A DNA stretch of 56,031 nucleotides from Archaeoglobi archaeon (GTDB lineage: Archaea > Halobacteriota > Archaeoglobi > Archaeoglobales > Archaeoglobaceae): NCBI GenBank assembly GCA_029259415.1, contig JAPDIW010000033.1, positions 1 through 56,031 of the forward strand, read 5' to 3'. Below are positions 1-56,031 of this stretch, one piece after another. A model generated the notes under the pieces. That model worked only from the letters and a program-made list of their open reading frames with translations, had not been told where the DNA came from and did not search any database. How positions within the stretch are numbered: position 1 is the stretch's first letter; each line of letters opens with the position of its first letter. A program made the position numbers and the translations under genes.

Positions 1-299
1 TGGTGTTGTGAGGGATATGGATCCCATAAACTTCCTCTATCTTCTTTTCCAAGTGAATTGGCCCGAGGTTGAACTCTTTGTGGGCTTGTAGGATGATTTT
101 TTCTGTTTCCTCGTCTATCTCTTTGGGCTTCCTTCCTAGTTTTCGAAGGAAGGGAATTTCTCCTGTCTCCCTGAACTTCTTGATTATCTGGTGGACTCTT
201 TGCCTTGTTACCTGGAAGAATTCCGCTATCTTTGTTATCGGTTTTCCTTTAAGCCTGCTTTACCATTCTTGCTATGTCCTTGTTTGTTAGTTTCCTCAC
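1..299 (-). pseudogene. IS481-like transposase, N-terminal fragment, frameshifted
   Basis: The reverse strand reads from a possible GTG at 299 through an N-terminal helix-turn-helix region (KPITKIAEFFQVTRQRVHQI and on) into the linker that precedes the integrase core of IS481-type transposases. The window edge cuts it off after about 90 codons. One reading frame covers 299 to about 250 and then meets a stop. The rest is in another frame, and the switch falls near 250-256 around GGCTTAAAGG. So the copy is either broken or missing/gaining a base. The ORF seen on the plus strand here (69-290) is only a shadow. A possible element end lies near 342, where the minus strand reads TGTAGTATCCCG, but the other end is outside the window. 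IS family assignment is by pattern only. Confidence 0.6.
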
Positions 300-399
300 G
301 TGGTAATCTTGTTGGAGTGTAAAGTTATTTCGGGATACTACAGTGTAAAATTTTAAGGGAAAAACTTTAATTCCCCTCACAACCTACATAGCCTTTACG
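300..399. other. Intergenic: possible IS end and helicase promoter
   Basis: This stretch lies between the transposase remnant and the helicase. It may contain the outer end of the insertion element (minus strand TGTAGTATCCCG starting near 342). It also carries an AT-rich TATA-like box (AAAACTTTAATTC, about 361-373) centred roughly 30 bases before the helicase ATG at 400. That spacing fits a leaderless or nearly leaderless archaeal transcript. No open reading frame is supported here. Confidence 0.4.
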
Positions 400-3078
400 A
401 TGCTTGACAACCGACTCAGAGAGGCTTTGAGAACGGCAGGAATTGAGGAACTGACGGAATTGCAGTTAGAAGCCTATAAAAAGATTCTGAATGGCAAAGA
501 TATTCTCATCATCGCTCCCACCGGCAGCGGGAAGACGGAGGCTGCGATAATCCCCATATTTGAGAAAATGCTCAAGATGAACAGCGATAACGGAATCGTG
601 GCCATCTACATCACTCCTCTCAGGGCTTTGAACAGGGACATGCTGAGAAGAATAAGGGGGATTGCGGAGTTTCTGGGCATTAGGGTCGACGTCAGACATG
701 GCGACACTCCCGAATCACAGAGGGCGAGGCAGTCAAGAAAGCCGCCACATCTCTTAATAACGACTCCAGAAACTTTCCAGATCCTCTTTTTGGGTAAAAA
801 TCTCAGAAAGGCTTTGAAGAATGTCAGGTATGTTGTCATCGACGAAATCCACGAGCTTATCGACAGCGAGAGAGGTGTGCAGCTCAGCGTTGCTCTCGAA
901 AGGCTGAGGGAGATTACGAAATTTCAGACTGTTGGTCTTTCTGCAACCGTAAGCAAGCCTGAGATTGTTTCGAGGTTTGTTGGGATAAATGCAGAGATTC
1001 TGGAGTGGAGGGCTGAGAAGGAGTACGAAATATCTGTCGTGAAGCCTGAACCGGACAGTGAGCTTGCTGTGGAGCTGAATGTTGATGAGGAGATTGCAGG
1101 AGAGCTTAGGTTCATTGCAGAAGCTGTGAAAAAACATGGCTCCGCATTGATTTTCGTAAACACGCGCCAGACGGCAGAAGCACTTGGTGTGAAGCTCAAA
1201 AAGCTGATTGATGTGGAAGTTCATCACGGAAGCCTTTCGAGGGAGGCGAGAGTTGAGGCCGAGGAGAGGTTTGCGAGAGGAGAGCTTGAGGCATTAATCT
1301 GCACGTCCTCAATGGAGCTTGGAATAGACATCGGCCACGTCAACCTCGTTATTCAGTACAACAGCCCCAGACAGGCCGTAAGGCTCGTGCAGAGGGTTGG
1401 AAGGAGCGGACATGGGTTGGGGAGAGTTTCCAGAGGATATGTGGTTGCGGAAAGCTTTGACGGCATTCTTGAATCCATAGTCATTGTAAGAAGGGCTAAA
1501 GAGGGTTTGCTGGAGGATGCCGAGATTCACTTTAAAAGTTTGGATGTTCTGGCAAACCAGATATGTGCTCTCGCCCTCGAATACGGCAGGATTGATGCTG
1601 AGAGGGCTTACAGAATAATCAGGAGGGCTTTTCCATATCGAAGTTTGAGTTTTGAAGAATTTGAGGAGGTTTGCAGCTTCCTCGCCAACATCGGAAAAAT
1701 ATTCTACGATGATGGAGAGATTGGTGCTAGAAGAAACACGAGAAGGTACTTCTATGAGAACATTTCCATGATCCCTGATGAGAAAAGATACAGGGTTGTT
1801 GACGTTTCTACAGGAAGAACGATTGGCTCTCTGGATGAGAGCTTCCTCTCAACTTTCAGTGGAGAGATTTTTGCGATGAAAGGGGAGCTGTGGAGGGTGC
1901 TGAGTGTTGATGATGTGGTGAAGGTTGAGCCTGTTTCTGCTGAAGGTGAAATACCCTCTTGGGCTGGAGAGGAAATCCCCGTCCCGTTTGAGGTTGCGCA
2001 GGAGGTAGGAATGCTGAGAAGCTGGTTGACCGGGATTATAAGGGCGAAAGGGGAGAGAGCTGCTGTTAGCGCTCTGGGTGTGGATGGAGACATAGGGGTG
2101 GTGGTTAAAACTCTGAAAGAGCAGATTGAGAAGGGATTTGCGATCCCTTCAGACACTCACGTGACCATTGAGGGGTCAGAAAACGTTGTGGTGGTAAATG
2201 CATGCTTCGGACACAAGGTGAACGAGACTTTCGGCAGAATCCTCGCCTTACTCCTCACTGCAAGAAGAGGTAGCAGTGTTGCTGTTGAAATCGACCCCTA
2301 CAGAATCAAGCTAAATCCGGCAAAGCCCCAGGAGGTTGAGAGCATAATTGGGAGCATTAATCCAGAGACTATTGAGGCTCTGGCTGAGAGGGCGGTTTTT
2401 GACACGAAGCTCATGCAGTGGAAGGTTGTAAACGCCGCCAGAAAGTTTGGATTTCTGTCGAAAGACGATGAGATGAGCAGGATAAACGTGAGAAACCTGG
2501 TGGTAAAGCTGAAAGACACGCCCATTTATAGAGAAGCTCTTAGAGAGATTTTTGTTGAGAAGATGGATGTTGAGAGAACTGCGGAAATCATAGACAAAAT
2601 TCAAAGCGGAGAAATTGAGCTTTCTGTGTACAATGAGCTGAGCCCAATCAGCCTCGCTTCAAGGCAGAGGGCCATGGACGTACTTGCTGTGAAGTCAAGT
2701 GAGGCAATCCTCAAGGCCTTCAGGGAGAGGCTTGAGAAGGAAGTTGTGAGGGTATACTGTCTCAACTGCAAGGCCAGCTACACTGAGAGGGTGGGGAGCT
2801 TTGAAAGGTTTACCTGCATCAGATGCGGTTCGAGAATGATTGCAGTATTCAACTCAAGGAGGGACGTTAAGGATTTCAGGAAAAATGAGCTTTTCAAACT
2901 GGCAAACCTTGTTATGGGGTACGGAAAGAGAGCTGTTTACGCCCTTTCAACATACGGTATCGGGGCAGACACAGCAGCAAGAATCCTGTCGAGGTTTTAT
3001 CCAGCGGAAGATGACTTCTTCAAGGCTTTAATCGAGGCCGAGAGAAACTACGTGAGAACGAGGAAGTTCTGGGACTAG
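400..3078 (+). CDS. Lhr-type superfamily 2 helicase
   Basis: This is an ATP-dependent DNA or RNA helicase of the large-helicase-related (Lhr)/Ski2-like group, 892 residues. Visible motifs are motif I APTGSGKT (about 39-46), ITPLRALNRD (motif Ia), motif II DEIHE (148-152), motif III SAT (181-183), and motif VI QRVGRSGH in the second RecA domain. The long region after the motor matches the Lhr layout of winged helix plus beta-bundle. The C-terminus has a four-cysteine zinc finger (CLNC...CIRC, about residues 785-807), followed by a stretch resembling a helix-hairpin-helix (TYGIGADTAARIL). Lhr proteins act in DNA repair; some archaeal relatives act on RNA. The exact subfamily (aLhr2 versus another Ski2 type) cannot be settled by eye. 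The ATG at 400 has an upstream TATA-like box and no clear ribosome binding site. Confidence 0.88.
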   Translation: MLDNRLREALRTAGIEELTELQLEAYKKILNGKDILIIAPTGSGKTEAAIIPIFEKMLKMNSDNGIVAIYITPLRALNRDMLRRIRGIAEFLGIRVDVRHGDTPESQRARQSRKPPHLLITTPETFQILFLGKNLRKALKNVRYVVIDEIHELIDSERGVQLSVALERLREITKFQTVGLSATVSKPEIVSRFVGINAEILEWRAEKEYEISVVKPEPDSELAVELNVDEEIAGELRFIAEAVKKHGSALIFVNTRQTAEALGVKLKKLIDVEVHHGSLSREARVEAEERFARGELEALICTSSMELGIDIGHVNLVIQYNSPRQAVRLVQRVGRSGHGLGRVSRGYVVAESFDGILESIVIVRRAKEGLLEDAEIHFKSLDVLANQICALALEYGRIDAERAYRIIRRAFPYRSLSFEEFEEVCSFLANIGKIFYDDGEIGARRNTRRYFYENISMIPDEKRYRVVDVSTGRTIGSLDESFLSTFSGEIFAMKGELWRVLSVDDVVKVEPVSAEGEIPSWAGEEIPVPFEVAQEVGMLRSWLTGIIRAKGERAAVSALGVDGDIGVVVKTLKEQIEKGFAIPSDTHVTIEGSENVVVVNACFGHKVNETFGRILALLLTARRGSSVAVEIDPYRIKLNPAKPQEVESIIGSINPETIEALAERAVFDTKLMQWKVVNAARKFGFLSKDDEMSRINVRNLVVKLKDTPIYREALREIFVEKMDVERTAEIIDKIQSGEIELSVYNELSPISLASRQRAMDVLAVKSSEAILKAFRERLEKEVVRVYCLNCKASYTERVGSFERFTCIRCGSRMIAVFNSRRDVKDFRKNELFKLANLVMGYGKRAVYALSTYGIGADTAARILSRFYPAEDDFFKALIEAERNYVRTRKFWD

Positions 3079-3143
3079 GTTTGAAAAGTCGGCCAATTGC
3101 TTTTATTCAGATTAGTTCGTATGCTCTCACTACCAGCAATCCA

Positions 3144-3170
3144 AAACTTAAAAAAGAGTGAAACACTCTT
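3144..3170 (+). promoter_or_regulatory. ilvD TATA-like box plus 17-bp inverted repeat
   Basis: A TATA-like AAACTTAAAA (about 3144-3153) lies about 29 bases before the ilvD ATG at 3177. Immediately after it is the perfect inverted repeat AAGAGTGAAACACTCTT (3154-3170): 7-base arms around AAA, ending 6 bases before the start codon. The repeat sits between the box and the predicted leaderless start, where an archaeal repressor would block polymerase. An operator is the simplest reading, but no cognate regulator is identified. Confidence 0.5.
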
Positions 3171-3176
3171 AAAAGC

Positions 3177-4820
3177 ATGAGAAGTGATGAGGTTAAGAGG
3201 GGTATAGACAGAGTAGCCCACAGAGCTCTTCTGAAGGCTCTTGGAGTGACTGATGATGAGATGGACAAGCCCTTCATCGGTGTTGCCAACGCCTACAACA
3301 CAATTGTTCCCGGCCATATGACCCTTGACAAACTTACTCAGGCTGTGAAAGAGGGAGTTTACGCTGCAGGAGGTGTGCCTTTCGAGTTTGGCATAATAGG
3401 GATCTGCGACGGCATAGCCATGGGACACGAGGGGATGTGCTACTCCCTGCCATCAAGAGAGATTGTCGCTGACAGCATAGAGGCGATGGTCGAGGCCCAC
3501 AAGTTTGATGGACTTGTGGTGGTTGCGAGCTGCGACAAAATAATCCCCGGAATGCTGATGGCGATGCTCCGCCTGAATATCCCGGCTATAGCAGTAACAG
3601 GAGGTCCGATGATGTATGAGAGAGTTGATGGAGAGAAGGTGTCGATCAAAGATGCGTTCGAGGCTGCAGGGATGTATAAGTCGGGAAAACTGGATGATGC
3701 AGGATTAAAGCTTTACGAAGACTTCTGCGCTCCATCCTGCGGAAGCTGCCAGGGGTTATATACGGCCAACAGCATGCAGCTCCTCACAGAGACGCTTGGT
3801 TTGAGCCTGCCGTACTGCTCAACTTCTCCATGTCCTTCTTCGAGAAAGCTCAGAATAGCCAAGCAGAGCGGGAAGAGGGTGGTTGAGCTAGTAAAACGGG
3901 ACTTCAAACCGCTTGATTTCATCAACGAGAAGTCTTTCGAGAATGCAATCACGATGGACATGCTTGTTGGAGGTTCAACCAACACCGTCTTGCATTTGCC
4001 AGCAATTGCCAGGGAAGCAGGTATAAAGCTGAGCCTCGACCTCTTTGACGAGATAAGCAGGAGAACTCCGCACATCGTCTCAATTGACCCCACAAGCAAG
4101 GAGATGATTGTTGACTTGGACGAGAGCGGAGGAGTTCCGATGCTCATCAAGAAGGCGAAGAAGTACTTCCACGATGAAATGACAGTGAGCGGAAAAACGC
4201 TTTACGAGATAGCAGAGATGGCGGTGCTGAGAGGGAGAGATATAATAGCCTCTCCCGACAACCCACTACACAAAGAAGGCGGTATAGCAATTCTCAGAGG
4301 CAATCTGGCAGAGAATGGGGCTGTAATTAAAGCCGCTGCAGTTAGCGAGGACATGATGAAGTTCGAGGGGACGGCAAAGGTTTACGACAGTGAGAAGGAG
4401 GCTCTGAACGCAATACTGGACGGTAAGGTTGAGGAAGGTGACGTTGTCGTGATAAGGTACATGGGGCCAAAGGGTGCTCCGGGAATGCCAGAGATGCTTT
4501 TACCAACAGCAGCCATTTCAGGGCTTGGACTGCAGAAGGTTGCCCTAATCACCGATGGAAGGTTTAGTGGTGCAACGAGGGGGCCTTGCATAGGCCACGT
4601 CTCTCCTGAAGCAGCGGTTGGAGGTAACATTGCCCTCGTCGAGGAGGGAGACACGATTTCAATAGACATTCCCGCAAGAAAGCTTGAATTGAAGGTCGGC
4701 GATGACGAGCTTGCGGAGAGAAGGGCGAAATGGAAGCCCAAGGAGAGGGAGTTGAAGGGGTATTTGGCAAAATATGCGAAGCTTGTGTTGGGGGCTGAAG
4801 ACGGTGCCGCCCTTCTTTGA
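3177..4820 (+). CDS. ilvD: Dihydroxy-acid dehydratase
   Basis: This enzyme catalyses the third shared step of valine, isoleucine and leucine synthesis, dehydrating 2,3-dihydroxy-isovalerate or -methylvalerate to the 2-keto acid. Its 547 residues span the whole IlvD/Edd family. Family signatures include SCDKIIPGM (Cys119) and [17 protein letters not shown] (Cys188/Cys191). At the site where [2Fe-2S] dehydratases carry a further cysteine, this protein has VPGH, as in oxygen-sensitive enzymes of the E. coli type. That suggests an oxygen-labile [4Fe-4S] cluster, as expected in an anaerobe (inference). No other branched-chain amino acid genes are adjacent. A 17-bp palindrome in the promoter suggests it is individually regulated. 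Confidence 0.95.
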
Positions 4821-5214
4821 TTTTTTATCTCTCGGAATCGGATTCTTCGTTTTTCTGCTGTCAGCAATAGTACTTCCGGGTGTTTTTATCTGGATTGGAC
4901 TTAAGATTATAGGAAAAGAGAGGGGGATACTGAGATGCGGAATGGCAAACCTTGCTGCCTTCGTCATTACATCATTTGTGGCATTCATTCTGCATTTCAC
5001 TCCCTTGGCGATTATTCTCCCTCTCCTGGGATTCCTGATTTACCTCTACGTTCTCAAAACGCTGCTCGACATAAGCTTCATTGAAGCCTTTGCTGCAACG
5101 ATAATAGCGGGAGTCGTGATATTCCTGGTTTCGGTTGCTCTGCTGCTCATCTTCGGAGTCTGGATGCTATTCTTCACACCCCCGCCAATGCAGATGGGCC
5201 ACCCAAGATTCTAA
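4804..5214 (+). CDS. Small four-helix membrane protein, unknown function
   Basis: This is an integral membrane protein with about four hydrophobic helices: a first segment after PPFFDFLS, then [31 protein letters not shown] and an A/V/I-rich last segment. It ends in a short proline- and methionine-rich tail ([11 protein letters not shown]). The frame is open from an ATG at 4774 inside ilvD. GTG at 4804, with GGGGG about 10 bases upstream, gives a more natural start just before the first helix and is used here (136 residues). It follows ilvD with a short overlap, so it is probably cotranscribed. No family was recognised, and it has no catalytic motif. It converges tail-to-tail with the radical SAM gene, overlapping it by 4 bases. 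Confidence 0.6.
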
Positions 5215-6149
5215 AAGAGAGGAGCTCTCGAATATTTTTCAAGCTCAACAGCTTTTTTCCATTTTTCGATGCAATCGCAATTCAACCCTTCGAGCAAGGA
5301 GACATTCTGGGTGAGTGAAAAATCCCTGATCGCCCCCGCCACTTTTCCATCGCACTTTCCGCAGTTATGTGGCCCCCTCTGCTTTCCCGCAGCGACAGGA
5401 TCGCTCAATATCTCAATTCCAGCTTCCTTCGCCTCTCTGAGAACCTCTACCGCACTCCACAGCCATGGCGGGCGGTAGAGCTTCGCTCTCCACAGCCTCT
5501 CTACAAGAGTGCCTTTCTGGACATTCGTGAGGTTCAGGGAGAACACATCAACGTATTGCTTGGATGCGATTACTGATTTTATTGCATCTTCAATCGCTTC
5601 CCCCTCAGACAGGAAAGGGGGCTTCAGCAAAAGGTAGCACTTAACCCTAAATCCGTAATTCCTCAGCACTGTTGCGGCCCTCTTGAAATCATCAAAGCTA
5701 AAGCCCTTGTTTATGCATAACTCCCTTATCCTGTCATTGGCTGTTTCAAGGCCGACGCCAACCTCCAAGTTTGCACCATCAAACTCTTTGAGCCTATCCT
5801 CTGTTATGTACTCCGGTCTGCTCTCAACGATTAGCTTTTTCAACCCGGCCTGATTGAACCTCTCCAGAATGTAAGCTCTAATTTTTGGTGGAACTTCTGC
5901 ATCGTCGAAGAAGCTTCCTGATGTGAAAATTTTGAGCACCTGTTCATTTTCAAGCTGCTCGAATGCGTAGTTGATCTGCTGAATCAACTCTTCCTCGCTT
6001 GCAGGGTATGCATCGCTGGTGTAACCGCACATGTAGCACTTATCCCACCTGCAACCCCTCGTTCTAAGGATGACTGTCATGCAGCCCACTATCTCTCCGT
6101 CTAACCTCTCCTTTTCCTTCCAGATTATGGGTTTAGAAGTAGAAGTCAT
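5211..6149 (-). CDS. Radical SAM protein, archaeosine synthase partner RaSEA-like
   Basis: This is a radical S-adenosylmethionine enzyme of 312 residues. The cluster-binding cysteines are in GCRWDKCYMCGY (Cys33, Cys38, Cys41), a widened CX4CX2C variant of the usual CX3CX2C. The same widened spacing is seen in the RaSEA/TIGR01210 group, to which the overall sequence (RTRGC..., VGVGLETANDRIR, LLLKPPFLSE) also corresponds. RaSEA acts with ArcS to turn lysine-modified preQ0-tRNA into archaeosine at position 15 of tRNA (established for the family). The C-terminal region has extra cysteines (NCGKC and NCDC). ArcS itself is not in the window. The start overlaps the rhomboid gene end by 17 bases, so the two are translationally linked. 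Confidence 0.75.
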   Translation of the reverse strand: MTSTSKPIIWKEKERLDGEIVGCMTVILRTRGCRWDKCYMCGYTSDAYPASEEELIQQINYAFEQLENEQVLKIFTSGSFFDDAEVPPKIRAYILERFNQAGLKKLIVESRPEYITEDRLKEFDGANLEVGVGLETANDRIRELCINKGFSFDDFKRAATVLRNYGFRVKCYLLLKPPFLSEGEAIEDAIKSVIASKQYVDVFSLNLTNVQKGTLVERLWRAKLYRPPWLWSAVEVLREAKEAGIEILSDPVAAGKQRGPHNCGKCDGKVAGAIRDFSLTQNVSLLEGLNCDCIEKWKKAVELEKYSRAPLF

Positions 6150-6939
6150 ATCTCACCCTTCTCCTCCCCAGCTTTTTTCCGTAGTAAAGTCCAGCAGCGA
6201 GTCCGGCAAGGTGAGCGATGTTTGCAACGTTCGTGTAAAAAATTCCTGTGTAGCTTGCGATCATCATCCAGAAGTCGTAGGCGGCGAAAAGGAACAGAGC
6301 AGTTCGAATGCTGATCGGGATAGGAATCGGGAAGATGATTATTCTGATTTCAGGAGCAATCATTGCCAAACAGCCCATAACTCCAAAAATAGCCGCAGAT
6401 GCGCCAAGTGCTGGGACAAAGCTTCCCACGGCATAGGAGTAGGCAATGTAGCCGATGTTCCCTACAAGGCCCGAAACAAGGAATATCTCGATGTATTTCC
6501 GGTCTCCGAGTCTCCTCTCGAGTTCAGTTCCGAAAAAGAGCAGCACGAACATGTTGACGAAGAAGTGCCAGAATTCAACATGAAGGAAGATGCTGGTGAT
6601 TAGCTGCCACGGCATTGACAGCAAGACCTCAATTCGGGGGTGGAGGGCGAAAAGGGAAACCATCTCACGTGGAGCAACGAGAGATATGAAGAAGAGAATC
6701 GTGCATGTTATCAGCACGAGGTTATTTGCCCCATATTTCATCAGCCCAATGCCACCTCTCCTTTTTACGGGCTGTTGGGGCATTCTCCTCTTCACGTTAA
6801 CTGGAACATTCCAGTACTCATCCAGTCCATCGCAATCGTGGTTTTCAGGCAGTCTGTGTTCTGCACAGAAAGTTCCACCGCAGTATTTGCATTTGAAGGG
6901 AAGAGCAACCTCCTTACCACACACATCACAGCGAGCCAC
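6133..6939 (-). CDS. Rhomboid-family intramembrane protease with AN1-like zinc finger
   Basis: This 268-residue protein has two parts. Residues 1-40 form an AN1-type zinc finger (CDVC, CKYC, C-x2-H, H-x-C), probably cytosolic. Residues from about 70 form a six-helix rhomboid core: HFFVNMF (His125 and Asn129, oxyanion side), GASA (catalytic Ser181) and ANIAHLAGL (catalytic His243). All catalytic residues are present, so it should be an active intramembrane serine protease. The start codon is GTG at 6939, with an AT-rich box (near 6960-6972) on the correct strand. It heads a two-gene unit with the radical SAM gene. The substrate is unknown. The zinc finger could recruit partners. Confidence 0.88.
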   Translation of the reverse strand: MARCDVCGKEVALPFKCKYCGGTFCAEHRLPENHDCDGLDEYWNVPVNVKRRMPQQPVKRRGGIGLMKYGANNLVLITCTILFFISLVAPREMVSLFALHPRIEVLLSMPWQLITSIFLHVEFWHFFVNMFVLLFFGTELERRLGDRKYIEIFLVSGLVGNIGYIAYSYAVGSFVPALGASAAIFGVMGCLAMIAPEIRIIIFPIPIPISIRTALFLFAAYDFWMMIASYTGIFYTNVANIAHLAGLAAGLYYGKKLGRRRVRYDFYF

Positions 6940-7013
6940 TCAAATGACTGGGGCTGGAAAGTTAAAAAGTCTTCGGCTTGAGTTATCTTTAGTTCGGAAA
7001 AGTGAATAATACT

Positions 7014-7643
7014 TTATCTCAGAAACTTCAAAATGCTCTTCTTTCCGCTCTCAATCACTCTTCTTACAACTTCAACCTCAATTCCGGTCTCATTTGAGAT
7101 TCTTCTCCAGTCTTTCGTTCCGGTTACTTCAGAGTAGCTAAGTATGAAGTCCTCAACACCATCCTCATCCTCAAGATCCCAGAAACCGCTGTAAAGCGGG
7201 TTAAAGTCGAGCATGAATGCGTACTTCTCTTCATTGTCCCTCAGATTCATTCCGAACAAGTCAGAGTCTGACAGAATAGACTCAACCGCTTCTCTAAGCC
7301 TTTTGCAGTTGTATCTCTTACCGGGTGGACTGTATAAGCCCACAATTTCATTCATCTCATCTTCACTCATTGTGAAGGGTTGAGAAGGCATTGTCTGGAT
7401 TATCTCAAACGTTTTTCTATCAACAGGAGATACCCTGCTCTTTCCCCTTTTGCTGAGCCTTACCGTGTAGTAGTCCAGATTTTTCCCCTTATTGAACCTA
7501 AAGTCTCTTTTTCTCAAATTTAAGAGCTCTTCCGGTGTGGAGAGGGTCGAGACTATCATCCTTATCAGAGCATGATGCAGAGTATTCTTCTTGGACAACA
7601 CTAAGTGGTGCTGTATGTCGTACTCGGTTCTTAGCAGATCCAT
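7014..7643 (-). CDS. Tyrosine-recombinase-like protein, apparently degenerate
   Basis: This protein of 209 residues has a short stretch that resembles the core of phage-type integrases. STPEELLNLRKRDF (about 35-48) matches the family box TGLRxSELLxLxxxDI. LSKRGKSRVSPVDRKTFEII (63-82) matches the beta-strand region GKGxKxRxVPL. The catalytic box I arginine is replaced by Thr36. No HxxR or catalytic tyrosine box can be seen in the C-terminal half, which instead is acidic and ends in a helix-turn-helix-like segment (WRRISNETGIEVEVVRRVI). It is therefore unlikely to recombine DNA. It may be a domesticated DNA-binding protein. It is divergently transcribed from sixA. No attachment sites or other mobile genes flank it. 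Confidence 0.5.
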   Translation of the reverse strand: MDLLRTEYDIQHHLVLSKKNTLHHALIRMIVSTLSTPEELLNLRKRDFRFNKGKNLDYYTVRLSKRGKSRVSPVDRKTFEIIQTMPSQPFTMSEDEMNEIVGLYSPPGKRYNCKRLREAVESILSDSDLFGMNLRDNEEKYAFMLDFNPLYSGFWDLEDEDGVEDFILSYSEVTGTKDWRRISNETGIEVEVVRRVIESGKKSILKFLR

Positions 7644-7715
7644 AAGTTGTAATTAGCCACCCTTCTTATTTGCTTTATGGGGAAGGGTTATTAGGTAAAA
7701 AGGTGAGTATTTAAC

Positions 7716-8171
7716 ATGAGGCTTTATCTGATGCAGCACGGAAAGGCAAAGCCAAAGGAAGTTGATCCCGAAAGGAGCCTCACTGAGGAGGGTGCTAAGG
7801 AGGTTGAGAAGGTTGCAGAATTCCTTGAAATGGCTGGAGTCAAGGTTGAAAGAATATACCATAGCGGCAAAAAGAGGGCTGAGCAGACCGCTGAAATCGT
7901 TGGAAAGCATCTGAAAGTAAAGGTGGAGAAGGCAGATGGACTCGAACCCCTTGCCGACATCGGTGTGTGGGCAGAGAAGCTAGAAAAGCTCGATGAAGAC
8001 ATAATGCTCGTCGGACACCTCCCGCACCTCTCCAAGCTTACTAACTACCTCCTCACAGGAAATCCAGACCTTGATGCTGTAGCGTTCATCTTCGGTGGGG
8101 TTGTATGCCTTGAAAGAGAGGAGAGGAAGTGGAGGCTGTTGTGGGCTGTTAGGCCTGAAATTCTGGTCTGA
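7716..8171 (+). CDS. sixA: SixA-type phosphohistidine phosphatase
   Basis: This is a small (151-residue) histidine phosphatase superfamily protein. The N-terminus MRLYLMQHGKA holds the phospho-accepting His8. Position 7 is Gln rather than Arg of the RHG motif, a variant I recall from other SixA-like proteins. Other family residues are SGKKRAEQTAEI and GHLPHLS (the second catalytic His). In bacteria SixA removes phosphate from HPt domains or from the PTS protein NPr; the archaeal substrate is unknown. A ribosome binding site AAGGTGAG lies about 8 bases before the ATG. It is divergent from the recombinase-like gene and followed at 50-60 bases by nadE. Confidence 0.85.
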   Translation: MRLYLMQHGKAKPKEVDPERSLTEEGAKEVEKVAEFLEMAGVKVERIYHSGKKRAEQTAEIVGKHLKVKVEKADGLEPLADIGVWAEKLEKLDEDIMLVGHLPHLSKLTNYLLTGNPDLDAVAFIFGGVVCLEREERKWRLLWAVRPEILV

Positions 8172-8227
8172 TTTAGCAATCCTCCTTTTTTCAGAAAAAT
8201 TTTAAACATAGGGGAATGGGGAAAAAC

Positions 8228-8971
8228 ATGGACTTTGAGAGAGTCGTTCAGAGAATCTGCGAATTCATAGATGAAATTGTCAAATCATCAAGCTCCACAG
8301 GTGTGGTTCTTGGTTTGAGCGGTGGTGTAGATAGCTCCACTGTCGCTTACCTCTGCACTAAAGCTCTTGGAAAAGAAAGAGTTTTTGGACTCATAATGCC
8401 AGAAACAGGGGTAACTCCTGAAAAGGATGTGGAGGATGCCATCAAAGTCGCGGAAATTCTAGGGATTGACTATAAGCTGATTGAAATCAACGACATAATT
8501 AAAGTTTTTAAGGAGAAGGCTGGAGAGGGCAGTAAGATGGCTGAAGCTAATCTTAAGCCAAGGATAAGAATGATACTCAACTACTACCATGCAAACAGCA
8601 TGAACAGGCTTGTTGCGGGAACCTCAAACAAAAGTGAGCTTATGGTCGGATACTTCACAAAATACGGAGATGGTGGTGTTGACTTCATGCCAATCGGTGA
8701 TTTATATAAGACCGAAGTTTTTCAGCTCGCCTCCTATCTTGGGGTTCCCAAAGAAATTATCGAAAAGAAGCCCTCAGCAGCCCTCTGGCCAGGCCAGACT
8801 GATGAGGAGGAGATGGGCATAAGTTACGCCGAGCTTGATGAGATTTTAAAGCTGATTGAGAAGGGGGAGAAGAGGGACGATGAGAAATTCAGGAAAGTTC
8901 TGCAGATGGTTGAGAGGTCGAAGCACAAAAGGCAGATGCCTCCAATAGCCAGGGTGAGAGATTTACTATGA
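8228..8971 (+). CDS. nadE: NH3-dependent NAD+ synthetase
   Basis: This enzyme amidates nicotinic acid adenine dinucleotide to NAD+, using ATP and ammonia, as the last step of NAD synthesis. The adenine-nucleotide-binding P-loop LSGGVDSS is near the N-terminus, and the family segments AGTSNKSELMVGYFTKYGDGG and KPSAALWPGQTDE are present. There is no glutaminase domain, so it is the ammonia-dependent form. An in-frame ATG also occurs at 8216. The one at 8228 (247 residues) is preferred because GGGG lies about 5 bases upstream and a TATA-like AAAATTTTAAAC lies near 8197-8209. Its stop overlaps the start of the membrane-anchored winged-helix gene by 4 bases. Confidence 0.95.
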   Translation: MDFERVVQRICEFIDEIVKSSSSTGVVLGLSGGVDSSTVAYLCTKALGKERVFGLIMPETGVTPEKDVEDAIKVAEILGIDYKLIEINDIIKVFKEKAGEGSKMAEANLKPRIRMILNYYHANSMNRLVAGTSNKSELMVGYFTKYGDGGVDFMPIGDLYKTEVFQLASYLGVPKEIIEKKPSAALWPGQTDEEEMGISYAELDEILKLIEKGEKRDDEKFRKVLQMVERSKHKRQMPPIARVRDLL

Positions 8972-9636
8972 GGAAAATCTTGCTTCTGATCTTGATCTTG
9001 ATGTCCATTACAAACGCCTCTGCCGTGGAGATTTACGGGAAGGTTTACAGATGGGACACTCTGGATGTAGTGGATAATGTGGTTGTTGAAATAAGGGATG
9101 ACGCTGTCCAGAGAATGGTTTCCGAAAACGGAGAATATAGCTTTAACGTCACTCCCGGAAATTACACGATCATAGCTCAAGCTGGAGAGTACTATGCCGT
9201 TGAGAACGTCACCGTTGAGAGCAGCATGAGGTTTGACCTCATCCTGTTCCCAAAGCTTGAGGATGTGGAGGATATCCCTGACTTTCCGGTTGTTGAGGAG
9301 CAAGAGGAGGAATTTCCCTACTACGTCTTTGCAATTTTCGCTTCTGGTTTCGTTTTGGCTGTTCTGTTTATAATCAAAATTCGTTCTGGTAAACAGCCAA
9401 CAGCGGTTGAACGGGAAGCTGAACCAGTCGAACATAACCTTCCCGAAGACCTTGCAGAGGTTGTGGAAATAATAGCAAAAGAGGGGGGAAGGATAACACA
9501 GAAGGAGCTGCGAAAGAGGCTGGGATGCAGTGAGGCCAAGATGAGCCTGATCATTGCTGACCTTGAACGGAGGGGTATTGTGGAAAAGGTGAAGAAAGGG
9601 AGAGGGAATATAATATTCCTCAAGGAGAAACCTTAA
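8968..9636 (+). CDS. Membrane-tethered winged-helix protein with secreted beta domain
   Basis: This 222-residue protein has four parts in order. There is a signal peptide (residues 1-19, ending ASA). An outward-facing carboxypeptidase-regulatory-like beta domain follows (about 21-95, with GKVYRWDTLDVVDNV and SENGEYSFNVTPGNYTI). Next come an acidic linker (EEQEEEF) and one transmembrane helix (118-137). Last is a cytoplasmic winged helix-turn-helix (about 160-218: GGRITQKELRKRLGCSEAKM, then DLERRGIVEK and a basic wing). The layout suggests a one-component sensor that reads an extracellular or membrane signal and binds DNA (inference). It overlaps nadE by 4 bases and is probably cotranslated with it. 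It overlaps the next, convergent gene tail-to-tail by 4 bases. Confidence 0.75.
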   Translation: MRKILLLILILMSITNASAVEIYGKVYRWDTLDVVDNVVVEIRDDAVQRMVSENGEYSFNVTPGNYTIIAQAGEYYAVENVTVESSMRFDLILFPKLEDVEDIPDFPVVEEQEEEFPYYVFAIFASGFVLAVLFIIKIRSGKQPTAVEREAEPVEHNLPEDLAEVVEIIAKEGGRITQKELRKRLGCSEAKMSLIIADLERRGIVEKVKKGRGNIIFLKEKP

Positions 9637-10406
9637 GCTTTTACGAACTCCTTAATCTCGAATTCGAGCCCCTCATCTATAAGACTTCTCAGCAAATCGT
9701 TCAGCATGCTTTCAGTACATGCAACAATTACACCACTACCGTGGTGGGCAGCCTCAATACATACATCCTTTGCCCCGAAGAAAATTGGCTCGACTCTTAT
9801 CTTTCTGCAGGTAACAAGCGCCTCTATTCCGATGGCCACGACAATGCTCGTTGGCCTTGACTTTACGAGTTCTCTAAACGAGTCGAGGTCAACTTTCCTG
9901 CTTCCCCCCTCCGCAACTCCCGGAACTTTAACTATGATTATCTCTCCCTTCTCTGGAGGCTCAAAGCTCCCTGTAGGCTTAATCAGAACGTCCTCACCAT
10001 CTTCGGCTGATGTTAAAGCCACACCATTCCCCTTTGCACTTTTTTCTGCAAAAATATAGCCATCTCCAAACCAGTACCTCACCGAATCGCCTTCGGCTAT
10101 CTTTCCTTTTGCTATGGCAACAACGGTCTTTGAGTAAATCTTCTTTAGAAGCTCCTCACTGAAAAGGTGGAGGTCGATGAGATTTCTGGACATCCACTCC
10201 TCCCCTTTTCTTGTTACCTCATAGTATCCCTTGTGAACTACATTTATGAAACCCTCAGAAACCATCTCCTTGAAATGCTCTGAAATTGCCTGAGGGGTTA
10301 AACCGAGCTTTTTCGCAATGTCTCTCTGATTGCACTCGGGATTGATCATGAGTTCGGCCAGAATAAGGAACCTGATGGTGTCCTTTCTGCTGAGAAGAAC
10401 GTTCAT
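9633..10406 (-). CDS. Winged-helix transcriptional regulator with C-terminal ligand-type domain
   Basis: This 257-residue protein has an N-terminal MarR/ArsR-like winged helix (about 5-65: CNQRDIAKKLGLTPQAISEHFKEM as the helix-turn-helix, then VTRKGEEWM). A linker follows, then an alpha/beta domain of about 170 residues that is not enzyme-like by eye (RKVDLDSFRELVKSRPTSIVVAIGIEALV..., HHGSGVIVACTESMLNDLL). This architecture is seen in uncharacterised archaeal predicted regulators (COG1777-like, from memory). The C-terminal domain probably binds a small molecule. Its own upstream region carries AT-rich TATA-like stretches (10425-10435 and 10468-10482). The target genes are unknown. Confidence 0.65.
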   Translation of the reverse strand: MNVLLSRKDTIRFLILAELMINPECNQRDIAKKLGLTPQAISEHFKEMVSEGFINVVHKGYYEVTRKGEEWMSRNLIDLHLFSEELLKKIYSKTVVAIAKGKIAEGDSVRYWFGDGYIFAEKSAKGNGVALTSAEDGEDVLIKPTGSFEPPEKGEIIIVKVPGVAEGGSRKVDLDSFRELVKSRPTSIVVAIGIEALVTCRKIRVEPIFFGAKDVCIEAAHHGSGVIVACTESMLNDLLRSLIDEGLEFEIKEFVKA

Positions 10407-10527
10407 AAGTTTTGTTGGTTTTATGTTATTTTAAGTTTACCGGCCAACCTACCGAGTTATTTCCATATAATATAATATTTTTAACCAAAACCATGATGTA
10501 AGAGGAGTTTTTGTTTATGTTTACTAA

Positions 10528-11157
10528 TTACCATAACTGTGCTTCAAATTTTAAGTCGAACTCTATCACTGAGATGTCGTCAGGGTTTCTCATTTTCTTT
10601 CTTAATGCGTTTAAAGCTGACTTTGTTCTTCTGTCTGTTTTTTGGCATATTAAAATCCCCCTCACATTTTTGGTTTCAAATTCGTCCATGACTTGGTTTA
10701 CATAGTCAAGAAGCTGGACTAAAGCTTTCGACGGTGAACGGTCTCTTTTAAGCTCAATTACTACCAAACTTCCGTCTTTTCTATCTTTGCATAAAATATC
10801 AATATAATTTCCGTCTTTGGTATAGTAATGCTGTCCCCCATCAATAATTTCAAAATCTGGAAAGATTTTCGAAATATTTCGTCTAATCAAATCTTCGAGG
10901 TGAATTTCCAGCAAATTTTCGACGACTGCATTTTGAACTTTAGTCTCTTTAATCTCTTTTTCTCCATCCTTTATACCTTCTAAATCCTTCTTTATTCCTT
11001 CAAGTTCCTTTATGATTTTCTTTAAAGTTTTTACCGACAAATCTACTGGAGATTTTACCCCATACGTCAAACTCCTCAAAGAAGAATCACACACTCTAAG
11101 TATTGTATCCTCAGATTTGCCAGGAACTCTCTTGTGAACTCTCTCAACAAATTTGAA
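10528..11157 (-). CDS. NucS-like (DUF91) PD-(D/E)XK nuclease, 3' ORF of an amber-split reading frame
   Basis: The C-terminal half is a restriction-like nuclease fold: EDLIRRNISKIFPDFEII, then GNYIDILCKDRKDGSLVVIELKR, with Asp in IDIL and Glu-x-Lys in IELK as metal-binding residues, and a following ALVQLLDYVNQV helix. This matches the DUF91/NucS endonuclease domain. A coiled coil (LKKIIKELEGIKKDLEGIKDGEKE) precedes it. The frame is open from the codon after the TAG of the upstream ORF (11158-11160). No ATG or TTG occurs before the first GTG at 11094 (188 residues from there), and that GTG lacks a good ribosome binding site. The intervening 21 codons (FVERVHKRVPGKSEDTI...) look like protein. 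This suggests that both ORFs were once one gene. The region is markedly AT-rich. Confidence 0.7.
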   Translation of the reverse strand, partial: FKFVERVHKRVPGKSEDTILRVCDSSLRSLTYGVKSPVDLSVKTLKKIIKELEGIKKDLEGIKDGEKEIKETKVQNAVVENLLEIHLEDLIRRNISKIFPDFEIIDGGQHYYTKDGNYIDILCKDRKDGSLVVIELKRDRSPSKALVQLLDYVNQVMDEFETKNVRGILICQKTDRRTKSALNALRKKMRNPDDISVIEFDLKFEAQLW

Positions 11158-11667
11158 CTATCTTTCCCAGTCTTTATCTCTCAAGTCGCTCCAATAGTGG
11201 TATCTGATTCCTCTCCAAATAATTTTTCTAATAGAATTTCTATCCTTCTTTGAAAGAGACACGTAAACTTTTAGGCATTCCAAAAAGACGTCGGGGTGTT
11301 TCGTTCTTTTGTATTTATCGCTGAGTATTATTTTTCCGAGGTAAAACTCTTTATCTTCGTGTTTTAGGAATTCGACTCCTCTCCTTGTAAGTCTGAAAGA
11401 TTTATTTCTTTTGTAGATGAGCTTATAAGATTTTAGGGCTGCAAGTCTCTCGCACGCAGCATCATAAAAGTCTTCACCCATATCAACATCTAGTGTCTTA
11501 TTCAGCAATTCGTCTTCCAAATAATTTTTAGACGTGTTGGCTATGAGTTCAGCTATCTTGCGTCTGTATTTAGGTTTTGTTTTGATTTCGAAGCATCCTA
11601 GCTTTTCCATCTCCGTCAGAAGAGTATATAGAACTTTCACTTTGGTAGATTTATCTTCAAACTTCAC
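11158..11667 (-). CDS. Uncharacterised protein, 5' ORF of an amber-split reading frame
   Basis: This 169-residue, lysine-rich protein has a winged-helix-like middle (ERLAALKSYKLIYKRNKSFRLTRRGVEFLKHEDKEF) and no recognised catalytic motif. It starts at GTG 11667. The TATA-like TTAAATAATATAAAAA about 25 bases upstream predicts a leaderless transcript. It ends in TAG at 11158-11160, and the reading frame then continues uninterrupted into the DUF91 nuclease. Read through, the product would be about 379 residues: winged helix, coiled coil, nuclease. It may be an interrupted nuclease of restriction or repair type, or a real two-gene unit. Base composition is more AT-rich than flanking genes, which suggests acquisition by transfer. 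Confidence 0.55.
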   Translation of the reverse strand: MKFEDKSTKVKVLYTLLTEMEKLGCFEIKTKPKYRRKIAELIANTSKNYLEDELLNKTLDVDMGEDFYDAACERLAALKSYKLIYKRNKSFRLTRRGVEFLKHEDKEFYLGKIILSDKYKRTKHPDVFLECLKVYVSLSKKDRNSIRKIIWRGIRYHYWSDLRDKDWER

Positions 11668-11744
11668 GTAGAGAGTTGTTTTTATATTATTTAAGAATTT
11701 TCCGTAACTTTAGTTAACGAAACAAAAGAAAAATAATATATAAA

Positions 11745-12458
11745 TTAAAGCCTTCTCACAACGCCCTCTCCCTTCACGTTCACGTCTCCGACCCAGGCAT
11801 CCTCTTGTTTCACGAAGGTAGGCACCAGCTCAAAATCTCCGCCGATCTTTATCTCTCCGGCTTTCATGTCTCCTCCGACGAATCCGCAGTTTCCGTGGAT
11901 AGTTATTGCTCCTCCCTTCATCTCAGTACCAATGAAATCTCCAGCATTTCCCTTGATCTCTATCTCTCCGCCGGCCATCTTCTCTCCAATGTAGTTTCCG
12001 GCGTTGCCCTCGATGGTGATTTTTCCACCGCTCATTCCGGTAGCCTCGCCGTAGTAGGCGCAGCCCACCAGATTTGCTGCATTTCCCTTGACCACTATCT
12101 CGCCGTCTTTCATCTCAGCTCCAAGCCAGTCGTCCGCATCGCCCTCTATGACTATCTTGCCACCAGCCATGTACGCTCCGCAGTTCGCTCCAACATTGCC
12201 TTTAACAACAATCTCACCATCACTCATTCTGCAACCAATCCACTTCACCCTGCTGAAGTCCCCGTCAAGGACGAGTTTCTTGTCATCTCCCTCCTTTGTT
12301 ACCTCAAAGAGTTCTTCCAGCTCAACCACGTCTTTCCCGTAATACACCTTGAACTTCTTGATCTCTTCCACGTCCTTCTCTGCAAGATCTGGTGTGAGTT
12401 CTGCTTCAACCGTCACAACAAACTCCGTCTTGGGTTTTATGATGATCACCTTTACCAC
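11745..12458 (-). CDS. fwdC: Formylmethanofuran dehydrogenase subunit C
   Basis: Subunit C of the tungsten/molybdenum formylmethanofuran dehydrogenase, 237 residues. From about residue 75 the chain is a run of roughly seven repeats of the type G-(N/D)-x-G-x-x-x-(G/A)-x-x-M-x-x-G-x-I-x-(I/V)-x-G. This builds the right-handed beta-helix shared with the glutamate synthase C-terminal domain. The subunit is structural and helps hold the A and B subunits together. GTG at 12458 directly follows the fwdA stop. An alternative GTG at 12449 has better spacing to the GAGGGGG sequence. It is the last gene of fwdDBAC. In Archaeoglobus the complex works in the oxidative direction, releasing CO2 from formyl-methanofuran. 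Confidence 0.93.
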   Translation of the reverse strand: MVKVIIIKPKTEFVVTVEAELTPDLAEKDVEEIKKFKVYYGKDVVELEELFEVTKEGDDKKLVLDGDFSRVKWIGCRMSDGEIVVKGNVGANCGAYMAGGKIVIEGDADDWLGAEMKDGEIVVKGNAANLVGCAYYGEATGMSGGKITIEGNAGNYIGEKMAGGEIEIKGNAGDFIGTEMKGGAITIHGNCGFVGGDMKAGEIKIGGDFELVPTFVKQEDAWVGDVNVKGEGVVRRL

Positions 12459-12462
12459 CCCC

Positions 12463-14148
12463 TCAGATTACTATCCTCTCTGGTTTCTTCAACCAGCCCT
12501 CCTCAACACCGTAGTTTTGCAGTTCCACGCTGTAGTACTTGAAGTAGTCCTCAATGTCTGGCTTGATTGCTTCCATGTCCACTCTGCCAGTTGCATCGAC
12601 CCAGTAGGTCTTGCCCCAGTACTCGTCCACAAGCTCACCGTTCTTTGCCAGAATCCTGCCGCTCTTTATCGTGTACTCTGCGGTCTTGAAGGTCTTGTAA
12701 ACCTTCTCGAAGTCGTTTGAAGTGTCAATTTCAAGCGGGTTTAGATCGTAAATTGCGATATCCGCATCTGCTCCAACGCCGAGGTGTCCTTTCTGTGGCA
12801 ATCCGAGGATCCTCGCTGGCAGAGAGCGGGTCATGTGTATGATCTCCTCCAGTGTCTTCTCCGTATCGATAGCGGGGAGGTTTGTGGCCTTCTGAACGAA
12901 TGGGCTGACTTTCTCAAGCTCACCCTCTCTCATCTTCTTGCTCATCAGCATGGCCATGACGTACGGATACTCGGTAAACGGCCCACCGTTTGGATAGTCT
13001 GTTGTCAGAACAACCTTGTCGCTGTCAATCAGCAAACCTAGCTCTAAGCCAATAGCCCACTGCAATGCATGAACTGGATTCTTCGGCAGGTAAACGAGCG
13101 GGACTATTCCTGCTCCACCCTCAACCTCGCTGTCCTTGTTGCTCCACCTCGCTCCCGTCAGCTTGTGGAGTGTGAACTGGAATGGCGCGTCTCCTGTCAT
13201 GGCAGTTGCATGTCCGAAAATCGGCTGCCCCATGTCGATTGTTACGTTGTCCATGCTGTTTACGGTTTTAGCTATCTCCTCCGCACCACTTGAAACAGTT
13301 CTCCAGCTGTCTCCAGCGTAGGCGTTGAACTGCACGTGCGTGACATGAAGAACTTGTCTTGCATCGTTGCTGAATCCACCTGCAAGCTTTATAGTTTCGA
13401 TGGTAGTCTCGTAGTTTCCTGGCACGCCAAGGCGGTTGCAGTGTATGTGGACGGAGTGGTTTAGTTTCAGCTCTTCGACTGCTTTAATGAGGGACGTGAT
13501 TATCTCTCTCGGAGTGACGTTAAAGCCCGGAACCTGGTCATCCAAGCTTGTCACATTTCCTCCATACATCCAGGCCTCAACGCCGCCCGGATTCACAACC
13601 TTAACACCAAATCCCTTCGTCCTCTCAAGCGCCCAGGCGATGAATGTCTTCAGCTTCTCAATATCCTTCGCCTCAACGTACTTGAACACGAAGTGCCAGT
13701 TTCCGAAGACTGGTAGAGCGGCTTTATCAATCATTGGAATTGCGTCAAGCTCTTCGTGCGAGTGCATGGCACCGATTGGTGGCTGTGCAGCCTCAAACGA
13801 GGATGTGTAGCCCATCTTTGCATATTCGTAACCGATTGCTGGAGAGGTGAGCAGAACTCTACCAACAGCAGCCCTGAACTTGTTTGCAATGTTCCTTACA
13901 ACCCTCATCTCTTCAGGGCGCATCGTTCTGCCCGTGTTTATCTTGCTGCCTGCTATATGTGCATGCATGTCAACTCCGCCGGCAACCACGAGCTTGTTTG
14001 AGGCGTCGATAACCTTGACGTCCTCTCCCTTTACCTCGCTTTCCTCAACAATTTTACCGTCCTTGACGAAGATATCCATCTTCTCCGCCTTAACCCCGTT
14101 TTTGGGGTCAATCACAATACCATTTTTAATATGCAGTGCATGATGCAT
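12463..14148 (-). CDS. fwdA: Formylmethanofuran dehydrogenase subunit A (amidohydrolase)
   Basis: Catalytic subunit that transfers or hydrolyses the formyl group between methanofuran and formate at a binuclear metal centre; formate is channelled to or from subunit B. It is an amidohydrolase-fold protein of 561 residues. The first metal-binding motif is HAHIAG (GGVDMHAHIAGSKI), with further metal ligands expected at HIHCNRLG and HVTHVQ, and a late TDYPNGGP segment. The start at ATG 14148 is chosen because GAGGTGA lies 6 bases upstream; an in-frame GTG at 14157 overlaps fwdB. It lies third in fwdDBAC, between fwdB and fwdC. Confidence 0.95.
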   Translation of the reverse strand: MHHALHIKNGIVIDPKNGVKAEKMDIFVKDGKIVEESEVKGEDVKVIDASNKLVVAGGVDMHAHIAGSKINTGRTMRPEEMRVVRNIANKFRAAVGRVLLTSPAIGYEYAKMGYTSSFEAAQPPIGAMHSHEELDAIPMIDKAALPVFGNWHFVFKYVEAKDIEKLKTFIAWALERTKGFGVKVVNPGGVEAWMYGGNVTSLDDQVPGFNVTPREIITSLIKAVEELKLNHSVHIHCNRLGVPGNYETTIETIKLAGGFSNDARQVLHVTHVQFNAYAGDSWRTVSSGAEEIAKTVNSMDNVTIDMGQPIFGHATAMTGDAPFQFTLHKLTGARWSNKDSEVEGGAGIVPLVYLPKNPVHALQWAIGLELGLLIDSDKVVLTTDYPNGGPFTEYPYVMAMLMSKKMREGELEKVSPFVQKATNLPAIDTEKTLEEIIHMTRSLPARILGLPQKGHLGVGADADIAIYDLNPLEIDTSNDFEKVYKTFKTAEYTIKSGRILAKNGELVDEYWGKTYWVDATGRVDMEAIKPDIEDYFKYYSVELQNYGVEEGWLKKPERIVI

Positions 14149-14153
14149 GACAA

Positions 14154-15416
14154 TCACCTCTTAAGCTCCTCAACCTTCTCAAGCAGCTTCTCCAGAATCT
14201 GCTCGTCGCTCCAGTAGTTGGTTTCCACGACCTTCTTGACCCTCAGCGGAATTCCGTCCATTCTGTACGCTGTGCCCTCTGCTTCAAGCCCCGCTACTGC
14301 TGAGGGAATGACGACATTCGCAACCAGAGTTGTCATGTTCGGAAATGGGTCGATCTGAATCACGGGGATGTTTTTGAGGTGCTTTACCGCTGCCTTGGGG
14401 AAGTGCGCTGCAGGATCTGAGGCAATTACAAGGGCAGCATCGCAGTCTTTTCTCTTCAGAACCTCAACCGCTGAGAATTCAGCAGGAGAGAACCTCGGAT
14501 ACCCTCTGCTGAAGTCAATGGCATACTGATAACCAACCTCCCATGTAGGCACCTCTCCTGCACCAACAACGTTGTAGTGCCCTCTCATCGGCCAGATAAT
14601 CCATCTTGTGTGGCGGTTAAGGAGCTGAATAAGCTTTACAGCATTTTCGATGTTCCTATCTCTACCTCTTGACTGGGTAACTCCAAGACCGTAGAGAATA
14701 GCTCCATACTTGGCGTTCTTCATCGTCTCTGCAAGCTCAACCAGTTTCTCCTTGCTCACACCTCCAACTTCATCTGGCACGGCATCGGCATTGCCGGAGA
14801 TTATTGCCCTCAAGGCTGAAATTATCAGGTAGTCGTATCCGGGCTTGATCTGGATAAACTCGTCCGCAACCTTTGCAGTCTTTGTAGGCCTTACATCAAC
14901 CACAATTACTTTTCTCTGCTTCCTGTCCTTTATCAGCAAACCTTTGGCTGAAATGGAGTACCTCATCCCGTGTCTTGGGTGAGCCTCCATCGGGTTTGAT
15001 CCCCAGAACACCACAACATCCGCCCTGTTCTTTATCGCTCCCAGGCTCCCGCCCGGAAGTCCTTCTTCAATTACTGCGAGCGTTCCGGGAGCGTGGCAGA
15101 CACTCGCGCACTGGTCGTAAACGCCCCTAACCTTCTCCGTCAGAATCACACCCAGTCTGATGGCCTCGTTAACTGTGGAGGCCCAGCCGTAAAGCAGAGG
15201 CTTCTTCGCATTGACGAGAATCTCAGCGGCTTTTTCAATTGCCTCCTCATAGCTAACTTCCTTCCCATCAATCATCGGAGCCTTAATGCGCTCCTTCTTT
15301 GAGAACTTGCTGCTTCCAAGCTTGCAGAGCCTCTTGGATTTGAACTTCTCAGTATCAAACAGCCCGTCGTCGCAGACACTCCCGCAAAAAGTGCATATTA
15401 TATTCTCTTCAGCCAT
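14154..15416 (-). CDS. fwdB: Formylmethanofuran dehydrogenase subunit B (molybdopterin/tungstopterin)
   Basis: This subunit binds the bis-pterin W or Mo cofactor and interconverts CO2 and formate. The N-terminal iron-sulfur motif is CTFCGSVC (Cys8, Cys11, Cys15) plus Cys31. The metal ligand should be Cys107 in SVCHAPGT, aligned with the cysteine or selenocysteine of methanogen FwdB. It is an ordinary TGC/TGT codon here, so this is a cysteine enzyme. ATG at 15416 (420 residues) follows GGAGGCGA and lies 1 base after the fwdD stop. An upstream in-frame ATG at 15446 lies within fwdD and is unlikely. The electron-carrier subunits E, F and G are not in this cluster. Confidence 0.93.
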   Translation of the reverse strand: MAEENIICTFCGSVCDDGLFDTEKFKSKRLCKLGSSKFSKKERIKAPMIDGKEVSYEEAIEKAAEILVNAKKPLLYGWASTVNEAIRLGVILTEKVRGVYDQCASVCHAPGTLAVIEEGLPGGSLGAIKNRADVVVFWGSNPMEAHPRHGMRYSISAKGLLIKDRKQRKVIVVDVRPTKTAKVADEFIQIKPGYDYLIISALRAIISGNADAVPDEVGGVSKEKLVELAETMKNAKYGAILYGLGVTQSRGRDRNIENAVKLIQLLNRHTRWIIWPMRGHYNVVGAGEVPTWEVGYQYAIDFSRGYPRFSPAEFSAVEVLKRKDCDAALVIASDPAAHFPKAAVKHLKNIPVIQIDPFPNMTTLVANVVIPSAVAGLEAEGTAYRMDGIPLRVKKVVETNYWSDEQILEKLLEKVEELKR

Positions 15417-15417
15417 T

Positions 15418-15786
15418 TTAAATCGCCTCCAGAAGTTCTTTAACACTCAAAACCTTCTCATCCGTTTTCTCTACAGTCCCTTTCACGCCCTTAAACTGCG
15501 GCATTCCTGTTCCGTCAGTTGCAGGGTCAATGACCATGTTCGCGTAGGGGCCCATCGGGATAAATATCATTCCTTTCGGCATGTCTCCTTTCTTCGCAAA
15601 AACAACTACCTCGCCAAACTCCGTTTTTACCTTTACTCTGTCGCCCTCCTGCAGTCCGAGAGCGTTCCAGTCATCTTCGCTTAGTTCAGCGTAATTGACG
15701 GCGTTGAAGTACTCTTCGGTTAGTTTTTCCTCAACAGTGGCCCCCTGATTGAGGGTTCTACCAGATATAACTTCCACTTCCAGCAT
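15418..15786 (-). CDS. fwdD: Formylmethanofuran dehydrogenase subunit D
   Basis: This 122-residue subunit is the molybdopterin dinucleotide-binding beta-barrel domain that in related enzymes is the C-terminus of the large subunit. Family features are the start LEVEVISGRTLNQG, LGLQEGDRVKVKTEFGEVVV and IPMGPYANMVIDPATDGTGMP. It is the first gene of fwdDBAC. GGTGGT precedes the ATG at 15786. A TATA-like box (15824-15833) predicts a start site near 15803. It completes the pterin-binding site together with FwdB. Confidence 0.92.
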   Translation of the reverse strand: MLEVEVISGRTLNQGATVEEKLTEEYFNAVNYAELSEDDWNALGLQEGDRVKVKTEFGEVVVFAKKGDMPKGMIFIPMGPYANMVIDPATDGTGMPQFKGVKGTVEKTDEKVLSVKELLEAI

Positions 15787-15823
15787 GCTACCACCAAAAG
15801 TTTTTAGGGAAGTCTCAACACAT

Positions 15824-15833
15824 ACTATTTAAC
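15824..15833 (-). promoter_or_regulatory. TATA-like box of fwdDBAC
   Basis: The minus strand reads GGTTAAATAGT about 40 bases before the fwdD start codon. A transcript beginning about 25 bases downstream would carry a short leader that includes the GGTGGT ribosome binding site. This would make fwdDBAC a separate transcript from the upstream membrane protein pair. Confidence 0.45.
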
Positions 15834-15886
15834 CGTTCTCTTTTTGGCTGTGTCAATAAAGAATGGATTTTCAATGTTTTTTAATT

Positions 15887-17242
15887 TTAAACTCCCCGTC
15901 GTAACATGGAAGTAAATATATAGTAAGATAAAATCACTCCAATGCTCATCAGCCCCAACCCCGGCTCGACGAAATACTGGAGCCAGAAGTTGTTGTAGGG
16001 ATTGGGAGTGTATGGCTGAGCGGGATTTGCGAGCATGTAGAGGTTTACGGTAGAGGTTGCAAGCAGCAATCCAGCCATTGTGATCCACCCGGCAATTGAA
16101 GCAATCTTTGATTCTGTCAATGTAAGATAGGCGAGCAGCAGAACTGCTCCCCAGAACACGAGCAGGATGTGCCAGTGCCCGATGTTGTATGCCAGCTCGG
16201 CCCAATCCCATACTTCCGCCCTAAATTCTGGATTGAAGAACCTTGGTTTTCTGAGGCTGATTGCGACTATGGCTCCGGGTGCAGCGACAAACGCCCATAT
16301 CCAGAGGTTTCCGAGTTTCAACCCCCAGTTTAACACACCCTTCGGGCTTCTTATCTCGTAGTTAGCGGTTCTGAACGACAGCATGAGTGTGCCGAAGATT
16401 AGAGCGAGTGCTGCTGGAGTGATTATCAGGTGTGCAATTTTTCCAAAAAACCACACAGAATAGGAGGCGAGAGCCATCACGGTTTCGCCAAAAATAACTG
16501 CGTATACTGAAATTTTCGTCCATTTTCCGGGCTTCAATTCCAGAATTTTTACTGATACCAAAAACACAAGGGCGAGTGAAAGAGCTATCATCGCATGAAG
16601 ATGCCCGGTCATCGCCCTCCAGACTTCATTTTCCTCCGCTAAGTCAGGATTGAACCTGCTCTGAATTTTGGCTTCGAGAAAGCTCTCCGCTGTGGTGTGG
16701 TCTATAAAGCTGCTCCCAACCCACCCACCTATGAGCGCCCCACCCAGAAGCAAAATACCAGCGATTATTATCGCCCAGTCCAGCAGACTTTTTTCTCGCC
16801 TTAGAAGCTCGAAGAGCACGAGAAGGCTTGCTGAAAAAGCAACCGCCAATCCTGCGATGAAAAGCCCGTGCCAGAAGAAGGTGTGATCAATGTAAGAGTA
16901 GGTTATGGCTCCTATTGCGACCATCAGAGCCCCAATCAGCATGAGGTTAAGTGCATCAGTATTTAAGCGGTATTGCCTTACAATCAGCGCCACCGTGCCA
17001 TACATCAGTATGATGAAGACCGCATGATAGTAGTGCGCAACTCTTGTAAGATAAAACTCCGCCATATCGGGGTCGGGATTAATTATCTCTGCAACTCCGT
17101 TTGAGTATCTCGAACCAGGCAACTCCTCAGGCAATCCCACCGCTTTCCTGAAGTCTTTAAAGGGTGGTGAGAGCAGAACACCAAATCCTATGATGATCAC
17201 CGCTAATGTGAAGGCAATAAGCATGTGGTGCTCTGCTCTCAT
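15887..17242 (-). CDS. 12-helix histidine-rich membrane protein, heme-copper oxidase-like
   Basis: This 451-residue membrane protein has 12 predicted transmembrane helices. Histidines sit inside helices: His70/His73 in helix 2 (RVAHYYHAVF), His125 in helix 4, His214/His216 in helix 6 (GHLHAMIAL), His271 in helix 8, and an HxH pair, His356/His358, in helix 10 (GHWHILLVF). Twelve helices with a helix-2 His and a helix-10 HxH is the heme-ligand pattern of heme-copper oxidase and NO reductase catalytic subunits. The adjacent helix-7 HH copper/iron site is not seen, so any active site would be different. Heme binding is inference. Start ATG 17242 has GAGGTGGCG upstream. It forms a pair with the preceding membrane gene and precedes fwdDBAC by about 100 bases. 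Confidence 0.6.
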   Translation of the reverse strand: MRAEHHMLIAFTLAVIIIGFGVLLSPPFKDFRKAVGLPEELPGSRYSNGVAEIINPDPDMAEFYLTRVAHYYHAVFIILMYGTVALIVRQYRLNTDALNLMLIGALMVAIGAITYSYIDHTFFWHGLFIAGLAVAFSASLLVLFELLRREKSLLDWAIIIAGILLLGGALIGGWVGSSFIDHTTAESFLEAKIQSRFNPDLAEENEVWRAMTGHLHAMIALSLALVFLVSVKILELKPGKWTKISVYAVIFGETVMALASYSVWFFGKIAHLIITPAALALIFGTLMLSFRTANYEIRSPKGVLNWGLKLGNLWIWAFVAAPGAIVAISLRKPRFFNPEFRAEVWDWAELAYNIGHWHILLVFWGAVLLLAYLTLTESKIASIAGWITMAGLLLATSTVNLYMLANPAQPYTPNPYNNFWLQYFVEPGLGLMSIGVILSYYIFTSMLRRGV

Positions 17243-17251
17243 TTCGCCACC

Positions 17252-17851
17252 TCACTCACAACAACCCAGTCCCTTGCTCGCATAAAGTCCAGCAGCCATA
17301 ACGAAGGTTGAGAGGAATAGCAGTGGATGGAGCAAGAACACGACAGTTTCAAAGGGCAGTAAGGGCTTCCCCGCCATTAGCGTTGCCAATGCTAAGCCAC
17401 CAACTGATATCAGCAAACCACCAACGCTGACAACTATTACTGTTGCAGAAACCTGCTTTCGCGCTGCAAGGATGAGTGGCAAGAATACAATGATGAGTCC
17501 GGAAATAGAGTGAACAAGCACCCTTGGAATTCTTGCCAGCTCTCCACCAACAGCTATGAGAATCAGCATTAAAACCACGAACGCGAGATAGTGCTTCCAG
17601 TATTCACTCCTGCTCGCAATTATTCCGGTAGCAAGCAGTCCCGGGTACAAAGAACCAAGATAAGGAGTCGCTGATAGTTGCAGAGCATCCAAACCCATCG
17701 TTGCGAGAGCAATTGTTATAATCAGGAAGCAAAGCGATGAGATTGCCCACAAAATCGCTGCCACATGTCTTGCTCTCGAATACAGCATAGCCGACACGAC
17801 CAAAAGCGCAAAAGCTGAAATAACCGTTACCCACTCTTCACCGGGAAACAT
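17252..17851 (-). CDS. Polytopic membrane protein, partner of the 12-helix protein
   Basis: This membrane protein of about 199 residues has six or seven hydrophobic helices and no recognised family. Several histidines lie near helix ends (RHVAAILW, YWKHYLAF, VLVHSISG, LLHPLLFL), and two adjacent cysteines are at the C-terminus (GLGCCE). The frame is open from an ATG at 17926, but ATG 17851 starts directly before the first helix and has GGTGAT upstream, so it is preferred. The stop lies 9 bases before the next gene, which implies cotranslation and perhaps one complex. It is divergent from the ribosomal superoperon. Confidence 0.55.
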   Translation of the reverse strand: MFPGEEWVTVISAFALLVVSAMLYSRARHVAAILWAISSLCFLIITIALATMGLDALQLSATPYLGSLYPGLLATGIIASRSEYWKHYLAFVVLMLILIAVGGELARIPRVLVHSISGLIIVFLPLILAARKQVSATVIVVSVGGLLISVGGLALATLMAGKPLLPFETVVFLLHPLLFLSTFVMAAGLYASKGLGCCE

Positions 17852-17929
17852 ATCTATCACCAAATTCAATTCGGTTAGAGTGGGGCATAACCTTTTTCCC
17901 GAAAATATTCGATGGTTGAGTTTCAAGAA

Positions 17930-17940
17930 TTACTTTTATC
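17930..17940 (+). promoter_or_regulatory. TATA-like box of the ribosomal superoperon
   Basis: TTACTTTTATC is centred about 27 bases before the ATG at 17963. No ribosome binding site is visible before that ATG. This is the expected arrangement for a leaderless archaeal transcript that begins at or next to the start codon. Confidence 0.5.
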
Positions 17941-17962
17941 AACTGCCTGCTGATTTATCCCA

Positions 17963-18733
17963 ATGCTCTCGATAGCGATACCCTCCTCATCCCTAATCAA
18001 CGAGAGGGATGAGAAGATAAAGACGTATAAGGTGGGGCTGATAGCGAGGGCTGCGGCAGTTTTCAGAGTAGATGAAATAATAATATACTACGACCCAATA
18101 CTTGATGATTCCGAGTTCATTGCCGAAATACTCGAATACCTCGAAACACCACAGTATCTGAGGAAACAGCTTTTCCCTCTCAAAAAATCATTGAGGTACG
18201 TCGGTTTGCTTCCTCCTCTCGCCATCCCCTCTCACACGTCGAAACATTTAAAAGTCGGTGAAGTGAGGGAGGGCGTTGTAAGACACGTTGCCCCTGACGG
18301 GACGCGATGGGTGGATGTCGGCATCGACGCCCTGGCGCCCCTGAAAAGTGATGCGGAAAAGGGCGCCCGCGTGACCGTCAGGATCTGTTCGAAGACGCCG
18401 TTGCGAGTTGAGGAGGCGGAGCCCCAGGAGTATTGGGGTTACAGGGTGAAAAAGCTCCGGTTGGAGGAGCTCGTAAGAAGAAAAAATCTGGTGGTAACCT
18501 CACGAAAGTGTGAGGTTGTGAAACCACCAGCGTTAAGACGGGACGTTACGCTCGTATTTGGAAATCCGGAAGAGGGTGTGTTCGAAATCGCGAAAAGGTT
18601 GGGGATCAAGATGGAGGCAGAGTGCTGGAATGTGGTGCCGAATCAGGGAACGAAAACCGTGAGGTTAGAGGAGGCTATCTTTGCGACTCTTTCACTTGTT
18701 AATTTTGCAGACTACTGGGGTGGTTTGGAATGA
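17963..18733 (+). CDS. SPOUT-class putative RNA methyltransferase (DUF171)
   Basis: This 256-residue protein belongs to the COG2106/DUF171 family, predicted RNA uridine N3-type methyltransferases with an alpha/beta-knot (SPOUT) fold. An OB-like insertion is seen at about 95-145 (HLKVGEVREGVV...VDVGIDALAPL). The knot region is at the C-terminus (VTLVFGNPEEGV, then NVVPNQGTKTVRLEEAIFATLSLVNF), where S-adenosylmethionine binds in this fold. It lies at the head of the ribosomal protein operon and overlaps L3 by 4 bases. This location is conserved in many euryarchaea and fits an rRNA or ribosome-related target, which is unproven here. Confidence 0.8.
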   Translation: MLSIAIPSSSLINERDEKIKTYKVGLIARAAAVFRVDEIIIYYDPILDDSEFIAEILEYLETPQYLRKQLFPLKKSLRYVGLLPPLAIPSHTSKHLKVGEVREGVVRHVAPDGTRWVDVGIDALAPLKSDAEKGARVTVRICSKTPLRVEEAEPQEYWGYRVKKLRLEELVRRKNLVVTSRKCEVVKPPALRRDVTLVFGNPEEGVFEIAKRLGIKMEAECWNVVPNQGTKTVRLEEAIFATLSLVNFADYWGGLE

Positions 18734-19725
18734 AGTATCATAGACCGAGAAGGGGTTCTTTAGCGTTTTCTCCAAGAAAAAGGGCGAAGAGCATTGTTCC
18801 AAGAATCAGGTCGTGGCCAGAGTGCGATACAGTAAGAATGCAGGGATTCGCAGGCTACAAAGCAGGAATGACACACGTGGTAATGATAGATGACAGAAAG
18901 AACTCTCCCACCTACGGTGAGGAGGTTGTGGTTCCTGTTACCGTAATAGAGACACCACCGATGAAGGTTGCAGCGGTGAGGGTTTACAAGAAGACGCAGT
19001 ACGGAATGCAGATTGCAGCAGAGGTCTGGAGCAACAATCTAGATGACTTCCTCGACAGGAGGCTGAATCTTCCCAGAAAGGAGCCCGATGTTGAGAAGCT
19101 CAAGAAAGCGGTTGAAAACGGTGCTTCGGAGGTGAGGGTTGTAACATACACGCAGCCTTATCTCATCACGGGAGTCCCGAAGAAGGTTCCTGACGTTATG
19201 GAGCACAAAATTGGAGGAAACGTTGAAGAGGCTCTTGATTACGCAATATCCAAGCTTGGTGGCGAAATAAAAGTTTCTGAAGTTTTTGATGAGGGTGCGA
19301 TTATCGATGTTATAGCGGTGACAAAGGGAAAGGGATTCCAAGGGCCAGTTAAGAGGTGGGGTGTGATTACGCTGGATGCAAAGCATGCGAGGAGCAGCAA
19401 GCACAGAAGGGTCGGAAACCTCGGTCCCTGGAACCCCCACCACGTGAGATGGACAGTTCCGCAGGCAGGACAGATGGGATTCCACCAGAGAACCGAGTAC
19501 AACAAGAGGCTCATCAAGATTGGAGAGAACGGGGAAGAGATTACTCCAAATGGTGGGTTCCTGCACTACGGAGTAATCAGAACACAGTATGTGCTCGTAA
19601 CTGGCTCGGTTCCGGGGCCGGTTAAGAGGTTGATAAGAATGAGAGACGCAATCAGGCCACCAAAGGCGGAGTTTGATGGTGTGAATATTGTTTACGTAAG
19701 TACAACATCCAAGCAGGGGAGATGA
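18730..19725 (+). CDS. rpl3: Ribosomal protein L3
   Basis: Large-subunit protein uL3, 331 residues, which reaches towards the peptidyl transferase centre. Family signatures are the basic start HRPRRGSLAFSPRKRAKS, the GYKAGMTHV motif, and the loop VTKGKGFQGPVKRWG...HRRVGNLGPW. The ATG overlaps the methyltransferase stop by 4 bases (ATGA), so translation is coupled. It is the first ribosomal gene of the operon. Confidence 0.97.
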   Translation: MKYHRPRRGSLAFSPRKRAKSIVPRIRSWPECDTVRMQGFAGYKAGMTHVVMIDDRKNSPTYGEEVVVPVTVIETPPMKVAAVRVYKKTQYGMQIAAEVWSNNLDDFLDRRLNLPRKEPDVEKLKKAVENGASEVRVVTYTQPYLITGVPKKVPDVMEHKIGGNVEEALDYAISKLGGEIKVSEVFDEGAIIDVIAVTKGKGFQGPVKRWGVITLDAKHARSSKHRRVGNLGPWNPHHVRWTVPQAGQMGFHQRTEYNKRLIKIGENGEEITPNGGFLHYGVIRTQYVLVTGSVPGPVKRLIRMRDAIRPPKAEFDGVNIVYVSTTSKQGR

Positions 19726-19727
19726 AT

Positions 19728-20486
19728 ATGAAGGCAAAGGTCTTGAGCCTGAAGGGAGAAGTAACAGAGGAAATAGAACTTCCTGAGGTATTCTCAGAAG
19801 AGTTCAGACCGGATATAATCAAAAGAGCTGTGCTGGCCATTCAATCTCACCGCAGGCAGCCCTACGGGCCTAATCCGTTAAGTGGTGTTGACTACTCATG
19901 GGAGAACTGGGGTCCGGGACATGGATACGCGAGAGTTCCGAGATGGAAGCTCGGCAGAAGGGCTGTTGTAGTTCCTCAGGCTGTTGGAGGGAGAAGAGCT
20001 CATCCACCAAAGCCGGAGAGGAAGTGGGCAGAGAAAATCAATAGGAAAGAAATGAGGAAGGCACTTAAGTCAGCAATCGCCGCTACAGCAAACGAAGAGA
20101 TTGTGAAGCAGAGAAACCACCTGTTTGACGGAGATCTGCCAAAAATCGTGACTGATGAGATTGAGTCGGTAAGCAGAACGAAGGAAGTTGCAGAGGTTTT
20201 CAAAGCAATAGGTGTTTATGCTGATGTTGAGAGAGCAAAGGATAGGAAGAGATACAGAGCTGGCAAAGGAAAGATGAGGGGGAGAAGATACGTCAAGAAG
20301 AAGAGCGTTCTGCTGGTAGTTGGCAAGGATGGTGGAGTTGTTAAGGCAGCGAAGAACCTGCCGGGTGTTGACGCAGTCCTTGTTAAGGACTTGAATGTAG
20401 AATTACTAGCTCCCGGCTGCCATCCGGGAAGGCTGACTGTGTGGACGAAATCAGCGGTTGAGTATCTGGGTGAGTGGTTATGCTGA
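19728..20486 (+). CDS. rpl4: Ribosomal protein L4
   Basis: Large-subunit protein uL4, about 252 residues, lining the exit tunnel. RRQPYGPNPLSGVDYSWENWGPGHGYARVPR is the conserved tunnel loop region, and WAEKINRKEMRKALKSAIAAT follows. ATG 19728 is preferred, with GGGGAG 7 bases upstream. ATG 19722, overlapping the L3 stop, would add two residues. The gene ends inside the start region of L23. Confidence 0.96.
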   Translation: MKAKVLSLKGEVTEEIELPEVFSEEFRPDIIKRAVLAIQSHRRQPYGPNPLSGVDYSWENWGPGHGYARVPRWKLGRRAVVVPQAVGGRRAHPPKPERKWAEKINRKEMRKALKSAIAATANEEIVKQRNHLFDGDLPKIVTDEIESVSRTKEVAEVFKAIGVYADVERAKDRKRYRAGKGKMRGRRYVKKKSVLLVVGKDGGVVKAAKNLPGVDAVLVKDLNVELLAPGCHPGRLTVWTKSAVEYLGEWLC

Positions 20487-20725
20487 TCAAATGCTTCCTT
20501 GTTACGGAGAAAAGCGTTGCGGAGCTTGAAAAGAACGTTCTGACGGCAATAGTGGATATGAGGGCGAGAAAAGAGCAAATCAAGAAAGAGATTGAAAAGT
20601 TGTTCGACGTTGAAGTGGAGAGAGTGAACACGCTGATAACTCCGAAGGGTGAGAAGAAGGCTTACATCAAGCTTAAGCCCGATTACTCGGCGGAAGAAAT
20701 TCTTTCCAAGCTCGGAGTGTTCTGA
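20480..20725 (+). CDS. rpl23: Ribosomal protein L23
   Basis: Large-subunit protein uL23, 81 residues, located at the tunnel exit, where it docks SRP and the translocon. Signatures are FLVTEKSVAELEKN, KKEIEKLFDVEVERVNTLITPKGEKKAYIKL. ATG 20480 has GGTGAG upstream and overlaps the L4 stop. A GTG at 20474 would add two residues. Confidence 0.95.
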   Translation: MLIKCFLVTEKSVAELEKNVLTAIVDMRARKEQIKKEIEKLFDVEVERVNTLITPKGEKKAYIKLKPDYSAEEILSKLGVF

Positions 20726-20736
20726 GGTGGTGATGT

Positions 20737-21450
20737 ATGGGTAAAAGAATAATCTCCCAGAATAGAGGAAGAGGAACCCCAACATACAGAGCTCCCTCTC
20801 ACAAGTATAAGACAGACGCAAAGCTTCTGAGGTTCAAGGACGAGGTAGTTGAGGCGAGGGTTATTGACATTCAGCACGATTCTGCAAGAAACGGTCCTGT
20901 TGCTCTGGTTAGGCTCCCCGATGGTTCTGAGACTTACATTCTTGCAGTTGAAGGTCTTGGGACTGGCGATGTTATTTACGCTGGCGATCAGGTTGAGATT
21001 GCATCCGGGAACATGACATATCTGAAAAACATTCCCGAGGGAACTCCGGTTTGCAACATCGAAGCCCAGCCCGGTGATGGTGGAAAGTTTATCAGGGCAA
21101 GCGGAACTTTCGGCTTTGTAGTTTCAAGAGAAGCTGATAAAGTCCTCGTTCAGATGCCTTCTGGAAAGCAGAAATGGTTCCATCCGAACTGCAGGGCGAT
21201 GATAGGTGTTGTTGCAGGAGGAGGCAGGACTGACAAACCCTTCGTTAAGGCTGGAAAGAAGTACCATAAGATGAAGAGCAAGGCTGCAAAGTGGCCAAGA
21301 GTGAGAGGAGTTGCGATGAATGCTGTAGATCATCCTTTTGGTGGTGGTAAGCACCAGCATGTTGGTAAGCCCAAGACTGTTAGCCGTAACGCTCCTCCAG
21401 GAAGGAAGGTTGGAAGTATTGCAGCCCGCAGGACGGGCGTGAGGAGGTGA
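20737..21450 (+). CDS. rpl2: Ribosomal protein L2
   Basis: Large-subunit protein uL2, 237 residues, which binds 23S rRNA near the peptidyl transferase centre. The archaeal N-terminus [21 protein letters not shown] and the conserved segment near the C-terminus with [19 protein letters not shown] are both present. The His in that segment is the residue linked to peptidyl transferase function. GAGGTGGTG precedes the ATG. Confidence 0.97.
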
Positions 21451-21454
21451 TAAT

Positions 21455-21856
21455 GTGGCGTTAAAGAGTAAGGTTGTCAGACCGAGAGATTTCAAGTATC
21501 GCGGTTACACACTTGAAGAACTTCAAAAAATGACACTTGACGAGCTTGCAAAGCTTCTCCCGGCAAGAGAGAGGAGGAAAATAAAAAGAGGCTTTACCGA
21601 GCAGGAAGAAAAGCTCTTGAGAAAGCTAAGAAAGAAGGGAATGGCGAGGACGCACTGCAGGGACATGGTAGTGCTGCCCGAGATGGTTGGAAAGGTTGTG
21701 TTTGTGCATAACGGCAAGGAGTTCGTCAGAGTGGAGATAAGGCCGGAGATGATAGGTCACAGGCTGGGAGAGTTTGCTCTAACCAGACGCTTCGAGAAGC
21801 ACAGCGGTCCAGGTGTTGGTGCTACGAGGAGCAGTAAGTATGTGCCACTGAAGTGA
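21455..21856 (+). CDS. rps19: Ribosomal protein S19
   Basis: Small-subunit head protein uS19, 133 residues. It includes the family core [27 protein letters not shown] and [35 protein letters not shown]. The start is GTG 21455, with GAGGTGAT just upstream. The archaeal N-terminal extension (about 40 residues) is present. It overlaps L22 at its stop. Confidence 0.96.
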
Positions 21857-22323
21857 TGCCTATGGCGAGGGTTAACTACGCTTACAAGCCTGAGGATGAA
21901 ACGAAGGCTGCGAAGGCGATGGGCTACGAGATGCCGATCAGCTTCAAGCATGCTGTTGAAATCTGCAGGGAAATCAGGGGAAAGAAGATAGATGAGGCAA
22001 TGAAACTGCTTGAGGAAGTAGTTGAAATGAAAAGAGCCATTCCGTTCAAAAGGCACAAGAAGAAAGTGGCGCACAGAAGGGGTTTGGAGAAGTGGTACGC
22101 AGGGAGGTATCCGCAGAAGGCTGCGAAGTACGTTCTGAAGGTTCTCCAGAATCTTAAGGCAAATGCAGAGTACAAGGGTCTGGATATGGATAATCTGGTT
22201 ATAGTGCACGCTCAGGCTCAGAAGGGGAGAGTTATTGAGAGATACATGCCGAGAGCGTTTGGAAGGGCAACTCCGAGATTTCAGCAGCTGACAACAGTAG
22301 AGCTTGTAGCAGAGGTGAGGTAA
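21856..22323 (+). CDS. rpl22: Ribosomal protein L22
   Basis: Large-subunit protein uL22, about 155 residues, whose loop lines the exit tunnel. The archaeal form is recognised by RVNYAYKPEDETKAAKAMG, ISFKHAVEICREIRGK and RYMPRAFGRATPRFQQLTTVELV. The first ATG (21856) shares its A with the S19 stop codon. GTG 21853 and ATG 21862 are alternatives. The stop overlaps the S3 start by 1 base. Confidence 0.95.
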   Translation: MPMARVNYAYKPEDETKAAKAMGYEMPISFKHAVEICREIRGKKIDEAMKLLEEVVEMKRAIPFKRHKKKVAHRRGLEKWYAGRYPQKAAKYVLKVLQNLKANAEYKGLDMDNLVIVHAQAQKGRVIERYMPRAFGRATPRFQQLTTVELVAEVR

Positions 22324-23012
22324 TGGCGGTAGAGAGAAAGTTCGTCCAGGATAGGTTGAAGAAGCTGATGGTCAAGGAGTGGATCAAGGATGAAGTGAGG
22401 AGTGCAGGTTTCGGAGGAGTGGACATCCTGCGAACCCCCCTCGGAACTCAGGTTACGCTGTTCGTTGAAAGGCCAGGATTAGTCATAGGAAAGGGAGGAA
22501 GGAGAATCAGAGCTTTAACTGAAAAGCTGAAGGAATTCGGCATCGAGAATCCGCAGGTCAGCGTTGACGAGGTTGAGAAGCCAGAGTTCAACGCCCAGCT
22601 AATGGCTTCACTGCTTGCAAGAGCATTAGAGAGGGGATGGTACTTCAGAAGAGCTGGCTACAGGTTCCTCTACAGAATCATGGAGGCCGGAGCAAAGGGT
22701 TGTGAGATTGAAATCAGCGGAAAGCTTGTTAGCGAGAGAGCGAGAACCGAGAAGTTCGTTGCAGGCACGATTATCCACACTGGAGATCCCGCTGAGAGCA
22801 TGGTTCAGAAAGGCTTTGACATAGCCATCAAAAAGCTGGGAGTTCTTGGGGTTAGCGTGAGAATAATCCCGCCCGATGTAACCTTGCCTGATGAGTTTGA
22901 AGTTAAGGATGTTAATGTGGAGCAGCTGAGGGGTGAAAGCGGTGAAGATGAAGGAGATAAGGGAGATGAGCAGGGAGGAGAAACTCAAGAAGCTGAGGGA
23001 ACTGGAGCTTGA
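22323..23012 (+). CDS. rps3: Ribosomal protein S3
   Basis: Small-subunit protein uS3, 229 residues, at the mRNA entry site. The KH domain contains the VIGKGGRRIRAL loop. The C-terminal domain includes GCEIEISGKLVSERARTEKFVAGTIIHTGDPA. The protein ends in a low-complexity acidic tail rich in Gly, Glu and Asp (about the last 25 residues). The coding of that tail overlaps the start of L29 in another frame by about 65 bases, an unusually long overlap for this operon. Confidence 0.96.
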   Translation: MAVERKFVQDRLKKLMVKEWIKDEVRSAGFGGVDILRTPLGTQVTLFVERPGLVIGKGGRRIRALTEKLKEFGIENPQVSVDEVEKPEFNAQLMASLLARALERGWYFRRAGYRFLYRIMEAGAKGCEIEISGKLVSERARTEKFVAGTIIHTGDPAESMVQKGFDIAIKKLGVLGVSVRIIPPDVTLPDEFEVKDVNVEQLRGESGEDEGDKGDEQGGETQEAEGTGA

Positions 23013-23139
23013 ACTTCTCAAGCTCAGAACTCTCGTGAGGAGCGGCGGTGCAGTGGAAAACCCGGGAAGAATTAGCCTCATCAGAAAGGACATCGCAAGG
23101 CTGAAGACGGCATTATGCGAGGAAGGCTACAGGGTGTAG
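22948..23139 (+). CDS. rpl29: Ribosomal protein L29
   Basis: Large-subunit protein uL29, about 63 residues, near the tunnel exit. The two-helix hairpin is visible: REMSREEKLKKLRELELELLKLR and [16 protein letters not shown] 22948 gives the usual start MKEIREMS. GTG 22942 or 22933 would lengthen it slightly. Its first third lies within the 3' end of rps3 and its last 25 bases overlap rnp1, so three genes are interlocked here. Confidence 0.93.
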   Translation: MKEIREMSREEKLKKLRELELELLKLRTLVRSGGAVENPGRISLIRKDIARLKTALCEEGYRV

Positions 23140-23423
23140 AAGTGATAGCCAGGGACTGGATTGGCCTGAAGGTGGAAGTTGTCGAGAGTCCGAACAAAAG
23201 TGAAGTCGGGATAAAGGGAGAAGTGGTTGATGAGACTCAAAACACGCTCAAAATAATGACTGAAAAAGGTTTAAAAGTCGTGGCGAAAAGAGGTAGAACC
23301 TTCAGAGTGTGGTATAAGGGTAAAATCATGAGGATAAAAGGTGATCTGATAAATTTCAGGCCTGAGGATAGGATAAAGAGAGGGTTGATGCTGCTTAAAA
23401 GAGCCAAAGGTGTGTGGATATGA
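23115..23423 (+). CDS. rnp1: RNase P protein component 1 (Rpp29/POP4)
   Basis: Protein subunit of archaeal RNase P, which pairs with Rpp21 and supports the specificity domain of the RNase P RNA in tRNA 5' maturation. It is 102 residues with an Sm-like beta-barrel: [28 protein letters not shown] and [24 protein letters not shown]. It is embedded between L29 and S17, the standard archaeal location. It overlaps L29 by 25 bases and touches the S17 start, so its synthesis follows ribosome synthesis. Confidence 0.94.
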
Positions 23424-23755
23424 GGGATATTGGTATTGATGTGAAACCTCCTGAAAGGGAATGTGTGGATAAAAACTGTCCGTTTCACGGGACGCTATCA
23501 GTGAGGGGACAGTTGCTTCGCGGTAAAGTGGTTAAGACTTACGGAAAAACCGCAGTGATTGAAAGAGAGCTTATTAGATACGTTCCAAAGTTCGAGAGGT
23601 ACATGAAGAAGAGGTCGAAGCTTCACGCTCACAACCCGAGATGCATCAGAGCAAAACCGGGAGATATAGTCACGATTGGCGAGTGCAGACCGATTAGCAA
23701 GACGAAAAGCTTCGTAATTTTGGAGGTGGTAGGCAATGAAGGCAATAAGAGCTAA
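23420..23755 (+). CDS. rps17: Ribosomal protein S17
   Basis: Small-subunit protein uS17, about 111 residues, an OB-fold binder of 16S rRNA. Recognised by [28 protein letters not shown] and [40 protein letters not shown] 23420 overlaps the rnp1 stop (ATGA). GTG 23414 is a less likely alternative. The last 20 bases overlap L14. Confidence 0.95.
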
Positions 23756-24134
23756 CATTCCGAGAGCTTTACCAACAGGAGCAAGACTGGTTTGTGCAGA
23801 TAACACTGGAGCCAGAGAACTCGAGATTATAGCAGTTAAGGGCTACAAGGGAGTTAGGAGAAGATATCCCGCTGCGGGTGTTGGAGACATCGTCGTTGTT
23901 ACGGTTAAGAAGGGCACTCCCGAAATCAGGAAGCAGGTGCACTACGCGGTTATCGTCAGGCAGAGGAAGGAGTACCGCCGTCCAGATGGGACGAGAGTGA
24001 AGTTCGAGGACAATGCGGCAGTAATAACAAATGATAGAGGAGAACCGAGAGGTTCAGAGATTAGAGGGGCTGTTGCGAGAGAGGCTGCGGAGCGCTTCTC
24101 GAAGATAGGCACGATAGCATCTGTTATAGTGTGA
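23736..24134 (+). CDS. rpl14: Ribosomal protein L14
   Basis: Large-subunit protein uL14, 132 residues. Conserved features are [43 protein letters not shown] and the C-terminal [26 protein letters not shown] inside the end of rps17 serves as the ribosome binding site for ATG 23736. The two genes overlap by 20 bases in different frames. Confidence 0.97.
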
Positions 24135-24144
24135 GGTGGGTAAA

Positions 24145-24507
24145 ATGGCAGTTCCAAAGTCAAAACAACCAAGGAAGCAGAGAAGGTGGCTTTACAAGAC
24201 GGCCAAGCTTCATGAGAGACACAAGCTTCTTCACGCTACTCTTTCAAAGGATCTCAGGAAGAAATACGGAAAGAGAGCGATAAGGGTTAGAAGGGGGGAT
24301 AAAGTCAAAATCATGAGAGGGCAGTTTGCAGGCCACGAGGGAAGAGTGCTTGAAGTCGACATGAAGAGGTGCAGAATCACGGTTGATGGTGCCACCGTTA
24401 CGAAGTCTGACGGGACTGAGGTTGCAGTTCCCATTCATCCGTCAAATGTCATGATCATAGACCTCGGCGAAGTTGACGAGGTCAGAAAGAAAATACTTGA
24501 GAGGTGA
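24145..24507 (+). CDS. rpl24: Ribosomal protein L24
   Basis: Large-subunit protein uL24, about 120 residues, an assembly initiator with a KOW motif ([27 protein letters not shown]). The archaeal start [15 protein letters not shown] corresponds to ATG 24145, with GAGGTGGG upstream. An in-frame GTG at 24136 overlaps nothing useful. The stop overlaps the region before S4e. Confidence 0.95.
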
Positions 24508-24512
24508 TTGAG

Positions 24513-25211
24513 TTGCATCAGAAGAGACTTTCAGCTCCAAAAACATATAAAATACCGAGAAAAGTCTCAAAGTGGGTTGTAAAGCCCTCACCAGGTCCGC
24601 ACAACAAGGGAGCAATCCCGCTGCTTGTGCTTGTTAGAGACTTCCTTGAGCTTGCCGATACGGGGAGAGAGGCAAGGAGGATAATCTCATCTGGTGAGAT
24701 CCTCGTTGATGGGATTGTAAGAAAAGATTACAAATTCCCTGTGGGTCTTTTCGACGTCGTTACAATTCCGAAGCTGGAGAAGAGCTACAGAATTCTCTTC
24801 GACGAGAAGGGAAGGTACATTCCAAAGGAGGTTGAAGATGCAGACCTCAAGCTTTACAAGATAACCAACAAGACTCTTGTGAGAGGTGGAAAGGTTCAGC
24901 TCAACCTTTTCGATGGTACGAACATCCTTGGCAGCAATGAATACAAGACGAAGGACAGCATTCTTCTGAGAATTCCCGAAAAGGAGGTCGTTGACCACCT
25001 TAAATTTGAGGAAGGAGCTCTCGTAATGATTACGGGTGGAACTCACGCTGGTGAAATAGGCAGGATCAAGAGCTACAAGATAGTTAGAAGCTCAGCTCCC
25101 AACTTAGTGACGGTAGAGGGTGAAGAGAGAGACATTACGACAATTGAAGAGTACGTGTTCGTGGTGGGTAAGAAGGACAGCGACAAACCCGTGATCGATC
25201 TGGGGGTGTAA
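24513..25211 (+). CDS. rps4e: Ribosomal protein S4e
   Basis: Archaeal/eukaryal small-subunit protein eS4, about 232 residues. It has an S4-like RNA-binding domain (REARRIISSGEILVDGIVRKDYKFPVGLFDVV) and a C-terminal KOW-like segment (EGALVMITGGTHAGEIGRI). TTG 24513 is the likely start: the family begins M-x-(H)-x-KRLxAPK, and GAGGTGA lies 6 bases upstream. GTG 24504 would start on the ribosome binding site itself. Confidence 0.94.
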   Translation: MHQKRLSAPKTYKIPRKVSKWVVKPSPGPHNKGAIPLLVLVRDFLELADTGREARRIISSGEILVDGIVRKDYKFPVGLFDVVTIPKLEKSYRILFDEKGRYIPKEVEDADLKLYKITNKTLVRGGKVQLNLFDGTNILGSNEYKTKDSILLRIPEKEVVDHLKFEEGALVMITGGTHAGEIGRIKSYKIVRSSAPNLVTVEGEERDITTIEEYVFVVGKKDSDKPVIDLGV

Positions 25212-25214
25212 GCA

Positions 25215-25751
25215 ATGCAAGCAGTCGAAGTTGAAAAGAAAGAGGGAAAAGAGAACCCGATGAGAGACGTGGTGCTGGACAAGGTTGTTATCAACATCGG
25301 CGTTGGTGAGAGTGGTGAGAGGCACAAAAAAGCCTACAGCCTTTTAGAGGAGCTTGTAGGTCAGAAACCAGCCATAACTTATGCCAAAATGACGATCAAG
25401 AACTTCGGAATCAGAAAGGGTGAGGCAATTGGAATTAAGGTCACCCTTCGCGGTGAGAAGGCACTTAAGTTCCTTAAGGATGCGCTCACCGTGAAGGAGA
25501 ACAGACTGAGCAGAAAATCTATTGGTGATGGTTACTTCGCATTTGGTATTGCCGAGCACATTGATCTGCCAGGAGTTGATTACGACCCTGATGTTGGTAT
25601 TTTCGGGATGGATATATGCGTATCGCTGAAAAGGAGAGGCTACAGGGTTGCGAGAAGAAGGAGAAAGAAAGCGAAGATTGCAACATCTCACAGAGTGACT
25701 AAAGATGATACAATCCGCTGGCTTGAGTCTCTGGGGGTGATTGTAGAATGA
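25215..25751 (+). CDS. rpl5: Ribosomal protein L5
   Basis: Large-subunit central protuberance protein uL5, 178 residues, which binds 5S rRNA. Signatures are [42 protein letters not shown] and [21 protein letters not shown] 25215 follows the S4e stop by three bases. The stop overlaps the S14 ATG by 4 bases. Confidence 0.96.
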
Positions 25752-25903
25752 AGAAAGAGAGAACGAAGGTTTTTGGTAGAGGAGCGAATGAGTGCAGGAG
25801 ATGTGGAAGAAGGAGAGGCCTAATCAGAATGTATGGTCTGTATCTTTGCAGACAGTGCTTTAGAGAAGCTGCCGCTGAGCTTGGGTTTAAGAAGTACTGG
25901 TGA
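25748..25903 (+). CDS. rps14: Ribosomal protein S14, zinc-binding form
   Basis: Small-subunit head protein uS14 (zinc type), only 51 residues. The translation has CRRC (Cys16, Cys19) and CRQC (Cys34, Cys37), the four zinc ligands. Around them are the family motifs [20 protein letters not shown] and the C-terminal GFKKYW. The ATG at 25748 overlaps the L5 stop (ATGA), and the TGA at 25901-25903 overlaps the S8 start region. Its position between L5 and S8 is the universal one. Confidence 0.96.
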
Positions 25904-25908
25904 TGGTT

Positions 25909-26298
25909 ATGAGCGTCGATACTCTGTCTAATGCAATGATAGCGATAAAGAACGCTGAAATGGTTGGCGAAAAGAAGTGCGAGATAAAGCCAGCCTCAAA
26001 GCTCATCGGTAATGTGCTCAAAGTCATGAAGGATTACGGATACATCAAGGGCTTTGAGTACGTTGAGAATCACAGAGGAGGGAAGTTCATAGTTGAGCTT
26101 TCAGGGAACATCAACGATTGCGGAGCCATCAGGCCGAGATTCTCATCGTCGGTTACAGAATACGAAATGTACGAGAAAAGGTATCTCCCCGCTAGGGACT
26201 TCGGGATTCTGATAGTCTCAACTACAAAGGGTGTTATGTCCCAGAAGGATGCAAGAAAGCTGAGATTAGGAGGTGTTCTCCTTGCTTACGTCTACTGA
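25909..26298 (+). CDS. rps8: Ribosomal protein S8
   Basis: Small-subunit protein uS8, about 129 residues, a primary 16S rRNA binder. Conserved parts are [14 protein letters not shown] at the N-terminus and [29 protein letters not shown] at the C-terminus. ATG 25909 is chosen; GTG 25900 and ATG 25903 overlap the S14 stop. The last bases overlap the L6 start, and the AGGAGGTG for L6 lies inside this gene. Confidence 0.96.
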
Positions 26299-26839
26299 AG
26301 TTTACGAGGAAAGAGTTGTTGAAGTGCCGGAGGATGTGCAGATAACCATAGAGGGTGACAGCTTTAGAGGATACACGCTGAAGGCTGTCGGGCCAAAGGG
26401 AGAGAATACGAGATACCTGAAATACAGAGGAGTTTTCATTGAGGTTGAAGACGGAAAGGTGAGGGTTTACACAACCTCTCCGAAGAAGACACACAAGGCG
26501 ATTGTCGGAACCTTCGCTGGCCACATTGAGAACCTCATAACCGGCGTCAAAGATGGTTTCGAGTATCATTTGAAGGTGGTTTATGCTCACTTCCCCATCA
26601 AGGTCAGAGTTGAGGGTAATGAGGTTATAATTGAGAACTTCATCGGTGAGAAGCATCCCAGAAGGGCCAAGATAGTCGGAAGAGCACAGGTTGAAATAAG
26701 GGGGCAGGATATCTACGTAAGAGGGATTGACATAGAGGAGTGCGGCCAAACTGCAGCAAACCTTGAGCAGGCGACGAAAATTAAGAGAAAAGACCCGCGT
26801 GTTTTCCAGGATGGAATTTACATCGTCAAGAAGCCCTGA
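26282..26839 (+). CDS. rpl6: Ribosomal protein L6
   Basis: Large-subunit protein uL6, about 185 residues with two related domains: [27 protein letters not shown] and [24 protein letters not shown]. The archaeal C-terminus [15 protein letters not shown] is typical. TTG 26282 is the likely start because AGGAGGTG lies about 7 bases upstream. GTG 26273 would sit on that site. Confidence 0.95.
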
Positions 26840-26849
26840 GGTGATGATA

Positions 26850-27239
26850 ATGGAGCAAAAAAGACTTCTTAAGGTTAGAAGGAGGCAGAAGGCAAGAAAG
26901 CCAGAGTTCAGAAGGTGGTGCTGGAACAAGAAGCTGAGATTGAGAAACAAAAGCTGGAGAAGGCCTAGAGGTCTGTTCAACAAGCTGAGAAGAAGATATG
27001 GAGGTAAGTGGAGTGGCAGAATTCCGGTAAACGTTGGATTCGGCTCTCCAAAAGCAGTGAGAGGTCTGCATCCGAGCGGTTATGAGGAGATTCTAGTTTA
27101 CAACCCTGCAGACTTGGACAAGATTGACAAAGAAAGACAGGCGGTCAGGATTGCGTCATGTGTTGGAATGAAAAAGAGGTTGGCGATTGAGGATAAAGCG
27201 AAGGAGCTGGGAATTAAGGTCCTCAATCCTTCAGGGTGA
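26850..27239 (+). CDS. rpl32e: Ribosomal protein L32e
   Basis: Archaeal/eukaryal large-subunit protein eL32, about 129 residues. Family features are FRRWCWNKKLRLRNKSWRRPRG, VNVGFGSPKAVRGLHPSGYEE and RIASCVGMKKRLAIEDKAKELGIKVLNP. ATG 26850 has GAGGTGAT upstream. The frame extends further upstream into rpl6, but that extension does not look like L32e. It sits in the archaeal L6-L32e-L19e-L18 order. Confidence 0.95.
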   Translation: MEQKRLLKVRRRQKARKPEFRRWCWNKKLRLRNKSWRRPRGLFNKLRRRYGGKWSGRIPVNVGFGSPKAVRGLHPSGYEEILVYNPADLDKIDKERQAVRIASCVGMKKRLAIEDKAKELGIKVLNPSG

Positions 27240-27244
27240 TGGTT

Positions 27245-27685
27245 ATGGATTTGAGACTGCAGCGCAGACTTGCGGCATCTGTACTGAAGTGTGGTGAAAA
27301 CAGAGTATGGTTCGACCCCACAGCATTGGAGGATATCGCAACAGCGGCAACAAAGGAGGATATAAGAGAACTGGTCGAGCAGGGTGTTATAAAGAGGAAG
27401 CCCGTAACTGGTGTTAGCAGGGCGAGAATAAACAAGAGAAAGCTTCAGAAGAGGAAAGGAAGAAGAAGAGGCCATGGAAGCAGAAAGGGAGCCAAGGGAG
27501 CTAGAATGCCGAGGAAGAGGATGTGGATTCTCAGAATAAGGGCACTCAGAAAGGTGCTGAGGCAGATGAAAGCCGAGGGCGTTGTTGACAGGGCGACGTA
27601 CAGACTTCTCTACAGAAAGGCGAAAGGTGGAGAGTTCAGGAGCGTTGCTCACCTGAAGAGTTATGTTGAGCAGATGAAGAGGTGA
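27245..27685 (+). CDS. rpl19e: Ribosomal protein L19e
   Basis: Archaeal/eukaryal large-subunit protein eL19, about 146 residues. It is recognised by [33 protein letters not shown], the basic [21 protein letters not shown] stretch and a long C-terminal helix. ATG 27245 is preferred over GTG 27236, which overlaps the L32e stop. The stop overlaps the L18 ribosome binding site. Confidence 0.95.
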
Positions 27686-27690
27686 TGAAA

Positions 27691-28254
27691 TTGGCGAGAG
27701 GTCCGAGATACAAGGTTCCACTCAGAAGAAGAAGGGAAGGTAAGACGAACTACAGGAAGAGGTTAAAGCTCCTCCTTTCAAGGAAGCCGAGGTTGGTTGT
27801 CAGGATTACTAACAGAAGAGTTATTGCTCAGATTGTGGAATACGCTCCCGAGGGAGACAAAGTAGTGGTTGGGGTTGATTCAACGATGCTGAGAGAGTAT
27901 GGCTGGAAGGGGGACTTGAACAACACGCCTGCAGCCTACCTTACAGGCATCCTGATTGCCAAGAAAGCTCTTCAAAAGGGGGTTAATGAGGCCGTTTTGG
28001 ACATAGGCCTCCACACACCAACAAGAGGGTCAAGAGTTTTTGCAGTGTTGAGAGGTGCTGTAGAGGGAGGACTTGAGGTTCCCCACAGCGAAGAAGTTCT
28101 TCCGGATGACTCAAGAGTTAGGGGTGAGCACATCGCAGCTTACTATGAAATGAAACCTGAAATGTTTGGTGAGTATGAGAAGAGGGGATTAAAGCCCTCA
28201 GACCTTCCCGATCATGTTGATGAAGTTAAGGAGAAGCTGATGGTGATATCATGA
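27691..28254 (+). CDS. rpl18: Ribosomal protein L18
   Basis: Large-subunit protein uL18, about 187 residues, a 5S rRNA binder. The archaeal N-terminus [20 protein letters not shown] fixes the start at TTG 27691, with GAGGTGA 5 bases upstream. Further family matches are [27 protein letters not shown] and [10 protein letters not shown]-like segments. It overlaps S5 at ATGA-type spacing. Confidence 0.95.
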
Positions 28255-28847
28255 CCGAGGATTGGGTGCCAAGAACAAAACTCGGGAGACTGGTTGCGGA
28301 CGGAAAAATAAAGACCATGGATGAAGCTCTCGCAAGCAACCTTCCGCTGAAAGAGCCCGAAATAGTCGACGTACTCCTTCCAGATCTGGAGGATGACGTT
28401 CTTGAGATTTCGATGGTGCAAAGAATGACAGACAGCGGAAGGAGGACGAAGTTCAGAGTTACCGCTGTTGTTGGCAACAGAAATGGCTACGTAGGAATTG
28501 GAACAGGAAAAGCTTCACAAGTAGCACCGGCAATTCAGAAGGCAATCAACAACGCCAAGCTTAACATCTTCAAAGTTCAGAGAGGTTGCGGCTCATGGGA
28601 GTGCGGGTGCGGTGGAGACCACTCCCTGCCATACAAAGTAACCGGTTCAAGTGGCAGCGTAAGAGTTACACTGATTCCAGGGCCGAAAGGTCTCGGAATC
28701 GTTGCCGGAGACGTGGCAAAGAGAGTCATAGAGCTTGCTGGAGTTAAGGATGTCTGGAGCTTCACCAAAGGACAGACCAAAACGACTGTAAACTTTGCAA
28801 AGGCGACCTATGAGGCTTTGAAGAAGACAATGTACATAAAGAGGTGA
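28251..28847 (+). CDS. rps5: Ribosomal protein S5
   Basis: Small-subunit protein uS5, 198 residues, involved in decoding accuracy and mRNA entry. The double-stranded RNA-binding part reads [32 protein letters not shown]. The C-terminal domain includes [32 protein letters not shown]. The archaeal insert [17 protein letters not shown] has three cysteines and a His that could hold a metal (inference). ATG 28251 overlaps the L18 stop. Confidence 0.96.
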
Positions 28848-28852
28848 TTAAG

Positions 28853-29311
28853 ATGTTTGCAGTTGTTAGGATGAGAGGTACAGTTGATGTGCATCGCAAG
28901 ATAAAGGAAACGCTGAAAATGCTCAGGCTGCACAAGAAATACCACTGCGTCGTTGTTCCGGACACACCTTCCTATAGAGGAATGCTTCAGGTAGTTAAGG
29001 ATTATGTTGCATTTGGTGAAATCAACGCGGAAACCCTTGCATTACTCCTTAGGTTGAGGGGAAGGCTTACTGGAGACAGAAAGCTGACTGATGAGTATGT
29101 TAAGGAAAAAACTGGTTATGAGACCATTGAAGACTTTGCAAAAGCTGTTGTCGAGGGAAAGGCGAGCCTCAAAGACCTGCCGGATTTGAAGCCGGTGTTC
29201 AGGTTGCACCCACCGAGAAAGGGGATAAAAAACATTAAATGGCACTATCCGAGAGGCAATTTGGGTTACCATGGTGAAGACATAAACAAATTGCTTTACA
29301 AGATGAGGTGA
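28853..29311 (+). CDS. rpl30: Ribosomal protein L30
   Basis: Large-subunit protein uL30, about 152 residues in the archaeal/eukaryal extended form. The core is [39 protein letters not shown]. The C-terminal extension ends [29 protein letters not shown] 28853 has GAGGTGAT upstream. GTG 28844 overlaps the S5 stop and is less likely. Confidence 0.95.
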
Positions 29312-29315
29312 GTCT

Positions 29316-29846
29316 ATGCCAAAGAAGAAAGTTAAGAAGTTCCGCGGATCAAGAACTTTCGGCTGGGGAAGCCACAAGAAAAGAAGAGGAAGAGGTAGCA
29401 GAGGAGGGGCGGGAAATGCGGGTGTTCATAAGCACAAGTACATCAAGTTCATCAAACTTGCAAAGAAGGGTGAGTACCTGTTTGGCAAGTATGGGTTTAC
29501 AAGGCCAAAGATACTCACAAAAGAGTATCTTAACGTTCAAGCAGTAAAAGAGACTCTCAGGTGGCTTAAAAAGGAAGGAAAGCTTGACGATTACACCTAC
29601 CGCTTCCTTTACTCAAGGCCTGAGCTAAATGCTGGTGACCTTGATGAAATCATCGACAGACTTGCGAGTCTGGGTCTGGCAGAAAAAGATGGGGATGTCT
29701 ACAAAATAGACCTGACTGAACTCGGATACTCCAAACTGCTTGGTAGCGGAAGAGTGACAAGAAAAATCGAAGTTAAAGTCTTCGAGGCCACGCCTAAGGC
29801 TATGGAGAAGATTGAGGCTGCCGGCGGCAAGGTGGTTGCTGAGTAA
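29316..29846 (+). CDS. rpl15: Ribosomal protein L15
   Basis: Large-subunit protein uL15, 176 residues. The glycine/arginine-rich N-terminal arm KFRGSRTFGWGSHKKRRGRGSRGGAGNAG identifies it. The C-terminal domain ends LGSGRVTRKIEVKVFEATPKAMEKIEAAGG. GAGGTGAG precedes ATG 29316. It is the last ribosomal gene before secY, as in bacteria and archaea. Confidence 0.95.
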   Translation: MPKKKVKKFRGSRTFGWGSHKKRRGRGSRGGAGNAGVHKHKYIKFIKLAKKGEYLFGKYGFTRPKILTKEYLNVQAVKETLRWLKKEGKLDDYTYRFLYSRPELNAGDLDEIIDRLASLGLAEKDGDVYKIDLTELGYSKLLGSGRVTRKIEVKVFEATPKAMEKIEAAGGKVVAE

Positions 29847-29851
29847 AGGGG

Positions 29852-31342
29852 TTGGTCGAATTGGACTCAGTGATAAGAGCCTTACAACCTTATTTTGAGC
29901 GCATCCCCAGTGTTGAAAGACCAAAAGGTCATGTCCACTTCAGAGAGAAATTTGCGTGGACTGCGGCCATACTTCTCCTGTATTTCATCCTCTCAAACGT
30001 TCCTGTTTTCGGTTTATCTCCAGAGTCAATAGATATATTTGCCGCTTACAGAGCCCTTTTTGCTGGTGCTACGGGCTCCATTATTGCCTTGGGTATAGGG
30101 CCTATTGTTACAGCTTCAATCATCCTTCAGCTTCTTGTCGGAGCAGGAATAATAAGTCTTGATTTAACCAATCCTGAGGATAGGGCCGCATATCAGGACT
30201 TCCAGCGCTTCCTCGTATTTGTGATGATAGCTGCCGAAGCGCTACCGCAAATTGCTGGAGGCCTTTTAAAGCCCGACTTAAACCTTGCAGCACAGCTTGG
30301 AGTTCCTCCAGGATTGATATCCTTCCTAATATTCATTCAGCTCTTCATAGGAGGAGTTCTTATCGTTTATATGGATGAGGTTGTTTCCAAGTGGGGTATT
30401 GGTAGCGGTGTTTCACTCTTCATTTTAGCTGGAATCGCTCAGTCCATCGTTATAGGACTTTTCAACTGGGTCATCCCACCAAACTCAAAGATGCCGGCAG
30501 GTATTATACCCAGATGGGTATGGATAGCTCAGAACTACCCGCTTGATCAGCTTTTTACCGGAAGCGGTCTTGCATTCCTGCTCATCCAGGGAGGAATTCT
30601 GGCTTTGATAACCACTGCTATAATAATTCTGCTCGTTGTGTTCTTTGAAGGAACGAGAGTTGAAATCCCGCTCGCCCATGCAATGGCAAGAGGTGCGAGG
30701 GGAAGATTTCCAATAAAGCTCGTTTACGCCAGCGTTTTGCCCATGATCTTCGTCAGAGCTTTGCAGGCGAACATCGTAGCACTTGGTCAAATTCTGCACG
30801 CAAGGGGAATAACGATTTTCGGCGAATTTGTTAACGGAAAAGCTGTCAGCGGGTTGATGTTCTTCCTGCAGCCAATAAGAAGTCCATACGACTGGGTGCC
30901 AGCGTTGTTCAAATCTCAGGGGGCTGCGTTTGCATCGATTCCAGACTGGATGATAATTCTGCACCTCATCGTTGATGCCGTAATACTTATTGTGGGTGGC
31001 ATACTCTTTGCCTGGTTCTGGGTTGAGACTAGCGGAATGGATGCAAGAACTGTCGCATCTCAGATTGCCAAGTCAGGAATGCAGGTGCCGGGATTCAGAA
31101 AATCACCTCAGGTACTTGAGAGAGTGCTCTCCAGATATATCCCAAAGGTTACAGTTCTTGGTGGAGCAATAATCGGCATCCTGACACTTATCGCAAACAT
31201 GCTCGGAACGATCGGAAATGTCAGCGGTACAGGTTTGCTGCTGGCAGTCAGCATCGCATACAGGTTCTATGAGGATCTGGCCAAGGAGCAGCTTACTGAA
31301 ATGCACCCGCTCATCAGAAGAATGCTCGGTGAAGAAGTATGA
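29852..31342 (+). CDS. secY: Protein translocase subunit SecY
   Basis: Pore-forming subunit of the SecYE(beta) translocon in the cytoplasmic membrane, 496 residues, with ten transmembrane helices. Family motifs include LGIGPIVTASIILQLLVGAGII, KWGIGSGVSLFILAGIAQSI and MARGARGRFPIKLVYASVLPMIFVRALQANI. The start is TTG 29852, or TTG 29861, which has better spacing to AAGGGG. SecE and Sec-beta are not in the window. The gene overlaps the following DUF106 gene by 4 bases, so the translocon and a putative insertase are made together. Confidence 0.95.
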   Translation: MVELDSVIRALQPYFERIPSVERPKGHVHFREKFAWTAAILLLYFILSNVPVFGLSPESIDIFAAYRALFAGATGSIIALGIGPIVTASIILQLLVGAGIISLDLTNPEDRAAYQDFQRFLVFVMIAAEALPQIAGGLLKPDLNLAAQLGVPPGLISFLIFIQLFIGGVLIVYMDEVVSKWGIGSGVSLFILAGIAQSIVIGLFNWVIPPNSKMPAGIIPRWVWIAQNYPLDQLFTGSGLAFLLIQGGILALITTAIIILLVVFFEGTRVEIPLAHAMARGARGRFPIKLVYASVLPMIFVRALQANIVALGQILHARGITIFGEFVNGKAVSGLMFFLQPIRSPYDWVPALFKSQGAAFASIPDWMIILHLIVDAVILIVGGILFAWFWVETSGMDARTVASQIAKSGMQVPGFRKSPQVLERVLSRYIPKVTVLGGAIIGILTLIANMLGTIGNVSGTGLLLAVSIAYRFYEDLAKEQLTEMHPLIRRMLGEEV

Positions 31343-32004
31343 AGCAGGTGATTTCAAGGTTCATAATGATACTTGGAGCTCTCCTTTTTATTGGAATACT
31401 GTTCAGCAGAGACTTTCGCCTCGAACTTGGACTGATTGTGGAGTCGGTAATGTTCCCTTTCTCCTCCTACCCATTTCACATCGTTATCCTGATAATGTCG
31501 ATTCTCACCGGCATATACTCGAACCTCATTCAGAAGTACACCATAAACCACAGAAGGTTGAGAGAACTGCAGGAGATTATGAGAGAATACCAGAAAGAAT
31601 ACATGGAAGCTACGAAGCAGAACAACCAGTTCAAGTTAAAGCAGCTTGAAGAAAAAAAGCAGGAAATTCAGCAGCTTCAGAGTGAAATGATGTCGATGCA
31701 GTTCAAGCCTATGTTCTACACCTTCGTCGTTACAATCCCGATTTTTGCTTGGCTGTGGGAGAAGGCATCTGCGAGCTATGAGCTTATCACCGGTTCAACG
31801 AGCTATGGTAACCTTACCACAAAGCTTCCCGAAACTTTTTTGAAAACCCTTAATCCAGACCTGTATACCGTAAACTCACCGTTTTTAGGTCAGATCCATG
31901 TTGTAACACCAGTTCTGATTTTCCCCTGGTGGCTTTTCTGGTATCTGCTTTGTTCAATAACCTTCGGTCAGATCATAAAAAAGGTCTTGAAGGTTGGTGT
32001 TTGA
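31339..32004 (+). CDS. DUF106 membrane protein, EMC3/YidC-like insertase
   Basis: This 221-residue protein has three or four transmembrane helices and a cytoplasmic coiled coil between the first and second core helices (about 70-120, RRLRELQEIMREYQKEYMEA through KQEIQQLQSEM). The motif FKPMFYTFVVTIPIFAWLWE and the C-terminal FPWWLFWYLLCSITFGQI identify DUF106. This family is the archaeal relative of YidC/Oxa1, EMC3 and TMCO1, and it helps insert membrane proteins. Placement directly after secY, with a 4-base overlap, supports that role. Start ATG 31339. Confidence 0.88.
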   Translation: MKQVISRFIMILGALLFIGILFSRDFRLELGLIVESVMFPFSSYPFHIVILIMSILTGIYSNLIQKYTINHRRLRELQEIMREYQKEYMEATKQNNQFKLKQLEEKKQEIQQLQSEMMSMQFKPMFYTFVVTIPIFAWLWEKASASYELITGSTSYGNLTTKLPETFLKTLNPDLYTVNSPFLGQIHVVTPVLIFPWWLFWYLLCSITFGQIIKKVLKVGV

Positions 32005-32005
32005 C

Positions 32006-32548
32006 ATGAAAATAACCATCTCCGGACCTCCTGGGAGTGGTACGACAACTGTTGCGAAAATTGTTGCTCAAAAGCTTGGACTGAAGCTAATATCTGCTGG
32101 AGACGTTTTCAGGCAGTTGGCAGCGAAAAAAGGGATGACTGTTGAAGAATTCAGCCAGTATGCAGAAGAGAACCCGGAGATAGATAGACTCATAGACCAG
32201 ACACAGAAGGAGATGGCGGAAAAGGAGAGAGATGTAGTGGTTGAAGGAAGACTTTCAGGGTGGTTCGTGAAAAACGCTGACCTCAAGGTCTGGATTTTTG
32301 CCGACCCCGAGATCAGGTATTCGAGGATAGCGAAGAGGGAAGGAAAGGATTTGGCCGCTGTAAGGCAGGAGACAAAATTGAGGGAAGACCTCGAAAAGAG
32401 GCGATACTGGAAGTTCTACAGCATTGACATCGACAACTGGACAGTTTACGACCTCATAATAAATTCAGGGAGCTTTGACGCTGAAGGAGTTGCAGATTTA
32501 ATATTAAAAGCAGTAGAGGTTAAAAAAATTAAAGTTGATCAAAAGTGA
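32006..32548 (+). CDS. cmk: Cytidylate kinase, archaeal type
   Basis: This enzyme phosphorylates CMP and dCMP with ATP. It is 180 residues and has the P-loop [13 protein letters not shown] (the K of GKT replaced by T, as in archaeal cytidylate kinases). The family segments [28 protein letters not shown] and [17 protein letters not shown] are present. ATG 32006 starts two bases after the DUF106 stop. The upstream in-frame TTG 31994 is unlikely. The 3' end overlaps dnaG on the other strand by 20 bases, which ends the superoperon. Confidence 0.93.
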
Positions 32549-33701
32549 TAACTCTGAGTGATGTGGGAACTTTAACAACACTTCCAAGCCTGACTCCAAC
32601 AATGTAATCAAACTCTTTTTTCGCCGCAAGATCAATAAGCCTCTGTGTTATAATGCCGTCAAACACTATCGCACTTCCCTTCATGTTGTTCGTCTTCAGG
32701 ATTTTCACGAGATCCCTGACAGGGACTTCCTTTATAAGGTTCAGGTTCCTGTCGAGAACCCTTGCAGCCAGCCTGCCCTTCACAGACTCAGTGTGCTTTC
32801 TGAGAACCTCAGATATACCCTCTTTCGGCTTTTCCTTTTCCGCTGTTTTCTCCTTCTCTTTACTCTCTCTCGCATCCTTTTTCAGTACGTGAAGCTGCTC
32901 TACTGGCACCTTGTTCCTGAGAGACTTCAGTATCTCCTTTTGCGTTAACTCTTCAACCTCTTTTCCCTCCGGCGCTCTTGCTACGTAGTCAACTTCAGCA
33001 ACCTGTAGCAGCTCTTTCAGAATCAGGTCTCCACCCCTGTCTCCGTCGAGAAATGCCGTAACAGTCTTCTTCTTGCTCAGCTCTACGATGGTTTTTGGAA
33101 TGTTCGTCCCCTCCACAGCAATCACGTTCTTGATCCCATGCTTCAGCAGGTTCAGCACGTCAGCCCTTCCTTCAACGACGATTATCGCATCCGATTCGTC
33201 AATCGCAGGCCCTGCTGGAAGCTTTTCCTCTCCATATTCCACAATCTCGTCAGCCCTTATCGCCTGTCTTACGATTTCTACTATTTTCTCTGACTCAATT
33301 TCTGGCTCTTCAAAGTGTTCTCTAAGAATATTCATGGCTCTCTCTACGATTCTTTTCCTTTTGCTTGCCCTTACATCTTCAATCTTCAGCACCTTAATCC
33401 TTGCCGAACACGGTCCAACTCGCTCAATTGTTTCAAGCGCGGCGGCAAGTATTGCAGTCTCGACCTTGTCTAGGCTTGATGGTACTTTTATTTCTCCAGT
33501 GCTCCTTCCTCCCTTGCTCTCTATTTTCACTTCTATTCTCCCTATCCGCCCTGTCTTCTGTAGTTCTCTCAGATCCAGATCTCCGCCAAGTAGTCCTTCC
33601 GTCTGGCCAAATATAGCTCCCACTACATCAGGACGTTCCACAACACCTTCCGCCTCTATTTCAGCATGAATTAAGTACTTTGTAGTGTCGTTAGCTTTCA
33701 T
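32529..33701 (-). CDS. dnaG: Archaeal DnaG (Toprim-domain primase-like protein)
   Basis: This is archaeal DnaG, a Toprim protein with primase activity in vitro and a stable component of the RNA exosome in archaea. The Toprim core is seen in [24 protein letters not shown] (catalytic Glu) and [15 protein letters not shown] (DxD). A charged lysine/glutamate linker follows ([20 protein letters not shown]). ATG 33701 (390 residues, [10 protein letters not shown]...) has AGGAGG about 9 bases upstream. A longer start at 33734 is also possible, because a TATA-like box about 26 bases before it would make a leaderless mRNA. It converges with cmk. Confidence 0.93.
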
Positions 33702-33719
33702 GGTTATCATTCCTCCTTT

Positions 33720-33768
33720 AATGTCAGATGACATTCAAATAATATTCCTCCTCTCCTTATAAATAGTT
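33720..33768 (-). promoter_or_regulatory. dnaG promoter box and 16-bp palindrome
   Basis: The minus strand carries a TATA-like CTATTTATAAGG (about 33757-33768). Near the predicted transcription start is the perfect inverted repeat AATGTCAGATGACATT (33720-33735; 7-base arms, 2-base centre). The repeat overlaps the upstream in-frame ATG at 33734. It could be an operator, or chance in a short AT-rich region. Confidence 0.4.
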
Positions 33769-33775
33769 TTGCTAC

Positions 33776-34129
33776 TCAGGAGGAGTTCAGAATTTTGTGT
33801 ATAAGCTCAACAACATCTCTTCTCGTGAATGGTTTCTTTAAGATATAATCTGCTCCTGCATTCATGACCTTCTCTCCTTTGGAACTTGCATAAGCAGTAA
33901 TTGCAACTATTTTCGCTCCAGGGTCAATCTTTTTTATTTCAGACGTAGCTTCGATGCCGTTCATTAAAGGCATCATTATATCCATGAGCACGATATCGGG
34001 TCTTTCTTTCTTGTATAGCTCGACAGCCTCCCTTCCGTTTGAGGCCTCGATGACCTTATAATCTTTAAGCATTATTTTAAGGATTTCTCTCATAGCAATT
34101 TCATCATCGACAACCATAATTTTGATCAT
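33776..34129 (-). CDS. Single-domain response regulator (CheY-like receiver)
   Basis: A stand-alone receiver domain of 117 residues. The acidic pocket is Asp8/Asp9 (VVDDE), the phospho-acceptor Asp50 is in VLMDIMMP, the switch Thr78 is in AITAY, and the conserved Lys99 is in LKKP. There is no output domain, so it signals by protein contact. No histidine kinase is in the window. The ATG at 34129 directly follows AAGGA; ATG 34117 would be better spaced but would remove the first strand. A TATA-like TTTTTATATACC lies near 34161-34172. Confidence 0.93.
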   Translation of the reverse strand: MIKIMVVDDEIAMREILKIMLKDYKVIEASNGREAVELYKKERPDIVLMDIMMPLMNGIEATSEIKKIDPGAKIVAITAYASSKGEKVMNAGADYILKKPFTRRDVVELIHKILNSS

Positions 34130-34219
34130 TCCTTAACACCTGCAAAAATTAGGCTAGAGGTATATAAAAACTTAGCCATTCCGATACTTTTTTGTAGCGA
34201 AGCAATGCCGAGTCTTTAG

Positions 34220-35272
34220 ATGAAAACGGCAGTGATTCCTGTATACAAAAATACTAACTTTCTCGAAAAGAATATAGAGCTGCTAAGAAAAAATGGGTTT
34301 GACATAATTCTTGCTGTCGACGAACCGGATGAAAACGTTCTAGAGATAATAAGAAAATACAACATCAGGGCAACAGTAAGTGAGAAGAGAAGGGGGAAAT
34401 GGAAAGCCCTGAATGATGCTGCGAAGATGGCCAGCGGCGAATTGCTGCTTTTCTTAGATTCAGATACAGTAGTCGACAACCTCTCAGGACTTAACGGTGC
34501 CGACGTCGTCGAAGTAGTGAAGGAGGTCAAGGGAGAGAGCTTACTTGAGAAGCTCGTTGCCGTGGACTACCTCGTTATGGCAATGTGTGCCAAGTTTGCG
34601 TCAAAATTTGGCTCGTGCCTCGGAGTGAACGGTGCGGCGTTTCTGATAAAAAAGAGAGTCTTTGAAGAGTTAGGAGGGTTTAAGAGGAGAGTTAATGAAG
34701 ACACCGAACTGGGTGTGAGAGCGGCGTTGAGAGGTTACAAGTTTGCAGTATGCGGAAAGGCATTTACAGCATCTCCAAAAACAATTGGAGAGTGGTTCAG
34801 ACAAAGGGAGAGGTGGAGCATCGGAGGAGCGGAGGTTTTTGTCGAAAACTTCTCCGCAATTATCCTGCGACCTCGTTTGTGGTTACCATATCTTGTGCTT
34901 TTCTACCCAGCAATTTTCGGTTTAATCGTATCTCTGTTTTTCACGGAAGGCTACATCGCAAAGCTTCTTTACCTGATACTACCATTCTTAGCCCTGCTTT
35001 CACCAAAACTTGCCTCGGTGACGATACTGGCCGTTTACGAAATGGAAAACATAAGAAATTTGATTGCGGGACTTGCATCTTTTCTCGCCTGGTCAATCGT
35101 AATTCTTTTCGCATCAAAAATGCTTGACTACAAGATTGACCTGAAAGTACTGCCGGTCTATTACTTCATTTACTCTCCCCTCTGGACGATAATCTGCCTT
35201 GTGTCACTGTTAAGAGTTGTGTTTGCAAAGATTAGAGGTGGAAAAATAGAGCTGAAAGACTGGGTTGTTTAG
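34220..35272 (+). CDS. GT2-family membrane glycosyltransferase
   Basis: A 350-residue processive-type family 2 glycosyltransferase. The GT-A domain has the nucleotide-sugar DxD at Asp80-Ser-Asp82 (FLDSDT), the base motif NEDTELGVRAALRG and QRERW (the QxxRW of processive enzymes). The C-terminal third has four or five transmembrane helices. It probably polymerises or transfers sugars at the cytoplasmic membrane face. The sugar and acceptor are unknown. It is divergent from the receiver-domain gene and has no other cell-surface genes beside it. Confidence 0.85.
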   Translation: MKTAVIPVYKNTNFLEKNIELLRKNGFDIILAVDEPDENVLEIIRKYNIRATVSEKRRGKWKALNDAAKMASGELLLFLDSDTVVDNLSGLNGADVVEVVKEVKGESLLEKLVAVDYLVMAMCAKFASKFGSCLGVNGAAFLIKKRVFEELGGFKRRVNEDTELGVRAALRGYKFAVCGKAFTASPKTIGEWFRQRERWSIGGAEVFVENFSAIILRPRLWLPYLVLFYPAIFGLIVSLFFTEGYIAKLLYLILPFLALLSPKLASVTILAVYEMENIRNLIAGLASFLAWSIVILFASKMLDYKIDLKVLPVYYFIYSPLWTIICLVSLLRVVFAKIRGGKIELKDWVV

Positions 35273-35287
35273 GATTAAAAGAATGAA

Positions 35288-35890
35288 TCAACCCCTTAAA
35301 CTCTTTGTAGCTTCAGCAACCTCTACAATCCTTTTTGCAAGGGCCTTTGCAGAGTTAATCGCAATCTCGTCCTTTTTTACACTCCTCCATCCTGCATCTC
35401 CCTGAACCACACCTACAGGGAAAGTCCCAGTAGTTATGGGGTTCTCGACTATTGAGACTGGAATCATTGCCTGGCCAAGTGCGTAAACGATGAGGCTCAT
35501 GGCCGCATATTCAGCCCCTCCGTGCCTTAGACCTGAGGTTACTACAGGAGCAAAAACTCTGTTTCTCAGCTTATAGTTACCCATCCTCGCCATTCTACTC
35601 CTGTCGATCAGATTCTTGACAATTCCCGGAACGTTTCCGAAGTAAGTCGGAGCACCTATAACAATCGCATCTGCTTCCTGCATTTTTTCAAGAACCTTGT
35701 AGATATCATCTTTCTGGCTGCACTCCCCCTTGAGGCAGGCGTCACAGCCCTTACACTCTCTAATCTCGTAGTCCTTCAGGTGTATTATCTCTGCCTCATG
35801 ACCTAATTTCTTAACCTCTTCTGCAATTACTTCGAGCAAAAAGAGAGTGTTTCTCTTGTTCGGACTTCCGTTTATTGCAAGCAGTTTCAT
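35288..35890 (-). CDS. Iron-sulfur flavoprotein (Isf family)
   Basis: A flavodoxin-fold protein of 200 residues. The FMN phosphate loop is GSPNKRNT, and APTYFGNVPGIVKNLIDR lies at the flavin edge. The compact cysteine motif Cys46-x2-Cys49-x2-Cys52-x4-Cys57 (CKGCDACLKGEC) binds the [4Fe-4S] cluster in iron-sulfur flavoproteins of methanogens and Archaeoglobus. These proteins pass electrons from ferredoxin and are implicated in oxygen or peroxide detoxification. The physiological partner here is unknown. It lies just upstream, on the opposite strand, of the GT2 gene end. Confidence 0.88.
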   Translation of the reverse strand: MKLLAINGSPNKRNTLFLLEVIAEEVKKLGHEAEIIHLKDYEIRECKGCDACLKGECSQKDDIYKVLEKMQEADAIVIGAPTYFGNVPGIVKNLIDRSRMARMGNYKLRNRVFAPVVTSGLRHGGAEYAAMSLIVYALGQAMIPVSIVENPITTGTFPVGVVQGDAGWRSVKKDEIAINSAKALAKRIVEVAEATKSLRG

Positions 35891-35925
35891 AAGGGCGGTA
35901 AAGAATGAGAGTATTTAACCTTTTT

Positions 35926-36555
35926 TTAAAGTGAGGAAACGATCTCTATCGACTGCTTTATTCCCTCTTTCAGCGCTTCAATGTCGTCCTCTATTCCTGT
36001 CTCAACCTTAAACCTATCAATGTCGAAGCAATATCTGTATATTTTCTCGATTTCCTCTCCATTCAGCGTCTTTCCTGAACGGCTTTTCGCTGAAATAAGC
36101 TCGAAAAAGATGTCGTTCATACTGTTATACTCTCCAGCCTTCTGGTCTTCTATCCACTTTTGTGGACTCCACTCCTTGTCTTCTTCATGTCCGAGACAGA
36201 ATTCTTCTCTAAGCAGGTAATACTGCACTTCTTCCCCAACCCTGACCCTTGCGAGCGGGTAGAGTCTGCAAGGCGTTGGGCGGTGGGCATAGATGCTGCA
36301 ACCCTTGTCAGTAACGAAGGGGCATTTACCATCAACCATCTTCAGCACAACCACTGGCAGTCCAGTTGCCATGCCCACATGTCTTGAGGTATATTTTTCC
36401 AGAAATTCTGTTGTTGTTATCTCCAACCCCCTCGCCATTCTTAGAACATCGTATGGTGTTAAGGCGAGGTTTAGATTCTTACAGCACTCGTTAAAACATT
36501 TTATCCCGGGATAACACGCAAAGGTGAATCTATCAACAGGTTCGAGTTCTTGCAT
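35926..36555 (-). CDS. YkgJ-family cysteine cluster protein
   Basis: A protein of about 209 residues. The N-terminal cysteine cluster (CYPGIKCFNECCK) and the later CPFVTDKGCSIYAHRPTPCRLYP segment, followed by CLGHEED, define the YkgJ/CxxCxxCC family, which is predicted to bind zinc or an iron-sulfur cluster; its function is not established. ATG 36555 (QELEPVDRF...) is chosen because the longer frame from 36588 overlaps the EF-2 end and its extra residues do not resemble the family. It directly follows EF-2 and may be cotranscribed. The usual partners here, EF-1 alpha and S10, are absent. Confidence 0.75.
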   Translation of the reverse strand: MQELEPVDRFTFACYPGIKCFNECCKNLNLALTPYDVLRMARGLEITTTEFLEKYTSRHVGMATGLPVVVLKMVDGKCPFVTDKGCSIYAHRPTPCRLYPLARVRVGEEVQYYLLREEFCLGHEEDKEWSPQKWIEDQKAGEYNSMNDIFFELISAKSRSGKTLNGEEIEKIYRYCFDIDRFKVETGIEDDIEALKEGIKQSIEIVSSL

Positions 36556-36574
36556 GGTAATAGGAAAAAATAAT

Positions 36575-38761
36575 TTAAAGCCCGACAAAATCTTCAGGCT
36601 TTGGCATTTCGAGCTTGAGACCCTTCCTTTTCCTGACTTCCATGACGAATTCCTCGAAGAGGTTTTGTGGGACTAGTTCGAATCCTGCATGCTCGGTGCT
36701 CCAGATTGCCTTTCCGGAAGTTGCACCTCTTATTGCTCCGGCAAATCCGAACATCTCTTTAACCGGAGCTTTTGCAATCACGGTCACCATGTCTCCGTCC
36801 GTTTTCATTTCGAGTATCTGTCCCCTCCTGCCCTGGATCTCTCTCGTAACAGCACCCATCATGTCCTGCGGGACTGTGATGAATATCTTCTGGTACGGTT
36901 CGAGCAGTGCCGGCTTTGCCTGCAGTATTGCTGCAAATATTGCCGACCTCACTGCAGGGATAACCTGTGCTGGCCCTCTATGCACAGCATCCTCGTGCAG
37001 CTTACAGTCAACAAGCTTCACCTTTATGCCCATGCACGGTTCTCTTGCAATCGGCCCTGCCCTCATAGCCTCTCTGAATCCCTCGAGGATGAGCTCCATA
37101 GTCTCGTTAAGGTACTGGATACCCTTCGTTACATCGCAGAAGAGGTTACCTTCGTAGTACTCTTCAGCACCAGCAGCCTCCTCACTCGTAAGTCCGGCCT
37201 CCTGTAGAAGCTTTCTCCTCTCTTTCTTGTCCATTTTCATGTCAACTACGCCCTCTTTGAACAACTGGATTACCTTTTCTGGCAGAGGTTCGACGACGAT
37301 GTAGAACCTGTTGTGCTTGTTGGGTGATTTGCCCTCAACAACAGGTGAGGTGGCGGTAACAGTCTCTCTGAACACGACAATCGGTGGAGATGTGATAACA
37401 TCGAGCTTGTAGTCTCTTCTAATTTTCTCGACCTTGACCTCAAGGTGCAGTTCACCCATTCCGCTAATAAGATGTTCTCCAGTCTCCTCGTTCAGAGTGA
37501 TATGGAGCGTTGGATCCTCCTTTGCGAGCTTTCTCAGCACCTCAATAAGTTTCGGCAGGTCTCTTGGGTTTTTGGCCTCTATTGCCATCGTCACAACAGG
37601 CTCGCTGTAGTGCTTTATGCTCTCGAAGGGTGTCAGATTCTCAACTGTTGTGCACGTTGAACCGGCAACGGCGTCTTTAAGTCCTACAACTGCAACAATG
37701 TTGCCTGCGGGAATTTCATCAACCTCAACTCTTCTCGGCCCCATGTAGAGGCCAACGGTCTGGATTCTGTTCTTCGCTTTCCTGTCGACGATGTAAAGCT
37801 CCATACCCGGCTTTATCGTTCCGCTGTAAAGCCTACCAACAGCGATCTCACCCGCCTGAGGCTCTACAACAATCTTGGTAATCATTAACGCAACTGGCCC
37901 GTTCGGGTCGCAGTTTACCATCGCCTTACCTACTTCGCTGTTGATGTCTCCCTTCCAGATAACGGCTATTCTCTCCTTCTGAGCCTCTTTTGGTGATGGC
38001 AGATGCTTTATAACCATATCCAGGACAACCTGATATAGCGGGCTCTTCTTTGCCAGCTCCTTAACCTTCCCCTCTTTGATGTGCTCGTAAACCTCCTTGA
38101 AGCCGATTCCGGTCCTCTTCTGGGATGGTACACTCACAGCCCAGTTGTAAAGTGCAGAACCAAACGCTGCACTTCCGTTTGCGACATCTATCTTCCACTC
38201 AGAATACTTGTCGGGCCTCATTGCCTTGATGAGCTTGTTGACTTCGGTGATGACCTTTATCAGCTTCTCCTGCATCTGCTGTGGTGTGAGTTCAAGCTCC
38301 TTTATGAGCCTGTCAACCTTGTTGACGAATAGAACCGGTTTGACGTTCTCCTTCAATGCCTGCCTCAAAACAGTCTCGGTCTGTGGCATCACTCCTTCAA
38401 CAGCATCAACGACTACAATGACACCGTCAACAGCTCTCATTGCCCTTGTAACGTCTCCTCCAAAGTCCACGTGTCCTGGAGTGTCTATGAGGTTGATCAG
38501 GTAGTCCTTTCCTTCATACTCGTGAACCATCGAAACATTTGCCGCGTTGATTGTAATTCCTCTCTCCTGCTCCTGTTCGTCGAAGTCAAGATAAAGCTGC
38601 TGTCCTGCAAGTTCCTCGCTAATCATTCCCGCTCCTGCGAGAAGGTTATCACTCAGAGTCGTTTTACCGTGGTCGATGTGAGCCACAATTCCTATGTTCC
38701 TTATGAACTCCGGTTTCCACATTAACTCTTTAATCTTGTCAACTTTCTTTGCTCTGGCCAC
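36575..38761 (-). CDS. fusA: Elongation factor 2 (aEF-2)
   Basis: GTPase that drives translocation, 728 residues from GTG 38761 ([12 protein letters not shown]), with GAGGTGA 5 bases upstream. The G domain has [33 protein letters not shown] and NKVDRL. Domain IV has [19 protein letters not shown], whose His is the diphthamide residue modified in archaea and eukaryotes. It is the last gene of the RNA polymerase-S12-S7-EF-2 operon. It overlaps S7 by at most a few bases. Confidence 0.97.
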
Positions 38762-38766
38762 TAAAA

Positions 38767-39351
38767 TCACCTCGCTGACTTAGCGACTCTTTCAACTTCT
38801 TCCTTCTTCGCAACGGCATAGCTCCTGCTCTCGTTGTTTGCAGCAGCAATGATTTCATCTGCAAGACATTGAGCTATGCTCCTCTTTGATTTAAATGCAG
38901 CTCTTCTCGCCCCCTCGGCGATGTTTCTGAGAGCGATGTCAACTCTTCTTGAGCTTGAGGTATCTACGGCTCTGGGAACGGCAATACCACCGTATTTGAG
39001 CCTTACGACTTCTTCTCTCGGCCCCGCATTGATAATCGCATCAACAAGAAGCTGAATAGGATTCTTCTTCGTCTTTTTCTCAATAATTTCAAAAGCCTCT
39101 TTAACGATGTTATAGGCAAGAATCTTCTTTCCTGTGTTGTGTCCCTTTCTCATCACCTTGTTAATCAGTCTTTCTACGATGAAAACATTCTGCTTCGCAA
39201 ACGGTGTGTTCGCATGCCTTCCGTGGTTATGCAGGACATACTTTGGCTCAAGGCAGATGTAGCTCTCCAGTGCTGGATCGCTGATTTGAACCTCGCTCGG
39301 ATCGTATTTGCCAAAAACCAGCAGCTCTTCCTTTGTAAAGCCGTATTTCAT
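38767..39351 (-). CDS. rps7: Ribosomal protein S7
   Basis: Small-subunit head protein uS7, 194 residues, which nucleates 30S head assembly. Signatures are [32 protein letters not shown] and [34 protein letters not shown]. It lies between S12 and EF-2, the standard str-type order. Confidence 0.97.
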
Positions 39352-39355
39352 ACCT

Positions 39356-39784
39356 TCACCTCAGCCTCTTCTCCTTTCTGCCCCTTACAAGCTCCCTGAG
39401 GCTGGTGTTGTTCACCTTGACTACCTTGTACCTCACTCCGGGAATGTCTCCCATGCTCCTTCCCATTCTTCCTCCGATTTTCTCTACAATCACTTCATCG
39501 TGCTCATCAATGAAGTTTATTGCTCCGTCTCCGGGACAGAAGGCTGTGATCTGCCTGCCGTTCTTGATTAGCTGAACCCTGACAGCCTTTCTAATAGCTG
39601 AGTTGGGCTGCCTGGCCTCAATTCCAATCTTCTCCAGCACTATCCCCCTCGCCATCGGTGCTCCTTCAAGCGGGTCTGCCTTGGCGGCAAGACCAAGGGC
39701 TCTCCTGACGAATCTCCTGTCACTCCACCTGAACTTTTTCCTGTTTTCCATGAGCTTTCTTGCTGCGAATAATCCTCTACCCAT
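39356..39784 (-). CDS. rps12: Ribosomal protein S12
   Basis: Decoding-centre protein uS12, 142 residues. It contains [45 protein letters not shown], including the Asn-Ser loop that touches the codon-anticodon duplex. The archaeal N-terminal extension [19 protein letters not shown] is present. It follows nusA by a few bases. Confidence 0.97.
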
Positions 39785-39790
39785 ATTTCA

Positions 39791-40210
39791 TCACCTTACT
39801 ATTACATCTTCAATATCGTGATGCCTCTTAGCCAGTTCTTTGGCTTTATTAATGTTTTTACCACCTTTTCCAATCACTATTCCTTTTAAATCTGGACTTA
39901 CACTAACTACTGCTATTTTCGCACCGTCTTTCTCCATTAATTTGACATTGACCTTAATGGGTTTAAAAATATTGGCAATAAACTCTGCCGGGTCATCTGA
40001 GTGTTCGATGATTTCGATTCGCTTTCCTATGAGCTCCTTCGCCCTCTCGACGTTAATGCCTCCTTTGCCTATTGCAACGCCCATGTGGCCCCTTCTTACA
40101 ACAAAAATCACCCTATCCTCGTAGACCAAGCAGTCCTTGACACTCGCCCCTGTAAGATTTTCAAAAAGAGTTAGATATCTGATGCCGTCCGCTGACAGTT
40201 TAACGCCCAT
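39791..40210 (-). CDS. nusA: NusA-like transcription factor (two KH domains)
   Basis: Archaeal NusA-like protein, 139 residues, consisting only of two KH RNA-binding domains. Their GxxG loops are GVAIGKGGINVERA and GIVIGKGGKNINKA. The N-terminal RNA polymerase-binding and S1 domains of bacterial NusA are absent. This is normal for archaea. It lies between L30e and S12 in the RNA polymerase operon, which points to a role in elongation or termination. Confidence 0.92.
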   Translation of the reverse strand: MGVKLSADGIRYLTLFENLTGASVKDCLVYEDRVIFVVRRGHMGVAIGKGGINVERAKELIGKRIEIIEHSDDPAEFIANIFKPIKVNVKLMEKDGAKIAVVSVSPDLKGIVIGKGGKNINKAKELAKRHHDIEDVIVR

Positions 40211-40228
40211 GCCGAACCCCCGAAAAGA

Positions 40229-44228
<4,000 letters not shown>

Positions 44229-44248
44229 TTTACTTCACCTCATGTACC

Positions 44249-46063
<1,815 letters not shown>

Positions 46064-47602
46064 TTACTCACCTCTTATCGGCTCAACACCGAGCCTGAAA
46101 ACCACCTTCTTTATTTCCTCTTCATCCGTACCAACACTAACTTCAGCGTATTCTGCGAAGTTCTTGACAAGACCACAGTTCGGGCCTTCAGGAGTTTCAC
46201 TCGGACATATTCTGCCCCACTGCGTTGGATGCAGGTCTCTTGCCTCGAAGTGGGGCTGTGACCTTGAAAGTGGTGAAACAACTCTTCTGAGGTGAGAGAG
46301 AACGGAAATGTAGTTGTGCCTGTCGATTAGCTGCGATACACCAGTCCTTCCACCAACCCAGTTTCCTGTTGCCATCGGATGCATGAGTCTGTCGGTTAAA
46401 ACATCACTCCTTACTGCTGTTGACATCTTAAGCGGTCTCCCCCTGATTTTTGCCCTTTCAAGCTGATACTTAACATCCTTAATCAACCTCAGAAACGCGA
46501 CTCTGAATATCTCCTCCATGAGGTCTCCCGCTAGCTTTAGTCTCTTGTTTGCGTAGTGGTCCTTATCATCCTCTCTCTTGTAACCCAGATAGAGCTCAAA
46601 AACTGCTTCCGCCATTCTCGCAAGGAAGAAAGCCTTCGCCCTCCTCGATTCCTTATCCGTACCGAGATGGGGCAGGAAGTACTGGTCAAGAACCTGCTCG
46701 GCCCTTTGATATCTGTACTCCCTGCTCTGTCCAGGAGCCACCCTCTTTCCTATATATTCTATGGCCTCATCCTGGCTCCCAACATCCGCTTCTTCAATGT
46801 TCTGGAGCATGTACTTCATTATTTCGGGGTTTGTGCTCACCATTTCCACGATTTCCTGGTCGGTCTCAACGCCAAGAGCCCTCATCAGCGTGACGAACTT
46901 GATTGGCTTGGGAAGCTGGGGGAAGGTGACTTCAAGGATGTTGTTCCTCCCCCTCTCAACCACAATGAGGGCCCTGTATCCGGCCCTCTGAGAGAAGCAC
47001 TTTGCAAGCTCTACCATCTCCCCGTACTTCTCCTCCCTTTCAAGCAGAATCTTGTTTGGAGATAAATCTTCAAGCGTGACGAGTGCCCTTTCCGTTCCGT
47101 TGATTATGAAATATCCACCGGGGTCGTAGGGGTCTTCACCAGCTATGCAGAGCTTTTCCTCATAGCTGAGATTTTGAAGATTATCCACTTTCCTCACTCT
47201 CTCAAGTACAGAATCGATGAAAGAAGGATTTAGATTGCAGATTTTGGACTTTACCATTACGGGGAGCATTCCAATCTGCACGTACTCAGTTTCAAGGGGT
47301 TTCCCTTCATCATAAACTGTGCATTCGAGGTATATTGGTGCAGCGTAGTTGAGGTTTCTAAGTCTCGCATCTGCAGGCAGCAAAGGCATCGTTGTTCCTT
47401 CTGCCTCCTTTATCATGGGCGTGCCAACCTTAACCCTCCCCAGTTCAACGTAAGTATCTGGTATGTCGAGTTCGATTACTCCCTGCTCGTCAATCACATT
47501 CTGCAATCCTTCATCTATGAACCTGTTGAATGAGTCAATCTGGTGCTTTACCAATCTTTCATGGGTAAAGTACGCCCTAGCCAAAACACGAGTATCTAAC
47601 AT
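46064..47602 (-). CDS. rpoB2: DNA-directed RNA polymerase subunit B''
   Basis: N-terminal half of the second-largest subunit, 512 residues. It contains the protrusion and lobe: HQIDSFNRFIDEGLQNVI, GYFIINGTERALVTLEDLSPNKI, and the fork-loop/rifampicin-region equivalent GVSQLIDRHNYISVLSHLRRVVSPL with HPTQWGRICPSETPEGPNCGLVKN. It ends ...GVEPIRGE-TAA, directly followed by the ATG of rpoB1 in the same frame. Upstream are rpoH and tRNA-Lys. Confidence 0.97.
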   Translation of the reverse strand: MLDTRVLARAYFTHERLVKHQIDSFNRFIDEGLQNVIDEQGVIELDIPDTYVELGRVKVGTPMIKEAEGTTMPLLPADARLRNLNYAAPIYLECTVYDEGKPLETEYVQIGMLPVMVKSKICNLNPSFIDSVLERVRKVDNLQNLSYEEKLCIAGEDPYDPGGYFIINGTERALVTLEDLSPNKILLEREEKYGEMVELAKCFSQRAGYRALIVVERGRNNILEVTFPQLPKPIKFVTLMRALGVETDQEIVEMVSTNPEIMKYMLQNIEEADVGSQDEAIEYIGKRVAPGQSREYRYQRAEQVLDQYFLPHLGTDKESRRAKAFFLARMAEAVFELYLGYKREDDKDHYANKRLKLAGDLMEEIFRVAFLRLIKDVKYQLERAKIRGRPLKMSTAVRSDVLTDRLMHPMATGNWVGGRTGVSQLIDRHNYISVLSHLRRVVSPLSRSQPHFEARDLHPTQWGRICPSETPEGPNCGLVKNFAEYAEVSVGTDEEEIKKVVFRLGVEPIRGE

Positions 47603-47629
47603 GTTGTCTCACCTTCTCCTTACATTTCA

Positions 47630-47860
47630 TCATACAACCAATCTGTAAAAAACACTATCTCCTGCAGTTAAGCTTTTTCTTGTTATTTTTACTATATCTC
47701 CGGGTTTGGCTCCAATTTCCTTGACTATTGGGTCGTCTGCCTTAATTTTTGGAAGCTGCTCTTTTCCGATTCCTAGTATCTTTAAAAGCTCCTCTGCCTC
47801 CTCTTTACTCAAAACTTCATGTTTCGGAACGAGCATGTGGTCTTGCAGCTTGAACTTCAT
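47630..47860 (-). CDS. rpoH: DNA-directed RNA polymerase subunit H
   Basis: Small RNA polymerase subunit (Rpb5 C-terminal homologue), 76 residues. It has the family core [24 protein letters not shown] and [34 protein letters not shown] 47860 has GGGAGGATC upstream. The open frame continues upstream to 47962, but that part is translated tRNA-Lys sequence and is not protein-coding. The gene begins 24 bases after the tRNA 3' end, so the tRNA and rpoH may share a transcript. Confidence 0.95.
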
Positions 47861-47884
47861 TTTGATCCTCCCAATTTTTAAATA

Positions 47885-47958
47885 CGGGCTCGACGGGATT
47901 TGAACCCGCGACCGACGGGTTAAAAGCCCGTCGCTCTGCCTGGCTGAGCTACGAGCCC
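47885..47958 (-). tRNA. tRNA-Lys (anticodon UUU)
   Basis: A complete 74-nt cloverleaf on the minus strand. The acceptor stem is GGGCTCG/CGAGCCC with discriminator G, and the D arm is GTAGCTCAGCCAGGCAGAGC. The anticodon stem ACGGG/CCCGT encloses loop CTTTTAA, giving anticodon UUU (lysine). The T arm is CGGG-TTCAAAT-CCCG. The CCA end is not encoded, and there is no intron. A TATA-like box lies about 26 bases upstream. Confidence 0.97.
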
Positions 47959-47979
47959 TCAACTATCTGCAATGGTGAG

Positions 47980-47989
47980 GATTTAAATC
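47980..47989 (-). promoter_or_regulatory. TATA-like box of tRNA-Lys / RNA polymerase operon
   Basis: GATTTAAATC, a self-complementary TATA-like box, is centred about 26 bases before the first base of tRNA-Lys. This places the predicted transcription start at or next to the tRNA 5' end. It may also serve rpoH and the genes after it. Confidence 0.55.
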
Positions 47990-48063
47990 TTTTTCGTGCT
48001 CCGCAGATACAAGCAAATGCAGAAGAGACAGATATATTTATCGGTATGGTTGAGGAGGAGAGG

Positions 48064-49032
48064 ATGTATGCCATTGAAGTTGAGAATCTTGTTAAGAAAT
48101 TTGGAGATTTCGAAGCGGTTAAAGGTGTCAGCTTTAAGGTGAAAAAAGGTGAGATTTTCGCCTTTCTCGGCCCTAATGGAGCTGGGAAGACGACGACCGT
48201 TCACATTCTCACAACACTTCTCAAACCCACTTCGGGAAAGGCTGTTGTTGCCGGCTATGATGTTGTGGAAGATGCTAGAGAGGTGAGAAAAAGAATCGGC
48301 ATAGTTTTTCAGGATCCGAGTGTGGACAGAGACCTCACGGCTTATGAGAACATGCTCGTTCACGGTGGGGTTTATGGTTTGAAAGGCAGGGAGCTGAAGG
48401 AGAAAATCGAGGAGCTTTTGAAGTTTGTGGAACTGTGGGAGTTTCGGAACAAGCTTGTCAAGTTCTTCAGCGGTGGTATGCAGAGGAGGCTGGAGATAGC
48501 GAGGTCTCTGCTGCACCACCCCGAAGTGCTTTTCCTGGATGAACCCACACTCGGCTTAGATCCTCAAACAAGGGCTCACGTGTGGAGTTACATCGAGGCG
48601 ATGAAGGAGGAGCAGGAAATGACGATATTCCTCACAACTCACTACATGGAGGAGGCGGAAAAGCTTGCTGACAGAGTTGCGATAATCGACCACGGCAGGA
48701 TTATCGCAGAAGGGACTGTTGAAGATCTCAAAAAGCTGGTGGGGAGTGACGTGGTTTATTTGAAGGTTGAAAATGGAGCCGAGTGCTTTGAAACGGATTT
48801 TGGTAGCTGTGTTGTTTTGCCTGACGGCAGAATCAGAATTGATGTTTCAAATGCAAGTAAGGCAATTCCCAGAATTTTTGAGGCTGCAGAAAAGAGGGGC
48901 GTTAAAATTTTGGAAATAACATACCACAGACCCACGCTCAACGATGTCTTTCTCCACCTCACCGGGAGAGAGATTAGGGATGAGGGGGGTAATCTGATGA
49001 AGGGTGTTATCCGGGCAAGGATGAGGCGGTAG
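48064..49032 (+). CDS. ABC transporter ATP-binding protein (drug-exporter type)
   Basis: Nucleotide-binding subunit of an ABC-2 exporter, about 322 residues. It has Walker A GPNGAGKTTT, the Q-loop in IGIVFQDPSVDRDLT, signature FSGGMQRR (variant of LSGGQ), Walker B VLFLDEPTLGLD and the switch His in LTTHYMEEAE. The C-terminal ~80 residues are the extension common to drug-efflux (DrrA-like) subunits. ATG 48064 is preferred, with GAGGAGGAGA just upstream. An in-frame ATG at 48046 would begin on that site. The permease follows 1 base after the stop. Confidence 0.93.
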   Translation: MYAIEVENLVKKFGDFEAVKGVSFKVKKGEIFAFLGPNGAGKTTTVHILTTLLKPTSGKAVVAGYDVVEDAREVRKRIGIVFQDPSVDRDLTAYENMLVHGGVYGLKGRELKEKIEELLKFVELWEFRNKLVKFFSGGMQRRLEIARSLLHHPEVLFLDEPTLGLDPQTRAHVWSYIEAMKEEQEMTIFLTTHYMEEAEKLADRVAIIDHGRIIAEGTVEDLKKLVGSDVVYLKVENGAECFETDFGSCVVLPDGRIRIDVSNASKAIPRIFEAAEKRGVKILEITYHRPTLNDVFLHLTGREIRDEGGNLMKGVIRARMRR

Positions 49033-49033
49033 C

Positions 49034-49789
49034 ATGAGGGCGTTTGAAATCATGGTTTACAGGCAGGTAAAACGATTCCTGAGGGCTAGATCAAGAGTTG
49101 CAGGGATGATCATAAACCCTCTTGTCTGGTTAGCCTTCTTCGGCATCGGATGGAGCAACGCTTTTAGAGACACGAGCATTTTTGGCGGAGTTGACTACCT
49201 CACTTACCTCTCTCCAGGTATATTTGCCATGACCGTCTTCAATCAGAGCTTCGTGAGCGGGATCAGCGTCATATGGGACAGAGAATTCGGATTCTTGAAG
49301 GAGGTGCTTGTTGCTCCTGCATCGAGAAAGGAGACGATAGCTGGCAGAATTTTTGGTGATTCAGCAGTAGCAACAATTCAAGGTGCCATCATACTCTCCT
49401 TCACCATGCTCATCGCTAAAATCAACATCCTCGGTGTGATCCCGGCCCTTGGAGTTGGATTCGTTCTTGCTGTCGCCTTCTCCAGCTTCGGGGTAAGTAT
49501 AGCAGCGAGGATGAGAAGTATGGAGGGATTTCAGATGATAATGGCTCTCGTGATGCTTCCGTTGATATTCCTCAGCGGAGCGATTTATCCCATTGCGTTC
49601 ATGCCTTCATGGATGAAGGCACTTGCACTCATCAATCCACTGACTTACGCCGTTGAAGCTTCAAGAGTCCTGCTTACTGGAGTCAGCGGGATTTTCCCAC
49701 TACATCAAAGCCTACTTATCCTTCTGATACTTACAGCGGTTATGCTCTACATCGCGATGGTTTCCTTCGAGAGGAGTACCGTGGAGTAA
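49034..49789 (+). CDS. ABC-2 type transporter permease
   Basis: Membrane subunit of the exporter, 251 residues with six transmembrane helices. The ABC-2 signature region FQMIMALVMLPLIFLSGAIYPIAFMPSWMKALALINPLTYAVEASR is present. ATG 49034 follows the ATPase stop by 1 base, and its ribosome binding site is GAGGCGG in the ATPase end. The substrate is unknown; relatives export drugs, lipids or polysaccharides. Confidence 0.92.
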   Translation: MRAFEIMVYRQVKRFLRARSRVAGMIINPLVWLAFFGIGWSNAFRDTSIFGGVDYLTYLSPGIFAMTVFNQSFVSGISVIWDREFGFLKEVLVAPASRKETIAGRIFGDSAVATIQGAIILSFTMLIAKINILGVIPALGVGFVLAVAFSSFGVSIAARMRSMEGFQMIMALVMLPLIFLSGAIYPIAFMPSWMKALALINPLTYAVEASRVLLTGVSGIFPLHQSLLILLILTAVMLYIAMVSFERSTVE

Positions 49790-49824
49790 AATTAATTAAC
49801 TCTGAACCCTCACAATTCCATGTT

Positions 49825-49897
49825 GCCGCCGTGGCTCAGCTGGCAGAGCGGGTGATTCGTAATCACCAGGTCGCGGGTTCAAATCCCGCCGGCGGCT
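49825..49897 (+). tRNA. tRNA-Thr (anticodon CGU)
   Basis: A complete 73-nt cloverleaf. The acceptor stem is GCCGCCG/CGGCGGC with discriminator U, and the D arm has GGCTCAGCTGGCAGAGC. The anticodon stem GGTGA/TCACC holds loop TTCGTAA, giving anticodon CGU for threonine codon ACG. The T arm is GCGGG-TTCAAAT-CCCGC. No CCA end and no intron are encoded. The AT-rich AAAATTAATTAAC near 49788-49800 is the likely TATA element. Confidence 0.97.
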
Positions 49898-49903
49898 TTT
49901 TTA
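49896..49903 (+). terminator. T-run after tRNA-Thr
   Basis: A run of six or seven T residues begins directly at the tRNA-Thr 3' end. Oligo-T runs are sufficient for intrinsic termination by archaeal RNA polymerase, so this probably ends the tRNA transcript. Confidence 0.5.
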
Positions 49904-49959
49904 CTTCCAGGTTCTAATCCCCTCAATACCTTCAAGCATTGCTAAACACACTACGTCCT

Positions 49960-51021
49960 TTAATCTCTACTACTCTCCGACGAATACTTTTCCAATAATC
50001 TAACCACCTCATCCCTATCCGCATCCGTCTTAATGCAGAATCCACAGTAGTGAGTTCTCGAAGCCTCGTAGCCGAGCTTTTTAAGCTCCTCGACGACGCT
50101 TTCGGCGGGTGGAAGTGTCAGAGAATGTATTTTTGCCAACACTGGAAGGCTGTAGGCCGTAGGGACGTCAGACTCAATTAGAATTTTATTCAGAAATTCC
50201 TTAAGCTTCCCCTCAGCCATCTCAACAACCTTCTCAACAAACCCTCTGTCCTTCAGCTCGCCTAACCAGATTGGCCCTAATACTTTAAATTTTTCACCGC
50301 ATTTACATCTCTCCGCCCCCTCGCCGAAACTTAACACTTTTTTCCTCAAACATGCACTGCAGTAAGCCAAGTAGCCCACTTTCCCATATATACTTGCAGA
50401 CATTGATGTAGACCTCCGCACTTTAAAGTGAACCCTGTAATAGTGCTCCCTTGCCCATGATATGAGTGGAAAAAGGGCTTTCTCGTACTTCGTTGCTTCT
50501 CTCACCGCAAAACCAATCAGCATCCTCAGCCCAACTTCATGATAAACATCCGTCTTCACGGCAAAGGCGCCGTACTTCTTCAACCCTGAGTTCGTGGCAC
50601 TACCACATAGTGCAGCAGTGTCTGTAGCAGTAATACTGAGATATTTTCTTGCTGAGAAACATGCTGAATCCATGAATGGTGCGGGAGAACCGAACGGATC
50701 AACATCAACATGCTCGAAACTCCTCTGTCTCATCACTGCTGCTGCGTCACCGTTAATAACCTCACCGCTCAAACCGTTCCTTCTCAGGTTTTCCTCAATA
50801 ACTTTCACGGCTTTGGGGTTAATATCGTTAAAAACGGCAACCTTGCCTGCTTCAAGGGCAGCCCTTATCCCCCTAACTCCGCTTGCCGACAGTGCATCGA
50901 AGTACTCCTTTGAGTCCAATGCCGCAAAAACAAGCATGTCGAGGTCTCTGCAAAACCTCATCCTCGGATTGTAGAACACTTCATCAACGATTATCCGTGC
51001 ACCACCCTCTTGAACCTCCAT
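49960..51021 (-). CDS. trm1: tRNA (guanine26-N2)-dimethyltransferase
   Basis: Trm1 methylates G26 of tRNA to m2,2G using S-adenosylmethionine. From ATG 51021 it is 353 residues. Key parts are EVFYNPRMRFCRDLD, the SAM-binding FDALSASGVRGIRAALE, the catalytic DVDPFGSPAPFMDS, and TATDTAALCGS. Later zinc-type cysteines are in YCSACLRKK and RCKCG, with HYCGFC near the end. GAGGGG precedes ATG 51021. A longer frame to 51117 overlaps the THEP1 gene and is not used. It follows the THEP1 stop by 1 base. Confidence 0.93.
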   Translation of the reverse strand: MEVQEGGARIIVDEVFYNPRMRFCRDLDMLVFAALDSKEYFDALSASGVRGIRAALEAGKVAVFNDINPKAVKVIEENLRRNGLSGEVINGDAAAVMRQRSFEHVDVDPFGSPAPFMDSACFSARKYLSITATDTAALCGSATNSGLKKYGAFAVKTDVYHEVGLRMLIGFAVREATKYEKALFPLISWAREHYYRVHFKVRRSTSMSASIYGKVGYLAYCSACLRKKVLSFGEGAERCKCGEKFKVLGPIWLGELKDRGFVEKVVEMAEGKLKEFLNKILIESDVPTAYSLPVLAKIHSLTLPPAESVVEELKKLGYEASRTHYCGFCIKTDADRDEVVRLLEKYSSESSRD

Positions 51022-51022
51022 C

Positions 51023-51520
51023 TTACCCCTCGAAAATCTCAATAATTTCTTCAGCCACCTTATCTCTGTTTGCCTCGTCAATAACGTAAACCCTGAATTC
51101 CTTTCTGATTCCTTCAAGAAGCCGGTGTTTCGATTTGAGGTGGATTGTGAACAGCAACTTTTCCTTATCCATCAGCCTCTCCACAAACCCAACAAACTTC
51201 TCACTTTTCAGTTCCATCGGGCCAACCTCGTCGATGATGATTAGATCCGCTTTTGTGTTTACGGACTCCAGAAACCTCTCAAAACCCTCAACATTCACCG
51301 CATACTTGCCAACCCTCACTCTTCCTTCCCCTACTCTGGCAAGCCACTCTTCTCTGCCGGAGCTCAAGTCGATGAGCTTGAAACCCACTCTCCTTCCATC
51401 TTTTCGCAATTCTTTAGTAACAAACCCAGCGATGGTCATTTTGTCTTTAAGTGACTCGTACACTCTCATACAGAGTGTCGTCTTTCCCACCCCGGGCCTT
51501 CCGGTCACAGCAATTCTCAC
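51023..51520 (-). CDS. THEP1-type nucleoside-triphosphatase (DUF265)
   Basis: A P-loop NTPase of 165 residues (NTPase_1/THEP1 family), which hydrolyses ATP, GTP and other NTPs in vitro. Walker A is VTGRPGVGKTTLC and Walker B is LIIIDEVGPMELKS. The cellular role is unclear; eukaryotic relatives are linked to nucleotide or RNA metabolism. The start is GTG 51520. It is coupled with trm1. Confidence 0.9.
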   Translation of the reverse strand: MRIAVTGRPGVGKTTLCMRVYESLKDKMTIAGFVTKELRKDGRRVGFKLIDLSSGREEWLARVGEGRVRVGKYAVNVEGFERFLESVNTKADLIIIDEVGPMELKSEKFVGFVERLMDKEKLLFTIHLKSKHRLLEGIRKEFRVYVIDEANRDKVAEEIIEIFEG

Positions 51521-51545
51521 AGCTTGAAATTGACGGTTGAGTAAA

Positions 51546-51556
51546 AGTCTTTATCG
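51546..51556 (+). promoter_or_regulatory. TATA-like box of serA
   Basis: AGTCTTTATCG is centred about 40 bases before the serA ATG at 51593. Transcription starting about 26 bases downstream gives a leader of about 15 bases that carries GTGGGGGG. This placement argues against the longer serA frame from 51560. Confidence 0.45.
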
Positions 51557-51592
51557 TAAATGTTTTTAGCTCAGCCGCAGAACGTGGGGGGT

Positions 51593-53176
51593 ATGAAAGT
51601 ACTTGTTACAGAGCCGATCAGTGAAGAGGCAATAGAGTACATGCGTAAGAATGGACTGGAAGTTGACGTGAAAACTGGAATGACCAAGGAGGAGCTTCTC
51701 CAAGAAATTCCAGAATACGATGCCATTGTTGTTAGAAGCCAGACTAAAGTCGATGCTGAAGTCATCGAGGCTGGTAAGAGACTCAAAATTATCGGCAGGG
51801 CTGGTGTGGGTGTGGATAACATAGACATCAACGCTGCAACTCAGAAAGGTGTCGTTGTCGTTAACGCTCCCGGAGGAAACACCATCTCAACAGCAGAGCA
51901 CGCGATAGCCTTAATGCTCGCCGCAGCCAGAAAGATTCCGCAGGCGGACAGGAGCGTAAAGGAGGGGAAGTGGGAGAGGAAGAAGTTCATCGGAATTGAG
52001 CTTAGGGGAAAGACCGCTGGAGTAATCGGACTTGGACGAGTTGGTTTTGAGGTGGCAAAGCGCTGCAAGGCTCTTGAGATGAACGTAATTGCCTACGACC
52101 CCTTCGTATCCAAAGAGAGGGCGGAGCAGATTGGCGTTAAGCTCGTTGATCTCGAAACGCTCCTTGCTTCATCTGACGTTATCACGGTACATGTTCCGAG
52201 AACGAAGGAGACTATGGGCCTCATTGGAAAAGACCAGTTCGAGAAAATGAAGGATGGCGTAATAGTCGTAAATGCGGCCAGAGGTGGAATTGTTGACGAA
52301 AAAGCACTTTATGAAGCAATAAAGGCTGGAAAGGTTGCTGCTGCAGCACTTGACGTTTACGAGAAGGAGCCACCATCTCCCGACAACCCACTTCTCAAGC
52401 TTGAAAATGTAGTCACCACTCCACACATCGCCGCGTCAACAAGAGAAGCACAGCTCAATGTGGGGATGATAATTGCAGAGGACATAGTGAACATGTCAAA
52501 GGGTCTGCCGGTTAGAAATGCAGTAAATCTGCCTTCAATCGAACCGGCTGAATTCGAGTACATGATGCCCTTCCTGACACTGGCAGAGAAAATGGGCAAA
52601 ATTGCAAGTGTCAGGCTCGGAGGGGCTATAAAAAAGGTTAAAATAACATGCAGCGGCAAGATAGCCACCAAAAACACCGAGTTCATTACAAGAGCGCTTT
52701 TGAAAGGTCTGTTCGAGCCAATTCTCGGCAACGAAATCAACCTCGTATCAGCAAAGCCAGTAGCGGTTGAGAGGGGGATTACGATTGAAGAGAGCAAGGT
52801 TGAGAGCAGTGAGCACTACGAGAGCCTCGTTGAGGTTTGGGTGGAAAGCAACGGCAGGGAGATGTATCTCGCAGGAACCTGCTTCGGCAATGAGTACAGG
52901 ATTCTGAAAATTGACGTTTACAATGTCAACTTCGTGCCGAAGGGTCACTATGTTATATCGCTCCACGAGGACAAGCCGGGAGTTATAGGGAGAGTCGGAA
53001 TGCTCTTCGGGAAAAACAACATCAACATCGCGGGGATGATCGTTGGAAGGAGCGGGGACAAGCCTGGAGGAATACAGCTAATGCTGCTGCTTGTCGATGA
53101 CCCGCCAACACCTGAAGTGCTTGAAGAAATGACGAAGCTTGACGGGATTATTGACGCTACTTACGTCGAGCTTTGA
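51593..53176 (+). CDS. serA: D-3-phosphoglycerate dehydrogenase
   Basis: The first committed enzyme of serine synthesis, oxidising 3-phosphoglycerate with NAD+. It is 527 residues, the long bacterial/archaeal form. The substrate and NAD domain has [30 protein letters not shown], the Rossmann loop [12 protein letters not shown], the catalytic region [13 protein letters not shown] and the acid-base His in TTPHIAAST. An intervening domain follows, then a C-terminal ACT domain ([31 protein letters not shown]) that binds serine as feedback inhibitor in the family. ATG 51593 has GGGGGG upstream. Confidence 0.96.
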
Positions 53177-53200
53177 TTTTTCCATTTTGTTTTGGTAACA
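53177..53200 (+). terminator. T-rich tract after serA
   Basis: Directly after the serA stop the coding strand has runs TTTTTCC, TTTTG and TTTTGG. Such T-rich tracts promote intrinsic termination in archaea. The following convergent MBL gene ends at 53213, so this tract separates two opposing transcripts. Confidence 0.4.
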
Positions 53201-53212
53201 ACAGTGAGCAGT

Positions 53213-54088
53213 TTATACCAGCTTCCTCTTAGCAGCATCGAGCATTCCTGTGGCAGATGTGTATATGAAGCTCAGAGCAACAGGTTTGTTTCCGAGAACG
53301 TTGAACAGCTTCTCAACATCCTCATCATGCTTTCTTAGCCTGTTCACGAACTCCTCAACATTCCCATCAGATTCTACAACCTCCTTTGCAATCTCAATCC
53401 AGCTCTTTATCTTCTCGTAGGACTTCTTTATAGTCCAGTCACCCTCAACAACGCCGTAATGTGTGAAGGCAACGTAATCCACCCTTAAGGACATCAACCT
53501 CTCAAGCGTTTTCAGTGCGGCATCAGCATCGAAGGGCGGAGGTGTGAGCGGGAAAACAACACCCTCAAAATACATCCCCACGGCATCTGCTGGAAACAGA
53601 ACTCTTGAGTTGGTCAGGTAATACACCAGCATGTGCGGAGCGTGTCCCGGAGCATGTAAAACCTTCAGTATCTCTTCACCAAGCTCAAACTCCTCTCCAT
53701 CCTCTGCAGCAATAACCCTTTCCTCCTCTACGCTTTCGGGTTTGCCGTAAATCTCTGCCACCTCTCCCAAAACCGCCTTTGAAGCTTCCCAGAGCCTTTC
53801 AGGGTTGATGATGTGCTTAGCACCCCTCGGATGCACGATGATTTTCGCATCAAGAGCCTTTGCCAACTTGGCCGCTCCACCACCGTGGTCGAGGTGTACG
53901 TGCGTGGGGCAGATATACTCAACGTTCCAGCTTCTATCAATCTCCTCAAGGATTATATCAACTCCCTTGGCCGTTCCAGGGTCGATGATTGCTGATTTTG
54001 TGTCAACCACAACGTAGGAAGAAATGTCCCCTTCCTCCACATACCTCAGAGTGTCGATAAGGTAAATATTTGGAAGCACTTCTTCCAT
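53213..54088 (-). CDS. Metallo-beta-lactamase fold hydrolase
   Basis: A cytoplasmic MBL-fold protein of 291 residues. Metal ligands are visible in THVHLDHGG (HxHxDH), APGHAPH (third His), FPADAV (bridging Asp) and FTHYG (last His). The C-terminal 60-70 residues form a helical extension. It resembles glyoxalase II-like hydrolases, but the substrate is unknown. The Asp/Glu-rich linker in the middle (EEERVIAAEDGEEFELGEE) is typical of the fold. An AT-rich tract (54089-54120) lies before its start, shared with the end of cooS. Confidence 0.85.
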   Translation of the reverse strand: MEEVLPNIYLIDTLRYVEEGDISSYVVVDTKSAIIDPGTAKGVDIILEEIDRSWNVEYICPTHVHLDHGGGAAKLAKALDAKIIVHPRGAKHIINPERLWEASKAVLGEVAEIYGKPESVEEERVIAAEDGEEFELGEEILKVLHAPGHAPHMLVYYLTNSRVLFPADAVGMYFEGVVFPLTPPPFDADAALKTLERLMSLRVDYVAFTHYGVVEGDWTIKKSYEKIKSWIEIAKEVVESDGNVEEFVNRLRKHDEDVEKLFNVLGNKPVALSFIYTSATGMLDAAKRKLV

Positions 54089-54126
54089 AAAAAGGGAAAA
54101 AATTAGTAATTAAAAATGTTTTCTTT

Positions 54127-54155
54127 TTAGATTCCCAGAACCTTAGATTCCCAGA
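54127..54155. repeat. 13-bp direct repeat at the cooS stop codon
   Basis: TTAGATTCCCAGA occurs at 54127-54139 and again at 54143-54155, with a 16-base period. The second copy contains the last codons and the TAA of cooS. The first lies just past it. A simple duplication at the gene end is the likely origin. Confidence 0.8.
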
Positions 54156-56011
54156 GCCCTTCTCTTCTCAACGATTACTTTCTCCAGCAGCTCAGCGGCC
54201 TTTACCGGGTCATCTTCAACCAGAACTTTTCCACCAGTAAGCTTTTCCACATCCTCGGTGTAAAGCTTCACAGCATCTTCACTGCCGGTTATTGGTGGAG
54301 CTGGAGAGACATGGGTTGTAAGGCCGTAGGCAACGGCAAACACGGCATCTATTGTTGCCTTCTGCTCCATGTACTCTGGAGCCGTAACCGCTATCGGAAG
54401 CTGCGGAATGTCCACCCCTAATGCATCAGCAATCAGCCTGACGAGATAGGCAGCCCTTCCCGTGTCTGTGCAAGTACCGAAGCTCAGCACCGGCGGGATG
54501 TTCAGTGCCTTGCATACAGCCTTCAGCTTCTCTCCTGCAAGCTCTACAGCTTCCATTGACGTCAGCCCTGCAACCTGCAAAGCAGCATTGCCGCAGCCCA
54601 TCGAAAGGACGAGTATATCCCTCTTTATCAGCTCTTTGGTAATCGTAACCGTGCTGGTATCGTGAGGGCCGTTCTTCAGCGTTGTGCAGCTAACAAGGGC
54701 TGCTACACCTTTAATGTCACCTTTCTTGATGGCGTCAAGCAGAACGTTCAGGTCTCCGTTCAGGGCTTTGAGAATCGCCTCTGGAGAGAAGCCGACAACT
54801 ATTTTCTTCTTCTGCTCCACTTTTACAGCCTTGCTCTTGTCTCTCTGCTTGAAGTTCTCTATTGCCATTTCAATCAGCTTCTGCGCGATCTCCTCGGCTT
54901 TCTCAGGCTCGTAGTCAAGTCCCTCGTCTATCCCTCTGAACCTCACGAGTTCGCTCACAGGTACAATTTTGACACCGTAGCGCTGGTATTCTGGCAGGGA
55001 TGGAAGAGCGCAGTTCATGTCGGCTGCGAAAACGTCGACGCATCCTGTTGCAAGTGCATACTCCTGCACAATCCAGTTTCCGACAATTCCGGCAAAAACA
55101 GGACTGTCAACGCGCTGGATAATTTCCTGACCAGTCTCTATGAATCCAATTATCCTCAGCCCCTTGGCTCCTGCAGTCCTCGCTTTCTCCTGAACCTCTT
55201 CCTTCTCAGCGAGCTTGATTAAGGCGATACCGATGAATGGCTCATGACCATCGACGGCAATGTTCACATACTCCGGGTCGAGGATTCCGAGGTCAGCGTA
55301 GCTCTCGTGCGGCATTGGTGTGCCGAAGAGGATGTCTTGGATTGTTTCAAGAGCTATCTGCGCAGCCATGCAGGTGGCAATACCCATTGCCATGCTTTTC
55401 TTGGCTAAAGAAACGTAGTTCGTGTCCACATTTGTCATCGCAGACGCTCCCATGGTCAAAATCTCCTGAAACACACCTGCCGGGAATATTCCAAGCTTCT
55501 CCCACAATTCCTTTCTCTGCTTGGGTGCAAATATTTCCACGAGCTTGCTTCTTTCGACAGAGCTCAGGTCGGAAATGACGAAATCTGCCACCTTCTTTGC
55601 AAGGTCATTCACGTCTTCTCCTTCAATTCCGAGCTGCTCTGCAAACCACTTCAGCTTCTCGACATCCTTAATCTCGTAAATAGTCTTGCCTTCAGCTGTC
55701 GCCTTGAGTGTTTTCGCAGCTTCAATCGCATGGTAGGTGTAAGCTTCAGTTCCAAGCATATTCTTGTGAGTGAAGTTCCTCACAACCATGCCGGCGGCAT
55801 CAATACCACAAGCTCCAGTAGGCTTGTCCTTTCCAATTCTGCATGGACCCATGCTGCAAAGCTGGCAGCTCAGACCAGCACTGCAGAAGGGACACCTACC
55901 CTTCTCCTGCGCGTTGAATCTATCTACAATGTTCGTTACGCCTTCTTTGCTGACTTTCTCGTACATCTTATTTATGCTCTCATGCTCACTAACCTTTCCC
56001 TCAATCTTCAT
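54143..56011 (-). CDS. cooS: CooS-type carbon monoxide dehydrogenase with altered cluster ligands
   Basis: Monofunctional CODH/hybrid cluster superfamily protein, 622 residues, the homodimeric CooS length. By alignment in my head with Carboxydothermus CooS, C-cluster ligands are His256 (VDGHEP), Cys334 (DMNC), Cys442 (VSCTT), Cys473 (MGCGN), Cys514 (FGTCTD), with Lys551 near APEYMEQK. The position of the ligand Cys295 (GICCTGNE in classic enzymes) reads GFIETGQE, giving Glu292. The N-terminal B-cluster cysteines are Cys49, Cys52, Cys57 and Cys68. The second D-cluster cysteine is Ser48, but a Cys43 is nearby. The histidine relay near residues 93-102 of CooS is mostly missing. No CooF, CooC or hydrogenase gene follows. 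The start is ATG 56011. Confidence 0.88.
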   Translation of the reverse strand: MKIEGKVSEHESINKMYEKVSKEGVTNIVDRFNAQEKGRCPFCSAGLSCQLCSMGPCRIGKDKPTGACGIDAAGMVVRNFTHKNMLGTEAYTYHAIEAAKTLKATAEGKTIYEIKDVEKLKWFAEQLGIEGEDVNDLAKKVADFVISDLSSVERSKLVEIFAPKQRKELWEKLGIFPAGVFQEILTMGASAMTNVDTNYVSLAKKSMAMGIATCMAAQIALETIQDILFGTPMPHESYADLGILDPEYVNIAVDGHEPFIGIALIKLAEKEEVQEKARTAGAKGLRIIGFIETGQEIIQRVDSPVFAGIVGNWIVQEYALATGCVDVFAADMNCALPSLPEYQRYGVKIVPVSELVRFRGIDEGLDYEPEKAEEIAQKLIEMAIENFKQRDKSKAVKVEQKKKIVVGFSPEAILKALNGDLNVLLDAIKKGDIKGVAALVSCTTLKNGPHDTSTVTITKELIKRDILVLSMGCGNAALQVAGLTSMEAVELAGEKLKAVCKALNIPPVLSFGTCTDTGRAAYLVRLIADALGVDIPQLPIAVTAPEYMEQKATIDAVFAVAYGLTTHVSPAPPITGSEDAVKLYTEDVEKLTGGKVLVEDDPVKAAELLEKVIVEKRRALGI

Positions 56012-56031
56012 GAATTTAAATTGACTTAAGG

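Follow-up and report, generated by a model that had tools for sequence, protein, structure and literature searches.

Inoue et al. (2019) defined structural group D-1 within clade D of the carbon monoxide dehydrogenases (CODHs), marked by a type III D-cluster, the replacement of the first C-cluster Cys by Glu, a Tyr at the His position, and a retained Lys (PMC6344411). Its members also carry a Glu of the hybrid cluster protein (Hcp) type two residues before the Lys, and Hcp-like properties were predicted for them; the same study mentions genetic hints that the D-1 proteins of M. acetivorans may take part in CO oxidation (PMC6344411). Jeoung et al. (2022) crystallised a D-1 protein, CooS-V of Carboxydothermus hydrogenoformans (PDB codes 7B7Q, 7B7T, 7B95, 7B97, and 7B9A), which has the same Cys-to-Glu change and holds a Ni-free [4Fe-3S-nO] hybrid cluster that restructures reversibly with the redox state, as well as a [2Fe-2S] D-cluster between the subunits (PMC9311411). 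CooS-V displayed no detectable CO oxidation and no CO2 reduction, it reduced hydroxylamine slowly (kcat 0.13 per second) and NO not above background, and its midpoint potentials are ~300 mV more negative than in E. coli Hcp (PMC9311411). With so slow a hydroxylamine turnover and NO reduction at background level, detoxification is no more than a possible role for CooS-V. The C295E variant of CODH-II was Ni-deficient, did not oxidise CO, and showed slightly raised hydroxylamine reduction (PMC9311411; also PMC6344411), and C295A was likewise without Ni and CO activity (PMC9311411). Regulatory roles have been proposed for clade D, in which the A. fulgidus CooS has been placed (PMC13056359), and the cooS gene of that species (AF1849) did not respond to CO (Hocking et al., PMC4543118).

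Family membership and active-site residues

The window analysed here is a complete Archaeoglobi contig of 56,031 bases, on which an earlier note had described a CODH-family protein with an altered C-cluster site (Table 1). The cooS open reading frame is intact and starts with ATG; its coordinates and all residue numbers given in that note are exact. The 622-residue product finds its best NCBIfam match in TIGR01702, the CODH equivalog of the CooS family (918 bits), and also matches Pfam Prismane (PF03063). Its best PDB sequence match is 7b7q (CooS-V; 702 bits, 53% identity), the next structure scoring 443 bits. Besides this protein, the only Prismane-family match in the query genome is a 792-aa frame of the CdhA type, and no Hcp scores above the curated cut-off. 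There is almost no chance that the protein is itself a true Hcp instead of a CooS-type protein: the ligand types are the same and the C-terminal part weakly matches the Hcp model TIGR01703, but the 39.1 bits of this match fall far under the 360.8-bit cut-off and the score of the CooS model, which refutes Hcp membership, and the protein shares 21% aligned identity with E. coli Hcp and groups with CooS-V in the tree described below.

Table 1. Features of the window, with positions, strand, and supporting evidence
Feature	Position	Strand	Evidence or remark
CooS-V-type (structural group D-1) CODH-scaffold protein, 622 aa	54143..56011	-	TIGR01702, PDB match, AlphaFold/Foldseek
Codons of Cys40 to Cys43 (CPFC), bridging type III D-cluster	55883..55894	-	Alignment; PMC9311411; PMC6344411
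Codon of Glu292, C-cluster Cys295 position	55136..55138	-	Column is Glu in CooS-V and 90/95 relatives, Cys in Ni-CODHs
Codon of Glu549, second hybrid-cluster Glu (CooS-V Glu556, Hcp Glu494)	54365..54367	-	In every Glu292 protein examined
Metallo-beta-lactamase (MBL)-fold protein, 291 aa	53213..54088	-	PF00753, 109.8 bits; directly downstream of cooS

We aligned the protein by MAFFT with CooS-V (7B7Q), Thermococcus CODH-2 (6T7J), the N. vulgaris CODH (6B6V), and 95 relatives. The motif GFIETGQE (residues 289–296) stands where the two aligned Ni-CODHs have GMCCTGNE and GLCCTGNE, with Glu292 in the column of Cys295, so the replacement of this C-cluster ligand claimed in the earlier note is borne out. 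His256, Cys334, Cys442, Cys473, Cys514, and Lys551, which the note had listed as retained, all align and are conserved in 95 of 95 relatives. Another Cys filling the Cys295 site is ruled out, as the alignment shows none, and with Glu292 the protein lacks the complete Ni-CODH C-cluster ligand set, which includes Cys295. The note had also likened Glu292 to the Glu of Hcp. Glu268 of E. coli Hcp does not stand opposite Glu292, the site falling in a gap in both the plain sequence and the profile alignment, and the equivalence comes instead from published structural comparisons.

Glu549 (in YMEQK), two residues before Lys551, was overlooked in the earlier note; typical Ni-CODHs have Ser, Thr, or Ala in this column. 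Asn333, Tyr91, and Cys40/Cys43 are further residues that it had left unmentioned. The type III D-cluster motif C-X2-C-X5-C is present as Cys40-X2-Cys43-X5-Cys49, with a Cys at the position of CooS-V Cys41. His94 corresponds to His96 of CODH-II, and the acid-base His93 position is occupied by Tyr91, which is a D-1 feature, as are Lys551 and the Glu two residues before it. We consider it very unlikely that the protein is a Ni-CODH which oxidises CO in spite of a Glu in place of Cys295. Such an enzyme would be in keeping with the TIGR01702 match to the CODH equivalog, with the retention of Lys551 and His94, and with the M. acetivorans genetics mentioned in PMC6344411; however, CODH-II C295E, CODH-II C295A, and CooS-V are all without Ni and CO activity (PMC9311411), the acid-base His93 is a Tyr in the query, and A. 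fulgidus cooS is not CO-induced (PMC4543118).

Conservation, phylogenetic position, and predicted fold

We searched 119 related genomes for the family and scanned species genomes, which together gave 109 loci with 95 distinct sequences. The Cys295 site is Glu in 90 of these and Cys in the other 5, in a sample whose species-genome part favours group D-1 because one peptide pattern used in the scan (APEYMEQK) contains Glu549. All 90 Glu relatives have Tyr91, Ile291, Glu549, and Lys551, and 89 have Cys43. The same Glu is found in a 93% identical copy from a complete genome, probably that of A. fulgidus; its recurrence in this copy and throughout the 90 relatives shows that Glu292 is neither chance nor a sequencing error.

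Among 20 further CooS-family matches, taken regardless of motif, the site is Glu in 5 (with the same marks), Cys in 14, and Asp in 1. The Asp protein (L127, G084:C3:80812-82862) has residues of the Tyr91, Asn333, and Glu549 type, falls outside the Glu branch of the tree described below, and is a possible further ligand variant. Three proteins (L129, L130, and L131) combine Cys295 with the Hcp-type Glu549 and Asn333, but have Gln for Lys551 (a clade C-like signature); hence, Glu549 is not strictly tied to Glu292. Two of the D-1 cooS copies (L034 and L036) come from a single isolate, S5B9_HD70.

We computed a quick maximum-likelihood tree of 71 proteins, without bootstrap and leaving out the six marker columns; in it, a single branch (SH-aLRT 100) sets apart all 48 Glu proteins, among them CooS-V and the query. 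The Hcp root of this tree is a very long branch and unreliable, and the direction of the change between Cys and Glu cannot be read off. An AlphaFold2 model of the query, built from a 35-sequence alignment and containing no metals, has a mean pLDDT of 91.8 and a pTM of 0.93. When this model was searched with Foldseek, the CooS-V structures 7b7q and 7b9a ranked first (E ~1e-68, TM 0.98, rmsd 1.3 Å), with the Ni-CODHs below them (E ~1e-55, TM ~0.95–0.96).

Neighbourhood of cooS

The contig ends 20 bp before the start codon of cooS, so the upstream neighbour is invisible and the absence of coo accessory genes, which the earlier note had taken as agreeing with its reading, carries little weight. 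The MBL-fold gene adjoins cooS only in the nearest Archaeoglobi, where it is followed by a gene for a Cys-rich-domain protein (PF02754, 334–346 aa) at the loci L035/L143, L036, L141, and L142. In the window this second gene is absent, and the gap from the MBL gene to serA measures 36 bp (53177–53212). The MBL gene beside cooS in L034 (8001-8826) appears truncated (a 148-aa frame, then other frames). Locus L004/L141, which is probably from A. fulgidus VC-16, very probably holds AF1849 as the 93% identical orthologue; it shares the downstream MBL-fold gene with the query and differs in having the Cys-rich-domain gene after it.

Two very near relatives (L034 and L035/L143, cooS 98–99% identical) have an HTH_10-type regulator gene upstream of and divergent from cooS. 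The protein (L034:5325-5921, L035:571-1173, and relatives) comprises ~200 aa with conserved cysteines and is possibly a redox or gas sensor; of 28 genome-contig loci that we checked, nine have a related gene directly upstream of cooS. No match to it was found in the query genome, where the contig ends at the place the gene would occupy and its absence is thus not established. We rejected the idea that a conserved operon hints at function, because the MBL and Cys-rich-domain genes adjoin cooS only in the closest Archaeoglobi and the HTH_10-type gene lies upstream at nine of these 28 loci but not in several other Archaeoglobi. It is unlikely, in our estimate, that the protein uses the same morphing cluster in a different role, as a redox or gas sensor or regulatory protein: the reversible restructuring and very slow turnover of CooS-V (PMC9311411), the regulatory roles proposed for clade D (PMC13056359), and the Cys-containing regulator directly upstream of some cooS genes would suit a sensor, but no output partner is known and in several other Archaeoglobi the regulator does not adjoin cooS.

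Proposed cofactor and comparison with known systems

In all likelihood, the query is an archaeal CooS-V orthologue (clade D, group D-1) with a Ni-free hybrid cluster, a small-molecule reductase and not a CO oxidiser. Its ligand set, phylogenetic position, and fold come from the present analysis. Sequence and fold match CooS-V best, all first-sphere hybrid-cluster ligands are present, and the Glu proteins share their branch even with the marker columns removed; the loss of Ni and CO oxidation in CODH-II C295E, the unresponsiveness of A. fulgidus cooS to CO, and the lack of an Hcp above the curated cut-off in the genome, although a CdhA-type CODH is present, all argue for the same reading. We counted against it the 53% identity to CooS-V, the very slow hydroxylamine turnover of CooS-V and its NO reduction at no more than background level, and the M. 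acetivorans hints (PMC6344411). The cluster type, the lack of CO activity, and the reductase direction would carry over from CooS-V, the closest characterised homologue, whose measured properties (PMC9311411) match the Hcp-like cluster and probable lack of CO oxidation suggested in the earlier note; by this analogy, that suggestion very probably holds for the query. The reading itself is already published, for D-1 in 2019 (PMC6344411) and with the CooS-V crystal in 2022 (PMC9311411).

On the CooS-V model, the homodimeric CODH scaffold would hold a [2Fe-2S] cluster between the subunits on Cys40/Cys43 and a [4Fe-4S] B-cluster on Cys49/52/57/68, while the former C-cluster site would bind a Ni-free [4Fe-3S-nO] cluster through His256, Glu292, Cys334, Cys442, Cys473, Cys514, and Glu549. 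Electrons would reach the hybrid cluster via the B and D clusters, and the reduced cluster, opening to substrate, may reduce a small nitrogen- or oxygen-based molecule instead of oxidising CO. It is a speculative and rather doubtful extension that the CooS-V-type protein took over the Hcp role in Archaeoglobus, as a low-potential nitrogen-oxide/peroxide reductase with genus-specific MBL-fold and Cys-rich-domain partners and, in several relatives, the Cys-containing HTH_10-type regulator.

The Archaeoglobus cooS gene is likely annotated automatically as carbon monoxide dehydrogenase; our analysis corrects this likely misannotation, and the gene should not count as CO-oxidation capacity. Beyond this correction, the finding repeats published work. 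Cultivable Archaeoglobus, which has a single D-1 gene in addition to CODHs of the CdhA type, would lend itself well to work on the physiological substrate.

Hcp and the query have the same ligand types (His, Glu, four Cys, Glu, and Lys), but differ in sequence (21% identity), in the B-cluster motif, and in family by HMM score. With group D-1 the query shares the type III D-cluster, the H-E-C-C-C-C ligand row, the Tyr, and the Lys, and we found no difference from the tabulated features (PMC6344411). The likeness to CooS-V extends to fold, length, all active-site ligands, the Glu at the Cys295 site, the second Glu, the Cys of the [2Fe-2S] D-cluster, and the Tyr for His93, whereas the query is archaeal, 53% identical, and known from its sequence, the cluster having been measured in CooS-V. 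The protein is an ordinary archaeal member of the already described D-1 side branch that the crystallised CooS-V represents.
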